Shown here one piece after another: positions 1-64,000 of a stretch of 64,000 nucleotides of DNA (the stretch's first letter is position 1; each line of letters opens with the position of its first letter). Made by a program: the position numbers and the translations under genes. This DNA is from Pelotomaculum sp. (GTDB lineage Bacteria > Bacillota > Desulfotomaculia > Desulfotomaculales > Pelotomaculaceae): the NCBI GenBank assembly GCA_018435055.1, contig JAHDOA010000022.1:1-64000 (forward strand), read 5' to 3'. Under the pieces are notes generated by a model that saw nothing but the letters and a program-made list of their open reading frames with translations, ran no database searches and was not told where the DNA came from.

Positions 1-128
1 TAAGAATATTTGACCCAGGCGCCGGAGGCAGTTACGCCTTGTGAATGATGAAGTGAAGAGCCGGATGCGTTAATAGCGCACGTCCGGTTCTGTGAGGGAT
101 TGGGGCCGTGAGGCCCCGTCTACTCGAT
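1..128 (+). mobile_element. 3' end of a group II intron (domains V and VI)
   Basis: Bases 58-90 form the hairpin expected of domain V: GAGCCGGATGCG, a short loop, then CGCACGTCCGGTTC. It is followed by a domain VI-like hairpin (GGGGCC GTGA GGCCCC, about 102-117) and ends in CTACTCGAT near 128. This order and the ending are typical of bacterial group IIC-like introns. The rest of the intron, including any reverse-transcriptase gene, lies to the left of the window. The exact 3' splice site is inferred from the family. Confidence 0.75.
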
Positions 129-259
129 TTCTGACACGCTTCTGACATGTTCGGCAAGGCGTTTACTCTGATAAGGTACAACTTTTCATGGTATCATACT
201 GCAAATAGGGAAATAGTAGCAATTGTATTTCCAATATTAACCGCATTATGGTATTCCTG

Positions 260-268
260 TGGTATAAT
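260..268 (+). promoter_or_regulatory. Extended -10 promoter of the RAYT gene
   Basis: TGG followed by TATAAT is an extended -10 box about 30 bases before the start codon of the transposase gene. No convincing -35 box is seen, which is common for extended -10 promoters. Prediction from sequence only. Confidence 0.4.
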
Positions 269-298
269 ATGTATATTTATATCCCGGAGGGTGATATT

Positions 299-1111
299 AT
301 GCCGCGGCAGATGAGGATATTGAGCGAAAGCAAAATTTATCACATTATGATCAGGGGCAACGAAAAAAAGGACATCTTTCTTGACGACGAAGACAGGGAC
401 AGGTTTTTACATATCATCAGTGAAAAGAACAAAGAGAAAAGGTGGCACATTTATGCTTATTGTTTGATGGATAACCATGTTCACCTGTTAATCAATGAAG
501 GTGTTGATGAAATCTCGCGGATAATGCAACGGATCAACATCAGCTATGCGCTTTACTTCAACAGGAAATATAAACGCGTAGGGCATTTGCTCCAGGACAG
601 GTATAGGAGTGAAAACATAGAGGATGACAGCTACATGCTGGCTGCCGTGCGGTACGTCCATAACAACCCGGTTAAAGCCAGAATAGTAAATGACGCAGCG
701 CTTTATCGCTGGAGCAGCTACAACTCCTACCTGGGCAAGGGTTGCCGGGATCCGGTGGGGATAGACAAAGACACTGTGCTGGGAATGTTTTCGGCGGATG
801 AAAACCAGGCAGTGAAGTTGTTCACGGAATTCAGCAAAATTGTATCGAATGATGTATTTGCAGATTATCCGGACGATGAATCTGAAATAAGCCTGATAAA
901 TGCTGGAACCTTTGTAGAGGATTTTTTAAGCGACTATGGCCTGACCAAAGAGTCGTTGAAAGCACGGCAAAATGTGGATCTGAGAAACAAGCTGATTCAA
1001 GAGCTCCTCAGCAGGTCAAATCTGTCTTTAAGACAGATAGCCCGCCTGCTTGATATTGGCAGGGGGATTGTGCAAAGAAGGATGGCCGGACAAAGACAGC
1101 TGGAAAAATGA
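299..1111 (+). CDS. REP-associated tyrosine transposase (RAYT, Y1_Tnp family)
   Basis: A 270-residue single-strand DNA transposase-like protein of the IS200/IS605-related Y1 family. The HUH-type metal site is seen as DNHVHLL (residues 58-64). The presumed catalytic tyrosine is in RYVHNNPVKA (about residue 119), the classic RAYT block. The C-terminal part (about 220-270) looks like a helix-turn-helix (SLRQIARLLDIG), as in many RAYTs. The ATG at 299 is chosen because GGAGGGTG lies just upstream. RAYTs are thought to mobilise short REP palindromes. Two copies of a short inverted repeat start 13 bases after the stop and further copies are scattered through the window, so this protein is the best candidate for their source. 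No terminal insertion-sequence ends are visible, consistent with a domesticated RAYT. Confidence 0.9.
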   Translation: MPRQMRILSESKIYHIMIRGNEKKDIFLDDEDRDRFLHIISEKNKEKRWHIYAYCLMDNHVHLLINEGVDEISRIMQRINISYALYFNRKYKRVGHLLQDRYRSENIEDDSYMLAAVRYVHNNPVKARIVNDAALYRWSSYNSYLGKGCRDPVGIDKDTVLGMFSADENQAVKLFTEFSKIVSNDVFADYPDDESEISLINAGTFVEDFLSDYGLTKESLKARQNVDLRNKLIQELLSRSNLSLRQIARLLDIGRGIVQRRMAGQRQLEK

Positions 1112-1123
1112 AATGTTGCCGAG

Positions 1124-1175
1124 CGTGTCAAGAGAACCGTCCCCGTGGCACGTTGAGAACCGTCCCCGTGGCACG
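1124..1175 (+). repeat. REP-like repeat, type A, one full and one partial copy
   Basis: The full copy (1124-1152) has arm CGTGTCA, core AGAGAACCGTCCCCG and arm TGGCACG. A second copy (1155-1175) lacks its left arm. The arms pair with one G-U pair around an asymmetric 15-base core. The pair sits between the RAYT stop codon and the ribosome site of the next gene. Confidence 0.85.
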
Positions 1176-1191
1176 TTATTGGAGGAAAGAA

Positions 1192-2061
1192 ATGCGACAC
1201 GAAAAACTAATGCCTGAGAATCCCGATGATACTAAAAAAACGTGTCAAGAGAACCGTCCCCGTGGCACGATCAGGCTGGTGGCGGCGGATCTTGACGATA
1301 CCTTGCTTTCGAAGGAATTGCAGGTTACCGGCCGGGTCAAAGAGGCCGTCACTGCCGTGCGGGATGCGGGTGTTTATTTTACAGTATCCACAGGACGCAT
1401 GTATCAATCAGCGGCGCGGATCGCGGGGGAACTCGGCATAGACATCCCGCTGATCACATACCAGGGCGCTCTGGTGAAAAACTCCCTTTCAGGCGAAGTG
1501 CTGGTTGACAAGCCTCTGCCGCTGGCATACGCCAGGGAAATTATCGCCAGGATCCATCAATACAGTTACCACCTGAACTGCTACCTGGACGATCGCCTGC
1601 TGATGGAGCGCGACGACGAAGCGGGGCGCCGCTATGCCGCCATTGCCGGGGTAAAAGCTGAATTTGTGGGTGATCTGCTCGAGTACCTGGACCGCGATCC
1701 CACAAAAGTTATAGCCATAGCGCAAGAACCCCTGATTGACCGGCTGAAGGAAGAAATGGCTCCCCTTTATGAAGGGAAGATTACTGTCAGTAAATCAAAA
1801 CCGCATTTTCTTGAATTTGCTCACATTGAGGCTACTAAAGGGCAAGCCCTGGCTTTCCTGGCTGCGTATTTCGACATAAAGCGGGAAGAAATCATGGCGG
1901 TGGGTGACGGGTACAACGACCTGGACATGCTGGACTACGCCGGGCTGGGCGTGGTTGTGGCCAACGCCAGGGAGGAAATTAAAAAAATTGCAGATTGCGT
2001 AACCACCGCCTCATACGGTGATGGTGTAGTGGAAGCGCTGGAAAGGTTTGTCCTGGTCTAG
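1192..2061 (+). CDS. Cof-type HAD-superfamily phosphatase with repeat-derived N-terminus
   Basis: A 289-residue haloacid dehalogenase-like hydrolase of the Cof/YidA type, likely acting on a sugar phosphate or similar metabolite. The nucleophile motif DLDDT is at residues 33-37 and the acidic motif GDGYNDLDM is at about 241-249. An AKGxAL-like motif (TKGQAL) lies between them, with a C2-type cap domain in the middle. The start at 1192 follows TTGGAGGAAAGAA. The first 27 residues are unusual: family members begin almost directly at the IRLVAADLDDT segment, whereas here residues 17-26 (about TCQENRPRGT) are translated from an inserted REP-like repeat (1241-1269). The insertion kept the frame, so the gene is probably still functional with an added tail. 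Substrate unknown. Confidence 0.88.
   Translation: MRHEKLMPENPDDTKKTCQENRPRGTIRLVAADLDDTLLSKELQVTGRVKEAVTAVRDAGVYFTVSTGRMYQSAARIAGELGIDIPLITYQGALVKNSLSGEVLVDKPLPLAYAREIIARIHQYSYHLNCYLDDRLLMERDDEAGRRYAAIAGVKAEFVGDLLEYLDRDPTKVIAIAQEPLIDRLKEEMAPLYEGKITVSKSKPHFLEFAHIEATKGQALAFLAAYFDIKREEIMAVGDGYNDLDMLDYAGLGVVVANAREEIKKIADCVTTASYGDGVVEALERFVLV
1241..1269 (+). repeat. REP-like repeat, type A, inside the HAD coding region
   Basis: A complete copy (CGTGTCA, core, TGGCACG), identical to the full copy about 120 bases upstream. It lies within the reading frame of the HAD gene immediately before the first conserved residues. Confidence 0.88.
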
Positions 2062-2143
2062 AATATAATATCTTATAAAAGGTCCTGCGCCAGAATAAAT
2101 CGACAGCCCTCTGATCATTCTAGTGGGAAGGGGTGGTCATAAA

Positions 2144-4147
2144 ATGTATTTTTTCGGTAAAAGCGACTGGCGCACTTTTGAACAGGGGGCGCAAAAGGAG
2201 TGGTTGGTTACCAACGGCATCGGGGGTTATGCCTCCGGTACTATTATTAATGCCAACACGCGCAAATACCACGGTTTGCTAATCGCAGCCCACAAGCCTC
2301 CAGGCTGGCGCGTAGTCCTCTTGAGCAAATTGGACGAGCGTTTTTCGAGCGGTCCCTGTACTTACAACCTGGCCGCGAACCAGCATGCCTCCGGTTTCAC
2401 CGAGCTTGGTTTTATTCATCTCCAGCAGGTCAGGATAGAACCGTTCCCTACTTTTACATACAGTTTCGGCGACAACTTCCTGGAAAAGACTGTTTTCATG
2501 GCGCATGGCTCCAACACTACCGTAATATTATACCGGGTGCTGAACGGAACCTTGCCCGGTGTGCTGAAGCTGACCCCCATGATCAACTGCCGGGGCCACC
2601 ACTTTATTACCCGTCAGGGACAAATTGATTTCACCCAGACCGTGGCCGGCGGCGCCGTCTCAATAAAAGGCAGGGATGACTTGCCTTCGTTGAAGCTGAT
2701 TTATGACGCCGGCTCTTATGTGCAAGACGGAAAATGGTACAATAGTATGGCATATGCCGTTGAAGAAGAAAGAGGTGAAAACCCTCACGAGGATCTTTAC
2801 ATACCGGGATATTTTGAGATATCGTTCGCCGCTGGAGAAAACAAGACATTCTCTGTGATCGCCACCACTGCTGATACCTGCAGTGGTGACGGCGCAGAGC
2901 TGTTGAAAAGTGAAAGAGAGCGGATCAGCAAGGTTGTTGATATGACGGGCAGCAAAGATCATTTGACCCGGCGCCTGGCGTGCGCGGCGGACGCATTTAT
3001 TGTACAGCGGTCTTCAACAAGCAAAAAGACTATTATAGCTGGCTATCCCTGGTTTGCCGACTGGGGCAGGGACGCCATGATCGCGCTGCCCGGGCTGACC
3101 CTGGTGACCAGGCGGTTCCAGGAGGCGAGGGATATCCTGCAAACCTTTGTGCGCCACTGCCGCAAAGGAATCATGCCCAACGCTTTCTTCGACGGCGGGA
3201 GTGAGCCGGTGTTTAACACGGTGGACGCTTCTCTCTGGTTTGTCAATGCGGTTTATAAATACCTTATCTACACAGCCGACCTTGCTTTTGTCCGGGAATG
3301 CCTATACCCGGCGGTTAAGGACATTATCCACTGGTATATGGCGGGTACTGAATATAATATTGCTATGGATGAGGACGGCTTGTTAAACGCCGGGTCTCCG
3401 CATATCCAGCTGACCTGGATGGACGCCAAGGTGAATGATTGGGTGGTGACGCCCCGGCACGGCAAGGCCGTTGAGATAAACGCTCTCTGGTATAATTCCC
3501 TCATCGTTTTTAATACCATTTCCAAGCTGCTGGAAAAAGAATCTGCCTTTACGGCGCTACCGGAGAAGATTAAAAAAAGCTTTCAGCAAAAATTTTGGAG
3601 TGAAAGCAGTGGATACCTCAATGATGTGGTTTCTGCGGACGGGACCGACAACAGTGTCAGGCCCAACCAGCTGCTGGCGGCGAGCCTGCCATACAGTATG
3701 CTGACCGTAGAGCAGATGAGGCGGGTAGTGGGGAAGGTCTGGTCGGAACTATATGTCACCTACGGCATCCGCAGCCTGTCACCGTGGGATCCCGCATATC
3801 AGGGGATTTACAAAGGCGACCGTGTTAAAAGGGATGGAGCTTACCACCAGGGGACAGCCTGGAGCTGGCTGATCGGACCCTTTATCACCGCCTACCGCCG
3901 GGCCAACCATTACAATGCGGCAAGCCGTGAACAAGCCCACCGGTTTATTTTACCCTTCCGGGACCAGCTGCGCGACCATGGGGTCGGGTATATCTCGGAA
4001 ATATTTGACGGTGACGAGCCGGCTGTGCCGAGAGGCGCCATTGCCCAGGCCTGGGGCGTGGCTGAGATACTGCGGGCATACAGCGAGGACGTTCTGGAAA
4101 TTCAGCCGCCCGCTTTAAAAATAATTGAGGAAATGGAAGGAGGATAA
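2144..4147 (+). CDS. Glycogen debranching enzyme / amylo-alpha-1,6-glucosidase family
   Basis: A 667-residue cytoplasmic glycoside hydrolase. The N-terminal domain carries the signature NGIGGYASGT and NTRKYHGLL of bacterial GDE_N proteins. The C-terminal (alpha/alpha)6 domain has GYPWFADWGRDAMIALPG and the acid-rich NTVDASLWF segment of GDE_C enzymes. It should hydrolyse alpha-1,6 branches of glycogen or related storage glucans. The start at 2144 is preferred over an upstream TTG because GGGAAGGGG lies 10-15 bases upstream and the protein then opens like its relatives. The next gene starts 4 bases after the stop, so it is probably cotranscribed with the sugar-phosphate isomerase, linking glucan breakdown to hexose phosphate. 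Confidence 0.88.
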   Translation: MYFFGKSDWRTFEQGAQKEWLVTNGIGGYASGTIINANTRKYHGLLIAAHKPPGWRVVLLSKLDERFSSGPCTYNLAANQHASGFTELGFIHLQQVRIEPFPTFTYSFGDNFLEKTVFMAHGSNTTVILYRVLNGTLPGVLKLTPMINCRGHHFITRQGQIDFTQTVAGGAVSIKGRDDLPSLKLIYDAGSYVQDGKWYNSMAYAVEEERGENPHEDLYIPGYFEISFAAGENKTFSVIATTADTCSGDGAELLKSERERISKVVDMTGSKDHLTRRLACAADAFIVQRSSTSKKTIIAGYPWFADWGRDAMIALPGLTLVTRRFQEARDILQTFVRHCRKGIMPNAFFDGGSEPVFNTVDASLWFVNAVYKYLIYTADLAFVRECLYPAVKDIIHWYMAGTEYNIAMDEDGLLNAGSPHIQLTWMDAKVNDWVVTPRHGKAVEINALWYNSLIVFNTISKLLEKESAFTALPEKIKKSFQQKFWSESSGYLNDVVSADGTDNSVRPNQLLAASLPYSMLTVEQMRRVVGKVWSELYVTYGIRSLSPWDPAYQGIYKGDRVKRDGAYHQGTAWSWLIGPFITAYRRANHYNAASREQAHRFILPFRDQLRDHGVGYISEIFDGDEPAVPRGAIAQAWGVAEILRAYSEDVLEIQPPALKIIEEMEGG

Positions 4148-4151
4148 AACG

Positions 4152-5225
4152 TTGGAACAACAAATTGATCTGAATAATTATGAGGGTTTGTGCCGGCTGG
4201 ATTCTACCGGCATGATGGACACCCTCGCCGGGCTGCCGGCCCAGTGCCTGCTGGCTGTTAGAGATATTTGCGGCAGTGTGGAACTACCGGCTATTGAGGC
4301 TATTTCCAATATTGTGGTAACCGGTTTGGGCGGGTCGGCCATAGGCGGTGACCTGCTCAGGGTCTATAGCGCCGGCAGGATCCCGGTCCCGGTTACGGTA
4401 AACAGGGACTACGTCCTGCCCGCATTTGTCGGTCCGGACACCCTGGTTTTTGCGGTAAGTTATTCCGGCAACACCGAGGAAACCCTCAGCGCTTACGAAG
4501 AAGCGCGGGCCAGGGGCGCCTCTGTCATTGCCATAACTACCGGCGGGAAGCTGGGCGAAATGGCGGCGGGAGATGATATTCCCCTGGTAAAAATACCTGC
4601 CGGCTGCGCTCCCAGGGCCGCCACAGGTTATTTGTTTATCCCCACCCTGGTTATCCTGCAGCGGCTGGGCATGTTGCCGGATTTAACCGTTGAAACAACC
4701 GCAATGGCCGGGTTTATCAAGGAACTGCAGGAAAAGATTGGGCCGGAATCTCCCGGGGAGGAGAACGTGTCCAAACAGATTGCCCATAAGCTTTATAAAA
4801 AAATACCCGTTATCTGGGGGGTGTCCGGCACTACCGAGGTAGTGGCGCAGAGGTGGAAAGGCCAGATTAATGAAAACGCCAAGGCGCCAGCTTACTGGAA
4901 TGTGTTTCCCGAGTTAAACCACAATGAAATAGTCGGTTTCGAGTATCCCCGCGAAATTTTAAAAAAAATTCACTTAATTATCCTCAGAGACGAGCAGGAC
5001 CATCCGCGGGTGCAAAAGCGCATTGAAATTACCAGGGACATAATAAAAGATGCAGTTGACGGGATCACCGAGGTCTGGTCCTCCGGTGACGGGGATCTGG
5101 CCAGGCTGTTTTCCCTGATATACACAGGTGACTACGCCAGCTTATACCTGGCGGCGCTATACGGCATCGATCCCGGGCCTGTCAAGGTAATAGACTTTCT
5201 CAAATGGGAACTTGCGGTGGAGTGA
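4152..5225 (+). CDS. Bifunctional phosphoglucose/phosphomannose isomerase
   Basis: A 357-residue SIS-domain isomerase of the archaeal/Firmicute bifunctional PGI/PMI family, which interconverts fructose-6-phosphate with glucose- and mannose-6-phosphate. Visible marks are GLGGSAIGGDLL, the sugar-phosphate loop SYSGNTEET, and the C-terminal segment with NENAKAPAYW and ELNHNEIVGFE, which holds catalytic Glu and His residues in the family. The TTG start at 4152 has GAAGGAGG about 10 bases upstream, which is better than the in-frame TTG at 4125. The stop overlaps the GTG start of the PHP gene in a GTGA pattern, indicating translational coupling. No classical pgi occurs in the window, so this may supply the glycolytic isomerase step. 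Confidence 0.87.
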   Translation: MEQQIDLNNYEGLCRLDSTGMMDTLAGLPAQCLLAVRDICGSVELPAIEAISNIVVTGLGGSAIGGDLLRVYSAGRIPVPVTVNRDYVLPAFVGPDTLVFAVSYSGNTEETLSAYEEARARGASVIAITTGGKLGEMAAGDDIPLVKIPAGCAPRAATGYLFIPTLVILQRLGMLPDLTVETTAMAGFIKELQEKIGPESPGEENVSKQIAHKLYKKIPVIWGVSGTTEVVAQRWKGQINENAKAPAYWNVFPELNHNEIVGFEYPREILKKIHLIILRDEQDHPRVQKRIEITRDIIKDAVDGITEVWSSGDGDLARLFSLIYTGDYASLYLAALYGIDPGPVKVIDFLKWELAVE

Positions 5226-5977
5226 AGCTTTTTGCAGACTACCACACTCATACTAAATACAGCGACGGCCGGGGCAGTCCGGCGCAAAACATAGAGGCGG
5301 CCGCAGGGCGGGGCCTGGCGGAAGTCGCTATAACCGACCATGGCCCGAGAGGCATAGGCATCGGTGTGGCAGGGCCGGAAACATTTATAACCATCAAGGA
5401 AGAGGTGGCCGCCCTGGCGCCCGTGCTGCCTGATATTAAAGTGCTGGTGGGGGCGGAGGCGGCAGTGGTCAGCAGCGACGGCCACCTTGATCTGCCAAAG
5501 GAGATCATCGACCGGCTCGACCTGTTGATCGCCGGCCTTCACCCATACTACATGCCTGAGAGTCTGCGGGAAGCCTTGCTGTACACACTGCCCAACCTGG
5601 CGGCCCGGTTCAACAGGAGCGCCCGTGAAAAAATGCGCAACGCCAACACCAAGGCGCTGATTGAAACCATGCACAGCTACCCGGTCGATATTATCAGCCA
5701 TCCTAATCTAATGCTGCCAGTGGATACGGGTGAGCTAGCCCGGGTTTGCGCCGGGAAGGAAACTGCCCTTGAAGTAAACACCGGCCACCATTATAATAAA
5801 GAAGAAATAGTGCGCTCCGCAGCCCGCTGGGGGGCCAGGCTGGCCATAAACAGCGATGCCCATTACCCCGAAAGCGTGGGGGAACTTGCCTCCGGACTGG
5901 CGCTTGTGGAAAAGTTGCGTTTCCCGGCGGAAATGATCATCAACGCTGTAAGCGTGCCAAGGGGACGGTTCTCTTGA
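5222..5977 (+). CDS. PHP-domain phosphoesterase, C-terminal end supplied by a repeat
   Basis: A 251-residue PHP-family protein (histidinol-phosphatase/PolX-type metal phosphoesterase fold). The metal-binding motifs are DYHTHTKYSDG near the N-terminus, TDHGPRG, GAEA, AGLHPY, SHPN and NSDAHYPE. The substrate cannot be read from sequence. The GTG at 5222 overlaps the previous stop. The last residues (VPRGRFS) and the TGA stop are encoded by a type A REP-like repeat starting at 5953, so the original C-terminus has been replaced or slightly shortened. The core motifs are intact and function is probably kept. Confidence 0.82.
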   Translation: MKLFADYHTHTKYSDGRGSPAQNIEAAAGRGLAEVAITDHGPRGIGIGVAGPETFITIKEEVAALAPVLPDIKVLVGAEAAVVSSDGHLDLPKEIIDRLDLLIAGLHPYYMPESLREALLYTLPNLAARFNRSAREKMRNANTKALIETMHSYPVDIISHPNLMLPVDTGELARVCAGKETALEVNTGHHYNKEEIVRSAARWGARLAINSDAHYPESVGELASGLALVEKLRFPAEMIINAVSVPRGRFS

Positions 5978-6073
5978 CACGCTCGGACACGCTCGTGCCG
6001 GGGGACGGTTCCGGCGGCATGATGACACGGTTCCTTTGACACGTTTGGTACAGGGGAACGCTTCCCTCGTACC
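5953..6073 (+). repeat. Cluster of three REP-like repeats
   Basis: Copy one is 5953-5981 (CGTGCCA, core, TGACACG). Copy two is 5994-6029 (CGTGCC ... GACACG, with a longer, altered core). Copy three is 6047-6073 (GGTACA, GGGGAACGCTTCCC, then GTACC), whose arms differ entirely but still pair. The cluster fills most of the gap between the PHP gene and rapZ. Confidence 0.8.
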
Positions 6074-6157
6074 GTTCTCGTATACAATTCTGTCGCCTTG
6101 TGGCAGTTTTCTTTATCTGACGACCGGCATACGATAGCCGGGCTGGGAGGTTTTTAA

Positions 6158-7024
6158 ATGACCGCGCCAAAACTTGTAGTTGTTACTGGTCTTTCCGGAG
6201 CGGGTAAGACCCAGGCCCTCCACAGTTTGGAGGATCTGGGTTTCTATTGCATTGACAACCTGCCCCCCGCCCTAATTCTTAAATTCGCCGATCTATGTGC
6301 ACAGGCTGCCAATAAAATAAATAAAATAGCATTGGGCGTTGATATCAGAGGAGGGGAATTTTTTAATGCCCTGTTTGAGGTCCTCTATGAACTAAACAGC
6401 CAGGGCATCCGTTACGAGATTCTCTTCCTGGAAGCCTCCGATGAAACCCTGGTGCGCCGTTTCAAGGAATCCAGGCGCCGCCACCCGCTGAGCGCTTACG
6501 GGGAGGTCCTGGAGGTAATCCGTCAGGAACGTAGCCTTTTACAAGAACTAAGAGGCCGCGCCAACAAAATTATCGATACATCAGGCCTGGCGCCCAAGCA
6601 GCTGAAGGACGAAATAGCTGCAATTTTTGCTGATCAAACCGGTCATACCGGTCTGCATATAACAGCAGTGTCCTTTGGTTTTAAATATGGCATACCGCTG
6701 GATTCCGACTTGGTTATTGACGTGCGTTTCCTGCCCAACCCGCACTACCAGCCCGAATTGAGCAGTCTAACAGGCAACGATCAGGCCGTCCTGGACTACG
6801 TTTTCAAATCTCCGGTGACGGAAAAATTTATGAACAAGTTTATTGACTTTGTGGAATTCCTAATTCCCGAATACATTGATGAGGGCAAGACAACTTTAGC
6901 GATCGCCATCGGCTGCACGGGGGGCAGGCACAGGTCAGTAGCCCTGGCCAACAGGCTGGGCGAAGTCCTTGGGGATAAAAAATACCGGGTAACAGTCCGG
7001 CACAGAGATATAAACAGGCCATAA
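6158..7024 (+). CDS. rapZ: RapZ/YvcJ nucleotide-binding protein
   Basis: A 288-residue RapZ (YvcJ) protein. The N-terminal P-loop GLSGAGKT is at residues 11-18. The family blocks FYCIDNLPP, the VDIRG segment and the C-terminal [14 protein letters not shown] are all present. In E. coli RapZ is an RNA adaptor controlling amino-sugar synthesis; in Bacillus YvcJ binds and hydrolyses nucleotides and affects competence. The ATG follows GGGAGGTTTTTAA. It is followed by yvcK and whiA in the order conserved across Firmicutes, and its length is normal. Confidence 0.95.
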
Positions 7025-7083
7025 GGATACAGTACCTTAGTTAGTTTACTGGTTGTTTAATAAATTCATTTAGGGGCTGAAAA

Positions 7084-8427
7084 ATGGTCGTGCTCAAATG
7101 GCTATACCCTGGGATGAAAATTAAACGGTGGTTGTTTCTTGCCCTGGCTGGTCTGTTAATAGCCGCGCTCGGGGCCGATCTTTTGATGGAGGGCAGGCTG
7201 CTGGGGGATTTTGCCCGCTCCTTCCACCACCTGGAAAACGTTCTTTTTGGTGACGAATATAATAAGCCGGCCGGTATTGTTATTGTAATAGCCGGCCTGG
7301 GCATAATGGTTTTTGGCGTCCTGAGAGCTTTTCACTCTATAGCAGGCGCGCTGGCGCCCGGTGAGGAAGGCCGGATGGCGGATATAATTTACGCCAGGCG
7401 CAGCCTCAGGCGCGGGCCCAAAATTGTGGTTATTGGCGGCGGCACGGGTCTTTCGGTGCTGTTGCGCGGCTTAAAACAGTATACCAGCAATCTGACCGCT
7501 ATTGTTACCGTGGCTGATGACGGAGGCAGTTCCGGCCGTCTCAGAGGAGAGCTGGGCATACTGCCGCCGGGAGACATCAGGAATTGCCTGGTGGCCCTGG
7601 CCGATAAGGAACCGCTTATGGAAGAGCTGCTGCAATACCGCTTTTCAAACGGCGGACTGGCTGGACACAGCATGGGCAACCTGTTGCTGGCCGCCCTGGC
7701 CGATATGACCGGCAGGTTTGACCTGGCCGTGCGCAGTTTAAGCAAGGTCCTGGCTATTCGCGGCCAGGTACTGCCGGCGACACTTTCCGACGTTACTTTA
7801 TATGCTGAGCTGACAGACGGCCGGGTGGTGAAGGGTGAGTCAAAAATACCTCTCACCAATGGCACGATCAAAAGGGTCTATCTGAAACCGTCCCGCTGCC
7901 TGCCGTTAGCCGGGGCGCTGGCGGCGATCGCCGAGGCGGACGGGGTTGTGCTGGGGCCTGGAAGCCTTTATACCAGCGTAATCCCCAACCTGCTGGTAAA
8001 AGGTATACCGGAGGCGCTTGCCAGGACACCGGCAACTAAGATTTACGTATGCAATGTTATGACCCAACCGGGTGAGACTGTTGGCTACACAGCCTCTTCC
8101 CACCTGCGGGCGATTATCGACCACACCGGCAATTTATTGGATTACGTAGTCCTGAATACAGGCCAGGTGCCACTCAGGCTGCGGTCCCGCTACCGGCAGG
8201 AAGGGGCCGAACCGGTTACGGCGGATATCAGCGAAATAGAGAAACTTGGCATTAAGGCGGTTAGCGGGGATCTAATCTACAAGACGGATGTTGTCCGGCA
8301 TCACCCGGACAAACTGGCCGGTATTGTACTGCGGCTTATTTATTCCGAGAAAGTGCTGCAAGAGGAAGGAAAATATGCAATGGGGCAGGAAAATGACAGC
8401 TCCTGGCGCGAATCCTCATCACTATAA
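7084..8427 (+). CDS. yvcK: YvcK/CofD-like gluconeogenesis factor with N-terminal membrane segments
   Basis: 447 residues, longer than Bacillus YvcK (about 317) because of an N-terminal extension with two hydrophobic segments (about residues 17-33 and 58-80), as seen in clostridial relatives. The conserved core starts near residue 115 with VVIGGGTGLSVLLRGLK, then VADDGGSSGRLR, PPGDIRNCLVAL and GPGSLYTSVIPNL. The family binds UDP-GlcNAc and affects carbon metabolism, cell shape and peptidoglycan synthesis through PBP1 localisation. Start ATG at 7084 follows AGGGGCTGAAAA. Membrane attachment is inferred from the hydrophobic segments. Confidence 0.93.
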   Translation: MVVLKWLYPGMKIKRWLFLALAGLLIAALGADLLMEGRLLGDFARSFHHLENVLFGDEYNKPAGIVIVIAGLGIMVFGVLRAFHSIAGALAPGEEGRMADIIYARRSLRRGPKIVVIGGGTGLSVLLRGLKQYTSNLTAIVTVADDGGSSGRLRGELGILPPGDIRNCLVALADKEPLMEELLQYRFSNGGLAGHSMGNLLLAALADMTGRFDLAVRSLSKVLAIRGQVLPATLSDVTLYAELTDGRVVKGESKIPLTNGTIKRVYLKPSRCLPLAGALAAIAEADGVVLGPGSLYTSVIPNLLVKGIPEALARTPATKIYVCNVMTQPGETVGYTASSHLRAIIDHTGNLLDYVVLNTGQVPLRLRSRYRQEGAEPVTADISEIEKLGIKAVSGDLIYKTDVVRHHPDKLAGIVLRLIYSEKVLQEEGKYAMGQENDSSWRESSSL

Positions 8428-8546
8428 GGTTCTAAGCGCGGATTGTCACAATTCCGGATCCCGGGCACGAATTTTTATCATTATAGGGATTGGGAATGTC
8501 CCCATTTCCGGATTAAGCCGTCCCTGGCTAACACTGCTACAGACGC

Positions 8547-8571
8547 CGCCTCATTAAGAGGCGTTTTTTTT
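8547..8571 (+). terminator. Rho-independent terminator after yvcK
   Basis: CGCCTC ATTAA GAGGCG followed by eight T residues. It separates the rapZ-yvcK transcript from whiA. Confidence 0.85.
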
Positions 8572-8572
8572 G

Positions 8573-8581
8573 TGGTATAAT
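8573..8581 (+). promoter_or_regulatory. Extended -10 promoter of whiA
   Basis: TGG plus TATAAT directly after the terminator and about 28 bases before the whiA start. The -35 region would fall in the terminator stem and is not a good match. Confidence 0.45.
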
Positions 8582-8608
8582 ATAGGCAAATGAAAGGGGG
8601 GAACGGTT

Positions 8609-9553
8609 TTGTCCTTTTCGGCAGTAACCAAAAACGAATTAGCCCGCGTGGTGGGCCAGCGTTCCTGCTGTCGTCTGGCTGAGCTGTCCGCCCTTGTCAA
8701 GATGGACGGCAGTGTCCAGATCAGCAGTGGCCAACGTCTGTCTCTGCATATTACAACTGAAAACGCAGCTGTTGCGAGAAAAATACTATCACTGGTAAAG
8801 GACCTTTTTGGCCTGCAAACAGAAGTTTTGGTCCAGAGAAAGAAACGACTGAAAAAGAACTATGTCTATCTGATACGAATTCCTTTTCAACAAGGAATCA
8901 GCGATATTCTCTACCGGCTGGGTATGCTGGACGAATCGGGCTGTCTGAGGGATATGGCGCCCCGCAGCCTTTTACGCCGTGAATGCTGCCGGCGCGCTTA
9001 CCTGCGGGGGGTTTTTCTCGGCGGGGGTTCGGTTAACCGGCCCGAGGGCAATTATCACCTGGAAATCATAACCGACAATAAATTGTTTGCTGAGGCGATC
9101 AGCAGTCTCATGAACAGGTGCCACCTGGCTACCAAGTCCAGCCGGCGAAAAAACCGGAACGTTGTTTATCTGAAAGAAAGCGAGCATATAGTCAGGTTTT
9201 TGAATATTATCGGCGCCCATTCCGCCCTGCTCAATTTTGAGAACGCCCGGATTTATAAGGATGTGCGCAATAATGTCAACCGCCTGGTTAACTGCGAGAC
9301 GGCCAACCTTAATAAAACTGTGAATGCCGCCGTCAGGCAGATCGAAAATATTAATTTAATCAGTCACACATTGGGGCTGGAAAAGATTCCGGAGCCACTC
9401 AGGGAAACTGCGGAACTCCGGCTAAAATATCCTGGCGCGTGCCTGGCGGAGCTGGGGAAATTAATGCGGTCGCCGCTTGGCAAATCAGGGGTCAACCACC
9501 GCTTGAGAAAAATCGAAGAGATCGCTGAAAAAATACGGAGCAACAAAATATGA
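8609..9553 (+). CDS. whiA: WhiA DNA-binding protein
   Basis: A 314-residue WhiA. The N-terminal half is the degenerate LAGLIDADG-like fold ([11 protein letters not shown], then [13 protein letters not shown]), and the C-terminal third holds the helix-turn-helix ([19 protein letters not shown]). WhiA controls sporulation cell division in actinomycetes, and chromosome segregation and division in Firmicutes. The TTG start has GAAAGGGGGG upstream. In most Firmicutes it follows rapZ-yvcK directly; here a terminator and a new promoter intervene, so it may be transcribed separately. Confidence 0.95.
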
Positions 9554-9692
9554 GTAATGTAAAATTTGCCGCCGTAACGGTATGACGCCCTAAATATCCT
9601 GTTATAATTGAGCTTTGCGGCAGGAAAACGCCCTATTTTTAGAGAATAAATTATAACATGATCCGTCATTTTTCTTGAGGAGTGGGTTGGCA

Positions 9693-11105
9693 GTGAGAAT
9701 GGGCTATGAGCTGAATATAGCGCAAACGCAAAAATTAATTATGACTCCGGAATTGCGCCAGGCGATAACCGTGCTGCAGCTCTCCTCGCTTGAACTGACC
9801 AGATATATTGAGCAGCAGCTCCAGGAAAACCCTCTCCTGGAACTGTATGATGATGACGGGGAAAAAAACCTTGAGTTTTTGGACAAGGATAAGGGGGACG
9901 AGTCCGGCGATAAAAAGGAATATGATCTGGACTGGGAGCTGTATTTTCAAGACAGCAGCGATCTGGGCCTGGGCTACCGGGAACGGAAATGGGAACAGGC
10001 GGAATACAATTATGAAAATTTCATTACCCGCGCGCTCACGCTTGCCGAACACTTACTCTGCCAGCTTCATCTGAATCCCTGCGCTAACAGAGAGCGTTTG
10101 ATCGCTGAATATCTTATCGGCAATATAGATGAAAAGGGCTACCTCCGGGTGTCGCTGGAAGAAGTCGCGGGCCGGTTGAGGGTAAGTCAAATTGAGGCAG
10201 CCAGAGCCTTGCTGTTAATCCAGAGTTTTGACCCGCCCGGCGTCGGCGCCAGAAATTTGCAGGAATGTCTGATGATCCAGTATAGCGCTCTGGGCATTGA
10301 TAATGAGCTTGTCAAATGCTTAATTGAAAACTATCTGGAATTCCTGGCCCGCGGTAAAATTATTCGGATAGCCCATGAACTGGGCGTTACTGTGCAGGAA
10401 GTCCAGGGGGCGGCCGATATATTAAAGACATTTGATCCCAAGCCGGGCAGCAATTTTTCAGATCCCAGTAATAATCGCTACATTGTTCCCGATATCATTG
10501 TGAAAAAGGTGGACGGCGAATATATAATTCTAGTCAATGACATGGTTGCCCCGGGGATAAGGATCAATTCTACTTACCGTTCCGTGCTGGCCAAAGAAAA
10601 AAGCTGCGACTCGCAGACCCGCCGTTTTGTCGAGACCAAGCTGAATGCTGCGGTCTGGCTGATCAAAAGTATTGAGCAGAGAAGGCTGACCCTGTACAAG
10701 GTGGCGAACTGCCTGGTAGATATGCAACGGGATTTCTTGGACTACGGCATCAAGTACTTAAAGCCGCTCAACCTGAAGAACGTTGCGGAGGAGGTTGGAC
10801 TGCACGAGTCCACTATCAGCAGGGCCACCGCCAATAAATACATACAGACTCCCCAGGGTATTCTAGAGATGAGACACTTTTTTTGCACCGGCTTGAGCAA
10901 TGTCGCCGGAACAAGCATATCGTCCGGCTGCATTAAGGAGATGCTTCAAGAAATTATCGCCGGAGAGGACTGCCGGGTTCCTTTGAATGACCAGAAAATA
11001 TCTGATTTGCTAAGACAAAAAGGGATTAAAATTTCCAGGCGCACTGTAGCGAAGTATCGCAGTGAATTAAATATCCCGGCCATCGGGAAAAGGATCAGGT
11101 ACTAG
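9693..11105 (+). CDS. rpoN: RNA polymerase sigma-54 factor
   Basis: About 470 residues with all sigma-54 parts. Region I at the N-terminus is glutamine- and leucine-rich (QTQKLIMTPELRQAI). Region II is acidic (around DDDGEKN). The core-binding region follows, then the -24-binding helix-turn-helix, and the RpoN box is near the C-terminus (SRRTVAKYRSEL). Sigma-54 recognises -24/-12 promoters and needs an AAA+ activator; none is in this window. Starts at GTG 9693, ATG 9699 or TTG 9687 are all possible behind GAGGAG; 9693 gives reasonable spacing. It lies just before gap, where many Firmicutes have the repressor gene cggR, which is absent here. Confidence 0.93.
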   Translation: MRMGYELNIAQTQKLIMTPELRQAITVLQLSSLELTRYIEQQLQENPLLELYDDDGEKNLEFLDKDKGDESGDKKEYDLDWELYFQDSSDLGLGYRERKWEQAEYNYENFITRALTLAEHLLCQLHLNPCANRERLIAEYLIGNIDEKGYLRVSLEEVAGRLRVSQIEAARALLLIQSFDPPGVGARNLQECLMIQYSALGIDNELVKCLIENYLEFLARGKIIRIAHELGVTVQEVQGAADILKTFDPKPGSNFSDPSNNRYIVPDIIVKKVDGEYIILVNDMVAPGIRINSTYRSVLAKEKSCDSQTRRFVETKLNAAVWLIKSIEQRRLTLYKVANCLVDMQRDFLDYGIKYLKPLNLKNVAEEVGLHESTISRATANKYIQTPQGILEMRHFFCTGLSNVAGTSISSGCIKEMLQEIIAGEDCRVPLNDQKISDLLRQKGIKISRRTVAKYRSELNIPAIGKRIRY

Positions 11106-11255
11106 CGTCGTTTTACGGGAGATAGCAGCGAAATATGTACCTATTTTTATCTCGCGAAATAAGATCAGGGGCAGGAGCCCGCAAGATGACGGAGAATACA
11201 GAATAGTAATTAAATTTATCAAAAGCAGGCATACTAATGAAAGGAGCGTATAATA

Positions 11256-12290
11256 ATGGGATATAAAATAGGGATTAACGGACTGGGTAGGATTGGCCGT
11301 GACGTGTTAAGGTGCGCGCTCAAGCGCCCGGACATTGAGGTAATGGCGGTAAATCACAAATCCAGGAGGATCCAGGTAACCGACACATACGCTCAATCTG
11401 TCGGGCATATGCTCAAATATGACTCAATCTACGGCGTTTTTGACCAGGAGGTTGGCTCGACAAAAGATGCTATCGTAGTTAATGGCCGCGAGATAAGAAT
11501 CCTGGCGGAAGGGGAACCCACCCTGCTGCCCTGGAAAGAGCTTGGTGTGGATTACGTGGTTGAGTCAACCGGCAGGTTGAACGACCCGGCTGACGCGAGT
11601 AAACATATCCAGGCAGGCGCCAAAAAGGTGATTTTAACCGGCCCGGCCAAGGGCGGCGAGTGTCTGACCGTGGTAATGGGCGTTAACGAGGTTCAATACG
11701 ATCCGGCCCAACACCATGTGGTTTCAAACGCTTCCTGTACCACCAACTGCCTTGCTCCAGTAGCCAAGGTGCTCAATGACAATTTTGGCATTGTCAAAGG
11801 TTTGATGACGACCGTGCACGCCTATACCAACGACCAGCAACTGCTTGACATGCCGCACCGGGATATGAGGCGGGGCAGGGCCGCTAACCTTTCTCTCATT
11901 CCTACGACCACCGGGGCGGCAAAAGCTGTGTCGCTGGTGCTTCCAGAGCTGAAGGGCAAAATCAACGGTTTCGCCATCAGGGTGCCCCTGCCCACAGTTT
12001 CAGCAGTAGACCTGGTAGTGGAGCTGGCCAAAACGGCGACAGCGGATGAGATCAACGCCGCTTTAAAGGAAGCCGCCAACGGGTATTTGCGGGGTATCCT
12101 GGATTATTGCGAGCTACCTCTGGTATCCGCCGACTTCAAGGGCGATCCCCATTCGGCGATCATTGATTCTATGTCAACTATGATTATCGGTGACAATATG
12201 GCCAAGGTTATTGCCTGGTATGACAATGAATGGGGTTATTCCGAACGGGTGCTGGACCTGCTTGTGTACATGGCTTCGCAGGACAAGTAG
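11256..12290 (+). CDS. gap: Glyceraldehyde-3-phosphate dehydrogenase, type I
   Basis: A 344-residue phosphorylating GAPDH that converts glyceraldehyde-3-phosphate to 1,3-bisphosphoglycerate. The Rossmann motif is GINGLGRIGR, the catalytic cysteine is in SNASCTTN with its histidine in TVHAYT, and the C-terminus has WYDNEWGYS. The segment after the second beta strand reads AVNHKSRR, where NAD-specific enzymes usually have Asp (VNDLTD). Loss of that Asp and gain of Lys/Arg suggests it may accept NADP; this is inference. Start ATG follows GAAAGGAGCG. First gene of a gap-pgk-tpiA-gpmI-eno run, all on one strand. Confidence 0.95.
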   Translation: MGYKIGINGLGRIGRDVLRCALKRPDIEVMAVNHKSRRIQVTDTYAQSVGHMLKYDSIYGVFDQEVGSTKDAIVVNGREIRILAEGEPTLLPWKELGVDYVVESTGRLNDPADASKHIQAGAKKVILTGPAKGGECLTVVMGVNEVQYDPAQHHVVSNASCTTNCLAPVAKVLNDNFGIVKGLMTTVHAYTNDQQLLDMPHRDMRRGRAANLSLIPTTTGAAKAVSLVLPELKGKINGFAIRVPLPTVSAVDLVVELAKTATADEINAALKEAANGYLRGILDYCELPLVSADFKGDPHSAIIDSMSTMIIGDNMAKVIAWYDNEWGYSERVLDLLVYMASQDK

Positions 12291-12473
12291 GTACCGGCTG
12301 AACAGGAGTCTCAAAAGAAATATGGTTATCATTTATGGTGAAAGCGCTGCTAAATATAGACAGTTCGCGTGACCGGCGTCCCAGCTCCGGGTAAGGCGCC
12401 GGGTTGGGGCATGGGTGAACTGGCTTTTTTTGCAGCGCTTTTGCAGAGATTGGAGAAGGGAGGTGTCGCGGCC

Positions 12474-13658
12474 ATGGCTAAAAAAACCGTCAGGGATATT
12501 GATGTAAGAGACAAAAGGGTCCTGGTAAGAGTGGACTTTAATGTTCCCCTGGATAAAAACGGCAGGGTTGCGGACGACACCAGGATTATTGAGGCGCTTC
12601 CGACGATAAACTACCTTGCTGAACATAGTGCAAAAGTAATTCTTCTGTCCCATCTGGGCCGCCCCAAAGGACATATTGATGAAAAATATAGAATGGATCC
12701 GGTGGGCCAAAAACTGTCAGAGCTGCTCGGCCGGGAGGTTACCAAGGTTGACGACTGCGTGGGGGACATACCGCGTGAGGCTATAGAGCGGATGCAGGGC
12801 GGCGACGTGATACTACTGGAAAATGTTCGCTTTCACCCGGAAGAAGAAAAAAATGGTGAGAAATTCTCCCGGCAGCTGGCTGAACTGGCTGATATTTATG
12901 TGAATGACGCATTTGGCACAGCCCATCGCGCTCATGCTTCCACTGCCGGGGTGTCCGAATTTTTGCCTGCGGTAGCGGGCTTTTTAATGGAAAAGGAACT
13001 GGATATCCTGGGCCGGCTTTTAGTTCACCCGGAGCGGCCATTTGTAGCCATAATGGGCGGGGCCAAGGTTAAAGACAAAATCGCCGTTGTTTCAAACCTG
13101 CTGGATAAAGTAGACACTGTGATTCTAGGCGGCGGCATGTCCAATACATTCCTGCAGGCGCAGGGTTATGACGTTGGCAAATCACTGCTGGAAGCAGATA
13201 AGATTGATCTGGCCAGGGGCTTGCTGGCAGAGGCAAAAAGTAAAGGAGTAAAACTGCTCCTGCCCGTGGATGTTGTCGTGGCGCCGGGCGCCGCGCCGGA
13301 TGCGGAGCAGAAAACCGTCCCGGTCAGCCAAATCCCGGCTGAATGGATGGCCCTGGATATCGGCCAGGAGACCATAGCTGAATTTACAGAGGCCATGAAA
13401 ACAGCCTGTACTATAGTATGGAACGGACCTATGGGCGTTTTTGAGATGGCGCCGTTCGCCAAAGGCACCGGGGCGATCGCGCTGGCCATGGCCGAGAGCA
13501 GGGCCACTACAATAATTGGCGGCGGGGATTCCGTCTCCGCCATAAAAAAGACCGGTGTCGCGGACAAGATCACCCATATCTCAACCGGCGGCGGCGCTTC
13601 CCTGGAATTTTTAGAGGGCAAGGTCCTCCCCGGTGTGGCAGTCCTGCTGGACAAATAA
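12474..13658 (+). CDS. pgk: Phosphoglycerate kinase
   Basis: A 394-residue monomeric kinase that makes ATP and 3-phosphoglycerate from 1,3-bisphosphoglycerate and ADP. Visible motifs are RVDFNVPLD near the N-terminus, [31 protein letters not shown] and the C-terminal GGGDSVSA with STGGGASLE. The ATG at 12474 follows GGGAGGTGTCGCGGCC and gives the normal family length; the longer in-frame opening from 12369 adds residues not expected in the family. Length and motifs are complete. Confidence 0.96.
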
Positions 13659-13667
13659 CAACGCGAT

Positions 13668-13696
13668 CGTGTCACGGGGACGGTTCTCTTGACACG
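13668..13696 (+). repeat. REP-like repeat, type A
   Basis: CGTGTCA, core CGGGGACGGTTCTCT, TGACACG: a copy with perfectly pairing arms 9 bases after the pgk stop. Confidence 0.85.
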
Positions 13697-13743
13697 ATTT
13701 TCACGGGAGTGGGATTGCCTAATGAACTCCCGCACCGCAGGCG

Positions 13744-13893
13744 GCGCCATCAAAGAATGAAAACGACACTAAGTGGCCTCCAGGAGTTAACACCTGTGGA
13801 GATTCCCCTGTCGCAGCAGCGCCATCAAAGGATGAAAACGATAATAATGGTCGGGAATTTACACCTGTAGAGGCCTCTGATGGGGATGGGCAG
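13744..13893 (+). repeat. Two diverged direct repeats of about 75 bases
   Basis: GCGCCATCAAAG-ATGAAAACGA occurs at 13744 and again at 13819. A second shared block (TTAACACCTGTGGAG versus TTTACACCTGTAGAG) follows in both. The two units are 75 bases apart and have drifted. They occupy the pgk-tpiA gap. Function unknown; they are unrelated in sequence to the REP-like elements. Confidence 0.6.
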
Positions 13894-13969
13894 CCGCCCA
13901 GTTGCGGGTCGATGATGCGGGAATCCCCAAATGGGGATGCTTTCTTTAAAGGAAGGGAGTGGTGGTCTG

Positions 13970-14740
13970 ATGTCACGCAAGCCGGTGATTGCAGGAAACT
14001 GGAAAATGTTTAAAACTGTGCCCGAAGCTTTAGCCTTTGTCCGGGATATCAGGCAAACGATAGTTGGTCTGGAGCATGTCCAGGTGGTTTTATGCCCGCC
14101 TTTTACCGCCCTGGCCCTGATGTCGGACGCCCTGCGCGGTTCGGGCATTTCACTGGGCGCCCAGAACGTTTTCTGGGAGGACAAGGGCGCCTTTACCGGG
14201 GAAATATCGCCGGTGATGCTGAAAGACGCAGGATGCAGTTATGTAATTATCGGTCATTCCGAGCGCCGGCAGTATTTCGGGGAGACCGACGAAAAGGTAA
14301 ACCAGAAGATCAAAGCTATTTTGGGCCACGCGCTGATACCGATCATGTGTGTCGGCGAGACCCTGGATGAGCGTGAGGCGGGCGTTACCGAGAAGATAGT
14401 GCGGGCTCAAACTGCAGCCGGCCTTGACGGTCTGGCGCCAGAGCAGGTTGCGCAAATGGTCATAGCTTATGAGCCGGTATGGGCTATCGGTACCGGCCGG
14501 ACCGCCTCAGATGAAGACGCCCAGGCAGTGATCGCTTACATCCGGGACATTGTGCGGGAACAGTGCGGGGCGGCCGCCGCCGGGAACGCACGCATCCTTT
14601 ACGGCGGCAGTGTAAAACCGGGGAATACAGCCGGGCTGATGTCCAAAGGCGATATTGACGGGGCGCTGGTGGGCGGGGCCAGCCTGAAGGTAGAAAGCTT
14701 TGCGGAAATAATCAAAAAGACATCCGAGGCTAAAAGATGA
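13970..14740 (+). CDS. tpiA: Triosephosphate isomerase
   Basis: A 256-residue TIM barrel interconverting dihydroxyacetone phosphate and glyceraldehyde-3-phosphate. Substrate-binding GNWKMFKT is at the N-terminus, the catalytic histidine is in IIGHSERRQ, the catalytic glutamate in AYEPVWAIGTG (flexible loop 6), and the phosphate site in YGGSVKPGN. The ATG at 13970 starts the usual SRKPVIAGNWKM opening; longer in-frame starts add residues atypical of the family. Short REP-like copies separate it from gpmI. Confidence 0.96.
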   Translation: MSRKPVIAGNWKMFKTVPEALAFVRDIRQTIVGLEHVQVVLCPPFTALALMSDALRGSGISLGAQNVFWEDKGAFTGEISPVMLKDAGCSYVIIGHSERRQYFGETDEKVNQKIKAILGHALIPIMCVGETLDEREAGVTEKIVRAQTAAGLDGLAPEQVAQMVIAYEPVWAIGTGRTASDEDAQAVIAYIRDIVREQCGAAAAGNARILYGGSVKPGNTAGLMSKGDIDGALVGGASLKVESFAEIIKKTSEAKR

Positions 14741-14749
14741 AATGAAAAA

Positions 14750-14820
14750 CGTGCCAGGAGAACCGTCCCCTTGACACGCTGACACGAAAAGCGTGTCAAG
14801 AGAACCGTCCCCTTGACACG
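14750..14820 (+). repeat. Two REP-like repeats, type A
   Basis: Copies at 14750-14778 (CGTGCCA ... TGACACG, core missing one base) and 14792-14820 (CGTGTCA ... TGACACG). The second abuts the GGAGGTAGGAG ribosome-binding region of gpmI. Confidence 0.87.
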
Positions 14821-14834
14821 GTGGAGGTAGGAGT

Positions 14835-16379
14835 TTGACAGCAGAGATAAAGCCGCTTGTCCTGGTAATACTAGATGGCTGGGGTGTAGGCCCCCGGGTT
14901 GAGGGAAACGCCATAGCCAGGGCATACCCGGCCAACTACAATAGCTTCCTGACCAAATACCCGCATACTGTCCTGGCCTGTTCCGGCGAGGACGTCGGCT
15001 TGCCGGAGGGGCAAATGGGCAATTCCGAGGTGGGCCACCTGAATATGGGCTCCGGCCGGGTGGTATACCAGGACTTGACCAGGATTACCAGGGAAATAAG
15101 GCTGGGCGCCTTTTTTCAGAATAAAGTATTGCTCGATGCTATAAATCATGCAAAAAATAACGGCGGCGCCCTGCATTTAATGGGCCTTTTATCGGATGGC
15201 GGGGTTCATAGCCATATCAGCCACCTTTTTGCCCTGCTCGATCTGGCGGCGCGGGAAAACATGCGCAATGTATTTATCCATGCCTTTCTTGACGGGCGTG
15301 ATGTCCCTCCGGCCAGCGCGAAAGAATATCTCACGTCCCTGGAGCAAAAATTAAAAGAAATCGGCTTTGGCGCGGTGGCCACGGTGATGGGGCGCTATTA
15401 CGGCATGGACAGGGACCGCCGCTGGGAACGCACTGAACTGGCCTATAACGCCATGACCTGCGGCGAAGGTATCCATACGAAGACCGCGCTGGAGGCGGTT
15501 GAACGCGGCTACTACAGAAATGAGACCGACGAGTTTATTCAACCCACCGTTATTATCCACAGCTCCGGCGACGCCCTGGGTAACATAACCAGCGGGGATG
15601 CCGTCATTTTCTATAATTTCCGGCCGGACCGGGCCCGTCAGATCACCAGGGCTTTTACCGACTGGGATTTTAAAGGCTTTACCCGGAAAAACGGCTACCC
15701 GGACGTGCATTTTACCTGCATGACGCTTTACGATAAAAACATCGACGCGCCAGTAGCTTTTAAACCGGCATCCTTAAAAAACACACTGGGAGAAGTGCTG
15801 AGCAAAAACGGTATCCGGCAGCTTCGGCTGGCGGAGACCGAAAAATACGCGCACGTTACATTTTTTTTCAATGGCGGTGTGGAAGAACCGAACCCGCTTG
15901 AAGAGCGGATCCTCATTCCCTCGCCCAAAGTGGCCACCTATGACCGCCAGCCGGAAATGAGCGCGCCGGAGGTGACCGGCAAACTTCTTGAGGCAATAAA
16001 TTCGGGCAATTATAAGGTAATCATCATGAATTACGCCAACTCTGACATGGTGGGGCATACCGGGGACATGCGCGCCACAATCAGGGCCCTGGAGGTCGTG
16101 GACAGCTGTGTCGGGAAGGTGGTACAGGCTGTTCTGGACAGGGACGGCACGGTCCTGATCACCGCCGACCACGGTAACGCCGATGAGATGGAGGATAGTG
16201 AGGGCCACATCGTTACAGCCCACACCACCAACCCGGTCCCCTTTATATATATTAACCGTAATGTAGAAGGCGTCAGGCTGCGGGAAGGCAGCCTGCGGGA
16301 TATAGCCCCCACCATTCTGCAATTGCTGGGGATCCCCAAGCCGGCGGAGATGACCGGAGATACACTAATAACAACTTGA
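14835..16379 (+). CDS. gpmI: 2,3-bisphosphoglycerate-independent phosphoglycerate mutase
   Basis: A 514-residue cofactor-independent mutase of the alkaline-phosphatase superfamily, converting 3- to 2-phosphoglycerate with Mn2+. The N-terminal metal motif is LDGWG, the catalytic serine is in NSEVGHLNMGSGR, the transferase domain shows GLLSDGGVHSH and FLDGRDVPP, and the second metal set is NYANSDMVGHTGD and TADHGNADEM. The TTG start follows GGAGGTAGGAG. The Mn-dependent isoform is usual in spore formers. Confidence 0.96.
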   Translation: MTAEIKPLVLVILDGWGVGPRVEGNAIARAYPANYNSFLTKYPHTVLACSGEDVGLPEGQMGNSEVGHLNMGSGRVVYQDLTRITREIRLGAFFQNKVLLDAINHAKNNGGALHLMGLLSDGGVHSHISHLFALLDLAARENMRNVFIHAFLDGRDVPPASAKEYLTSLEQKLKEIGFGAVATVMGRYYGMDRDRRWERTELAYNAMTCGEGIHTKTALEAVERGYYRNETDEFIQPTVIIHSSGDALGNITSGDAVIFYNFRPDRARQITRAFTDWDFKGFTRKNGYPDVHFTCMTLYDKNIDAPVAFKPASLKNTLGEVLSKNGIRQLRLAETEKYAHVTFFFNGGVEEPNPLEERILIPSPKVATYDRQPEMSAPEVTGKLLEAINSGNYKVIIMNYANSDMVGHTGDMRATIRALEVVDSCVGKVVQAVLDRDGTVLITADHGNADEMEDSEGHIVTAHTTNPVPFIYINRNVEGVRLREGSLRDIAPTILQLLGIPKPAEMTGDTLITT

Positions 16380-16386
16380 GGAGTGA

Positions 16387-17679
<1,293 letters not shown>

Positions 17680-17698
17680 TTACCTGAAATAGTTATTG

Positions 17699-17727
17699 TT
17701 GACACCTTGAATTCCTTATACTATAAT
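17699..17727 (+). promoter_or_regulatory. Sigma-A-type promoter of rplM-rpsI
   Basis: TTGACA (17699-17704) and TATAAT (17722-17727) are both perfect consensus, with a 17-base spacer. It leaves an untranslated leader of about 50 bases before rplM, where ribosomal-protein autoregulation could act. Confidence 0.85.
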
Positions 17728-17784
17728 GTTGGTTGTGGCTTTTAAGCTTTGTCTGTTTATATCTAAGGAGGGAAATTCTCTATC

Positions 17785-18219
17785 ATGAAGACCTTTATGG
17801 CCAAGCCTGGCGATATGAAAAACCGCAAGTGGTACATACTGGACGCCGAGGGTAAGGTTTTGGGCAGGCTTGCCGTGGAGGCGGCCAAGATTCTACGCGG
17901 GAAACACAAGCCGGATTTCACACCGCATGTTGATACAGGCGACCATGTGATCGTGATCAATGCGGAAAAAGTGAAATTAACCGGAAATAAGTTAAAAACC
18001 AAAAAATACTACAGGCATTCCGGATATCCTGGTGGCCTTAAAGTTGTAGACTACGAAAAACTGATGAAAACCAGGCCCGAATTGGCCGTGGAAAAAGCAA
18101 TTACCGGCATGCTGCCGCACAACCGGCTGGGAGCTGACATGGCCAGGAAGCTCAAGGTATATAAAGGTCCCGAGCATCCGCACCAGGCGCAAAAACCCGA
18201 AGCCAGGCAGATGCAGTAG
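17785..18219 (+). CDS. rplM: 50S ribosomal protein L13
   Basis: 144 residues, the usual L13 length. Conserved blocks are [49 protein letters not shown] and GMLPHNRLG. Start ATG follows TAAGGAGGG. The rplM-rpsI pair is nearly universal in bacteria. Confidence 0.97.
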
Positions 18220-18239
18220 GGAAGGAGGAATAGACAGAA

Positions 18240-18632
18240 TTGGCACAGGTTATGTTTTACGGCACCGGACGCAGGAAAAACTCGGTGGCCAGGGTGTTCC
18301 TGGTACCCGGTGAAGGCAATGTAATTATTAACAACAAGCCGGTTAGCGAATATTTTGGCCGCCGGACACTGGAAATGATTGTCCGCCAACCGATAGAATT
18401 GACGGGGGCTGCTTCCCGCTTTGATGTCCAGGCCAAAGTCCTGGGCGGCGGCATCAGCGGCCAGGCCGGCGCGATCAAGATGGGTATTGCCCGCGCCCTG
18501 ATCCAGGCTGATCCCAATCTTCGACCCCTTTTAAAAAAAGCCGGTTTTCTGACCAGGGATCCGCGCATGAAAGAGCGCAAAAAGTATGGTCTGCGTAAGG
18601 CCCGCCGCGCTCCTCAATTCAGCAAGCGTTAA
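18240..18632 (+). CDS. rpsI: 30S ribosomal protein S9
   Basis: 130 residues. Conserved [17 protein letters not shown] near the N-terminus, [19 protein letters not shown] in the middle, and the basic C-terminal tail [17 protein letters not shown] that reaches the decoding centre. TTG start behind GAAGGAGG, 20 bases after rplM. Confidence 0.97.
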
Positions 18633-18639
18633 CAACCAG

Positions 18640-18662
18640 GGAAGGTAATACCTTCCTTTTTT
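18640..18662 (+). terminator. Rho-independent terminator after rpsI
   Basis: GGAAGG TAATA CCTTCC followed by six T residues, ending the rplM-rpsI transcript. Confidence 0.85.
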
Positions 18663-18724
18663 GTTATGGTATATGTTATAATCGTTTATACTTTTAACGG
18701 ACAGATTCTTTCCGGGAGGAAACT

Positions 18725-19594
18725 GTGAACCGTTTACTTTTTGTTTTTCTGCTTACTGCTTTTATCAACCTGATCAACACTTTAACCCGCAGTTCCCGCC
18801 TTTCCGGTGTCAGGACAAAACACCTGGCCACTGCTATTTCGCTTTTTAGTGTTGTTTACCTCGCGGCCAGTTTCGCCAACACCCTGCAGGCCCCCCTGCT
18901 GGCTTCGACAGTAGAGAGCGCTATAGAAGAAGCTTATAATCAATCCCTGTTAATATATCCAGGCAACGCTATCGAAAGCCCCTTGTACCAGGCAACTCTG
19001 GTTGAATTGAGCCGCAAGCTCCGTTTTGTTATTCTGGGCGCTACGCTTGGTACGGTGGTTGGTATGTTTGCAATCCCCAGTTTTGTCACTTCTTTTTCCA
19101 ATGCGATTAAGTCATTCGGCCAGACCGGCTCAGTTTTCAAGGTTATTTATCTTTTTTTTATATCTATGTTTAAGCCGGGCAGCGGCATACTCAGGTTCAG
19201 GATGTCCTCCCGGGACACGCTCAAAGAGTTACTTACCAGAAAAATGAGCATCCCCAAAGGTTTCCTTTACTGGAATCTGGCCAGTTACAGCTTGTGGACG
19301 GCCAACGTGCTGTCCGGTCTGTATGCCGGCGCCCTTTACCCGGAATTCCGCTCAACCGCGGTGCTGATGGCTTCCATAGTAGGCAACGCCGCCATTATCG
19401 TCAATGTGATGATGGTCGACCCGATCCTGGCCAAAGTGACTGATGACGTGGCCAGAGGGATAAGAGACGAAATAGAATTAAAGCAGATTGTTCTTTTCCT
19501 CGCCATTTCTAACCTGCTGGGCACGCTCTTAAGCCAGGCCGTATTTGAGCCTGTAGCCTGGGTCCTGCAGCTACTGACCGGGTGGATTGTTTAA
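18725..19594 (+). CDS. amj: Amj-family lipid II flippase (DUF2837)
   Basis: 289 residues of mostly hydrophobic sequence with several membrane segments. It opens FLLTAFINLINTLTRSSRL and contains GVRTKHLATAISLFSVVYL, typical of the YdaH/Amj family. In Bacillus Amj flips lipid II across the membrane and can replace MurJ. GTG start behind CGGGAGGAAACT. An extended -10 box (TGTTATAAT, ending near 18682) lies about 40 bases upstream. Assignment is from recalled family features, not a search. Confidence 0.75.
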   Translation: MNRLLFVFLLTAFINLINTLTRSSRLSGVRTKHLATAISLFSVVYLAASFANTLQAPLLASTVESAIEEAYNQSLLIYPGNAIESPLYQATLVELSRKLRFVILGATLGTVVGMFAIPSFVTSFSNAIKSFGQTGSVFKVIYLFFISMFKPGSGILRFRMSSRDTLKELLTRKMSIPKGFLYWNLASYSLWTANVLSGLYAGALYPEFRSTAVLMASIVGNAAIIVNVMMVDPILAKVTDDVARGIRDEIELKQIVLFLAISNLLGTLLSQAVFEPVAWVLQLLTGWIV

Positions 19595-19880
19595 GAAAGC
19601 GGCGCCAGGCCCCTTGTTGCGGGCATGGCCCCAGCCAGCGCCCGGATGCCAACCGCAGTCCCCGCCCGAACTATACCCCTTTTTCCCCCTCCCCCGCCAA
19701 TCCCGGGATAAAGCCGCTGTTATTAATGTCATAAAATCCACTAATAAAAAGAATTATGACCTAAATAAATGGGGATTGTTGTACAAATTTAAAGAGGAAT
19801 TATTAATGCGGCATGGAAATAAATGTCAGGTGTAAATATATGTTAGTTTGCATATGCAGGAATTAGAAAGGGGAATTACC

Positions 19881-20696
19881 TTGCCTCCCGTTATTATAAA
19901 AACGATTAGAATAAGGAAAAGGTACCTGGTTGCCCTGGCGATCCTGGCATTCCTTTCCTTCTATCTGACCAGAGCCCAGATTGACAGAGCTGAAAGGCAG
20001 ACTGTCGAAGTTATGTCCCGGGCGCTGGCAGGCAGGGTGATCGTGGTAGATCCCGGCCACGGCGGCGATGAACCGGGTGTTGTCGGGGAAAGCGGGGTCG
20101 AAGAAAAGGAAATTACCCTGATGGTGGGCAAACTGCTGGCGGAAAACCTGGCCCGGGCCGGCGCTATGGTCCTGATGACAAGGGAAACGGACAGCGACCT
20201 CAGTGATCCGGCTACAGCCGGATTGACGGCAAAGAAAAGGGAGGACCTGGCAAGGCGGGTAGCCGTCGCCAACGATAACATGGCTGATCTATATATCAGC
20301 GTCCATGTAAATAGTTTTCCCGGCGCCAACCGCAGCGGCGCCCGGGTTTATTACCAGCCGGGGGCAATCGAAGGCGGGAAAGCCGGTCGGCATATCCAAT
20401 CGGCGCTCTCCCAGGTTTTAAAAAACACCAGTCACCAGCCGGCGGAGGTTGATTACTATATAACCAGAAACACGGCCATGGCTGCGGTGGTAGTGGAGGC
20501 AGGGTATATTTCCAATGAAACCGAGGAAAAGCTGATGCTCGACCCGGTTTACCAGAGCAAGCTGGCCTGGGCCATATATGCGGGGGCTGTGAAATATTTT
20601 GCCGTGGAGAACCCTCCCACTCAGAAACAGCCGGGAAATGAGGGGGTTATTCAAACTTTCAAAGAGCACGAAGGGGAGATTTTGCAGGAGCCATAA
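19881..20696 (+). CDS. cwlD: N-acetylmuramoyl-L-alanine amidase, CwlD-like
   Basis: About 271 residues. A single N-terminal hydrophobic segment (YLVALAILAFLSFYL) is followed by an Amidase_3 domain. Zn ligands are seen in VVDPGHGGDEPG, EKEI and SVHVNSF, and the catalytic glutamate is probably in VVVEAGYISNETEE. The TTG start at 19881 has GAAAGGGG just upstream, unlike the in-frame ATG at 19848. In spore formers CwlD trims peptide side chains to make muramic-lactam in the spore cortex, needed for germination; this fits size and topology. Another cell-wall amidase of the same family is possible. Confidence 0.83.
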   Translation: MPPVIIKTIRIRKRYLVALAILAFLSFYLTRAQIDRAERQTVEVMSRALAGRVIVVDPGHGGDEPGVVGESGVEEKEITLMVGKLLAENLARAGAMVLMTRETDSDLSDPATAGLTAKKREDLARRVAVANDNMADLYISVHVNSFPGANRSGARVYYQPGAIEGGKAGRHIQSALSQVLKNTSHQPAEVDYYITRNTAMAAVVVEAGYISNETEEKLMLDPVYQSKLAWAIYAGAVKYFAVENPPTQKQPGNEGVIQTFKEHEGEILQEP

Positions 20697-20787
20697 TAAC
20701 CGGAGAGAGCGAGTATATTGCTGTCTTTTTTGTTTAGTCCTGTCGAATTTTGTCATTAATAACTTTCCGTGGAAACAATTTTTTCTG

Positions 20788-20816
20788 TTGACACGCTATT
20801 ACCAATTTGCTAATAT
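20788..20816 (+). promoter_or_regulatory. Sigma-A-type promoter upstream of the DUF1659 gene
   Basis: TTGACA (20788-20793), a 17-base spacer and TAATAT (20811-20816). A terminator-like hairpin follows before the first gene. Confidence 0.65.
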
Positions 20817-20831
20817 AACAATAGAACATAC

Positions 20832-20878
20832 GTTTGGGGCGGGCAAATATTAAGCATTTACCTGCCCCAAATGTTTTT
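20832..20878 (+). terminator. Terminator-like hairpin in the leader of the DUF1659 gene
   Basis: GTTTGGGGC and GCCCCAAAT pair over a long, imperfect stem (GGGCAAAT against ATTTACCT inside) and run into TGTTTTTATTT. It lies between the promoter at 20788 and the gene at 20948, so it could be an attenuator. Confidence 0.6.
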
Positions 20879-20947
20879 ATTTGCCCCCCTCCAAACAACA
20901 CAAGGAGTGAAGGTGAAAAAGCCTTCTCCAGATAAGGAGGTGAAACA

Positions 20948-21172
20948 ATGGCAGTAAACAAAGTCCCCACTAGTTCTGTGCTCAGGCTGGAGCTCAATGT
21001 TGGAATTGGCGACAACGGCAACCCGGTTTATCGCACCAAAAGCCTGAACAATGTCAAGCCCGCCGCGACTGACCAGGATCTTTTCGACGTGGCCGCTGCG
21101 ATTGCCGATATGCAGGATTACACACTGAACGGTATTTCCCGCGTCGACAGCGCCCAGCTGGCGGAGGACTAA
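20948..21172 (+). CDS. DUF1659 family protein
   Basis: 74 residues, soluble, with no catalytic motif. The pattern (AVNKVPTSSVLRLEL at the start, then VYRTKSLNNVKP and a DVAAAIADMQ helix) matches the small Firmicute DUF1659 family. Function unknown. ATG behind AGATAAGGAGGTGAAACA. It is followed by DUF2922 and YvrJ proteins, a trio that travels together in Firmicutes. Confidence 0.85.
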   Translation: MAVNKVPTSSVLRLELNVGIGDNGNPVYRTKSLNNVKPAATDQDLFDVAAAIADMQDYTLNGISRVDSAQLAED

Positions 21173-21219
21173 TATACACTAATTATTGCTAATTATTATG
21201 GTAGAAAGGAGGAAACGTA

Positions 21220-21453
21220 TTGGCAGCTACCAGCAAAACACTGCGCATGGTTTTCAAGAGCCAGGCCGGGAGGAACGTTACCATTACCCTGGACAACCCC
21301 CGCAGCGACCTGTCCAGCGCTGAGATTGAAGCAGCCATGGACCTGATTATTGCCCGGAATATCTTCACCAGTTCGGGCGGTGATCTGGTGTCCAAGCAGG
21401 ACATCAAGATTATTGACACCACCACAGACGACCTTTACGACCCGCCCGCCTAG
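21220..21453 (+). CDS. DUF2922 family protein
   Basis: 77 residues. It opens LRMVFKSQAGRNVTITLDNP and contains an AAMDLIIARNIF helix, as in DUF2922 proteins. Function unknown. TTG start behind GAAAGGAGGAAACG. Second of the trio. Confidence 0.87.
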   Translation: MAATSKTLRMVFKSQAGRNVTITLDNPRSDLSSAEIEAAMDLIIARNIFTSSGGDLVSKQDIKIIDTTTDDLYDPPA

Positions 21454-21542
21454 GAAACGGGCGTTAACATAAATTAAGCCGGGCAGGAAGGCTTCCCCTT
21501 CCTGTCCGGTGCGTGATCCCGGAATTTAAATAAAGAAAAGGA

Positions 21543-21695
21543 GTGGTTCAACTGGAAGCTATCCTGCAGGCGGTGGGTAATGTAGGCTTTCCCATAGCCG
21601 TAGCCGCGTACTTGCTGGTGCGCATCGAAGGCAAGCTGGAGGCGCTGGCAGCCAGTATTGCCAGGCTGGCCGAAGCAGTGGCGGGTGAGCGGTAG
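21543..21695 (+). CDS. YvrJ family small membrane protein
   Basis: About 50 residues, mostly one amphipathic or membrane helix (AVGNVGFPIAVAAYLLVRIE) followed by a second helix ending EAVAGER. This is the YvrJ pattern. The start is uncertain: GTG at 21543 or CTG at 21552, the latter better spaced from AAAGGAG. Function unknown. Confidence 0.8.
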   Translation: MVQLEAILQAVGNVGFPIAVAAYLLVRIEGKLEALAASIARLAEAVAGER

Positions 21696-21728
21696 CAGGA
21701 AGAGAAAAATTCGCGTGGGATTGAGGGA

Positions 21729-21758
21729 GAGCCGCCGGCTAGAAACCGGCGGCTCTTG
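21729..21758 (+). terminator. Terminator after the small-protein trio
   Basis: Perfect 10-base stem GAGCCGCCGG / CCGGCGGCTC with a 7-base loop and a short T-rich tail (TTGTT). Confidence 0.75.
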
Positions 21759-21849
21759 TTAGTGGACTCAGGCAATTATAATCTTTTTTTATAGCCCGCA
21801 TTGTGGCAACATGCTATAATTGGGATAAAATGTCCGGGGAGGGTGATCC

Positions 21850-22836
21850 ATGAATATCCTGGTAACGGGCGGCGCCGGCTATATCGGCAGCCATACGGTC
21901 CTGGAATTAGCCGCCAGGGAACACCGGGTGGTGGTACTGGACAATTTAACAAAAGGCCACCGGGCTGCGGTGCGCGGAATTGAGTTTGTCCACGGTGACA
22001 CCGGTGACACCGGGCTTTTAAAAGATATTTTTAGGAAACACCAGATCGAGGCTGTGGTCCATTTTGCCGCCAGCAGCCTGGTCGGAGAGTCTGTGCGGCA
22101 GCCAGCCGGTTACTACTATAGCAACCTGGTCAAAGGGCTGGCCCTGCTGGACGCCATGGTGGAATCAGGCGTGCTGCGCCTGGTGTTTTCCTCGACCGCA
22201 GCAGTATACGGAGAGCCGGTAGAGATACCGATCCCGGAGGAACACCCGACGGCGCCGACCAACCCGTACGGAGCGACAAAGCTGGCCCTGGAGGGGGCCA
22301 TGCGCTGGTACGATCAGGCTTACGGACTGCGCTACGCCTCCCTGCGCTATTTTAACGCAGCCGGGGCTGATCCCGCAGGGGAGATCGGGGAAGACCACAA
22401 CCCGGAGACGCACCTGATACCGCTGGTGCTCAAGTCAGCAGTGGGTCTCATCCCGCATCTGGAGGTTTTCGGCGCCGATTACCCGACCCCGGACGGCACC
22501 TGCGTCAGGGACTATATCCACGTGAGCGACCTGGCTGCGGCCCACGTCCTGGCCCTGGACGCCCTGGCAGGCGGCGCGGCCTCTTCTGTCTACAACCTTG
22601 GCAATGGAAACGGGTACAGCGTTCTGGAAGTGATTAAAGCCGCCGAAGAGGTGGTGGGGAAGCCGATTAACATCAAATACGGGCCCAGACGGCAGGGCGA
22701 CCCGGCGGCGCTGGTGGCCGGCTCCCGCAAAATTATGGATGAACTGGGCTGGCGCCCCCGCTTCGCGGATTTAAAGACGGTCATAGAAACGGCCTGGCGC
22801 TGGCACAGCAGCCACCCGGCCGGTTTCGACAAATAA
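21850..22836 (+). CDS. galE: UDP-glucose 4-epimerase
   Basis: A 328-residue extended short-chain dehydrogenase that interconverts UDP-glucose and UDP-galactose. NAD-binding GGAGYIGSH at the N-terminus, catalytic Ser region FSSTAAVYG and YxxxK motif PYGATKLALE, then RYFNAAGAD and DGTCVRDYIHVSDLA, all typical of GalE. ATG behind GGGGAGGGTGATCC. It stands alone here, with a REP-like repeat directly after its stop. Confidence 0.93.
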   Translation: MNILVTGGAGYIGSHTVLELAAREHRVVVLDNLTKGHRAAVRGIEFVHGDTGDTGLLKDIFRKHQIEAVVHFAASSLVGESVRQPAGYYYSNLVKGLALLDAMVESGVLRLVFSSTAAVYGEPVEIPIPEEHPTAPTNPYGATKLALEGAMRWYDQAYGLRYASLRYFNAAGADPAGEIGEDHNPETHLIPLVLKSAVGLIPHLEVFGADYPTPDGTCVRDYIHVSDLAAAHVLALDALAGGAASSVYNLGNGNGYSVLEVIKAAEEVVGKPINIKYGPRRQGDPAALVAGSRKIMDELGWRPRFADLKTVIETAWRWHSSHPAGFDK

Positions 22837-22837
22837 C

Positions 22838-22866
22838 CGTGCCACGGGGACGGTTCTCGTGGCACG
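22838..22866 (+). repeat. REP-like repeat, type A, after galE
   Basis: CGTGCCA, core CGGGGACGGTTCTCG, TGGCACG, with perfectly pairing 7-base arms, one base after the galE stop codon. Confidence 0.87.
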
Positions 22867-22879
22867 CCAGGGTACAATG

Positions 22880-23098
22880 GGACGGTTAGCGATGCGTAGT
22901 TTCATAGATTCCATGAGCCATTCATGGTCTGCACGAATCAAAGAAACCTTTAATGCCGGCATCCATGATGTAGTTGGTTTGCCGTTTTTCCAGGTAGTGG
23001 TTTAGAATCTTGAGCGCGTTGCGGCATCCCCGGTTGGGCGGGAATCAAAAGGACCAATCAAAAATTCCGGTTTGTAGAGGGTGTTGAGGATTTTCACC
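22880..23098 (-). pseudogene. Decayed group II intron reverse transcriptase fragment
   Basis: Read on the minus strand, three frames together give a group II intron RT: KILNTLYKPEF, then NRGCRNALKILNHYLE and TNYIMDAGIKGFFD (the RT block normally VDADIKGFFD), then DHEWLMESMKLRIANRP. At least two frameshifts and stop codons break it, and both the N-terminus and the catalytic YADD part are missing. A fossil of an intron-encoded protein. The rest of the galE-to-oxidoreductase gap holds only repeats. Confidence 0.8.
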
Positions 23099-23163
23099 GG
23101 TGCTTACTCTGATGCTGTAGAATGTTCCCGGTTTAAAGGATTCAATGAGATCTCTCCAACCCC

Positions 23164-23313
23164 TCGATGACAAGGATCTATTCGGGCCGTCCCGCCGGCG
23201 CCCCAAATGTTGTCAACAACCCCGTCCCCCTGACACCTTCGATGACAAGGATCTATTCGGGCCGTCCCGCCGGCGCCCCAAATGTTGTCAACAACCCCGT
23301 CCCCCTGACACCT
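23164..23313 (+). repeat. Perfect 75-base tandem duplication containing type B REP-like repeats
   Basis: Two identical 75-base units (23164-23238 and 23239-23313). Each ends in a type B element: GTTGTCA, core ACAACCCCGTCCCCC, TGACACC. The second unit abuts the stop codon of the oppositely oriented oxidoreductase gene. Confidence 0.9.
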
Positions 23314-23314
23314 T

Positions 23315-24265
23315 TTAGTCAGGTTCCTCCTCAATTTCTCTGGCCAGTTTATCAAAGATTTTTTGTACCGGCAGTATTTCTTTGACTTTGAAAACATTTT
23401 TACCGGTAAATACGACACCTTCGTCGACCTGCCCCAAACGGGAGTTTTCCAATGCCCGGATGATGCAGTATTCCCGGGAACACTCTTTGAGGCAGCCGTC
23501 GCATTCCTCCGGCTCAGGCACGGTCTTGTCCAGTATTTTTTTAACGAAAGGGTTGAGCAGCGCCCGGCCCGGCATACCCACCGGGCTTGAAATAAGCACC
23601 ACGTCGTCGGAGGTGGCTTTCAGGTACATTTGTTTAAATGCCTCGGACACGGCGCATTCCATACTAAGCACAAAGCGGGTCGCCATTTGCACGCCGCTTG
23701 CGCCAAGCCTGATCGCCCTGGCGATACCGCTGCCATCTACAATACCCCCGGCGGCAATCACAGGTATTTTTACTGAAGAGGCGATTTCCGGTAAAATTTC
23801 TTCGATTGAACGGCAGGTCCCCAAATGCCCCCCGGCTTCCACCCCTTCCGCCACTATAGCGGAAGCCCCCTGTTTTTCAGCGATTTTGGCCAGTTTGGCG
23901 GAAGACACGATGGATACGATCGGGGTATCGGATTCCCTGCCCCACTTGAAAATGTCCCTGGAAAAGCCGGCCCCGGTAATGATCAGGTCAATCTTTTCCT
24001 CTATTGCCGTGTGCACCAGGGCAGCGAACTGCCTTACGGCAAACATGATGTTGATGCCGATGATCCCTTTTGAGTTGCGCCGCGCGGTCCTGATTTCATT
24101 TCTCAGTTCGTCCAGCGACATGCCGGTAGCAGCGATAATGCCGATGCCGCCGGCATTGGCTACGGCCGTGGCGAGCGGGGCCGTGGATACCCGGATGGCC
24201 ATTCCTCCCTGGATGATTGGGTAACGGGGCGCCAGGCGGCCAATTTTCAGTGATGGAAATTTCAT
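23315..24265 (-). CDS. NAD(P)H-dependent flavin oxidoreductase (nitronate monooxygenase/FabK-like)
   Basis: A 316-residue FMN-binding TIM barrel. Conserved blocks are PIIQGGMAIRVS at the N-terminus, ANAGGIGIIAA, VAEGVEAGGHLG, IPVIAAGGI and LGASGVQMATRF. The C-terminal part has a cysteine-rich stretch (ECDGCLKECSREYC) found in clostridial members, possibly for metal or Fe-S binding. Activity could be nitronate oxidation or enoyl-ACP reduction (FabK); no fatty-acid genes are nearby, so the first or an unknown role is likelier. ATG 24265 or TTG 24268 behind AAGGAG. Confidence 0.82.
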   Translation of the reverse strand: MKFPSLKIGRLAPRYPIIQGGMAIRVSTAPLATAVANAGGIGIIAATGMSLDELRNEIRTARRNSKGIIGINIMFAVRQFAALVHTAIEEKIDLIITGAGFSRDIFKWGRESDTPIVSIVSSAKLAKIAEKQGASAIVAEGVEAGGHLGTCRSIEEILPEIASSVKIPVIAAGGIVDGSGIARAIRLGASGVQMATRFVLSMECAVSEAFKQMYLKATSDDVVLISSPVGMPGRALLNPFVKKILDKTVPEPEECDGCLKECSREYCIIRALENSRLGQVDEGVVFTGKNVFKVKEILPVQKIFDKLAREIEEEPD

Positions 24266-24548
24266 CAAAATCCTATTTCTCCTTAAAACAATTTATCCAT
24301 TATATATTATCCCAACGGGTAATCTAAATATAAGTTTAATTGGAAAATTTGGCAATCTAAAGACTCTAAATTACCGGCTTTCGTGGCAAATTATACATTT
24401 TTCTTTTGGTTAATTCAAATATTCTATGTTAAATGGTATAATCCTTTGCACTGCGGCAAAAACGGTGTAATATTTAATGTGAGTTAAAATGCTAACTAAT
24501 TAGAAACAAGTATATTGCGTTTACTCAAATTAACATATTAATAGTTAG

Positions 24549-24659
24549 ATGAGGCGCCTGAAGGTGTTTTACTGCCAGCCGGACGATGATGACGACCTGG
24601 CGGATTTATTGAAAAATTTTGTGCTGCGGCTGGCAAATGAAACTTTTGTAATAGATTGA
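24549..24659 (+). CDS. Possible 36-residue acidic small protein
   Basis: An ATG-to-TGA frame encoding 36 residues, with an acidic run (QPDDDDDLADLL) and a hydrophobic helix (KNFVLRLANETF). A GGTATAAT box lies about 100 bases upstream, but no good ribosome site is seen. Its end overlaps the -35 box of the M-box promoter. It may be a real small gene or a remnant. The remaining sequence of the 24.27-24.70 kb gap is AT-rich with nothing recognisable. Confidence 0.25.
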   Translation: MRRLKVFYCQPDDDDDLADLLKNFVLRLANETFVID

Positions 24660-24684
24660 CAGACGGGGTAATTTCCGATATAGT
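24656..24684 (+). promoter_or_regulatory. Sigma-A-type promoter of the M-box/mgtE transcript
   Basis: TTGACA (24656-24661), a 17-base spacer and TATAGT (24679-24684), about 20 bases before the conserved start of the M-box. Confidence 0.75.
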
Positions 24685-24704
24685 AAGACTGCTAAAAAAA
24701 TATT

Positions 24705-24914
24705 TTCTTCGTTAGGTGAGGCTTCTACACAGACACATGCCACTGCCCGGAAATGTCGAGAGACGCCGACGGGTTAACAGGTACTGCCGGCTTAAGGTTT
24801 TACTTAATGTGGCTGGGTTTGACCCTAGCTGTGTACGTGTCAAAACTTTCACGAGTGGAGAAGGTTTATCTGTGTGATGCTGGAAAAACCTTCTATTTAG
24901 AGAGGGTTTTTTGT
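24705..24914 (+). ncRNA. M-box (ykoK) magnesium riboswitch with terminator
   Basis: Contains the hallmark blocks CTTCGTTAGGTGAGGCT, CTACACAGACACATGCCACTG, GAAATGTCGAGAGACGCC and GGGTTAACAGG in the usual order. It ends in an intrinsic terminator (AAAACCTTCTATTT with AGAGAGGGTTTTTTG, 24885-24914), and AGAAGGTTT upstream can form the competing stem. High Mg2+ should favour termination and so lower mgtE expression. Confidence 0.93.
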
Positions 24915-25004
24915 CGTTTTGGTATGAGTGCAGCACCGCCTGCAAACCATATAACCAGGGCCAGGGGCTGGTGATCAGCCTGTTGCCGGAGGGAGGTTTA
25001 GATT

Positions 25005-26366
25005 ATGACTGCGTTTAATGAAAATCTGGTCGATATAATCCGCGATGCCCTGCGCAGCGTGGAATCGAGAGAAAACCTCCCGATCCTGCTGGAAGACCTG
25101 CAGCCGTTTGACCTTGCCAGCATCCTGCCGGAATTTGAGAAGCAGGAACAGCTGAGCCTGATGTCTGTGCTGCCGGCCGGCAAGGTCGCCGATATGCTGG
25201 AGTACCTGGAGCCGGTGCAGCAGTACTGGTTTTTGTTCCACCTGGGAGAGCCCTTTGCCCGGGAAGTATTAAACGGCATGTCCAGTGATATCATCGTCGA
25301 TTTTTTTGCGGCGATACACGCGCGGCAGGCTGACCGGCTGTTTCAGTGGCTGCCGGAAGAATACCAGGTAAAGGTTCGCTCGCTGATGAGCTATCCGGAA
25401 AACACCGCCGGCGGACTGGCCATTGTGGAATACGTGGCCGCCCGGCAGAACTGGACTGCGGAACAGGCCCTTGCTCACGTCCGGAAGATCGGCAACGAGG
25501 CTGAAATTGTATCTTACGTGTTCGTGTTGGACGCGGCCGGCAGGCTTGTCGGTATTGTGTCCCTGCGTGAGCTGATCCTCGCGGCGCCGAAGACAAAACT
25601 GGCGGAGTTTATGAACAGCAGTGTTATCTCTGTCAACGCCGACACTGACCAGGAAGAAGTGGCCCGGGTCTTCGGCCAGTACGACCTTGTCGCCCTGCCC
25701 GTGGTGGATGGGAGCGGCAGGATGGTAGGCATCATTACGGTCGACGACGTTCTTGACGTTGTCGAAGAAGAAGCCACGGAGGACATCCAGCTTTTGGGCG
25801 GCAGCCAGCCGTTGGAGGAGCCTTACATGCAGGCCGGGTTTTTTTCACTGTACCGCAAGCGGATCGGCTGGCTGCTGGTCCTTTTCGTAGCCCAGGCCTT
25901 TACCAGCAACATCCTCAGACATTATGAGGGAGTGCTGAGCGAAGTGATCTCGCTGGCCTTGTTCATACCACTGCTGATCGGCACCGGCGGCAACGCCGGA
26001 TCACAGGCGTCTACACTGGTAGTCCGGGCGCTCGCTGTGGGCGAGGTAACCGTCCGGGATTTTGCCAGGGTGGTCTGGCGAGAGTCCCGTTTAGGGCTGC
26101 TGCTGGGTTTGACCATGGCGGTGGCCACGTTTTTAAGAGCGTTGACAATTGGTGGTTCGATGTACCTGGGTATTACAGTCGCTGCTACCGTTGTCGCTAT
26201 AGTAGCGGTTAGCTCGACGGTCGGCGCCGGGATCCCCATTGTGGGCCGGCGGCTGGGGATAGACCCCGCAGTGCTTTCAGCCCCTGTGATTACTACCATC
26301 ATCGATTCAGCCGGCCTGTTCATATACTTTGAATTTGCGCGCCACATTCTTAACCTCGGCCACTAG
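25005..26366 (+). CDS. mgtE: Magnesium transporter MgtE
   Basis: A 453-residue Mg2+ channel. The N-terminal superhelical domain (about 1-130) has the LLEDLQPFDLASILPEF and ENTAGGLA segments. Two CBS domains follow (about 135-255), and five membrane helices fill the C-terminal third, including the pore signature GTGGNAGSQAST. ATG behind GGAGGGAGGTTTAGATT. Control by the upstream M-box gives low expression when Mg2+ is plentiful. Confidence 0.95.
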   Translation: MTAFNENLVDIIRDALRSVESRENLPILLEDLQPFDLASILPEFEKQEQLSLMSVLPAGKVADMLEYLEPVQQYWFLFHLGEPFAREVLNGMSSDIIVDFFAAIHARQADRLFQWLPEEYQVKVRSLMSYPENTAGGLAIVEYVAARQNWTAEQALAHVRKIGNEAEIVSYVFVLDAAGRLVGIVSLRELILAAPKTKLAEFMNSSVISVNADTDQEEVARVFGQYDLVALPVVDGSGRMVGIITVDDVLDVVEEEATEDIQLLGGSQPLEEPYMQAGFFSLYRKRIGWLLVLFVAQAFTSNILRHYEGVLSEVISLALFIPLLIGTGGNAGSQASTLVVRALAVGEVTVRDFARVVWRESRLGLLLGLTMAVATFLRALTIGGSMYLGITVAATVVAIVAVSSTVGAGIPIVGRRLGIDPAVLSAPVITTIIDSAGLFIYFEFARHILNLGH

Positions 26367-26591
26367 CCGATATTGCAAACGACAAGCGCCGGGGACGGTT
26401 CCCGTATGCCTTTTTTGTGTTTTATATACAATATTATTACAAAAGGACCCCCTTGTTTTTCTACTGAAAGCATCTTTAAATGCCGCACTTTGCATTTTTT
26501 TGGAGATTTACTATTAATCTTGACAATCTCTTAAGATTAATATAGTAAAATATATTTATAAATTTATCTGGATGTTAAAGGAGGTTTATTG

Positions 26592-27746
26592 ATGGTTAAA
26601 TTTTTCAAGATGCCGGCGGTGAAAATAGGGAGCGTATTTTTAGCCGGTATGCTGGTTGTAGTCCTAATGTCATTAGCTTCCGGCCTGCACGGGTTGCCCA
26701 GCGTCACCTGGGCGGATGAGAACAGCGCCGCAGTTATGCAGAGCACGCAACTACCCGGACTAGGGCCGGATACTATCCCGAATATGGTTTCCATGGCCGG
26801 CCCGGCTGTGGTTAGGATCAATACTACTACGATCAGCGAAATTCAGCTTGACCCATTTTTTAACGACCCCTTCTTCAGGCAGTTTTTCGGCAGCCAGTTC
26901 GGCGTCCCGTCACAGCAGCAGGAAAGCCACGGGTTGGGCTCGGGTTTCATTATTTCAACTGATGGCTATATATTAACAAATGAGCATGTAATTGAAGGCG
27001 TCAGCCAAATTGAAGTAAACTTATCCAACACGGATAAGCCATACCCGGCCAGGCTGGTGGGGGCAGACAAAGACCTTGACCTGGCTGTGCTTAAAATTGA
27101 GGCTGACAGTGAGCTACCCGCTGTGACCATGGGTGATTCCAACAGCATCAGGGTCGGGGACTGGGTGGTGGCTATCGGCAACCCATACGGACTGGACCAC
27201 ACCGTGACAGTGGGAGTAATCAGCGCCAAGGGCCGGCCGATGAATATAGGTGACCGGCAGTACCGCAACCTGCTCCAGACCGACGCGTCGATCAACCCCG
27301 GCAACAGCGGCGGACCGCTGCTCAATTTAAAAGGGGAAGTAGTGGGGATCAACACCGCTATCAACTCACAAGCCCAGGGGATTGGCTTTGCCATTCCCAG
27401 CAGTACGGTCAAGTCTGTTATTGACGACCTGATCAACAAAGGCGGGGTTGCCCATCCCTGGCTCGGTGTTTACCTGCAATCGCTGCCCGAAGATTCAGCC
27501 CAATCTTTCGGGCTGAGTGAGCCCAAAGGGGCCTTGATAGCAGAGGTGATCAGCGGTTCCCCAGCCGATAAGGCGGGCTTGATGAAAGGCGATGTTATTG
27601 TGGGCTATAGCGGCAGTGCCGTTACCAACCCTGATCAATTAATCGAACTAGTGCAGGGGACCAGCATTGGCAGTCAGGTAGAAATACAGTTTATCAGGAA
27701 CAGTGAAGCAAAAGTAGTTGTAATTACAATTGAAGCCAAGCAATAA
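26592..27746 (+). CDS. HtrA/DegP-type trypsin-like serine protease
   Basis: 384 residues. An N-terminal hydrophobic signal or anchor segment (about 12-32) places the rest outside the cell. The protease domain shows the catalytic triad His in LTNEHVIEG, Asp in DKDLDLAVLKI and Ser in NPGNSGGPLLN. One PDZ domain (about 285-375; GALIAEVISGSPADKAGL) follows. Extracytoplasmic quality-control protease. ATG behind AAAGGAGG. A TTGACA box at 26520 is present, but the -10 (TATAGT) is only 15 bases away. Confidence 0.92.
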   Translation: MVKFFKMPAVKIGSVFLAGMLVVVLMSLASGLHGLPSVTWADENSAAVMQSTQLPGLGPDTIPNMVSMAGPAVVRINTTTISEIQLDPFFNDPFFRQFFGSQFGVPSQQQESHGLGSGFIISTDGYILTNEHVIEGVSQIEVNLSNTDKPYPARLVGADKDLDLAVLKIEADSELPAVTMGDSNSIRVGDWVVAIGNPYGLDHTVTVGVISAKGRPMNIGDRQYRNLLQTDASINPGNSGGPLLNLKGEVVGINTAINSQAQGIGFAIPSSTVKSVIDDLINKGGVAHPWLGVYLQSLPEDSAQSFGLSEPKGALIAEVISGSPADKAGLMKGDVIVGYSGSAVTNPDQLIELVQGTSIGSQVEIQFIRNSEAKVVVITIEAKQ

Positions 27747-28033
27747 GTAACAGCTTTACATTGTAATTGGACTGGAGCTTACCATTTTTTTTGTTGTGTC
27801 CACACCTAAGGTTCTCCTGCTGCATATGGGATATCCTCAACAGGTGTGTTTTTGTTCCTTTTATGCAATACAGTGAGGGAGAACCGTCTCCATATTGTAC
27901 CTAAAGGTCTGCGTTGACAAATATAAGGCCGCTAAGGTAAGCTATAAAGGATACTAAGATGGTAGGGATTACAGGCAAAAGAGAGATGGGTATAATATTC
28001 ATGGGTATAATATTCTTAGAGGGGGGTTTTTGA

Positions 28034-28489
28034 TTGAGGTTTTCTACGCGGTCACGGTACGGACTGCGGGCAATGTTGGAACTTGCGTTTAATTACGAGA
28101 AAAAAGAACCGACGCCGCTTTTTCAAATTGCGGAAAAGCAGTTAATTTCTGAGGGTTACCTGGAACATATGATGACTGTACTGCGTAAAGGAGGACTGGT
28201 CCGCAGCGTGCGGGGCGCCCAGGGCGGCTATCTGCTGATGCGGGATCCCGCCAGGATAACCGCCGGTGAGATCATCAGGTGTTTGGAGGGACCGCTTGGC
28301 CCCACAGGTTGTGTAAGTGAAGAAGACCCGGAAAACTGTATAAGAGCGGATTTTTGCGTGACGAAGCACCTCTGGGAAAAAGTCAGGGAAGCAACCGCAT
28401 CAGTGTTGGACAGCGTCACCCTGGCGGATCTATGCAGGCAAGCCGGGGAACAGCGCCGCTCCAAGGACGAAGACATGTATTGTTTATAG
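28034..28489 (+). CDS. Rrf2-family transcriptional regulator (IscR/CymR-like)
   Basis: 151 residues with an N-terminal winged helix (STRSRYGLRAMLELA) and the conserved GGLVRSVRGAQGGYLLMR wing. Three cysteines (C-x8-C-x5-C in GCVSEEDPENCIRADFC) match the Fe-S ligand pattern of IscR-type proteins. The cysteine-free CymR would be the alternative. It lies upstream of a cysteine desulfurase and near cysK/cysE, so it probably senses Fe-S or cysteine status and controls these genes. TTG start behind GAGGGGGG. Confidence 0.88.
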   Translation: MRFSTRSRYGLRAMLELAFNYEKKEPTPLFQIAEKQLISEGYLEHMMTVLRKGGLVRSVRGAQGGYLLMRDPARITAGEIIRCLEGPLGPTGCVSEEDPENCIRADFCVTKHLWEKVREATASVLDSVTLADLCRQAGEQRRSKDEDMYCL

Positions 28490-28562
28490 ATAAAATAGCA
28501 GCTTGTCTCCTAGCGCAAATTAGCCCCAAGTTAAAGTTTATAAAACTGTAAATCGAAAACTG

Positions 28563-28591
28563 TTGACAAATCCCTAGTGTTTTCATATGAT
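28563..28591 (+). promoter_or_regulatory. Promoter of the cysteine desulfurase gene
   Basis: TTGACA (28563-28568), a 17-base spacer and TATGAT (28586-28591), about 70 bases before the start codon. The spacer and following AT-rich stretch could hold the Rrf2 operator; none is clearly recognisable. Confidence 0.7.
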
Positions 28592-28663
28592 ATATGCATA
28601 ATTCCGATTAAAATACTATGTTTATGTGCGCAAAAATTGCTGATAATTTAGGAGGTTGGGGCA

Positions 28664-29827
28664 GTGCGCAGTATTTATTTTGATCATAGTGGAACCACGC
28701 CTGTTCACCCGGCAGTAGCCGAAGAAATGTACAGGTTCCTTACCGGGGATAATTTCGGCAACCCTTCCAGTATCCACCGGTATGGCCTGCAAATCCGCAA
28801 AAAATTAGCGGAGGCCAGGGAAAAGGTGGCCCAGGCTCTGGGCGCAGACGCTGGAGAGATCGTTTTCACCAGCGGCGGGACAGAATCAGATAACATGGCT
28901 ATTCACGGCGCAGCCCAGGCTAACAAAAACAAGGGCAACCACATCATTACCAGCGCCGTGGAGCATCACGCGGTCCTTAACACAGTAAAGGCCCTGGGTA
29001 AAGCAGGTTTTGATATCACAATTCTGCCGGTGGATCAGTATGGTATGGTAAGCGTCGATGACGTGGCTGCTGCTATCACGGACAAAACAATTTTGATTAC
29101 CATTATGCACGCTAACAACGAGGTAGGCACGATTATGCCGGCAGCTGAAATCGGCAGGCTGGCCCGGGAGCGTAAAATAATATTTCACGTAGATGCGGTG
29201 CAAAGTTTTGGTAAAATACCAGTTAATGTAGAAGATTTGGGGGCGGACCTGCTGTCCCTGTCGGGGCACAAGATTTACGGACCCAAGGGGGTCGGCGTCC
29301 TTTATATCCGCAAGGGGATACGCTGGCGTCAGTCCCTCTTTCACGGCGGCGCGCAGGAGCGCCTGCGCCGGGCCGGCACTGAAAATATACCCGGAATCAT
29401 GGGATTGGCCAGGGCGGTCGAACTGGCTGTGGAGAACAGGGATAACGAAAGCGCCAGGTTAATGGGCCTGCGGGATAAAGTAATCAGGGGCCTTACCGGC
29501 AGCATAGAAGATGTCATACTGACCGGGCACCCCACGAGACGCTTGCCCAACCATACCAGTTTCCTCTTTAAGTACATTGAAGGCGAATCAATCTTGTTGA
29601 GTCTTGATATGAAAGGCATCGCGGCATCCACCGGTTCCGCCTGCACATCCAGATCACTCGAGCCTTCACACGTGCTGACGGCGATAGGGACGCCGCCTGA
29701 GGAAGCCCACGGATCGCTGCGCATTACCTTGGGTAAGGACAATACAGAGGAAGACGTAGACTATTTCCTTGAAGTAATTAAACCGATTGTAGAAAAACTG
29801 CGGGACATGTCGCCGCTAAAGGATTGA
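28664..29827 (+). CDS. Cysteine desulfurase (NifS/IscS family)
   Basis: A 387-residue PLP enzyme taking sulfur from cysteine for Fe-S clusters. It opens YFDHSGTTPVHP. It shows TSGGTESDNMAI, VEHHAVL, the PLP aspartate in HVDAVQSFGKIPV, the PLP lysine in SLSGHKIYGPKG and the active cysteine in STGSACTSRS. GTG start behind AGGAGGTTGGGGCA. Overlapping or adjacent nadA suggests it supplies the [4Fe-4S] cluster of quinolinate synthase, a known nifS-nadA pairing in Firmicutes. Confidence 0.93.
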   Translation: MRSIYFDHSGTTPVHPAVAEEMYRFLTGDNFGNPSSIHRYGLQIRKKLAEAREKVAQALGADAGEIVFTSGGTESDNMAIHGAAQANKNKGNHIITSAVEHHAVLNTVKALGKAGFDITILPVDQYGMVSVDDVAAAITDKTILITIMHANNEVGTIMPAAEIGRLARERKIIFHVDAVQSFGKIPVNVEDLGADLLSLSGHKIYGPKGVGVLYIRKGIRWRQSLFHGGAQERLRRAGTENIPGIMGLARAVELAVENRDNESARLMGLRDKVIRGLTGSIEDVILTGHPTRRLPNHTSFLFKYIEGESILLSLDMKGIAASTGSACTSRSLEPSHVLTAIGTPPEEAHGSLRITLGKDNTEEDVDYFLEVIKPIVEKLRDMSPLKD

Positions 29828-29832
29828 GAAAA

Positions 29833-30753
29833 ATGGATCAGAAAATCATTCTGGAATTAACGGAAAAAATACTTAAACTAAAAAAAGAACGCAAAGCAGT
29901 TATCCTGGCACATTTCTACCAGCGTCCGGAGGTACAGGACGTGGCGGATTTTATCGGCGATTCTCTGGCTCTATCCCAAAAGGCCGCAAATACCGACGCT
30001 GAGGTGATTGTCTTCTGTGGCGTACACTTTATGGCGGAGAGCGCGTCTATACTTTCGCCCGATAAGATCGTCGTTCTGCCTGATGAAAACGCCGGCTGTC
30101 CCATGGCTGACATGGTTGACGCGGTACAGCTGCAGCATAAGAAACAGGAGATCCCCGATGCCACGGTGGTATGCTATGTTAATACTTCCGCTGATGTCAA
30201 GGCTGAATGCGACATCGCCTGCACCTCGGCCAATGCTGTCAATGTCGTAGCTTCTTTGCCGGAAGGCCAACCAGTACTTTTTGTTCCCGACAAAAATTTA
30301 GGCCATTATATTATTTCTAAAACAGGCAGGGACATGACATTGTGGGAAGGCTGCTGCAATACTCACGACCATTTGACTACTGCGGATGTCCTCAAGGCCA
30401 GGGAAGAGCACCCGGATGCTCTGCTAATGGTTCACCCGGAATGCCGGCCGGAGGTGGTAGCCCTGGCGGACAAAGTGGCCAGCACCGCCGGAATGATCAG
30501 TTTTGCCTGTGAGAGCGAGGCTACTGAATTTATAGTGGCCACTGAAATGGGGATACTTCATCCCCTGAAAAAGCGCTGCCCGGATAAACATTTTTATATG
30601 GCTTCACAAAGTCTGGTGTGCCCGAACATGAAGAAAACCACTCTGGATAAGGTTTACCAGGCCCTGGTTACCCTTGAGCCCAGGGTTAAAGTACCGGAGA
30701 AGATCAGGGAGCGTGCCAGTATCTGCCTGGAAAGGATGCTGGAAGTTGTCTAA
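29833..30753 (+). CDS. nadA: Quinolinate synthase A
   Basis: A 306-residue NadA, which condenses iminoaspartate with dihydroxyacetone phosphate to quinolinate for NAD synthesis. Conserved parts are ILAHFYQRPEVQDVADFIGDS, FCGVHFMAESA, ENAGCPMADM (first cluster cysteine), EGCCNTHDH, VHPECRPEV and QSLVCPNMKKTT (other cysteines). ATG 29833 is used, with AAAGGATTG upstream; a TTG at 29824 overlaps the desulfurase stop. nadB and nadC are not in the window. Confidence 0.94.
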   Translation: MDQKIILELTEKILKLKKERKAVILAHFYQRPEVQDVADFIGDSLALSQKAANTDAEVIVFCGVHFMAESASILSPDKIVVLPDENAGCPMADMVDAVQLQHKKQEIPDATVVCYVNTSADVKAECDIACTSANAVNVVASLPEGQPVLFVPDKNLGHYIISKTGRDMTLWEGCCNTHDHLTTADVLKAREEHPDALLMVHPECRPEVVALADKVASTAGMISFACESEATEFIVATEMGILHPLKKRCPDKHFYMASQSLVCPNMKKTTLDKVYQALVTLEPRVKVPEKIRERASICLERMLEVV

Positions 30754-30875
30754 AACGGCACACGCGGGCTACTATGAAAAGCCTGTTTGCCTGTATTAAT
30801 TCTGGTGCAAAATAATTATAAACAGCCCCTGATAATGGGGCTGAAATTATTATTGGCTATAAACAACGGAAGGCT

Positions 30876-31811
30876 GTGAGATACTTGTCTGGGATTGTAG
30901 AAAACCTTACCGATTTGATTGGCAATACCCCGCTGCTCCGGCTCAGACGAATACCGCAGGGGGCAGTCGCCGACCTGGTTGTTAAAGTGGAATCTTTTAA
31001 CCCGGGAGGCAGTGTCAAAGACCGCATTGGATATAATATGATACTAAGGGCGGAAGAAAGGGGATTGCTTAAACCCGGCTCTGTAATTATCGAGCCCACC
31101 AGCGGCAATACCGGGATCGCTCTGGCGATGGTGGCCGCTGTGCGCGGTTACCGTATGATTTTAACCATGCCCGAAACGATGAGTATAGAGCGACGAAACC
31201 TGCTCAAGGCATACGGCGCCGAACTGGTGCTGACGCCGGGGGCCGCCGGGATGAACGGAGCTGTGCGGAAAGCAGAAGAACTTGCCCGGGAAATACCTGG
31301 TTCCTACATGCCCCAGCAGTTTGAGAACCCGTCTAACCCAGAAATTCACCGGCTGACTACTGCGGAAGAGATCTGGCGCGACACAGACGGGAAAGTGGAT
31401 ATTGTCGTGGGCGGCGTGGGCACAGGCGGTACTATTACAGGCGTTGCCCAGGTTCTTAAAGCGCGTAAACCAGGATTAAAGATCGTTGCTGTAGAGCCGG
31501 CTGACTCGCCGTTGCTGTCGGCAGGAAAAGCCGGGCCCCACAAGATCCAGGGGATCGGGGCAAATTTTATCCCGGCGGTTTTGGACATGACCATGGTGGA
31601 CGAAATAATCAGGGTGAGCAATGAGGAAGCCTTTGATACCGGGCGGCGGCTGGCCAGGGAAGAGGGGCTGCTGGTAGGCGTATCTTCCGGCGCGGCGGCT
31701 TTCGCGGCGCTTGAGCTGGCGCGGCGCGAGGAAAACCGGGGCAAGCTGATCGTGGCTGTCCTGCCGGACGGCGGGGAGAGATATCTGAGCACGCCGTCTT
31801 ACTTTAATTAG
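30876..31811 (+). CDS. cysK: Cysteine synthase A (O-acetylserine sulfhydrylase)
   Basis: A 311-residue PLP enzyme making cysteine from O-acetylserine and sulfide. The PLP lysine is in [11 protein letters not shown], the substrate loop in [11 protein letters not shown], the phosphate cup in [12 protein letters not shown] and the C-terminal block in [12 protein letters not shown]. The start is GTG 30876 or TTG 30885 (GGAAGG upstream). cysE follows after 40 bases, so the two steps of cysteine synthesis are encoded together. Confidence 0.94.
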
Positions 31812-31853
31812 TTTATAGTTGCCTGCAAAGCAAAATTGAGGAGGTATAGCTTG

Positions 31854-32540
31854 ATGTTCAGCGGGCTGCGAAAAAATATTCGGGTTGTTATGGAACGGGA
31901 TCCCGCCGCCAGGTCGGCGTTGGAGGTTATTCTCTGTTATCCGGGCTTTCATGCCATTATTATGCACAGGCTGGCTCACCGTTTTTACAGGCGTCGCTGG
32001 TTTGTCACGGCCCGGCTGATATCCCACATCTCCCGCCTTTTGACCGGTATCGAGATCCACCCCGGCGCTAAAATCGGCGAGGGATTGTTTATCGACCACG
32101 GTTCCGGTGTAGTTATCGGTGAGACCGCCGAGCTGGGCGACAACGTCACCATTTACCAGGGCGTTACTCTGGGCGGTACGGGCAAGGAGAAAGGAAAAAG
32201 GCACCCGACCATCGGCAATAACGTGGTGGTCAGCGCGGGCGCCAAGGTATTGGGAGCTTTTACAGTCGGCGACAACTCCAAAATCGGCGCGGGGTCGGTA
32301 GTATTGAAAGCAGTCCCTTCCGACAGCACGGTAGTGGGGGTGCCCGGAAAAGTAGTGGCCAGGAACGGCCGGAAGGTCGAACCGCAGGAGGACTATGAAA
32401 TAGACCTGCGTCACGACCTGCTGCCGGACCCCGTGGCAGAAATGATCCTCTGCCTGCAGAAAAAAATTGACAGGCTGGAAAAACGGATCGTGCAAATGGA
32501 AAGAGGAATGTCAGGAGTGTCAGGGGGACGGGGTTGTTGA
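31854..32540 (+). CDS. cysE: Serine O-acetyltransferase with repeat-derived C-terminal tail
   Basis: A 228-residue left-handed beta-helix acetyltransferase giving O-acetylserine. Marks are [57 protein letters not shown] and [20 protein letters not shown]. Start ATG 31854 (or TTG 31851) behind GAGGAGGT. The last ten residues or so (SGVSGGRGC) and the TGA are encoded by a type B REP-like repeat at 32517, so the native end has been altered. In other CysE proteins the C-terminal tail docks into CysK, so the change may matter. Confidence 0.92.
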
Positions 32541-32543
32541 CAC
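32517..32543 (+). repeat. REP-like repeat, type B, over the cysE stop codon
   Basis: GTGTCA, core GGGGGACGGGGTTGT, TGACAC. The cysE TGA is the first three bases of its right arm. From here to 33057 no gene is seen: only repeats and AT-rich sequence. Confidence 0.87.
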
Positions 32544-32918
32544 CTTGCAACTTGGACAACTTGTACCTTTAGGTCGGTGTCATGGGGAACGTTCCTCGTC
32601 GTGCAGGGTGGGCTACAGCCTATCAATGATGCGCGCTTGGTCGTACCCACAGTTTTAGTGCCCTAAATCCAAAAGCAATACCCGGCAGAGGGGAATTTCC
32701 GGGATAGCGCGACATAGGAACTTTCTTCAGATTCACCAGGTAAATCACCGTGATTATACCTTACGGGGGTTTACTTTTTTATATACAAACATTATTAATA
32801 ATCTTATAAGATTATGTTAATAAATAAGCAACACATCCAGGTGTATTATAGAAAAGGAGCCATAGTAACGGTCCTATTGATTCCTTTAAAACGGGGATTT
32901 CCTTTGTATGTAATTTTT

Positions 32919-33040
32919 GGTACAAGAGGGAATAAGGGAACAGTCCACTGTACCACTTGCAACAAACAATTTCGGCACATGAGAACCGTCCCCCCTGTGC
33001 TTACATAATTTCGGCACATGAGAACCGTCCCCTTGTACCG
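32919..33040 (+). repeat. Three REP-like repeats before the copper ATPase
   Basis: 32919-32954 has arms GGTACA/TGTACC with a degenerate core. 32973-33001 has arms GCACA/TGTGC with core GAGAACCGTCCCC. 33012-33040 has left arm CGGCACA but right arm TTGTACCG, which do not pair, so it looks like a chimera of two arm types on the same core. Confidence 0.7.
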
Positions 33041-33057
33041 CTATGAGGAGTGATATT

Positions 33058-35520
33058 TTGCCAGCTGTTGAACAGAATGCGATAAGGCCGGCGGATTTGA
33101 AAAAAATGACTGTAAAAATAAAAGGCATGAGCTGTGCCGCCTGCTCTAGTCGTGTTGAAAAAGCTCTGGCCAAAATGCCCGGTGTCCAGGCCGCCGGTGT
33201 TAACCTTGCTGTTGAGACCGCCACCGTGGAATACTTGCCTGAAAAAGTCGCGCCTGAGATGATCCTGGACAAGATCACGGAAACCGGCTACCAACCAGTG
33301 TTGGAAAAAGTTGAGCTGAAAATTTCCGGCATGAGCTGCGCTGCCTGCTCCGCCAGGGTGGAAAAGGGGCTTAATAAACTGCCGGGTATCATCCGGGCAA
33401 CAGTCAACCTGGCCACGGAAAAAGCGGTAGTAGAGTTCAACCCCGCTGAAATTAATCTTCCTGGAATAAAAAAAGCAATAGAAAATTCGGGATACGGGGC
33501 GGCCCCGGCTGAAGACCGCGGCTCTATGGATTCGGAGCGGCAGGAAAGAGAGAAAGAAATCAGGCGGCAAAGGTCCCTGTTGGTTTTTTCGGGCATTCTA
33601 TCCGCGCCGCTGTTGTTTAATATGCTGGTGATGGTTTTAAATCTGCACCGCTATGTGCCCGAGATTTTGATGAGCAATTATTTTCAATTCGCCCTGGCCA
33701 CCCCGATCCAGCTGGTGGCGGGAGCGGGCTTTTACAAAGACGCCTACATTGCGCTACGCGCCAGGAGCGCCAACATGTCGTCGCTGGTGGTAATGGGTAC
33801 CTCCGCCGCTTACATTTACAGTGTTCTGGCCACTTTTTTCGGCCATATAATCGGGATTAACGAAGTCTATTACGAAACCAGCGCGATTATCATCACCCTG
33901 GTTCTGCTGGGAAAAACCCTGGAGGCTATAGCTAAAGGACGGACATCCGAGGCAATTAAAAAACTCGTCGGCCTGCAGCCCAAGCATGCCCGGGTGATCA
34001 GGAACGGCCAGGAAATTGAAATACCTGTGGAAGAAGTGGAAATGGGAGACCTGATCGTGGTGCGGCCTGGGGAAAGGATCCCTGTGGACGGCGTGGTCAG
34101 GGAAGGATATTCAACGGTAGACGAATCCATGCTAACCGGGGAAAGTTTGCCGGCGGATAAAAAAGCCGGAGATGAAGTGACCGGCGCCACAATCAACAAA
34201 CTTGGCACATTCAAATTCGAGGCGACCAGGGTGGGCAAGGATACCGCCCTCGCCCGGATCATCAGGGTTGTAGAGGAGGCCCAGGGGTCAAAAGCGCCGA
34301 TCCAGCGCATGGCTGACATTATCTCCGCTTATTTTGTCCCGGCGGTAATAGGCGTTGCCCTGGTTACGTTTTTAGCCTGGTTTTATTTTGCCGCTCCAGG
34401 TAATTTCACCAGGGCGATGTTAAATTTTACCGCCGTCCTGGTGGTTGCCTGCCCCTGCGCCCTTGGCCTGGCCACTCCCACCTCGATAATGGTTGGTACC
34501 GGCAGGGGCGCGGAATACGGTATTCTGATCAAGGGCGGCGAATATCTGGAAAAGACTCACCAGCTCAACGCTGTCGTGCTGGACAAAACCGGGACCATTA
34601 CCAGGGGGGAGCCTTCTTTCACGGACCTGGTTCCGGCGCCGGAGTATCAAGGCCGCGAAGATCAGCTGCTAGAAATCGCCGGCCGGGCGGAGAAAAATTC
34701 CGAGCATCCCCTGGCGCGGGCTATTGTCAGTTATGCAAGAAAAAAAGGCGCCGGTCTGGCTGACCCGCAGCAGTTCACAGCTGTACCCGGACATGGGGTG
34801 GACGCCCTGATCAACGGGCGCAGGGTATTGCTGGGCACCAGAAAAATGATGAAAGACAACGATATTGATATAGCTGGGCTGGCCGGGGATATCGAAAAGC
34901 TTGAGGAAGAGGGCAAGACCGCCATGTTTATGGCCGTGGACGGAAATCTGGCGGCAGTAATCGGTGTGGCGGACACGATCAAGGAAAGTTCCCGGGAGGC
35001 CATAGACCGGGTCAAGAAAATGGGTATTGAAGTATGGATGCTCACCGGTGATAACAGGCGCACCGCTTTCGCCATTGCCAGGCAGGTGGGTATTGATAAT
35101 GATAATGTGCTGGCGGAAGTGCTGCCCGAAGACAAAGCGGGGCAGGTGGAGAAACTGCGCCGCCAGGGCAAGGTGGTCGGCATGGTGGGCGACGGCATCA
35201 ACGACGCCCCGGCGCTGGTTACCGCCGACATCGGCTTTGCCATCGGCACGGGCGCCGACGTGGCCATCGAGGCCGCGGACATTACCCTGATGCGTGGCGA
35301 CTTGCTGGGTGTCCCGGCGGCCATCAGCCTCTCCCGGGCCACGATCAGGAACATCAAGCAGAACCTGTTCTGGGCGCTATTTTACAACTCTGTAGGTGTT
35401 CCGGTAGCCGCCCTGGGCCTGCTCAGCCCGGTACTGGCCGGCGCAGCTATGGCCTTTAGCTCAGTATCGGTGGTGAGCAACGCCCTCAGGCTGCGCCGCT
35501 TCAAGCCAGACATGTCCTAA
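33058..35520 (+). CDS. copA: Copper-translocating P1B-type ATPase
   Basis: 820 residues. Two N-terminal heavy-metal domains each carry GMSCAAC (about residues 23 and 98). Eight membrane helices follow, with the Cu+ site CPC in [12 protein letters not shown], the phosphorylated aspartate in DKTGTITRG, the actuator loop TGES, the HP motif in [16 protein letters not shown] at the hinge, and C-terminal YNSVGVP and [15 protein letters not shown] motifs typical of Cu+ exporters. The TTG at 33058 is the start: the upstream ATGAGGAG is its ribosome site. No copper chaperone or CsoR gene is adjacent. Confidence 0.94.
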
Positions 35521-35530
35521 TATTGTTAGC

Positions 35531-35570
35531 GGTGTCAGGGGGTTGTCAGGGGGACGGGGTTGTTGACACC
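35531..35570 (+). repeat. REP-like repeat, type B, with duplicated left arm
   Basis: GGTGTCAGGGGG then TTGTCA, core GGGGGACGGGGTTGT, TGACACC, 10 bases after the copA stop. The extra left-arm copy is also seen at 61441. Confidence 0.8.
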
Positions 35571-35696
35571 TTTTCAGTGTCAGGTGACAACATTCATTAG
35601 ACTGCGCCCAATGCCAGGCGCACATGCAAGAGGAGCCCGCCGGAACGGCGAGCTCCTTGATTTTGTCCCATGTTGTGACGCAGGAAACCAGGGTCC

Positions 35697-36689
35697 TTAC
35701 TGCATCGTAAAGATAAGCAGCAGAAATATACCATATATGGCCACAGGGTAGATCATGTGGCTGGCCCTGAGTTCCCTTTTCCAGGCCACGATCAGGTAGA
35801 TGACAATGCTTGAAAGCAGCGCCAGCCCAGCGCTTATAGCGGCCAGGGTGGAGATCGACCACGGTGTCAGCATGATACCGATAGTCGGGATGACAGAGCC
35901 CTGAAAGACCATCGCGCCGGTGATGTTCCCCATGGCGAGGGTGTCTTTGCCGCCCTTGACCCAGATGATGCTGTTAAACTTTTCCGGCAACTCGGTGGCA
36001 ATGGGCGTAATGATGATCGACAGGATCAGTGCCGGCATCATAACAGCGGTTGCCAGGTTGCTGAGCGCGTCAACAAAATAATGCGCGCCGCCGGCTATCA
36101 AACAGAGGCTTATCGCCACCTGTATGATAATAATAGGCAGGGGCGCCTCCCCGCCCTTTTTCCACAGGTACAGGGGCGGTATGTCCAGCTCGGAGAGGGT
36201 ATCCCCGTCACCAAGGGTCTTGATTACATAATAACCGTACCCGGCTACCAGCACCGCGGCAATCGGGATTTTTACCATCATGTAGGGAATGAATGCCGCC
36301 GCTGCCGCCAGCGAATAAAAACAGATAAAATATTTCAGATCCCTCATCACGATGGACCGCTTAACATCTATACAACCACTGCCCCGGCAGAATACCATTT
36401 TGGAGACGCCGACCACGCCAAAGGCCAGTGTGCTTAACATAAAGGGAGCGCCCAATATCGCGCCAATCCCCACTTCAGTCGCTGTGCCTGTAGGAGCGAA
36501 AAGGATAGCGATGAGAGGTACCATTGTTTCGGGTAACGCTGTTCCCACCGCTGCCAGGACGCTGCCAACCGCTCCCTCGGAAAGGTTCAGCTTTTTGCCC
36601 AGCCATTCTATTCCGTTAGTGAATATCTTTGCGCCTGCCAGGATCGTCAACAGTCCGGCGGCGAGCATTAGGATAGTGCTTGTCCACAT
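35697..36689 (-). CDS. Sodium/calcium exchanger family (CaCA) membrane protein
   Basis: About 330 residues with ten or so hydrophobic segments in two halves. Each half has an alpha-repeat motif: AAVGTALPETMVPL in the first and ITPIATELPEKFNSI in the second, with GNITGAMVFQGSV after it. These carry the ion-binding acidic residues of the family. It should export a divalent cation in exchange for H+ or Na+. ATG 36689 behind AAGGGG. The upstream yybP-ykoY-like leader suggests Mn2+ as inducer and possibly as substrate. Confidence 0.85.
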   Translation of the reverse strand: MWTSTILMLAAGLLTILAGAKIFTNGIEWLGKKLNLSEGAVGSVLAAVGTALPETMVPLIAILFAPTGTATEVGIGAILGAPFMLSTLAFGVVGVSKMVFCRGSGCIDVKRSIVMRDLKYFICFYSLAAAAAFIPYMMVKIPIAAVLVAGYGYYVIKTLGDGDTLSELDIPPLYLWKKGGEAPLPIIIIQVAISLCLIAGGAHYFVDALSNLATAVMMPALILSIIITPIATELPEKFNSIIWVKGGKDTLAMGNITGAMVFQGSVIPTIGIMLTPWSISTLAAISAGLALLSSIVIYLIVAWKRELRASHMIYPVAIYGIFLLLIFTMQ

Positions 36690-36722
36690 TAATAACAACC
36701 CCTTGTCTAAGTTAGACTAATT

Positions 36723-36862
36723 AAAAAGACCCCCGTACCTTTCTAGCAGAAAGAACGAAGGTCTTGCCTAACCGCTCCGGGTTTGCAGAAACCGGGTATT
36801 GCTACCGTGATGACGGCTACTGCTCCGGGTTACCCCGGTGGCTACTCCCCTTGGATCTCTAT
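36723..36862 (-). ncRNA. yybP-ykoY-type manganese riboswitch
   Basis: On the minus strand: AAGGGGAGTAGCC (ends at about 36840), then paired arms around ACCGGGGTAACCCGG, a GCCGTCATCACGG segment, and GGTTAGGCAAGACCTTCG, ending in a terminator (AGACCTTCGT ... ACGGGGGTCTTTTT, 36723-36766). GGGGAGTAG and GGCAAGACCTT are the family's hallmarks. Mn2+ binding normally relieves termination and turns the gene on. Assigned by recalled consensus. Confidence 0.8.
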
Positions 36863-36871
36863 CACTAAAAT

Positions 36872-36900
36872 ATTATCACAGCTATTGCAGCGCAAGTCAA
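36872..36900 (-). promoter_or_regulatory. Promoter of the riboswitch-antiporter transcript
   Basis: On the minus strand, TTGACT (36895-36900), a 17-base spacer and GATAAT (36872-36877), just upstream of the riboswitch. The rest of the gap up to 37125 shows nothing clear. Confidence 0.6.
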
Positions 36901-37125
36901 GCATTTTGTTGTTTAAATTGGAGTAGCTGTAGCACACGACCCCGATTCATGTGCAGGCAGCGCAAGGCCGCATTCCTCGATTGATATATCAGTGAATTTT
37001 TGTGAACCTTTGAGGGGCTAAAAGTGTCTAACTTAACAGATATTCCAGTGCCGTATTGTTTGTAAAACAAACAGATTAGGCATTATTGGTTTAAATAAAT
37101 CTAAAAGGGGGGTACTTCCAGGTAT

Positions 37126-38034
37126 ATGAAAAACAAATGGGTCGCTGTTGCCGTTATTGCCTTACTGGCGGCTATTTCAGTTACTGAAGCTTTTGCCGGT
37201 AAACCGGTGAAGCTGTTGGTAAACGGCCAGGAAATCAAGTCTGATGTGCCGGCGCAAATTATCAACGACAGGACAATGGTACCGGTCCGCTGGATTGCGG
37301 AAACTCTAGGAGCGGATGTCCAGTGGGATGGGCAGCAAAATATTGTAAATATAATAAAAAATAAAGATCAAAGCGAGCTGATGGAGGTTGCCAACCTGGT
37401 TGAAGACTTCGGTAAAAAGCTGAAAACCGTTTCGCTGCAAGCCCCGCAGGATATGGTAAGCAAGAGTATAGAGGAGGAATATGGCGGCTTTGTGGCCCCC
37501 GCGCTGCTGGCGGAATGGCAGAGGGGTATGCAGGATGTTCCGGGCAGGCTGCTTTCCAGTCCGTGGCCGGAACGCATAGAAATACTGAGTATAAACAAAT
37601 TATCTGCCTCCGGGTACGAGATTAAGGGTGAAATTATAGAAATAACTAGTGCGGAAATGGCAAACGGCGGTGTGGCCGCCAGGCGGCCAATTACCCTTAC
37701 GGCAGAAAAATTTGGGGGCCATTGGCTAATCACTGCTGTGCAGCTTGGCGCATACGAGGAAAACGGCCCTGCGGTATATAAAAATAGCTGGACTGCCCAA
37801 AACCAGCGGCAGGATATTCCGATCATGGTATTTACCCATGCCCAATGGGATGCGCTGCAAAATGGGGAATTCCATATCGGCGCGGCGCCGATCGGACCAA
37901 GCGAACTTGCCCGTAACAGCAGTTATGTTTTTGCCCTGCCGGCTCGTTATAACTACGCGTTTCCGGCGGGTTATGAAGAAGTAGAAAACATTTTAAAAGG
38001 CGATCCTCTGAAGCCGCTTGAAAATGGGCAATAA
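37126..38034 (+). CDS. Exported protein with copper amine oxidase N-terminal-like domain
   Basis: 302 residues. A signal peptide (about 1-24, ending AFAG) is followed by a Cu_amine_oxidN1-type domain (VNGQEIKSDVPAQI, DRTMVPVRWIAETLGADVQW). This domain is common in clostridial surface proteins and is not itself a copper oxidase. The remaining 200 residues are unrecognised and probably form an extracytoplasmic ligand or wall-binding domain. ATG behind AAAGGGGGG at rather long spacing. Confidence 0.75.
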   Translation: MKNKWVAVAVIALLAAISVTEAFAGKPVKLLVNGQEIKSDVPAQIINDRTMVPVRWIAETLGADVQWDGQQNIVNIIKNKDQSELMEVANLVEDFGKKLKTVSLQAPQDMVSKSIEEEYGGFVAPALLAEWQRGMQDVPGRLLSSPWPERIEILSINKLSASGYEIKGEIIEITSAEMANGGVAARRPITLTAEKFGGHWLITAVQLGAYEENGPAVYKNSWTAQNQRQDIPIMVFTHAQWDALQNGEFHIGAAPIGPSELARNSSYVFALPARYNYAFPAGYEEVENILKGDPLKPLENGQ

Positions 38035-38054
38035 CGCGCCGGGCTCATTCCGGG

Positions 38055-38083
38055 GGTGTCAACAACCCCGTCCCCCTGACACC
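38055..38083 (+). repeat. REP-like repeat, type B
   Basis: GGTGTCA, core ACAACCCCGTCCCCC, TGACACC, 21 bases after the preceding stop codon. Confidence 0.87.
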
Positions 38084-38196
38084 CCGTTGATTAAATTGGT
38101 AAATAATATTATTATATATGTGAACCAAAATTTGGTGGCGACCGTCTGATCATACAAGGCGGATTTGTTATAAAATTTATTAAAGGGAGTGGTGGA

Positions 38197-40503
38197 ATGG
38201 GTCTTTTTCCGGGAGCCAGTGGTGTCAAAGTATTTCTGGCCGGGCTGGTTTTGAGTGTCTTTATTTTGCTGCCCGCGGCGGCGCAGGCTGAAACAGCCCT
38301 GGATATGCCGGCGGCAAAATCGTTGCTCGATGCCGATCTGAAAAATGCGGCGCCGGCAGGAACAGGGGAACAAGAGGCGGCGGTCAGCCTGGAGCAGGCG
38401 ATCAGGATTGCCAAAGAAGAATTTGTGATACCAGAAGCTTTCAATGAATTTTCAACCGGGTTTGATCAGAGTGAAAGCGGTTCATTCTGGAACCTGCGCT
38501 GGTATCGTTCCGGTGATCCGGGCGGTGAAATGTATGTGCGCGTTAACAGTGTGACAGGAGACATTTGGAGTATGGGGCAATGGATTCCTACTGAACCCGG
38601 CCAGGAATATCAGGGGTTGCCCAGATACTCCAGGGAGCAGCTGGCAGGTACGGCTACCGAGCTGGCGCAAAAATTACAGCCGGAACGTTTCAAATCAACC
38701 AGGCTGCAGCCGGCCCGGGATGATGATTACCAGCCGCTTTCCTTCGTCAAGCGCGGCCCGGTGGAATACCGGTACGAGTACGCCAGAATTGTCAATGGTT
38801 TTCCTTTTACCGATAATGGCATCAATATTTCTATAAGCGCTGACACCGGCCAGGTGACCAGGTTTGATCTGACCTGGGACGACACCATGGGATTTCCCGC
38901 CACCGCCGGGATGATCAGCCGGCAGCAGGCTGAGCAGATATTCCGGAATGAGGCCGGTCCGCAATTGTATTATTTCCGGGAACGCGTTCCAGGCGGCAGC
39001 AAGATACCCTTGAAGCTGGTCTACCGCCTGCCGGGACAGGATAACCGGGCGGTTATTGACGCCCTTAGCGGCAAAGTGATCAGCGGGGAGAATGAGTTCT
39101 ATACTTATTACGGCCTGGGCGCCGGTGGTAATGAAAAGATGATGGCCGACAGAGATGCGGCTATCCCGCTCTCGCCAATGGAGGAAATTGCGGTGGAAGA
39201 GGCCAGGGGCCTGCTAACCAAAGATAAAGCCCTGGAGTTGGCCACAAAAGCCGTACCGGTACCCGCAGATTATGCCCTGACTAGCAGCCGGCTGGAGCAG
39301 GACTATATGTTCAACGACATAAAAAACTGGCATTTTATGTGGCAGACCGGTAGCGGCGCGGAACGCAAGATGATGGACATTGCTGTGGACGCGGTTACCG
39401 GCGAGCTGATTTCGTTTAATACCAGCTCCTATTTTTACGGGCCATCAAAAATTCCGCAGGTTAAATTCAGTGAGCAAGATGCGCTGAAAATCGCCACAGA
39501 CTACGTCAAAAATATCCAGCCCGGCAAGTGGGGCCAGGTAGTTTACGTTAATTGCCGGCCGGATTACTATCCCGAAATGGATAGAGATGGCGCGCCCCAG
39601 CCCGTCTCATACTCCTTTAGCTGGGTCCGCCTGGCCAATGGCGTACAGTTCCCGGACAACGGGTTCAACGTGGTTGTGGACAGCGCCACGGGTGAAGTAA
39701 CCAGTTACCGGATGACCTGGTGGGATGTCAGGTTCCCCGGCCAGCAGGGCGTCATCGGCAGTGAGGCGGCGGCGGACAAATATTTGCAAGAGGCTCCCTT
39801 AAGCGCGGCCTACCTGCGGCTTTGGACCGGACTGCCTTACACCAAGACACGCGACGAAGGGGAAATCCGTCTGGTCTACTATACTTCCGGGCAAAACTTT
39901 GCCATGCTGGACGCCTTCACCGGTCAACTGCTTGATTACAACGGTAATCCTGTGACACCTTCTTATAAAGATCAAAAGTTTACGGACCTGGACGGCCATC
40001 CCGCGCGTGAAGCTGTGGAACTGCTGGCCCGGTCAGGGATAGTAACTACCACCGGCGGTAAATTCCGCCCGGATGACGCGGTTACTCAAGCGGAGCTAAT
40101 CACGATGCTGGTTAAAAGCAGCGCCTGGATGCCGGCGCCGGTTTACCGCGAGGGCGCCGCCGGGCAAGAGCCCTGGTATCAGCAGTATTACAAGATGGCG
40201 GCGCGTTTGGGCATTATCCAGGCCGGAGAAAATCCCGACCCGGATCTGCCGGTTACCCGTGAGGTTTTGGCCCGGCTGACTATCCATGCCATGGATTTAT
40301 ATAAAGCGGCTGTACTAAGCGATATCTACAAGCTTGATTTTAAGGATGCCGGTGATATAACCGACTACCTGAGAGGACATGTGGCCCTGGCGGCAGGGTT
40401 CGGCCTGATTGAGCCGGTAGACGGGCAATTAAAGCCCAAGGCGACGGTCACCAGGGGCGAGGCTGCGCAGTCCCTGGTGAAGATACTGCAAAGCAATTCC
40501 TAA
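38197..40503 (+). CDS. YcdB/YcdC-like exported protein with C-terminal S-layer homology repeats
   Basis: 768 residues. A signal peptide (about 1-31, ending AQAE) is followed by several PepSY/YcdB-type units, each with the pattern RxxNGxxFxDNGxNxxxxxxTG (for example VNGFPFTDNGINISIS and ANGVQFPDNGFNVVVD). Near residue 590, SLH-like repeats begin (FTDLDGHPAREAVELLARSGIV, FRPDDAVTQAELITML, then a second copy around DAGDITDYLRGHVALA). It is probably held to the cell surface and may inhibit or bind proteases, as PepSY domains do; role unproven. ATG behind AAAGGGAGTGGTGG. Confidence 0.82.
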   Translation: MGLFPGASGVKVFLAGLVLSVFILLPAAAQAETALDMPAAKSLLDADLKNAAPAGTGEQEAAVSLEQAIRIAKEEFVIPEAFNEFSTGFDQSESGSFWNLRWYRSGDPGGEMYVRVNSVTGDIWSMGQWIPTEPGQEYQGLPRYSREQLAGTATELAQKLQPERFKSTRLQPARDDDYQPLSFVKRGPVEYRYEYARIVNGFPFTDNGINISISADTGQVTRFDLTWDDTMGFPATAGMISRQQAEQIFRNEAGPQLYYFRERVPGGSKIPLKLVYRLPGQDNRAVIDALSGKVISGENEFYTYYGLGAGGNEKMMADRDAAIPLSPMEEIAVEEARGLLTKDKALELATKAVPVPADYALTSSRLEQDYMFNDIKNWHFMWQTGSGAERKMMDIAVDAVTGELISFNTSSYFYGPSKIPQVKFSEQDALKIATDYVKNIQPGKWGQVVYVNCRPDYYPEMDRDGAPQPVSYSFSWVRLANGVQFPDNGFNVVVDSATGEVTSYRMTWWDVRFPGQQGVIGSEAAADKYLQEAPLSAAYLRLWTGLPYTKTRDEGEIRLVYYTSGQNFAMLDAFTGQLLDYNGNPVTPSYKDQKFTDLDGHPAREAVELLARSGIVTTTGGKFRPDDAVTQAELITMLVKSSAWMPAPVYREGAAGQEPWYQQYYKMAARLGIIQAGENPDPDLPVTREVLARLTIHAMDLYKAAVLSDIYKLDFKDAGDITDYLRGHVALAAGFGLIEPVDGQLKPKATVTRGEAAQSLVKILQSNS

Positions 40504-40518
40504 AATTAACAAATACAA

Positions 40519-40544
40519 AGCCGGGGCTGACAACAGCCCCGGCT
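40519..40544 (+). terminator. Hairpin between convergent genes
   Basis: Perfect 11-base stem AGCCGGGGCTG / CAGCCCCGGCT with a 4-base loop, between the YcdB-like gene and the convergent MoeB-like gene. The T-rich tail is on the minus-strand side (TTTGTATTTG). Confidence 0.65.
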
Positions 40545-40578
40545 CCGTGTATAACAAGGATATACCAATTGAGATGCG

Positions 40579-41358
40579 TTACGTCCGGTTTCCTGCAGGA
40601 GCGGTCCCTGAATGCCCGCATGCAGGGCAGGCCTGATTTTTCCTTATTTCGATTTTGCTGAATTCCATAGTCAGAGCGCTGTAGGACAGCATCTTACCTA
40701 CCAGTAAGTCGCCGATCCCCAAAAAATATTTCAAAACCTCAGTAGCCTGAATAGTGCCGATTGTCCCCGGGAGAAGGCTCAATAAACCCACCTCGGCGCT
40801 GGTCTGTACCCTGGCGGGCGGCGGCGGCGAATTAAAAACGCAGCGGTAGCATGGCCCCTCCCCGGGTAAAATAGTCATAGCCTGGCCAAAAAATCTTAAC
40901 ACCGCGCCGTGAAAAAACGGTTTCCCGGTCTGGACACAGGCGTCGTTAGCTAAAAATCTGACCTCAAAGTTGTCGGTACAGTCAACAACAACGTCAAAGT
41001 CTTTAATTATTTCCATGACATTCGCTGCTGTCAGCCTTTCCTGAAAGGTAATTAAACGGCAAGAGGGGTTTATGGCCGCCAGCTTTTCCCTGGCGGAAAC
41101 AACTTTCGGCCTGCCGACGTCGTTTGTAAAATGCAGGACCTGTCTTTGCAGATTGGAGGCGCTCACAACATCGTCATCAATAAGGCCGATGGTCCCCACC
41201 CCTGATGCAGCCAGGTAATAGGCTACGGGGGAAGCCAACCCCCCGGCGCCGATCAGCAGCGCCCTGCCGGCGATTATTTTTTCCTGCCCGCCGGCGCCTA
41301 CCTCAGCCAGGACAATATGTCTGCCATAACGTTCTATCTGTTCTTTCGTTAAACCCAA
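40579..41358 (-). CDS. MoeB/ThiF/HesA-family adenylyltransferase
   Basis: About 259 residues of the E1-like family that adenylates the C-terminal glycine of sulfur-carrier proteins (MoaD, ThiS). ATP-binding GAGGLASPVAYYLAASGVG, arginine-finger segment SNLQRQVLHF, DCTDNFEVRFLAND, and two CxxC zinc pairs (CYRC and CPAC) are present. TTG start at 41358, with AGAGGGTG upstream. No sulfur-carrier gene is next to it, so molybdopterin, thiamine or another pathway cannot be chosen. Confidence 0.87.
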   Translation of the reverse strand: MGLTKEQIERYGRHIVLAEVGAGGQEKIIAGRALLIGAGGLASPVAYYLAASGVGTIGLIDDDVVSASNLQRQVLHFTNDVGRPKVVSAREKLAAINPSCRLITFQERLTAANVMEIIKDFDVVVDCTDNFEVRFLANDACVQTGKPFFHGAVLRFFGQAMTILPGEGPCYRCVFNSPPPPARVQTSAEVGLLSLLPGTIGTIQATEVLKYFLGIGDLLVGKMLSYSALTMEFSKIEIRKNQACPACGHSGTAPAGNRT

Positions 41359-41730
41359 AACGTTACACCCTCTTTTCGAATTAGAGACTGGTGGCGAATC
41401 AAACCTGCATATATATTTAGAGCGATTGCGGCGCGATCCAAACCGGATGCGCGTCACATCGCTCCTAAAGGCGGCGCTAACTACAGACATTACCGGCAGG
41501 TTCCTGTGCTGTCCAACCCGGAACTATCGGCGTTATGGGCGCATGGCCTTCGCCGGGCTGTCCACCGTAGCGCGTGTATGGCATCAAATCTGCTCCTGCG
41601 TTATTGCGCGACCAATCGTTTAATAGTTTTTCCACCGGCGCCATCTCCTGTTGTTATGGCCGAGTGTTTTGGTTTTGGCGCCAATGGTTTTTTATCTTAT
41701 ATATTGTTCTGTCTAGTTACCTGGTAGTGT
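41359..41730. other. Intergenic stretch without recognisable gene
   Basis: A 222-base open frame on the plus strand (41506-41727) has no ribosome site and no familiar motif. No riboswitch, tRNA or strong hairpin was recognised. Confidence 0.4.
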
Positions 41731-42018
41731 TTAACCTCCGCCAATAAAATAGTTAGTTAACAGTTGCAACAAAGGTATCCTGCCGGGGCCGGCCGCAAGG
41801 CACTCAACACCGTGTTCGTCCAGGGCGACAACATAATCCGGATCCAGAGGCGATGGAATCATTTTCCACCCCATGGCTAACAGGCTTTCCCAAAAGCGGG
41901 ATGTCCAACCATAACCGTCTTTCCAGTAAATCTTCGTATCTGTGAAAGCTATGGTCTTGTTGAGTTCATCAATTGCGTTTTGGTCATACCCATCTTGCAC
42001 CCTATCTTGCAGATCCAT
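41731..42018 (-). CDS. Small hypothetical protein
   Basis: 95 residues, soluble, aromatic-rich (YWKDGYGWTSRFWESLLAMGW), with an acidic middle (DPDYVVALDEHGVE). Not recognised. An excellent ribosome site (GAGGAGGTG) precedes the ATG, which supports a real gene. A possible minus-strand promoter (TTGTAT, 18 bases, TATACT; 42123-42152) lies about 110 bases upstream. No partner genes are evident. Confidence 0.6.
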   Translation of the reverse strand: MDLQDRVQDGYDQNAIDELNKTIAFTDTKIYWKDGYGWTSRFWESLLAMGWKMIPSPLDPDYVVALDEHGVECLAAGPGRIPLLQLLTNYFIGGG

Positions 42019-42385
42019 TCTGACACCTCCTCACTGTATTTATAAATTATGTTATTAGCTATTGATGCCAATAAAAACAATAAGGAGCTAAAAAGCAGTA
42101 AGCATATTAATATTATTAAAATAGTATACTTTGAATTTACCTTACTATACAACCTGGATTTTGTCAACGGTTAAACACCAACAAGATATTTTGTCCGCCC
42201 CAGCCCGCGGGAAGAAACCGGGCAGCACATTTTCCCGGAAGGGGCAGGCTACTCTGGCGGCTTTCTGCATCCCGGCCCTCATTGCCAAAGGGATGGCCAA
42301 TCTTTATAATATCAATATAAAGCATAGGCCGGGCAGCGCATATGGCCCTTAAAATCCATATTGCCGGGCGGGAGGGAAAACTTAC
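42019..42385. other. Intergenic region between divergent genes
   Basis: The left part is AT-rich and holds the possible promoter of the small minus-strand gene. The right part (42190-42370) is GC-rich without a recognised element. No clear promoter for the plus-strand gene was found. Confidence 0.35.
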
Positions 42386-42997
42386 ATGATAACCTTGCAA
42401 AAGCTGCTGGAAATTGAGCAAAATGCCATGCCGGAGGCAGCCGCAGCCATTGAAGAAAAAGATATACGGCTAATTGCCGGCTGGTTGACGGAGAAAGACC
42501 GGGAAATAAGGAATAAGGCGCTGCTCTTATTGCAAAACCGCTCTATGAACCATAATGATGTCTACCCTTTTTGGCATGTATTTCAGGAGAAACTAAATAG
42601 CAATCAGCCCGAGCAGAGAAACATCGGCATTATGCTTATTGCCGCTAATACAAAATGGGACAGGGAAAATAAAATCGATGAGGCAATCGACGCCTACCTG
42701 CTGTGCCTGAACGACAAAAACCCTGTGATAATACGTCAATGTATCCAGTCTTTACACCAGATTCTCCCTTATAAAAAACACCTGTATCTAAATATTGCCG
42801 ATAGGCTAATTTCCGTCAACATTCCAGACATTGAAGAAACAATGAGGAAACCGGTGCTAATCGACATTTTAAAGGTGCTGATGGTAATAAGAAAAGGCTG
42901 GTATCCGGATGAGGTTGAACAATATATTAGTTTAGCGCTAGCCGGGGATTTACTTGATCAAAATGATAAAAAACAAATCAAATCAATGATGTGGTAG
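42386..42997 (+). CDS. HEAT-like helical repeat protein, unknown function
   Basis: 203 residues, almost all alpha-helical, with repeated helix pairs of the HEAT/ARM type (DIRLIAGWLTEKDREIRNKAL; later NDKNPVIIRQCIQSLHQIL). No catalytic motif, signal peptide or membrane segment. Probably a protein-binding scaffold. ATG behind GGAGGG. It lies 68 bases before the coiled-coil/ATPase/helicase operon on the same strand and may belong to it. Confidence 0.6.
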   Translation: MITLQKLLEIEQNAMPEAAAAIEEKDIRLIAGWLTEKDREIRNKALLLLQNRSMNHNDVYPFWHVFQEKLNSNQPEQRNIGIMLIAANTKWDRENKIDEAIDAYLLCLNDKNPVIIRQCIQSLHQILPYKKHLYLNIADRLISVNIPDIEETMRKPVLIDILKVLMVIRKGWYPDEVEQYISLALAGDLLDQNDKKQIKSMMW

Positions 42998-43065
42998 GAA
43001 GGACAATGTATAACCCTTGAAGAATGATAACGTATTCTGTCGGATTTCGGGGGTGTTTTTTATAT

Positions 43066-43860
43066 ATGTCGCAGAATCTTGATGAGTTTCTGGATCAAAC
43101 GCTGCAGGAAGATTTGAAAAGCCTTAACAATGCTCACCGCAGCATGGCAAATGTGGTCAGGCGGGTAAAAACAGCAGTTGACCAGGGCAACCTGGAAGCC
43201 CTGCAGCAGGCTCTGGCCCGCTACGGCGAATTGCTGGACAGGCAGCATGAAACACTGCGGAGCTTGCAGGAAGAGCTGCCTGCTTTCGACCTGCAGGTTT
43301 ATCTGCAAGAAGAGTTTCACCGGGGCTTTATGGAAGCCCTGGCAGCAGAGGATTTGGCCGTTGAAGCGGAATACCCGGTTTATGAAATCCTTCCCTTTAA
43401 GGTGCGGGCGCTGCCGGATAAAGAGATGGTCACCATCGACGACCGTGTCTGGCGCAACCTGCGTCCCGGCGTACTGGCCGCGCATTTGAAGAAAAGCATT
43501 GACCGCTTGAACGCGGCTTCTTTCGATACGCAGCGTTTTCTCCAGTCTCTGACGGCGGCATACGATACAGAAATGGCCAAACAGATCGTCAAGAACAAGA
43601 TTGATGTCAGCGAGCAGGAAGTCCTGCTGAAAGACATCTATAACATCCTTACTCCCTTACCGCGGCAAAAACGCGATTATCCTGCGCAGTTATTTGCCTT
43701 CGACCTGCACCGGGTGCTGAAAAGCGGCTGTTTACACGCGCCGGATGGCAGGAAGCTCTGGCTGGGCAATGTGCGTAACATCAGGCAGGCCATGGTGATC
43801 CTGGACGCCCAGGGGCAGGCGCAGCGTTTTGGTGTAATGAAATTTTATAAGGAGGGGTAG
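43066..43860 (+). CDS. Coiled-coil protein, first gene of an ATPase-helicase operon
   Basis: 264 residues from ATG 43066 (an upstream in-frame start at 43024 is less likely). The N-terminal 90 residues are strongly helical with heptad-like spacing (NLDEFLDQTLQEDLKSLNNA; QQALARYGELLDRQHETLRS). The middle and C-terminal parts (VWRNLRPGVLAAHLKKSIDR; FDLHRVLKSGCLHAPDGRKL) are not recognised. No catalytic residues are obvious. It is followed after 3 bases by a P-loop ATPase gene, so the products are likely made together and may form a complex. Function unknown. Confidence 0.7.
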   Translation: MSQNLDEFLDQTLQEDLKSLNNAHRSMANVVRRVKTAVDQGNLEALQQALARYGELLDRQHETLRSLQEELPAFDLQVYLQEEFHRGFMEALAAEDLAVEAEYPVYEILPFKVRALPDKEMVTIDDRVWRNLRPGVLAAHLKKSIDRLNAASFDTQRFLQSLTAAYDTEMAKQIVKNKIDVSEQEVLLKDIYNILTPLPRQKRDYPAQLFAFDLHRVLKSGCLHAPDGRKLWLGNVRNIRQAMVILDAQGQAQRFGVMKFYKEG

Positions 43861-43863
43861 GCT

Positions 43864-45105
43864 TTGGAGCCGGCATTCAGGGAATCAGCGCTGGAAATCC
43901 TGAGACGCGGGGAGCCGCCGCTGGATCCGCGGGCGCTAAAATCAATCACGCTGGGAGAGCAGGAGGGTATCTGGCATTTCTGGCGGGATTATTATTTGGA
44001 CGATTATATCGCTTGCGGTGGCAGCAAGGTGAAATTTCTCACCGGCAAGCCGGGTTCCGGCAAGACGCACGCCCTCCTGTTGCTGCTGGAAGAGGCCCGG
44101 CAGCGGGGCTATGTCACATTTTTTGCCAGCGCCCGCCACATGCGTCTGAATAAGTTTGACTCGCTGTACCAGGCCATATTGGAAACGGTGGATGTGGAAT
44201 CCCTGGTGTCGTCTTACTGCGCTAATGTTATCAGCCGCCTGGGTTATGATCCCGCACAGCTTGACCAGGGGCAGGATTTCTTTTCCTGGGCGCAGGCGCG
44301 GGGCCGGGCGCCGGACAGCTTGCGGCGCGAGATCCAGGAAAAGCTCGACGAGCTTTACCTGGATAGGAAATTAAACCATAATTTCGCGCTGGCGTTTACC
44401 CAGCTCTGCGCTCATCACCTGGGCTTGCGCCGGCTGGCGGATGGGCAGCAGGACACCCTGCGGGAATGGCTTAAAGGCAGGCCCTTGCCGGCCAGGTCTT
44501 TAAAACCCTTGAAAATTTTTACACGCGTCAATAAATATAATGCCAGGCACATGATGGCGTCTTTTCTTCATTTGCTGCGGCTCTGCGGCCGCCCGGGACT
44601 TTGCGCTATGGTGGACGACCTGAACGCATTGCTGGAGCGCGGACCCGAAGGGCGGGCGCTCTACGGCAGGGCCGCCCGCAACGAGGTCTACGAGAGCTTG
44701 CGGCAGCTGGTGGACGATTTCGCTGGTTTTGCAGGGGCATTTTTTGTCTTTGCCGGGCAGACGGAATTAATTCATGACGAAAAGGGCGGGTTTAAATCCT
44801 ACGAGGCCCTGTGGATGCGTATTCAGAATGAAGTAACGGGCATGCGTCCCAATAAGTTTGCCGATCTTTTCAATCAGGATCATCTGGTAAAAGAAATCTT
44901 CACCGGCGAAACCTGCCTGGAACTGCAGCAGAAGATAAACGACCTATTTGGCTGTAGCTCCGCTATCCGGCAGGAAGACTTCCACTGCCTGGTGGAAAGC
45001 GTCAGTATGCTTTCACCGGTGCGGCGGGTGGTAGAGGCTATTGTAAACCAATGTGACGCGGGAGGTGCGAATGATGGGGAATTTTGCAGCCAGGCAAATC
45101 ATTGA
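43864..45105 (+). CDS. P-loop ATPase, DUF2791/BrxD-like
   Basis: 413 residues. Walker A is GKPGSGKT (residues 61-68) in the context VKFLTGKPGSGKTHALLLL; Walker B is probably GLCAMVDDLNALLE (about residue 250). Further on, FVFAGQTELIHDEKG and FKSYEALWMRIQNE resemble the sensor region of DUF2791 ATPases such as BrxD of BREX phage-defence systems. TTG start with GGAGGGGTAGGCT upstream. Its end overlaps the next gene, a second ATPase of the same type, so the two may form a hetero-oligomer. Not a full BREX locus: no PglX, PglZ or BrxC gene is present. Confidence 0.75.
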   Translation: MEPAFRESALEILRRGEPPLDPRALKSITLGEQEGIWHFWRDYYLDDYIACGGSKVKFLTGKPGSGKTHALLLLLEEARQRGYVTFFASARHMRLNKFDSLYQAILETVDVESLVSSYCANVISRLGYDPAQLDQGQDFFSWAQARGRAPDSLRREIQEKLDELYLDRKLNHNFALAFTQLCAHHLGLRRLADGQQDTLREWLKGRPLPARSLKPLKIFTRVNKYNARHMMASFLHLLRLCGRPGLCAMVDDLNALLERGPEGRALYGRAARNEVYESLRQLVDDFAGFAGAFFVFAGQTELIHDEKGGFKSYEALWMRIQNEVTGMRPNKFADLFNQDHLVKEIFTGETCLELQQKINDLFGCSSAIRQEDFHCLVESVSMLSPVRRVVEAIVNQCDAGGANDGEFCSQANH

Positions 45106-46327
45106 ATATCTGCGTTCCGGTGTTTCCTCCCGCAGCTTGAGCGCTATTTTTTCATACGGCCGGGAGGCTGCCTGCGAGCGCGTGGAGCGTGAACTGCAGC
45201 GGGTGCGACAGGACGGCGGCGCCCATTCCCTGGTGATCAAGGGCAATTTTGGCAACGGCAAGACGCATTTTTTAAATATTATCGCCCACAAGGCGGAAGA
45301 GATGAATTTTGCCGTCAGTTTTGTGCCGCTCTCCAAAGAAACTCCCTTTGATAAAATGGACCGCCTGTACCGCAGGGCGGCGACCGGACTATGCCTGCCG
45401 GGTTGTTCCCAACCCGGCTTCGTCCCTATGCTGGAAACACTGCAGGCGGACAGTGAGCCGGCTGAAGAGTTGCTGAACTATGCCGCCCATAACCTGCACC
45501 CGAAACTTGAGGCGGTGTTGAAAAACTACCTGTACGGCAGCGGTGACGCATACAACCAGCATATCCTGGCCAGTGATCTGGCCGGTGACTTTATTCCCAA
45601 CGCGCAGCTCAAATCTATCCATCGCTTGAATTTTGGCAAAACACTGGCGTTAACACCTTTCAAAATCAAAGAAAACACTTTCGATTATTTTCGCTTTCTA
45701 TCCCGCTTAATCCGGGTTGCGGGCTATGCCGGGTGGGTAATTCTTCTCGACGAGTTTGAACAGTTGATGTATCTGGGCGTTATGGCCAGATCCAACGCCT
45801 ACCTGAACGCCGCCCGTTTTATGTCCCCGTCATTTGGCCTGGCGGGGACTTATACAGTATTTTCAGCCTCATCCAACCTCTGGTCGGAATTAATCTGGAA
45901 GCAAAAAAAGAGTGACTATGATATTGTGCCGCAGAAGCTGGCGGCCAAAGAGAGGCAATATGACATACCTACGGTGCGGGAAGTTTTCAGCAGTTTTTTA
46001 AAAGAGAGTATTTTTCTGGATACTATTTCTGCCTTCGATATCCGCCGGATGCTCCAGGCTGTGCGCGAGCAGCATGCCCTGGCCTACGATTGGCAACCCC
46101 CTGACGATATTAGCCAGGCTACGGCAGGCCTGTCTGCAGACAAGCCTCTGCGTACGGTGATCCGGACTGTGGTAGAGTACCTGGATCTGCAGTATCTTTA
46201 CGGCGGCAGCCAGCGGGTGACCGCAGAGATGCCGGAGGAACTTCCGCCGGGTGATGAGAGGGAAGGACAGGAGATAGTTGAAAATTATGAGGAAGAGTGT
46301 GTATTCCGGGGAGCTAACATTGAATAG
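45071..46327 (+). CDS. Second P-loop ATPase, DUF2791/BrxD-like
   Basis: 418 residues. Walker A is GNFGNGKT (residues 58-65) in LVIKGNFGNGKTHFLNII; Walker B is ILLDEFEQLMY (about residue 225), followed by a sensor-like FSASSNLWSEL. The N-terminal RQIIEYLRSGVSSRSL segment precedes the domain as in DUF2791 proteins. ATG 45071 is chosen for its GGGAGGTG site and overlaps the previous gene by 35 bases, so translation is coupled. Its C-terminal end is acidic (ELPPGDEREGQEIVENYEEE). Role unknown; an ATP-driven partner of the downstream helicase is a reasonable guess. Confidence 0.78.
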   Translation: MMGNFAARQIIEYLRSGVSSRSLSAIFSYGREAACERVERELQRVRQDGGAHSLVIKGNFGNGKTHFLNIIAHKAEEMNFAVSFVPLSKETPFDKMDRLYRRAATGLCLPGCSQPGFVPMLETLQADSEPAEELLNYAAHNLHPKLEAVLKNYLYGSGDAYNQHILASDLAGDFIPNAQLKSIHRLNFGKTLALTPFKIKENTFDYFRFLSRLIRVAGYAGWVILLDEFEQLMYLGVMARSNAYLNAARFMSPSFGLAGTYTVFSASSNLWSELIWKQKKSDYDIVPQKLAAKERQYDIPTVREVFSSFLKESIFLDTISAFDIRRMLQAVREQHALAYDWQPPDDISQATAGLSADKPLRTVIRTVVEYLDLQYLYGGSQRVTAEMPEELPPGDEREGQEIVENYEEECVFRGANIE

Positions 46328-46478
46328 GCCGCCAGGCGCCGGTTAACCTGCAAAATCATCTGGCGCTGTTCCGGACATCGGCGCCAATATTTGTAAAGCA
46401 ATAATATATGTTTGATTCCGCTGCAAAAAATGGGATTTTCTGATTATGTGCGATAGATTTAAAAGGGGGGCGCCTTTT

Positions 46479-49067
46479 TTGCATGCTGCTGTATTGATAG
46501 ACTCTTTTAACGAGGCGCTGGCGGAAGAAATCGCCTTCCTGCGCAATGAAGGAGGCCGGCCCTTGACGCTCCTGGACGGGGTTTTGGTTTACCGCGGCCA
46601 GGAGGGTTTTTTATATGCCTTCGATTTGGAGGTAGATGCTTTTCTACTCGATGGTACGCCGGTGCGGCTGCGCTGCGGTTTTCGCGAGACGGCAGGGGAG
46701 GTAGTGTCCATACGCGGCGTAGAGCTGACACTGGCGATGCATGAGGACATGGGTGAATTCCTGGAACGGGCGGAACTGTTCTGCGAACCCTGGTTTTTGC
46801 TGGCCGCCCTGCAGGAGCGCCTAAGGGAAATGCCGGGCAGGAATTTCCGTCTGGCCCTGGCCGTACTGGAAAAGGCCCCGGCGCGCCGGCGCGGCTTCGG
46901 TTACGTTTCACTTTCCGCTGCCGCCGGCGCCCAGGATGAAGCGCTGCAGTTGGCGGGTGAGAGGGCAATCACTTTTATCTGGGGACCGCCAGGCACCGGT
47001 AAGACGGAAACTCTGGCCAGAATTGCGCAGCTCTTATTTGAACAAGGTGGCCGGACGCTGATCCTGTCCCATGCCAATGTGGCTGTGGACGGCGCAGTGC
47101 TAAGGGCGGCGGCCCGGATCGGGGCGCCTGTTTCTTCCGGCAAGGTAGCGCGTTACGGCTGGGCCAGGCTGCCGGCGCTGCGGCAAAGCGGCTTGCTGGC
47201 CTCCAGCCTGGCAGCCGCTGACCAGCCGGAGATGTGGGAGAGGATCAGGGAGCTGGAGAATGAGCGCGGTGAACTGCTGGCCCGGTTGCGGGCAGGCGGC
47301 GCAAGGGACAAACGCCTGAGCGACGTTGAGCAGGCCTTGCGAAACCTGAGAACGGCTTTGAAAGAAGCCGCCGCGCGCGTTAGCCGCGCAGCGCGGGTGA
47401 TCGGCTGCACCCTGTCCACGGCGGCTATTGATCCGGTCATTTACCAGGACCACTACGATTTTGTGCTGCTGGATGAGGCCAGCATGGCTTATATCCCGCA
47501 GGTGGTTTTTGCCGCCTCTCTGGCAGGCCGGAAGCTGGTGGTTAGCGGCGATTTCCGCCAACTGGCGCCGGTAGCGCTGGCCGGGACGCCGCGAGTGGAG
47601 CGCTGGCTGAAGCGGGATATTTTCGAAGAAACCGGAATAACCGCCGCTTTTGAACAAGGCCTGGCGCCGGACATCGCGGTACTGCGTTTGCAGCGGCGGA
47701 TGCACCCGGCCATCGCCGGGTTTGTGAATGACTTTGTATACGGCGGCCTGCTTTACAATGCCCCGGAGACAGCCGGGCGCGCCAAGCTTGCCAATGCCGG
47801 GCCGTGCCCGGGCGCGGCGTTGACGCTGGTAGATTTAAGCGATCTGCCTGCATACTGCTACCGGCATGGTTCCTCCCGCTTCAATCCACTCTCTGCTTTT
47901 ATGGCTCTAATGCTGGCCAGGCAGCTCAGGTCGGACGGCCTTACTATCGGGCTACTTGCACCCTATGCTGCCCAGGCCAGGCTGCTAAACGCTTTGACTG
48001 CCGGACTTTTAGGCGCCGCCGGAGCGCGCGCCGGGGCTGCCGGTGTGACAGCCGCCACGGTCCATCGCTTTCAAGGGGCCGAACAGGACGCGGTAGTGCT
48101 GGATCTGGTTGACGCTTATCCGCAGCGCGCCGCCGGCGGTCTCCTTTCACGCCGGGATGGGAACATGGGGCAGCGGCTGCTTAATGTTGCCGTTACCAGG
48201 GCGCGGGGCAAGCTTTTTGTCCTGGCCTGCCGTGAATTTTTAGAGGACAGGCTGCCCGGTGACTCCGCCGTGTGCAGGCTTTTTCGTTTTATCCGGGAAA
48301 ACGGCCGGGTGATCCGGAGCAGGGAACTCTTTGCTGAGCTGCCTGCTAACCTGGCGGGCAAAGAAATGGAAATGACATGGTTTACCAGCCGCTGGCCGGC
48401 CCTGGAAGCATGGGAGGCCGATGTCCGCTCTGCCGCGTCCATCCAAATGGATTGGCCGGCTGCGTCCGGCCCGCCGGGGCCACCGGTGGCGCGTTCCCTG
48501 CGGCAGGCGCGAGCGGGCGGCGCCCGCCTTTCCCTGCGCGCCGGACGGCCTTTGCTCTTGCCGTCCGAGCTGCAGCCGTACGCTGTGCGCTATAGTGCGG
48601 CAGTGACGCCGCTAACTGCGGTGGGACGGGACATCGTCTGGTACGGTGGCCCCATGCCGGCGGACGGCAAGGTAGACCACTGCAGTGTCCGGGTGACGGG
48701 AGAAAGGGTCTGCCGCACGCTGCTCTACCTGTTGGAGATGGACCTGCGCCGGGAAATTGGCGGGAAGCGTTTCGCTGGTTTGCAGGCTTATGTAGAAAAC
48801 CGCCTTTCTTGCCCCCGCTGCGGCGCCCCGCTCACTGTCCGGTCAGGGACAAGCGGCCATTTCCTGGGCTGTACCGCTTATCCACGCTGTGATCTGCCGG
48901 CTGCCGGGTTCACGCTGGAAATCCTTGCCGCCTACCTGGCTGAGGCCGGGCTGACCTGTCCGGCCGGCCACCTTTTGCAGGCCGTTCCAACAAAACGCGG
49001 CCCTCTGGTGGTATGTTCCCACAACCCGGCCTGCCGCTGCGTCTACCAGGTGCGGGACCTGCTCTAG
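46479..49067 (+). CDS. SF1 (DNA2/NAM7-like) helicase with C-terminal topoisomerase-type zinc ribbon
   Basis: About 862 residues. Helicase motif I is GPPGTGKTETL (about 168), II is LLDEAS (about 331), III is SGDFRQLAP, V is VHRFQGAEQDAVVLD and VI is VAVTRARGKLFVLA. Residues 1-160 form an unrecognised N-terminal domain. A PLD-nuclease motif is not seen. Near residue 778 a zinc ribbon begins (CPRCGAPL ... GCTAYPRC), like the C-terminal fingers of topoisomerase I, followed by a second partial one (CPAGH ... CSHNPACRC). TTG 46479 has AAAAGGGGGG upstream; ATG 46446 is the alternative. Probably unwinds or translocates on DNA or RNA with the two ATPases. Confidence 0.8.
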   Translation: MHAAVLIDSFNEALAEEIAFLRNEGGRPLTLLDGVLVYRGQEGFLYAFDLEVDAFLLDGTPVRLRCGFRETAGEVVSIRGVELTLAMHEDMGEFLERAELFCEPWFLLAALQERLREMPGRNFRLALAVLEKAPARRRGFGYVSLSAAAGAQDEALQLAGERAITFIWGPPGTGKTETLARIAQLLFEQGGRTLILSHANVAVDGAVLRAAARIGAPVSSGKVARYGWARLPALRQSGLLASSLAAADQPEMWERIRELENERGELLARLRAGGARDKRLSDVEQALRNLRTALKEAAARVSRAARVIGCTLSTAAIDPVIYQDHYDFVLLDEASMAYIPQVVFAASLAGRKLVVSGDFRQLAPVALAGTPRVERWLKRDIFEETGITAAFEQGLAPDIAVLRLQRRMHPAIAGFVNDFVYGGLLYNAPETAGRAKLANAGPCPGAALTLVDLSDLPAYCYRHGSSRFNPLSAFMALMLARQLRSDGLTIGLLAPYAAQARLLNALTAGLLGAAGARAGAAGVTAATVHRFQGAEQDAVVLDLVDAYPQRAAGGLLSRRDGNMGQRLLNVAVTRARGKLFVLACREFLEDRLPGDSAVCRLFRFIRENGRVIRSRELFAELPANLAGKEMEMTWFTSRWPALEAWEADVRSAASIQMDWPAASGPPGPPVARSLRQARAGGARLSLRAGRPLLLPSELQPYAVRYSAAVTPLTAVGRDIVWYGGPMPADGKVDHCSVRVTGERVCRTLLYLLEMDLRREIGGKRFAGLQAYVENRLSCPRCGAPLTVRSGTSGHFLGCTAYPRCDLPAAGFTLEILAAYLAEAGLTCPAGHLLQAVPTKRGPLVVCSHNPACRCVYQVRDLL

Positions 49068-49098
49068 GTTAAACTTATAGAATTGCATTATGAAGTGA

Positions 49099-49127
49099 TT
49101 GACAGGGCTGATCGCAAGTGTTAAAAT
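49099..49127 (+). promoter_or_regulatory. Promoter of the trp T-box transcript
   Basis: TTGACA (49099-49104), a 17-base spacer and TAAAAT (49122-49127). It lies about 20 bases before the T-box leader. Confidence 0.75.
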
Positions 49128-49144
49128 CTGTTTATATCATTAAA

Positions 49145-49414
49145 CATACAAACCGATGAGCAAGACTAGTAGGAATGATTGGCTGTACCTAGAGAGCCGC
49201 CGCCTGGTGAGAATGCGGCTGCAGCGATTATTATGAATGGACTTGCGAGGGCAGCCCGAAATCGAAAGAAATTAGGCGCTGACGGGAACCCTGTCCGTTA
49301 TCAGCGGGGTGCATATGATAGTATGCAAAATGAGTGGGCGATTTATCGTCAATTTGGGTGGTACCGCAGGAGCTTAAAGCTTTTGCCCCTTTGTTTGGGG
49401 GCAAAAGCTTTTTT
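49145..49414 (+). ncRNA. T-box leader, tryptophan-specific (UGG specifier), upstream of trpBA
   Basis: Contains GATGAGCAAGACTAGTAGG, AGAGAGCCG, the specifier region TGAATGGAC with TGG at 49238-49240, GCGAGGGC, and the T-box sequence TGGGTGGTACCGC (49355-49367), then a strong terminator (AAAGCTTTTGCCCC ... GGGGGCAAAAGCTTTTTT, 49375-49414). Uncharged tRNA-Trp should bind and stop termination, so trp genes are on when tryptophan is short. Confidence 0.95.
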
Positions 49415-49458
49415 GGTTTTTCGGAAAGTTTTCTTTTCGAAAATTGTGGATAAGTGAC

Positions 49459-49626
49459 CTGCAGGCTTCGTTAGCGGCGATATTGATCCCTAATGCAAAG
49501 GGCGGATGACTCCGGGGATGAGCGAGGTCACTGTTTGAGGCGCGAAGCGCTGGGTTTGACCGGGCCGGGGAGAATGAGTCCGGACATTTTTAGGGGGCGA
49601 ACCCGGGCCGCGTTGTAAGCCTGCAG
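49459..49626 (+). other. Structured GC-rich insert between T-box and trpB
   Basis: Bounded by exact 10-base inverted repeats CTGCAGGCTT (49459) and AAGCCTGCAG (49617). Inside are further pairing segments (GAGGTCA with TGACC; GACCGGGCC with CCCGGGCC). It lies downstream of the T-box terminator and before the trpB ribosome site. No coding frame or known RNA motif was recognised. A similar segment is absent after the second T-box. Confidence 0.5.
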
Positions 49627-49679
49627 CTCGCCCGAAGGGTGAATTTGTTCTTTTTTTGAAGAAAAGGCAGGTGGTTTAC

Positions 49680-50864
49680 ATGTCAGACGGGTATTTCGGC
49701 ATCCACGGCGGACAGTATATTCCCGAAACGTTAATGAACGCTGTGCTTGAGCTTGAGCAGGCCTATGATCATTATAAGCGTGACCCCGGCTTTCAGGCGG
49801 AACTGACCGGGCTGCTGAATAATTACACCGGGCGTCCTTCGTTGCTCTACTTTGCCGAAAAGATGTCCAGGGATCTGAACGGGGCCAAAATCTATTTCAA
49901 ACGGGAGGACCTTAACCATACCGGTTCACACAAGATTAACAATGTGCTTGGGCAGGCGCTGCTGGCTAAACGCATGGGCAAAACCCGCGTGATCGCCGAG
50001 ACCGGCGCGGGGCAGCACGGCGTGGCTACAGCAACCGCCGCCGCCCTCATGGGGATGGCTTGCGAGATTTTCATGGGCAAGGAAGACATTGACCGGCAAA
50101 GGCTCAATGTTTACCGGATGGAACTGCTGGGCGCGCAGGTGCATGCGGTGACGAGCGGCACCCGGACACTTAAAGACGCAGTCAATGAAACCATGCGTGA
50201 ATGGACGCGTCGCGTGGCGGATACCCATTATGTGCTGGGCTCGGTAATGGGACCACACCCATTCCCCACGATGGTGCGTGATTTTCAAAGCGTGATTGGC
50301 CGCGAAGTAAGGCAGCAGATGCTGCAACAAGAAGGCCGGCTGCCGGATGCCTTGCTTGCCTGTGTGGGCGGCGGCAGCAACGCGATGGGCCTGTTCTATG
50401 ATTTTATCGCAGAGCCGGAGGTGCGTTTGATCGGCTGTGAGGCCGCCGGGCGTGGCATCGATACGGCTGAGACTGCCGCTACTATGGCCACCGGATCACC
50501 GGGCATTTTTCACGGCATGAAATCCTACTTCTGCCAGGACCGGTACGGCCAGATCGCTCCAGTGTATTCCATTTCAGCGGGGCTGGACTATCCGGGCGTA
50601 GGTCCCGAACATGCTCATCTCCGCGATACAGGCCGGGCGGAATATGTGCCTGTTACTGATGATCAGGCGGTAGAGGCCTTCGAATACCTCTCGCGGACGG
50701 AAGGAATTATTCCGGCCATCGAAAGCGCCCACGCGGTAGCCTGCGCCAGAAAGCTTGCTCCGGCAATGGGAAAAGACCAAATCCTGGTAGTCAATCTTTC
50801 CGGCCGGGGGGATAAAGATGTGGCGGCGATAGCGCGTTACAGGGGGGAACAAATCGATGAATAA
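49680..50864 (+). CDS. trpB: Tryptophan synthase beta chain
   Basis: A 394-residue PLP enzyme joining indole and serine to tryptophan. The PLP lysine is in [10 protein letters not shown] (about residue 82); [31 protein letters not shown], and [14 protein letters not shown] are typical of TrpB1, the form that works with TrpA. ATG 49680 behind GGCAGGTGG. It overlaps trpA by 8 bases. It is the first gene of the trp cluster, whereas trpB normally comes near the end of such operons. Confidence 0.96.
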
Positions 50865-51627
50865 ATTACAGCAGTCGTTCTCGAACGGCAAGGCATTTAT
50901 TCCATTTATTACAGCGGGCGACCCATCGCTGGAAGTTACTGAACAGCTGGCGCTGCAGATGGCGGCTGCCGGCGCGGATTTAATCGAGCTGGGAATCCCT
51001 TTTTCTGATCCAATTGCTGAAGGACCGGTGATTCAAGCGGCAAATAATCGTGCCCTCGCTGCCGGGACGACTACGGATAAAATATTTGCGATGGTGGGCA
51101 GGATCCGCAAGTCCAGCCGGACGCCGCTAGCCTTTATGACCTATATGAACCCTATCTTTACTTACGGCACTGAGAAGTTTATGCAGAGCTGTCAAAAGGT
51201 TGGCGTTGACGCAGTGATCGTGCCTGATGTGCCGTATGAAGAAAGAGCCGAACTGGCGCCTTACTGCGCTAAATACGGCGTTACCTTGATCTCCATGGTC
51301 GCTCCGACATCTAACCATCGCATTCGCATGATTGCCGGCGCCGCGCAGGGATTTATTTATTGTGTTTCATCGATGGGTGTCACCGGGGTGAGACAGGAGA
51401 TCGGCAGCGATGTTGAGCAAATGATTGAGCTGGTAAAAGAAGTCAAGGACATTCCCTGCGCTGTTGGCTTCGGTATTTCGACTCCTGAACAAGCGAAGGA
51501 AATAGCCCGGTTTGCTGATGGCGTAATTGTCGGCAGCGCTATAGTAAAAATTATAGCTCAACACGGTGCGAGCTGTGTGCCGTATGTTGTGAAATATGTA
51601 CAGGGCATGATAAATGCTGTTAAATAA
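50857..51627 (+). CDS. trpA: Tryptophan synthase alpha chain
   Basis: A 256-residue TIM barrel that splits indole-3-glycerol phosphate to indole. Catalytic Glu in [18 protein letters not shown], Asp in [13 protein letters not shown], and phosphate-binding segments VSSMGVTG and GFGISTPEQ. Starts within the end of trpB. A second T-box follows its stop after about 13 bases. Confidence 0.96.
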
Positions 51628-51639
51628 CTCAATTTAATA

Positions 51640-51909
51640 ATTACAATCAAACCAATGAGCAAGAGAAGTAGGTATTGAAAGGTAGTACAGAGAGCCGCTG
51701 TTGCTGGGAATGCGGTATGCCGGAAAATATTGAATGGACTTGCGAGGGCGGCTTGAAACCAGTAGGGAGTAGATACCGACGGGAACCCTGTCCGTTATCA
51801 GCGGGGCGCATATGATGGTATGCAGATGAGTGGGCGATTTATCGTCAATTTGGGGTGGCGCCGCAGAAGTATAAGCTTTTGTCCCTGAGCAGGGATAAAA
51901 GTTTTTTTA
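51640..51909 (+). ncRNA. Second T-box leader, tryptophan-specific (UGG specifier), upstream of trpE
   Basis: Has AATGAGCAAGAGAAGTAGG, AGAGAGCCG, specifier TGG at 51735-51737 in TGAATGGAC, T-box sequence GGGGTGGCGCCGC (51852-51864) and a terminator (AAGCTTTTGTCCC ... GGGATAAAAGTTTTTTT, 51873-51909). It matches the first T-box closely over long blocks (such as GACGGGAACCCTGTCCG), so the two derive from duplication. No clear promoter lies between trpA and it, so it may act as an internal checkpoint on read-through. Confidence 0.94.
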
Positions 51910-51952
51910 TTGCCATAAAGTGGCTATTCATTGGTGAAATGAGGTTGAACAA

Positions 51953-53413
51953 ATGATCAGACCCGATTCCGGGATTATCCAGACCCTGGCTAGCGAGTAC
52001 AGTATCATACCAATATGCCGGGAAATCTATGCCGATGTGATTACTCCGATTGCGTTGCTGAGAAGGTTTTCTGGGATAAGCAAGCGTTATTTCCTGCTGG
52101 AAAGTATTGAGGGGGGAGAAAAGTGGGGCCGTTATTCTTTCTTGGGATTCGATCCGGCGCTGCGGGTGTACGGTAAAGAACAAACCGTTACCATCGAGCA
52201 GAATGGTAAGGTCAGCCGGATTGAAACCGACCAGCCCTATGATGTATTGCGGGAAATTCAGCAGGCTTATAAATCTCCCCGGATTCCTGATATGCCGCCT
52301 TTTACCGGGGGATTTGCCGGCTATCTGGCCTATGCCATGATTGCTTACGCGGAGCCCAAATTATCCATTAAGCGCGGCGAATTCAATGATTTTGATCTGA
52401 TGCTGTTTGATAAGGTGATTGCTTATGATCATCTCAAGCAGAAAATCTGTATTATGGTCAACATGAAAACCGATCAGTTGATGGAAAATTACGGCAAGGC
52501 CGCCGCGGAATTAGAGAGAATTGCCGGCTTGATCAGCGATACCCGGCGGCTGCCCCCGGTTAAGGGCGAGGAAAATGTCAATTTTACCTGCAATGTCAGT
52601 AAAGAAGAATACTGCCATATGGTTGAGCGTACCAAAGAATACATTTTGGAGGGAGATATCTTTCAAGCTGTAATCTCAAGGCAGTTTACATCCCCATACC
52701 GGGGCAGCCTGCTGAATGCCTACCGGGTTTTGCGAACAACCAATCCTTCGCCCTACATGGTCTACATGAAGGTGGACGGAGAGGAACTAATGAGCGCGTC
52801 CCCGGAAACGCTGGTGCGTTTGCAAAACGGTCGGCTGACTACTTTCCCGGTGGCCGGTTCACGGCCGCGGGGAAAAACAGACACTGAGGATCAGCTCCTG
52901 GAAAAAGAGCTGTTGGCTGATGAAAAAGAACTGGCGGAACATAATATGCTGGTCGATCTCGGCCGGAACGACCTGGGTAAAATTTCGCAGTTTTCAACGG
53001 TAGAAGTGACAAATTACATGGCGATCCATCGTTATTCGACGATTATGCATATCTGTTCCCAGGTGGAAAGCGACATACTGCCCAATTGTGACGGATACAG
53101 CGCCCTTGCGGCGGTTCTGCCGGCGGGAACCCTGTCCGGCGCGCCCAAGACCAGGGCCTGCGAGATCATCAATGAGCTGGAAGCCGCACCGCGCGGCATA
53201 TATGGAGGCGCGCTGGGCTATCTGGATTTTACCGGAAATATGGATACCTGCATCGCTATTCGTATGGCCGTAAAGAAGGATAACAAGGTTTATGTACAGG
53301 CGGGGGGCGGTATTGTAGCCGATAGTATCCCTGAAAAGGAATATGAAGAATCCGGCCATAAAGCCCGGGCGGTAATTAACGCCATCCGCCATGCCGCGGA
53401 GGTTGATGACTGA
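51953..53413 (+). CDS. trpE: Anthranilate synthase component I
   Basis: A 486-residue chorismate-using enzyme. It has the N-terminal domain with LLESIEGGEKWGRYSFLG (tryptophan feedback-site region) and the C-terminal chorismate-binding domain with FQAVISRQF, PSPYMVYM, SASPETLVRL, PVAGSRPRGKT, LVDLGRNDLGK and AVLPAGTLSGAPK. ATG 51953 after GAGGTTGAACAA. It makes anthranilate with TrpG. trpG starts at the end of trpE. Confidence 0.96.
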   Translation: MIRPDSGIIQTLASEYSIIPICREIYADVITPIALLRRFSGISKRYFLLESIEGGEKWGRYSFLGFDPALRVYGKEQTVTIEQNGKVSRIETDQPYDVLREIQQAYKSPRIPDMPPFTGGFAGYLAYAMIAYAEPKLSIKRGEFNDFDLMLFDKVIAYDHLKQKICIMVNMKTDQLMENYGKAAAELERIAGLISDTRRLPPVKGEENVNFTCNVSKEEYCHMVERTKEYILEGDIFQAVISRQFTSPYRGSLLNAYRVLRTTNPSPYMVYMKVDGEELMSASPETLVRLQNGRLTTFPVAGSRPRGKTDTEDQLLEKELLADEKELAEHNMLVDLGRNDLGKISQFSTVEVTNYMAIHRYSTIMHICSQVESDILPNCDGYSALAAVLPAGTLSGAPKTRACEIINELEAAPRGIYGGALGYLDFTGNMDTCIAIRMAVKKDNKVYVQAGGGIVADSIPEKEYEESGHKARAVINAIRHAAEVDD

Positions 53414-53985
53414 TGATTCTGCTGATCGATAATTACGATAGTTTCTCCTATAATCTGGTACAGCTGGCCGGCAGCGTCAATCCGCATATTAGCGTAATCC
53501 GTAATGATGAAATAACAGCAGCGGGGATTGAAGCGCTGCTACCTTCTCACCTTATTCTTTCTCCCGGTTCCGGATACCCGCGGGATGCCGGCGTCTGCGA
53601 AGATGCGGTTCGCCGTTTGGCGGCAAAAGTTCCGATCCTGGGAGTGTGCCTGGGACATCAAGCTATCTGTACAGCCTGCGGAGCTGAAATAACTCATGCC
53701 AGACAGTTGATGCATGGCAAGAAGTGTACCATAACTATTGACAACACATGCCTGCTCTTCCGGGGCCTGCCCCGGCAGATTGAGGCCGCGCGCTATCATT
53801 CGCTGGCTGTCCGGAAAGAGACGCTTCCCGCTCAATTGCAGGTTATTGCTGAAGATGGAATGGGAGAAGTGATGGCAGTCAAGTACGAAAAACACCAGGT
53901 TTATGGAGTGCAGTTCCACCCGGAATCAATCATGACCCCCCTGGGGCAGGTAATTTTAGAAAATTTTTTAAAAATCGGGAGGTAA
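53413..53985 (+). CDS. trpG: Anthranilate synthase component II (glutamine amidotransferase)
   Basis: A 190-residue class I amidotransferase. LIDNYDSFSYNLVQ at the start, nucleophile cysteine in GVCLGHQAI, catalytic His-x-Glu in QFHPESI. It supplies ammonia to TrpE; in some Firmicutes the same subunit serves folate synthesis (PabA). ATG overlaps the trpE stop region. Confidence 0.95.
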   Translation: MILLIDNYDSFSYNLVQLAGSVNPHISVIRNDEITAAGIEALLPSHLILSPGSGYPRDAGVCEDAVRRLAAKVPILGVCLGHQAICTACGAEITHARQLMHGKKCTITIDNTCLLFRGLPRQIEAARYHSLAVRKETLPAQLQVIAEDGMGEVMAVKYEKHQVYGVQFHPESIMTPLGQVILENFLKIGR

Positions 53986-53989
53986 TAAG

Positions 53990-55012
53990 ATGATCAAGCA
54001 TGCTATTCAGACAGTCATCAACGGCGGGGATCTGGACTTTGAAACCGCTAAAGGAGCCATGAACGCCGTCATGGACGGCACTGCTACCCAGGCGCAAATA
54101 GGGGCGTTATTGACCGGGCTGAGAATGAAAGGCGAAACTGTGGAGGAAATCACTGCCTGCGCTGCGGTGATGCGTGAAAAAGGACTGAAAATTAACCCGG
54201 TGCGCCATGTTATAGATATTGTCGGAACCGGCGGTGACGGAACAAACACCTTCAACATTTCTACTACGTCCGCTTTTGTGATCGCGGCCGGCGGTGTTCC
54301 GGTAGCCAAGCACGGGAACCGCGGGGTATCGAGCAAAAGCGGTGCGGCCGATGTCCTGGAGTGTTTGGGGATTAACCTTAATCTGACGCCTGCACAAAGT
54401 GAAGAAGTATTAAAAAAGAGCAATATATGTTTTATGTTCGCCCAGCTTTATCACGGCTCAATGAAATTTGCCGCGCCGGTACGGCAGGAAATGGGCGTGC
54501 GTACCATCTTCAACATCTTGGGCCCCCTGGCCAACCCGGCGGGCGCGACTATGCAGTTAATGGGTGTATATGACCGTAAACTGGTGGAACCCCTGGCCCG
54601 GGTGCTTGCCAATCTGGGTGTGGTGAGGGGACTGGCGGTAAGCGGCGGCAGTGAGGGCATGGATGAAGTAACCCTGACCGGGCCAACTTATGTCTGTGAA
54701 ATTCGGTACGGGGAACTGACTTCTTATGAAATAACGCCGGAGCAATTCGGTTACAGCCGCTGTACGCTCGCAGATTTGGCCGGCGGCAGTCCCGCCGAAA
54801 ACGCGCAAATTACCATGGATATATTAACCGGCCGGGAAAGAGGGCCCAGGCGTGACGTGGTAGTCCTGAACGCGGCCATGGCTCTTTATTTGGGCATTGA
54901 TAATTGTTCAGCAGCGGACTGTATCAAATTGGCCCAGGAGCTGATCGACAGCGGCAAAGCCGCCGCTAAACTGGCGCAATTCCGCCGGCTGACCAAAGAG
55001 GTGGCGCAATGA
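53990..55012 (+). CDS. trpD: Anthranilate phosphoribosyltransferase
   Basis: A 340-residue enzyme transferring phosphoribose from PRPP to anthranilate. Conserved DIVGTGGDGTNTFNIST (PRPP and Mg site), AKHGNRGVSSKSGAADVLE, FAQLYHGSMKFAAPVR, RTIFNILGPLANPA and GSEGMDEVTL. ATG behind GGGAGGTAATAAG. It overlaps trpC by 4 bases. Confidence 0.96.
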   Translation: MIKHAIQTVINGGDLDFETAKGAMNAVMDGTATQAQIGALLTGLRMKGETVEEITACAAVMREKGLKINPVRHVIDIVGTGGDGTNTFNISTTSAFVIAAGGVPVAKHGNRGVSSKSGAADVLECLGINLNLTPAQSEEVLKKSNICFMFAQLYHGSMKFAAPVRQEMGVRTIFNILGPLANPAGATMQLMGVYDRKLVEPLARVLANLGVVRGLAVSGGSEGMDEVTLTGPTYVCEIRYGELTSYEITPEQFGYSRCTLADLAGGSPAENAQITMDILTGRERGPRRDVVVLNAAMALYLGIDNCSAADCIKLAQELIDSGKAAAKLAQFRRLTKEVAQ

Positions 55013-55803
55013 TCCTCGACGCCATTGCGGCTGCCGCCAGAAGCAGGACCGAGCGGAAGAAAGCAGAGAGGCCGCTGGAGAAAGTAAAAAAAGCAGCCCT
55101 GCGCATGAATGCCGCTACCGGTTTTCCTTTTGAAAAAGCCTTAAACCGGCCGGACATTAGTTTTATCTGTGAAGTTAAAAAAGCCTCCCCCTCTAAAGGA
55201 ATAATTGACGCTGATTTTCCTTATCTACAAATTGCCAGGGAATATGAGACGGCCGGCGCCGATGCCATATCCGTACTGACCGAACCGGAATACTTTCTGG
55301 GCAGCGACGATTATTTAGTGCAAATATCAGAGGTGGTTGCGTTGCCGGTGCTTCGTAAAGACTTCATCGTTGACCCTTACCAGATTTATGAAGCCAAAAT
55401 CCTGGGAGCGTCAGCTGTTCTGCTCATCTGCGCTCTTGTGGATACCCAAACAATCAGTGACTATATTGCAATATGCGATGAACTGGGCTTGTCCGTACTC
55501 GCAGAAGCGCATAATGAAAGGGAAATGGTATCGGCGCTGCGGGCTAAAGCCAGAGTTATCGGCGTTAACAACCGCAACCTGCGGGATTTTACGATTGACA
55601 TCGGCAACAGTATCCGGCTGCGGCATTTGGCGCCGGATGGCGTACTCTTTGTAGCGGAAAGCGGTATTAAAACCGCTGCCGATATTGAAATGTTGCGGCA
55701 GGCCAAAGTCAACGGGGCGCTGATCGGTGAAACGCTGATGCGCAGCCCGGATAAGAAAGCCATGCTCACAGGATTGCGAAACAGGGCCAATGAGCAAAAT
55801 TAA
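55009..55803 (+). CDS. trpC: Indole-3-glycerol phosphate synthase
   Basis: A 264-residue TIM barrel closing the indole ring. Catalytic residues lie in FICEVKKASPSKGII, SVLTEPEYFLGS, LPVLRKDFIVDPYQI, VIGVNNRNLRDFTID and VAESGIKT. ATG overlaps the trpD stop in an ATGA pattern. It is separate from trpF, not fused as in enteric bacteria. Confidence 0.96.
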   Translation: MILDAIAAAARSRTERKKAERPLEKVKKAALRMNAATGFPFEKALNRPDISFICEVKKASPSKGIIDADFPYLQIAREYETAGADAISVLTEPEYFLGSDDYLVQISEVVALPVLRKDFIVDPYQIYEAKILGASAVLLICALVDTQTISDYIAICDELGLSVLAEAHNEREMVSALRAKARVIGVNNRNLRDFTIDIGNSIRLRHLAPDGVLFVAESGIKTAADIEMLRQAKVNGALIGETLMRSPDKKAMLTGLRNRANEQN

Positions 55804-56404
55804 AATATGCGGTTTGACACGAAAAGCGGATATAGAAGCAGTGAACCGCCGGCTGCCGGACTGCGCCGGTTTCGTGTTTGCTCAAAGCCGCCGGCGGGTG
55901 ACACCGCAACAGGCCGCTGTTCTAAAAGCTGCTCTTGATCCCCGGATTAAGGCGGTCGGAGTTTTTGTCAATGAATCTCTTTCTTCCATTGTTAAACTAT
56001 GCGACAGCGGGGTAATAGATTTGGTACAGCTGCACGGGGATGAAAGCGCGGCATATATTAGAAAACTCAAGGAGCAAATTGATATTCCGCTAATCAAAAC
56101 AGTGCGGGTGCAGAGTGCGGAACAGGTGCGGCAGGCAGAGAAGTTATCCTGTGATTTGCTTTTGCTGGATACTTATCAAAAAGGACAATATGGGGGCATT
56201 GGGAAAACATTTGACTATGCGCTGATTCCTTTTCTGCAAAAACGATTCTTTCTGGCCGGCGGATTGGACAACAGCAATATAGCGCAGGCGATCAGAAAAT
56301 GTAATCCTTATGGTGTTGATATCAGCAGCGGTGTGGAAACCGATGGCATCAAGGATGAGGACAAGATCAGACAGATCATCCAAACAGTCAGAAGTTTAGG
56401 TTGA
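55790..56404 (+). CDS. trpF: Phosphoribosylanthranilate isomerase
   Basis: A 204-residue TIM barrel. Catalytic Cys in [14 protein letters not shown], the [14 protein letters not shown] segment, QLHGDES and the catalytic Asp region [20 protein letters not shown], with [12 protein letters not shown] and [10 protein letters not shown] at the end. Starts 14 bases inside trpC, so translation is coupled. Confidence 0.95.
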
Positions 56405-56426
56405 CAAACAAGGGAGGCTGGAGAAG

Positions 56427-57449
56427 ATGATATTTGTATTAAAGCCGGGTGTGCCGCAAGAAAAAATTGAGCAGTTTCAACAGAAGATAGAGTCGAACGG
56501 TTTCAAATCATTTCTCAGTACCGGCGCCGGGCATACTGTGGTCTGTTTGATTGGCAACACGGCTGCCATAGATTTAGATGCGGTGGTGCAAAACAATGAT
56601 ATTGTCGGATATGGCAAACGTGTGACTGAACCATATAAAGCAGTAAACCGCAATGTACATCCGGAGGATACCATGGTAAATGTAAGTACTGTAACCATTG
56701 GTGAGGGTATGTTTCAGGTTATAGCGGGACCCTGCTCGGTAGAAAGTGAAGAACAAATTATCGAGATTGCCGGGTCGGTGAAAGCAAGCGGGGCAACTAT
56801 GCTGAGAGGCGGCGCTTTTAAACCGCGCACTTCGCCTTATGCCTTCATGGGACTGCATGAGAATGGATTGCGTTTCTTGCTTAAGGCCAAAAAAGAGACC
56901 GGCCTGCCGGTTGTCACCGAGATAATGAACCAGACCCAGTTACCTTTATTCGAGGAAATTGATGTGATTCAGGTTGGCGCCAGAAATATGCAGAATTTCG
57001 ACTTGCTTAAAGAAGTGGGCAGGTTTAACAAACCGGTCCTGCTGAAAAGGGGGCTGGCCAATACTTTGGAAGAGCTGCTGATGAGCGCTGAGTATATTTT
57101 ATCCGAGGGAAACAGTCAGGTTATTCTGTGTGAGAGAGGGATCCGCACTTTTGAGACAGCTACTCGCAACACGCTGGATTTATCGGCGATTCCACTGCTC
57201 AAAAAGAAATGCCATCTGCCGGTTATTGTCGACCCCAGCCATGCCGCCGGCCTGCGGGCGCTGGTGCCGCCGCTGGCGCGGGCGGCGATAGCGGCAGGGG
57301 CGGATGGTTTAATGATTGAAACCCATAATAATCCGGCCAGGGCCCTGTGTGATGGCGCTCAGTCTCTTGATCTGGCGCAGTTCAGCGATTTAATGGCGGA
57401 TTTAAAACGTCGCATCGCATTTGAGGGAAAACAGGCCATAGTGGTTTAG
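56427..57449 (+). CDS. aroF: 3-deoxy-7-phosphoheptulonate (DAHP) synthase, type I-beta
   Basis: A 340-residue enzyme for the first step of aromatic synthesis, from PEP and erythrose-4-phosphate. The N-terminal ferredoxin-like regulatory domain (about 1-70) precedes a barrel with [73 protein letters not shown] and [11 protein letters not shown] behind GGGAGGCTGGAGAAG. As last gene of the trp cluster it adds chorismate supply under the same Trp T-box control. Confidence 0.94.
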
Positions 57450-57683
57450 GGGAATCGGAGGCGTCATACGCTTCGGGTTCTTGTCAATAATAGCAATGCC
57501 GGATAGATATAGGATTTTCTGTTTTATTAGCAGAAGGGAGTCGTATAAAATTGCTTGCCCATGTGAATGCGGTATTATTAATGTGGCATTATATTGGTGC
57601 AAGTTTGCTTCTGAATGCCCCGGGAATCACGGGGACGGGAACCACGGAGACGGACCAAATAATCCCTTCAGGGAGGTGGAGGC

Positions 57684-58013
57684 ATGAATTTATCGAAGAG
57701 CGCCATCGACAGGGAAAAAGACACCCTGAGAAAGATGATTAACCTGTATTGCAGAAAACAGCGTCACCATGGCGATACCCCTTGTAAAGATTGCGTGGCC
57801 TTGTTAAACTATGCCTGCAGGCGCCTGGATTTATGTAAATTCGGCGCCGCCAAACCTACCTGTGAAAATTGCCCGTCGCATTGCTACAAACCTGACCAGC
57901 GGGAGAGAATTAAAAGAATAATGAGGTACGCAGGGCCAAGGATGATTATTTACCACCCCCTGGACGCAGTCCGGCATTTCATAAAAAACAAAAGAAGAAC
58001 ACCTGTAAACTAG
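57684..58013 (+). CDS. Nitrous oxide-stimulated promoter family protein
   Basis: 109 residues with a conserved cysteine pattern (CKDCVALLNYACRRLDLCKFG, PTCENCPSHCY) and IMRYAGPRMIIYHP near the end, as in this small cytosolic family. The cysteines could bind zinc or an Fe-S cluster. The family name comes from expression data in other bacteria, and function is unknown. ATG behind GGGAGGTGGAGGC. A short degenerate REP-like segment (GGAATCACGGGGACGGGAAC) lies just upstream. Confidence 0.85.
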   Translation: MNLSKSAIDREKDTLRKMINLYCRKQRHHGDTPCKDCVALLNYACRRLDLCKFGAAKPTCENCPSHCYKPDQRERIKRIMRYAGPRMIIYHPLDAVRHFIKNKRRTPVN

Positions 58014-58304
58014 CATGCAAAATTTTTTAGCCTCATAGAACCATCTCCTAAAACAAAATCTTGCATCTTACCCTGGAAACCCACCCGCCTCTCCAGGCCG
58101 GGCCTTTCTCTTTCGTATTGGCGCTGTGGCCTTTGTCCACTCTGTTTATTATGTATGCCGGATTAATAGTCCAGCCCCTTTGGCATTGCGCGCTGTGGTA
58201 TACTTTGCACGGATTGTTTTATTATGTCGTTTATTATGAACCTTTCTGTCCTTTATGCCGTCATATAGGTATAAGGGATACCGCTGGTAAATGAAGGGAT
58301 TCAC

Positions 58305-59030
58305 ATGAATAAACTCAGTAAGATGAAAAAATTTTACTTGTTGATTGCCCTGGCCTGCATCATTCTTGGAATTATTTTTTTTGTACAATTCCGAATTGCC
58401 AGGAGCGTACAGTACAATGAGTCGATCCGGAGAACCCAAGAATTAACAGCCCAGGTCGAGCAGATGAAAAAGGAACGCGATGTCCTTCAAGCCCAATTGA
58501 CCAGGATGCGCGGGCAGCTGGAAAACATACTGACGATCGACTCCCCTGCGCCTCTGAATAAAGAAGATATTGAACCGGCAATGATTTTTGCGGGGGTAAC
58601 CGAACTGACAGGCAGCGGTGTGAAGGTGACCCTGCAAGACAGTAGCGCGATACAGAAACCCGGCGAAAACCCCAACTTCTACCTTGTACATGATGAAGAC
58701 ATATTAAGAGTGGTCAACGAAATAAAAGCAGCCGGAGCCGAAGCTATCGCGGTAAACGAACAACGCCTTACAGCTGCCACCGGGATCAGCTGCAGCGGGC
58801 CGTCCATCAGTGTAAACAAAAAAGCGCTTGTTCCTCCCTTTGTCATAACCGCCATCGGCAACCCCGAGACCCTGGAAGGCGCATTGAAAATGAGAGGCGG
58901 GGTGGTTGAGTTTTTGCAGTTTTGCGGCATCCAGGTTTCCATTAAAAAGCTGGAGAACATTACTATCCCGGCCTATAAGGGCAGTATAAAAATGGATTAC
59001 ATAGTTGAAAAGAGCGCCGGACTTTTGTAA
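58305..59030 (+). CDS. DUF881 family membrane-anchored protein, first copy
   Basis: 241 residues. One N-terminal membrane helix (about 9-28), a coiled coil (about 35-75) and an extracytoplasmic DUF881 domain (GSGVKVTLQDSS, HDEDILRVVNEIKAAGAEAIAVNEQRL, PPFVITAIGNPETL, GVVEFLQFCGI). DUF881 proteins (YlxW/YlxX in Bacillus) sit near division genes but have no proven role; here no division genes are near. ATG behind GAAGGGATTCAC. Paired with a second copy. Confidence 0.87.
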   Translation: MNKLSKMKKFYLLIALACIILGIIFFVQFRIARSVQYNESIRRTQELTAQVEQMKKERDVLQAQLTRMRGQLENILTIDSPAPLNKEDIEPAMIFAGVTELTGSGVKVTLQDSSAIQKPGENPNFYLVHDEDILRVVNEIKAAGAEAIAVNEQRLTAATGISCSGPSISVNKKALVPPFVITAIGNPETLEGALKMRGGVVEFLQFCGIQVSIKKLENITIPAYKGSIKMDYIVEKSAGLL

Positions 59031-59058
59031 TAAGAGTGTTTATAAGAGAGGGCTTAAT

Positions 59059-59766
59059 TTGAACAGGACTTTTTTCTTTTCTTTTACCGTGCTTGTCTTT
59101 ATACTGGGAGTGATGCTGGGTTTCCAGCTGCGCGGCGCCAATGCCGGTAATACTGCTGTCCCCGGTGACAGAGAACAGAAATTAGCTATGGAGAAAAAAA
59201 ATTTGGTGGAAGAGTTGTACGAAATGCAGCTTGAAATTAATGATCTTTCAACCAAACTGGATCAGGCAGGGATAGGACAGAAAGAAGCTGAAGAAGCGCT
59301 GAGATTAGAACTTGCCAAAATAAAACGATTTGCCGGCTTATCCGAGGTTTCCGGACCGGGTGTAGAGTTTATTATACAAAGCCGCCCGGGTCAGACCGAA
59401 CCAGGTCCGGGCAGGAACCTGCAAAATGTCACCGACCACCATCTTTTAAAAACAGTCAACGAATTGCATTGCGCAGGCGCACAGGCTGTTGCCATAAACG
59501 GACAGCGGATCACGACCCTCAGCGAGGTGCGGCAAGCCGGCGAACACATCAACGTTAACGGCGTCCCTCTCTCACCTCCTTATCATGTCATCGCTATCGG
59601 CGATACCCCTGCTCTAAAAGGGAGATTGGAATTAAAAGAAGGCCTGGTTGATTATCTGAATGCATGTGGCATCTCAGTTGAGGCGCTCGAAAAAGACGAG
59701 GTTGTTGTACCAGCTTCAGATGAGTTATACTATGAATATGCAAAGATTGTTAAAAAAAACTTGTAG
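59059..59766 (+). CDS. DUF881 family membrane-anchored protein, second copy
   Basis: 235 residues from TTG 59059 (AGAGAGGG upstream). Same layout as its neighbour: one membrane helix (TFFFSFTVLVFILGVMLGF), a coiled coil (KLAMEKKNLVEELYEMQLEI), then DUF881 (SGPGVEFIIQS, DHHLLKTVNELHCAGAQAVAINGQRI, PPYHVIAIGDTPAL). The two copies are diverged, as in the ylxW-ylxX pair. Likely cotranscribed. Confidence 0.87.
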   Translation: MNRTFFFSFTVLVFILGVMLGFQLRGANAGNTAVPGDREQKLAMEKKNLVEELYEMQLEINDLSTKLDQAGIGQKEAEEALRLELAKIKRFAGLSEVSGPGVEFIIQSRPGQTEPGPGRNLQNVTDHHLLKTVNELHCAGAQAVAINGQRITTLSEVRQAGEHINVNGVPLSPPYHVIAIGDTPALKGRLELKEGLVDYLNACGISVEALEKDEVVVPASDELYYEYAKIVKKNL

Positions 59767-59767
59767 C

Positions 59768-60191
59768 ATGAGAAATAATCAAAAACTTCGCCGTTTAATG
59801 AAAACCCTGGTTTTCTTTGCCGCCTCCGCGGGTGGACGGTAACCCCGAGCCCAATATTGATTTCAGGCGGGTGCCGAACCAGGAAGCGTTTTTCAAAAAA
59901 TACGCCGACAGCCTTACTACCGAGCTCAAACCATGGGATCAGGAGAACCTGAGAAAGTGGCAGGGAGGTGACATAGTTGTATTTGGCCCGCCCTGTGACC
60001 ACGTTGGGGTAGTATCGGACAAGAGGCGGGCGGACGGGGTTCCCCTGCTGATCCACAACGCCGGTCCCTGTACCAGGGAAGATAACAGCCTCTTGGCCTG
60101 GCCTTCCCCTTTGGCATACCATTTCCGCTACCCCGCGAGACAAGGGGACGTTCCTTTTGTCTCATTGGCTAAAGCCGGCGCCTGCAGCTAG
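59768..60191 (+). pseudogene. DUF1287 protein gene, internal deletion and frameshift
   Basis: A start (59768) encoding a signal-like MRNNQKLRRLMKTLVFF stops at 59842. A different frame then encodes the C-terminal half of DUF1287: EPNIDFRRVPNQEAFFKKY, GGDIVVFGPPCDHVGVVSDK and PLLIHNAGPCTRED. The N-terminal half with the family's conserved DRGVCTDVV-type segment is missing. The last residues run through a type C REP-like repeat (60137-60163). Almost certainly non-functional. Confidence 0.75.
60137..60163 (+). repeat. REP-like repeat, type C
   Basis: GAGACAA, core GGGGACGTTCCTT, TTGTCTC, with perfectly pairing arms. Lies in the end of the DUF1287 remnant. Confidence 0.87.
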
Positions 60192-60344
60192 TATTCACGC
60201 CTAAAGCAATCTGTCTTGCAGGATATACTGACAACCTGCGTTTAGGAAACGGAAAATCAGCCATGTATATCTAAAAGAATCATTATGTACCCTTTGAAAC
60301 AAAAAGGGCCAAAAAGTTTAATACCAGGAAGGAGTGTCGATGTC

Positions 60345-61436
60345 ATGATGAAAAGATTTTGTTTGGCAGGGATTGTTATTTTGTTGGTCCTATCCATGTG
60401 CGCTATTGGTTTTGCGGCGACTGACAGCCAGCCGGCAATCGCGCTGGACGGTACTAAAATTGAAGCCGCCGCCTATGTTGACGAAGGGGATGTTTATCTG
60501 CCGCTGCGGGCGGTCTGTGAAGCGCTCGGCTATGAGGTACAGTGGTCGGGGACGGATAACACGATTTCCGTCACCGGGCACGGGAAAAACATAGCTATTG
60601 ATTTGAACAATCAGCAAATTACGGCAGACGGTAATGCCTATTATATGAGCAGCATGCTTATCGCAGACAGGACGTACCTGGGGACAGACTTCTTCTCCGC
60701 CAACTTTGGGCTTGAAGTCCGCTGGGACAGGCAAAATGAAATAGTCCAACTGGAAAGAGTGACAGAGAACCCGATTTCCATAAAGACTATGAAAGAGTCT
60801 TCTGAGACCGAAATAATCAAGATAACCCTGCAGTTTCCGCAGATTGACGGTTTAACTGATAAAACCGTACAGGACAGTATAAATTCTATTTTCAAGGAAG
60901 CAGCCATGGCGGCCAGGGATGAAGGACTAAAAAATGCAGATGAAATGGAAAAGACCAACGAGTCAGATTATGGCAGCCCAAATAAGTACGAAACCTATTT
61001 TGACTACAGCCTGAATTACAACCAAAACGGACTGCTGAGCGTCGTATTCAAGGATTACCAGTATACCGGGGGAGCGCATGGATCGACGGTGCAAAGTTCT
61101 TACACCTTTAACCTGAACACGGGCGAAGAATACAAGCTCAAGGATCTGTTCAATAGCGATGCGGACTACGTTTCTTTTATCAGCGATACCGTCAGAAAAG
61201 AGATCAATGAGCGGGTCAAGGACGGGTCGCTGCTTGAAGAGCTTACTCCCTTCAACACCATCAGGGAGGACCATGATTTTTACCTGTCCAATGACGGAAT
61301 TGTAATCTATTTCCAGCAGTACGAATATTGGCCCTATGCCGCCGGCATACAAGAGTTTACGGTTGAATATGCGGCATTGAAAGAAATGCTTAAACCCGGG
61401 TTTAGCTTTTTGGCGGGTGTCGTGGGTATCGATTGA
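60345..61436 (+). CDS. Exported protein: copper amine oxidase N-terminal-like domain plus DUF4163/DUF3298
   Basis: 363 residues. A signal peptide (about 1-25, ending IGFA) is followed by a Cu_amine_oxidN-type domain (DEGDVYLPLRAVCEALGYEVQW). Residues from about 160 form a DUF4163/DUF3298-type unit (YTGGAHGSTVQSSYTFNLNTG, FYLSNDGIVIYFQQYEYWPY), as in RsiV and PdaC, where this fold binds ligand such as lysozyme or peptidoglycan. A surface sensor or binding role is possible. ATG 60345 behind GGAAGGAG. Confidence 0.82.
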   Translation: MMKRFCLAGIVILLVLSMCAIGFAATDSQPAIALDGTKIEAAAYVDEGDVYLPLRAVCEALGYEVQWSGTDNTISVTGHGKNIAIDLNNQQITADGNAYYMSSMLIADRTYLGTDFFSANFGLEVRWDRQNEIVQLERVTENPISIKTMKESSETEIIKITLQFPQIDGLTDKTVQDSINSIFKEAAMAARDEGLKNADEMEKTNESDYGSPNKYETYFDYSLNYNQNGLLSVVFKDYQYTGGAHGSTVQSSYTFNLNTGEEYKLKDLFNSDADYVSFISDTVRKEINERVKDGSLLEELTPFNTIREDHDFYLSNDGIVIYFQQYEYWPYAAGIQEFTVEYAALKEMLKPGFSFLAGVVGID

Positions 61437-61440
61437 CAGG

Positions 61441-61479
61441 TGTGTCAGGGTTGTCAGGGGGACGGGGTTGTTGACAACC
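61441..61479 (+). repeat. REP-like repeat, type B with altered arms
   Basis: GTTGTCA (61450), core GGGGGACGGGGTTGT, TGACAAC. Both arms differ from the common GGTGTCA/TGACACC at matching positions, so pairing is kept. A partial extra arm precedes it. Confidence 0.85.
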
Positions 61480-61500
61480 TCTCCGTCCTCCTGACTGACC

Positions 61501-62355
61501 CTATCCCAGTTCAAGGCTGGTTACACCGTAAATCCTCTCTAAATCAACTGAAGGAGGCCCACCGCAGTACATGCGGACAGTCTCGGACACCGCACGCATC
61601 GCCAGGCTTTCAGCCAGATTGATAGCTGGAGCGTTAATGTGCGGGACGTCAAGAAATACTGGAGCGCCGGCTTCAATATTACCCATTAAGCCCTCAAGTA
61701 ACGTTCCGGCGATAGGTTCCGTGTCAGCAAATAAGGGCCCGATTTTATAGCCATAGCGGCAGGCCCGGATCACTCCGTACCCTTCAAGCCGCGCGTTGCC
61801 CACATATCCCAAAGCCGCGCCGCCGCCGGGTTTTATCCATTTTTCCAGAAACGCGCGCCTGGCGGCGGGAAATAGTGGCTTGTCATAACTTAACAGGCCG
61901 GTTAAGGGGAGCGCCGCCAGATCAACCAATTCTTTTGATTTCCTGCCGCAGCCGTTACCGACGCCCTCAAAACGGAGGTTGCGGTAGGCGGTGTGAAAGC
62001 CTGATTTTATGTAATTATTTTGTTGGGCGGGCACACCATCCAACCCGACTACCCGGTCTCCCATGTGGCTCATAGCCTTCTTCCACAGCCGTATACCATA
62101 TCCTTGCCTGCGGTATTCCGGTTTCACTATATAAAAACCAAGAAAGCCGAAGGCCTCCCCATAGGTGACCGCGGAAATACACCCAACCGGCTGGCCCGCC
62201 AATTCCCCGATAAAAAAGCCTTGCGGGTCGCTGTTATAAAAACAATCGGCGTCCTTTATTCCGGGGTTCCAACCTTCGTCTGCCGCCCAGTCTACGGCTA
62301 GTTCAAGATCATCCCGGCCCATAGTGCGGATCACAAAATCTTTTTCCAGCGTCAT
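61501..62355 (-). CDS. GNAT-family N-acetyltransferase with C-terminal second domain
   Basis: 284 residues. The N-terminal GNAT domain (about 1-140) has the acetyl-CoA loop VKPEYRRQGYGIRLW and a catalytic-region GLDGVPAQQNNYIKSGF. The C-terminal half (about 150-284; AFLEKWIKPGGGAALGYV, YKIGPLFADT) is the second domain seen in YitH-type acetyltransferases. Substrate unknown. ATG has AAGGGGTTATTAAGAGT upstream. Confidence 0.85.
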   Translation of the reverse strand: MTLEKDFVIRTMGRDDLELAVDWAADEGWNPGIKDADCFYNSDPQGFFIGELAGQPVGCISAVTYGEAFGFLGFYIVKPEYRRQGYGIRLWKKAMSHMGDRVVGLDGVPAQQNNYIKSGFHTAYRNLRFEGVGNGCGRKSKELVDLAALPLTGLLSYDKPLFPAARRAFLEKWIKPGGGAALGYVGNARLEGYGVIRACRYGYKIGPLFADTEPIAGTLLEGLMGNIEAGAPVFLDVPHINAPAINLAESLAMRAVSETVRMYCGGPPSVDLERIYGVTSLELG

Positions 62356-62462
62356 ACTCTTAATAACCCCTTGTTACGTTTATTATATGGCTTTTATTAT
62401 ACCTTTTGCTTGGTCGTTGTACCATAATAAAAAACCTTAGGCTATGGTGGTCAAAGACGAAA

Positions 62463-62640
62463 TTATTGGAAACTAAACTGGAGCTGAACGACCAACAGCT
62501 TGAAAATGTGGGGGGGGAGCGGGCTGGCCTCGCGATCCCAATCAATTGTATTACTGTCTTTGCAATGAATGCGGTTGGAGGTTCAACAAGGTCCCTGGGA
62601 TGAAACATTTAAACTTGAAACAGAGCATAGACTTTAGTGA
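62463..62640 (+). pseudogene. Possible frameshifted double-glycine leader peptide gene
   Basis: One frame reads LELNDQQLENVGG, which looks like a double-glycine leader, up to a run of eight G (62509-62518 region). One added G there would continue as GAGWPRDPNQLYYCLCNECG and WRFNKVPGMKHL, with two closely spaced CxxC pairs. Without it the frame ends early. No start with a good ribosome site was found, so the 5' end may be damaged too. Could be a decayed small secreted or RiPP-like peptide. No transporter or modifying enzyme gene is near. Low certainty. Confidence 0.3.
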
Positions 62641-62693
62641 GACAAGGGTAGTGAGACAAGGGGACGTTCCTTTTGTCTCACTACCCTTGTCTC
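62639..62693 (+). repeat. Long perfect inverted repeat built on a type C REP-like element
   Basis: Two 21-base arms pair perfectly around the core GGGGACGTTCCTT. The inner 7 bases of each arm (GAGACAA / TTGTCTC) are the normal type C arms. Outside them the arms repeat the same motif (GAGACAAGGGTAGT / ACTACCCTTGTCTC). Confidence 0.9.
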
Positions 62694-62755
62694 TTGTGGC
62701 GGCTAAAGTCGCATCTGCAGCCAGTCTATTTTCACCCTGCCTGCGACTTTTGTAG

Positions 62756-62773
62756 GGCGGGCTTCAACCCGCC
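62756..62773 (+). repeat. Small GC hairpin of a widespread bacterial type
   Basis: GGCGGG CTTCAA CCCGCC in the context TGTAGGGCGGGCTTCAACCC. Followed by AAAAACAACC, not T residues, so it is not a plus-strand terminator. Confidence 0.55.
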
Positions 62774-62794
62774 AAAAACAACCGGGGGGAAAAA

Positions 62795-62822
62795 GTGTCA
62801 ACAACCCCGTCCCCCTGACACC
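62795..62822 (+). repeat. REP-like repeat, type B
   Basis: GTGTCA, core ACAACCCCGTCCCCC, TGACAC. It lies 4 bases beyond the stop of the convergent HAMP-protein gene. Confidence 0.87.
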
Positions 62823-62826
62823 GCTT

Positions 62827-64000
62827 TTAAACTTTAAACTGCAGTGACAGCACATTTAGCCGGTCCACCATACGCACCATTTTTTTGGCCAGGGAATCTA
62901 TGTCATGCAGGTTTTCCATTTGCATTTTGGCGTCATTTTCCGCGCTGGAACTGCTTTTCATTGACCTGTTCAGTTCTTCAATAATGCCGGTATGGTTTCG
63001 TTTTATGTCTTCAATGCTTGCCGTCTGTTTATGGGCGGAAGAGGCGGTTTCCTCAATCATATCCTTGCTCCGTAAAAGGCTGTGGAGCACCTTCTCGAGT
63101 GATTCGCCGGCTCTTTTAATCGTATCCTTTTCTTCCGACAGGCTTTCCAGTCTTAGGCCAAGTGTGGTCGTTGCGTCACGGCAGGTGTTCTGAACAATAT
63201 CCAGCCCTCCGGACAATTCATTAATAAAATGGTTAGATTTTTCGGAGATGCGGTGCAGCTCTTCCGCTGACCGGGTCAGTTCTTCATTTCCAGTACGGGC
63301 TGCGTGCAGGGCGACCTGGACGGTGCAGGCCTTGTTTTTTTCCATTAATTCAGTAAAAAATCCAATGGCTTCGCTGATGCGCGGTTCCTTATCCGCTAAC
63401 TGTTTAAGCGTATCGAAAATGTTTTCCAGTGACCGGTGGGACTCTTCCATGTGTGAATTGATTTTAGAAATGGCGGCAAAGCCGCCTTCAGCGGAATGGA
63501 CAGTTTTACTTACTTCGCCTAAGATCTGTAGGATGCAATCCATAGCGTGCTTGGACTGGCCGTAAAGATGGTCTGACAGGCGAGCGGCCTCTTTTAGTAT
63601 AGATACTTGTCCCCCAGTATCCTGCTTTAACATGTCAAAGGTTTGGGACAGCCTGTTGTTGGCGCGATTGGAAGATTTAAGGCGCCCAAGTATTTGTTCG
63701 GCGGATTTATTGATATCAACTGCGCTTGATTTTACTGACTGGATCAGATTGGCCAGGTGCACACTCATAGTATTAAAGGCGGCGGCCAAATCGCCAAGCT
63801 CATCAAGATTGCGCACTGGGACTTTATAAGAGAAATCCCCGGTAGCCAATTTTTCAGTGGCGGCGGTAAGGTCGAGCAAAGGTCTTTGCAGAATTCTCTT
63901 TGTTATTAAGGCGGCCAGGAAAATGCCCGCTAATATGGCTGCAATGGTAATCAAGGCAATATTGATAATTGTACTGGTAGCGTGCTGGTTTAGTTCGGAA
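62827..64000 (-). CDS. HAMP-domain, methyl-accepting chemotaxis-like protein (5' end outside window)
   Basis: The frame stays open to the window edge, so the N-terminus is missing; 390 residues are visible. They start at the end of a sensor region and a membrane helix (IINIALITIAAILAGIFLAAL). A HAMP domain follows (RPLLDLTAATEKLATGDFSY, LDELGDLAAAFNTM), then a long coiled coil. The place of the usual MCP hairpin tip (consensus near NLLALNAAIEAARAGE) has ACTVQVALHAARTGNEELTR, a clearly altered version. Signalling to CheA may therefore be weak or lost. Confidence 0.8.
   Translation of the reverse strand, partial: SELNQHATSTIINIALITIAAILAGIFLAALITKRILQRPLLDLTAATEKLATGDFSYKVPVRNLDELGDLAAAFNTMSVHLANLIQSVKSSAVDINKSAEQILGRLKSSNRANNRLSQTFDMLKQDTGGQVSILKEAARLSDHLYGQSKHAMDCILQILGEVSKTVHSAEGGFAAISKINSHMEESHRSLENIFDTLKQLADKEPRISEAIGFFTELMEKNKACTVQVALHAARTGNEELTRSAEELHRISEKSNHFINELSGGLDIVQNTCRDATTTLGLRLESLSEEKDTIKRAGESLEKVLHSLLRSKDMIEETASSAHKQTASIEDIKRNHTGIIEELNRSMKSSSSAENDAKMQMENLHDIDSLAKKMVRMVDRLNVLSLQFKV

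What the first reader, a model, noticed from the sequence alone, without database searches (positions are those of the whole stretch)
43066..49067. Uncharacterised operon: coiled-coil protein, two BrxD-like ATPases and an SF1 helicase with zinc ribbon
Four tightly spaced or overlapping genes encode a helical protein, two different P-loop ATPases with DUF2791/BrxD-like features, and a DNA2/NAM7-type helicase ending in topoisomerase-like zinc fingers. Such sets usually act on nucleic acid, and BrxD-type ATPases are known from BREX defence loci, but PglX, PglZ, BrxC and any methylase or nuclease are absent. It may be a minimal defence, repair or mobile-element control system. A HEAT-like protein gene directly upstream may be part of it.
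Basis: partly seen in the sequence, partly recalled or inferred. Interest (0 to 1): 0.7.

Follow-up and report, generated by a model that had tools for sequence, protein, structure and literature searches.

The report
BREX-like ATPase trio with swappable helicase
Three always-linked bacterial genes (a new helical protein and two BREX-like ATPases, one of them catalytically crippled) pair in different bacteria with different DNA motors and even sit inside CRISPR loci, which suggests an undescribed portable part of bacterial defence against foreign DNA.

Summary
The four genes are real, and related genomes show which belong together. Coiled-coil protein c1 and the two BrxD-like ATPases form a syntenic trio in about 70 loci from several Bacillota classes and Spirochaetota. 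The fourth gene varies. In the window's clade it is an SF1 helicase with zinc ribbons; in Clostridia and Spirochaetes, a PbeA-like SF2 helicase; elsewhere, SNF2 or BrxL. In a sister clade the trio lies in or beside type I CRISPR-cas genes: between cas3 and cas1 in two loci (I-D, I-B), next to cas5 or cas6 in two more. Each partner type maps to one trio clade. The first ATPase looks like a pseudo-enzyme (Walker-B glutamate missing in nearly all; P-loop lost in the CRISPR and SNF2 clades); the second keeps all catalytic residues checked in 60 of 60. The trio is patchy (about 4% of sampled genomes, 2 of 6 in the genus), and related genomes have sites without it. The upstream HEAT gene stays when the operon is absent, so it is not part. 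Best reading: an anti-foreign-DNA module in which an asymmetric ORC/Cdc6-like pair, scaffolded by c1, loads or controls an exchangeable motor. BREX and Shango membership tests fail. Defence activity and loading are inferred, not shown.

The parts
43066..43860 (+). c1: 264-aa protein, helical hairpin plus alpha/beta part; no known family
   Evidence: 35-member alignment; no Pfam, NCBIfam or PADLOC family; AF2 model pLDDT 92, pTM 0.79, no PDB or BFVD fold match
43864..45105 (+). BrxD-A: PF10923 ORC/Cdc6-like ATPase, P-loop present here (GKPGSGKTH) but Walker B is D-D, not D-E; probable pseudo-ATPase
   Evidence: Pfam 8.4e-29; motif counts
45074..46327 (+). BrxD-B: PF10923 ORC/Cdc6-like ATPase with complete Walker A (GNFGNGKTH) and Walker B (LLDE); ATG start preceded by GGGAGGTG (open frame from 45053)
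   Evidence: Pfam 1.9e-24; K, D, E in 60 of 60; AF2 model, AAA+ hits; start
46446..49067 (+). SF1 Upf1/Dna2-type helicase, 873 aa (start may be TTG 46479, by the homologues)
   Evidence: AAA_11, AAA_12, TIGR00376; motor motifs; nine full-length relatives, 65-81% identical
48807..48893 (+). topoisomerase-type zinc ribbon in the helicase
   Evidence: PF01396, 4.9e-11; ligands C789, C792, C809, C815 invariant
48957..49040 (+). second Cys/His cluster in the helicase (C838, H842, C857, C863, C865)
   Evidence: invariant in nine relatives
42386..42997 (+). HEAT-like gene: resident neighbour, NOT part of the system
   Evidence: kept in operon-free G320 and G318
49147..49393 (+). Trp-operon T-box leader: the downstream boundary, not part of the system
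   Evidence: RF00230, 106 bits

Best explanation
An accessory anti-foreign-DNA (most likely anti-phage) module. Shown: c1, BrxD-A and BrxD-B are a fixed, co-inherited trio; BrxD-B has a complete ATPase site while BrxD-A is degenerate; each trio clade has its own motor or effector (SF1-zinc ribbon here; SF2, SNF2 or BrxL elsewhere; in a sister clade the trio is in or beside type I CRISPR-cas genes). Inferred: BrxD-A and BrxD-B assemble as an asymmetric ORC/Cdc6-like hetero-oligomer that c1 scaffolds or aims; it recognises a feature of invading or replicating DNA and loads or licenses the dedicated motor. In the window that motor is the SF1 helicase, anchored by its zinc ribbons, which unwinds or strips the foreign DNA or its replication fork. 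No nuclease is needed in the operon if blocking replication is enough or if another nuclease finishes the job.
For: Trio synteny in about 70 loci; distance correlations 0.95-0.98; partner exchange, one clade per partner, 6 changes against a shuffled mean of 24.4; motif asymmetry; BrxL directly after BrxD-B in 8 of 8 loci with sequence there; trio between cas3 and cas1 in I-D and I-B loci and beside cas genes in two more; patchiness and sites without it; profile hits of the ATPases to DnaA and DnaI and fold hits to RdrA and ORC; BrxD as a possible helicase loader and BrxL as MCM-like in the literature (PMC12839542, PMC10164562).
Against: No functional test. The window's own flanks are ordinary metabolism genes, not a defence island. 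No nuclease in the operon. Some trio loci show no adjacent motor (L075, L079). No match on plasmid or phage records. Fold similarity of BrxD-B to ORC and RdrA is only moderate (TM about 0.35). The bulk PADLOC comparison is not a formal enrichment test.
Confidence: 0.5

Rival explanations
1. Accessory DNA repair or replication-restart system: the ATPase pair loads an SF1 or SF2 helicase at damaged or stalled host forks, with no role against invaders.
For: All motors are nucleic-acid helicases; the window and many Clostridia and Spirochaete loci have ordinary neighbours; profile hits to DnaA and DnaI.
Against: Patchy even within a genus; sites without the operon; BrxL and CRISPR-cas partners in related clades are defence genes.
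Confidence: 0.2
2. A part of BREX acting in trans: the trio works with PglZ, BrxC and a methylase encoded elsewhere in the genome.
For: The window's genome has five PglZ-domain proteins on other contigs, two of them strong; one trio copy lies beside BrxC (DUF6079) and a methylase (L074); BrxL variant.
Against: 9 of 18 trio genomes have no PglZ match, including G208, whose trio is in an operon with BrxL; the CRISPR and SF2 clades show no BREX gene next door.
Confidence: 0.1
3. Mobile-element control module: it manages replication or exclusion of a plasmid or integrative element that once carried it.
For: Presence and absence at otherwise conserved sites; origin-binding type ATPases.
Against: No match on plasmid or phage records; the one viral contig hit is a contig-edge fragment next to Mu-like head genes, possibly a chimera; no shared 8-mer at the edges of the extra segment.
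Confidence: 0.1
4. The trio is simply a passenger of CRISPR loci and defence islands, with an unrelated role such as sensing or regulation by a STAND-like ATPase.
For: Best fold hit of BrxD-B is RdrA, a defence ring ATPase; HTH regulator genes sit upstream in one clade; motor-less loci exist.
Against: A different DNA motor adjacent in each of several clades.
Confidence: 0.1

Closest known systems
Shango (SngABC)
   Same: A small helical partner, one PF10923-type ATPase and a helicase; anti-phage activity is shown for Shango (PMC10250203); both ATPases here match SngB weakly (5.7e-15, 7.8e-14)
   Different: c1 is not TerB; two ATPases, one degenerate; the helicase is SF1 here and other classes elsewhere
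Type 2 BREX BrxD-BrxHI dyad
   Same: BrxD-type ORC/Cdc6 ATPase linked to a helicase, proposed as helicase loader (PMC12839542)
   Different: No PglW, PglX, PglZ or BrxC at the locus; paired BrxD paralogues plus c1; other helicases; score 77.6 and 73.2 bits against an equivalog cut-off of 350
BrxL-containing BREX (type 1)
   Same: BrxL, an MCM-like DNA-binding AAA+ ring (PMC10164562), is the partner in one trio clade
   Different: In that clade BrxL occurs with the trio; G208 has no PglZ at all; the window's genome copy uses a helicase instead
PbeABCD phosphorothioation-dependent system
   Same: The SF2 helicase of the Clostridia and Spirochaete trio loci is closest to PbeA (to 2.6e-66)
   Different: c1 and the ATPases match no Pbe model; the similarity is to the helicase part only
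Mokosh helicase MkoA
   Same: SF1 motor region of the window helicase (3.9e-49, residues 172-608)
   Different: Only the motor aligns; the zinc ribbons and the trio are extra

Membership tests
Shango | TerB-like protein | tested here: not met
   no TerB match for c1 or for any of 35 homologues
Shango | SngB-type ATPase | tested here: inconclusive
   weak matches only (53 and 50 bits); no true SngB was scored for comparison
Shango | DEAD/DEAH helicase SngC | tested here: not met
   the window helicase is SF1 (AAA_11/AAA_12); no SngC among its PADLOC matches
BREX | PglZ, PglX-type methylase and BrxC at the locus | tested here: not met
   PglZ only on other contigs; the only PF10923 matches in the genome are these two genes; the five operon-region proteins match no methylase or PglZ model
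BREX | BrxD equivalog | tested here: not met
   NF033438 77.6 and 73.2 bits, cut-off 350
BrxC/BrxD ATPase family PF10923 | Pfam gathering score | tested here: met
   101.1 and 86.8 bits, cut-off 22.2
SF1 Upf1/Dna2-like helicases | AAA_11 plus AAA_12 with intact motor motifs | tested here: met
   GPPGTGKTE, DEAS, QRRMHP, HRFQGAEQD and VAVTRA present
Anti-phage defence systems in general | association with known defence genes | tested here: inconclusive
   clear in particular clades (CRISPR-cas, BrxL, BrxC plus methylase); not at the window; bulk PADLOC tallies (105 families from 105 neighbours, 27 from 79 control proteins at 1e-20) are not a per-protein test
Anti-phage defence systems in general | restriction of phage on expression | not testable with these tools
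   needs an experiment

The most novel reading that the evidence does not exclude
The trio is a portable loader cassette, an asymmetric pseudo/active ORC-Cdc6-like pair with a dedicated scaffold, that has been joined to unrelated DNA motors (SF1, SF2, SNF2, MCM-like BrxL) and to type I CRISPR-Cas, where it licenses or boosts Cas3. It would be one component shared by CRISPR and non-CRISPR immunity.
Probability: 0.3. Interest if true: 0.88.

Novelty: new variant of a known kind. Interest (0 to 1): 0.7.

Why it matters
BrxD-type ATPases are known from type 2 BREX and (as SngB) Shango, with no established job. Here nature supplies a comparison set: the same three proteins with several different partners, one ATPase losing its active site in separate clades, and orthologous loci with and without the module. 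That makes the idea 'ORC-like loader plus exchangeable motor' directly testable by swapping partners, and raises the question whether some type I CRISPR-Cas systems use a dedicated ATPase loader. Neither Pfam, NCBIfam nor PADLOC-DB 2.0 has a model of the first protein, so current annotation misses the system.

Tried and rejected
HEAT gene as a component: rejected, it stays at the site when the operon is absent. Cas3 as an ordinary trio helicase (first reading of L070/L071): revised, these are full CRISPR-cas loci, so Cas3 is shared with CRISPR. Fold identity of c1: no match in PDB or BFVD. Plasmid and phage records: no match. Viral contigs: one doubtful contig-edge hit. Direct repeats at the edges of the 14.6-kb extra segment: no shared 8-mer. 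Fourfold-site identity of operon against flanks with G319: a little higher in the operon (0.74-0.77 against 0.57-0.69), not decisive. Literature searches found no description of the trio in the held library.

Full report
WHAT IS THERE. Four same-strand genes lie at 43066-49067. c1 (43066-43860) is 264 aa; homologues support the start at 43066. BrxD-A (43864-45105) and BrxD-B (45074-46327, overlapping) both exceed the Pfam PF10923 cut-off but fall far below the BrxD equivalog cut-off. The helicase (46446-49067) has an SF1 Upf1/Dna2-type motor (AAA_11, AAA_12, TIGR00376), a topoisomerase-type zinc ribbon and a second Cys/His cluster; motor motifs and metal ligands are conserved in nine full-length sequences. 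A Trp T-box (49147-49393, RF00230) and the trp operon follow, which bounds the unit.

CONSERVED CORE. A search with BrxD-A in genome contigs gave 46 loci. Clustering of their ORFs shows c1, BrxD-A and BrxD-B side by side in the same order in about 40 of them, from Desulfotomaculia, Lachnospiraceae and other Clostridia, Erysipelotrichaceae and Spirochaetota; most exceptions lie at contig ends or where an antisense ORF was picked. Profiles of c1 find more genomes in the window's phylum, and nearly all keep the trio. Pairwise distances among the three proteins correlate at 0.95-0.98, as expected for a co-inherited unit; vertical descent alone would also give this.

THE FOURTH GENE IS EXCHANGED. 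In the window's clade it is the SF1-zinc ribbon helicase (11 loci including the window). In Clostridia and Spirochaetes it is a different, SF2 helicase, best matched by PbeA; of 29 loci it is divergent in 22, upstream on the same strand in 6 and downstream in 1. In two genomes of one family it is an SNF2 helicase preceded by a 190-aa protein. In two families it is BrxL, overlapping or directly following BrxD-B in all eight loci with sequence there, and in five of them followed by a RecQ-like helicase. In another clade the trio lies with type I CRISPR-cas genes: between cas3 and cas1 in an I-D locus with a 44-repeat array (L070) and in an I-B locus (L071); after the cas5-like gene of an I-A-like locus, with a cas1 remnant beyond it (L149); and next to a cas6-like gene at a contig end (L148, weak match). 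On a tree of the concatenated trio each partner type occupies one clade (6 changes, the minimum; shuffled mean 24.4), and the CRISPR clade is sister to the window's clade with 98% SH-aLRT support (a quick tree rooted only for drawing; the BrxD-A tree agrees at 88/85). Loci of the SF2 clade whose contig ends before the helicase were counted by clade, not by sight. A few trio loci have no visible motor (L075, L079), so it need not always be adjacent.

ASYMMETRIC ATPASES. BrxD-B keeps the Walker A Lys and the Walker B Asp-Glu in 60 of 60. BrxD-A lacks the Walker B Glu in all but one of the sequences aligned (mostly Asp or Asn instead) and has lost the P-loop entirely in all four CRISPR-clade members and both SNF2 members, two separate clades. 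That it does not hydrolyse ATP is an inference from motifs. One active and one degenerate subunit recalls ORC-type loaders; this is a parallel, not a test. The AlphaFold model of BrxD-B (pLDDT 84) finds RdrA, ORC and RuvBL AAA+ proteins at moderate similarity. The c1 model is confident (pLDDT 92, pTM 0.79) but matches no solved or viral fold.

ACCESSORY, NOT HOUSEKEEPING. The c1 family is in 15 of 299 and 19 of 398 sampled genomes of the phylum (overlapping samples; two of the 19 are a fragment and a marginal hit), 6 of 25 in the family and 2 of 6 in the genus, some of these genomes being incomplete. In G320, of the same genus, DNA synteny (81-82%) runs to the stop codon of the HEAT gene (window 42996) and resumes at window ~57650; G318 has the same neighbour after HEAT. 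So the window has about 14.6 kb more there: the operon plus a trp operon. Whether this was gained in one line or lost in the other is not settled. The HEAT gene is a resident neighbour. G319 has the operon at the same site. A second case: the I-B CRISPR locus of G223 is orthologous to that of G173 (88% DNA identity on the cas1 side) but has no trio between cas3 and cas1.

DEFENCE LINK. For: BrxL, CRISPR-cas, BrxC (DUF6079) plus an N6/N4 methylase (L074) and a Dam-type methylase (L131) beside the trio in other clades. A bulk PADLOC comparison points the same way but is not a formal enrichment test, because helicases of host repair also match that library. Against: the window's own neighbourhood is ordinary and nothing has been tested. 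BREX in trans is unlikely as a general rule: 9 of 18 trio genomes have no PglZ match, including the one whose trio is in an operon with BrxL, although the window's genome has five PglZ proteins elsewhere.

MECHANISM. Published work classes BrxD as an ORC/Cdc6 ATPase that may load BrxHI (PMC12839542) and shows that BrxL resembles MCM while other BREX ATPases resemble ORC subunits (PMC10164562). A trio plus exchangeable motor fits a loader: c1 scaffolds or aims, BrxD-B burns ATP, BrxD-A is structural, and the motor is the effector. Shown here: gene set, motif states, partner exchange, accessory distribution. Inferred: complex formation, DNA loading, anti-invader role.

STATUS. It is not Shango (no TerB protein, two ATPases, other helicase) and not BREX (no core genes at the locus, equivalog cut-off missed). 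It is filed as a new system of the 'ORC-like ATPase plus helicase' kind. No description of the trio was found in the held library, which lacks most subscription papers and all preprints; defence catalogues newer than PADLOC-DB 2.0 could not be checked.

Noticed in passing
window 42998-57645: The 14.6-kb segment absent from G320 at this site holds both the operon and a complete trp operon with a Trp T-box leader; G320 showed no close trpB.
   Followed up: partly
G000 contigs 23, 69, 12, 66, 60: The window's genome has five PglZ-domain proteins elsewhere, two with strong scores, so it may hold BREX or BREX-related loci.
   Followed up: no
L071:3651-4356: A nucleotidyltransferase-like/HEPN-like gene pair (judged by eye from sequence) lies between the trio and cas1 in the I-B CRISPR locus.
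   Followed up: no
L070:6892-7248 and 10512-10769; L149:10782-11147: A small membrane protein with similar sequence flanks the trio in two different CRISPR loci; no NCBIfam match.
   Followed up: partly
L078:3901-10509: One divergent trio is followed by a 438-aa protein, an HSP70-like protein (2.6e-48) and two further large proteins of unchecked family; an unexplored variant.
   Followed up: no
L115 (IMGVR_UViG_3300032007_002027): A viral contig begins with a BrxD-A gene cut by the contig end, followed by Mu-like phage head genes with no BrxD-B; a prophage insertion or an assembly chimera.
   Followed up: partly
L126-L129, upstream of the trio: In the BrxL clade an SNF2 helicase plus a 643-aa protein without Pfam match and a divergent 413-aa protein are also conserved near the trio.
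   Followed up: partly
L080:9961-10140 (G044) against L148 (G408): G044 holds only the last ~60 residues of c1, with no ATPases detected: a decayed remnant in a genus where another genome has the whole trio.
   Followed up: partly
L001 and L009 (G319): The same MAG holds two copies of c1 and BrxD-A on separate contigs; true duplication or mixed strains cannot be told apart.
   Followed up: no
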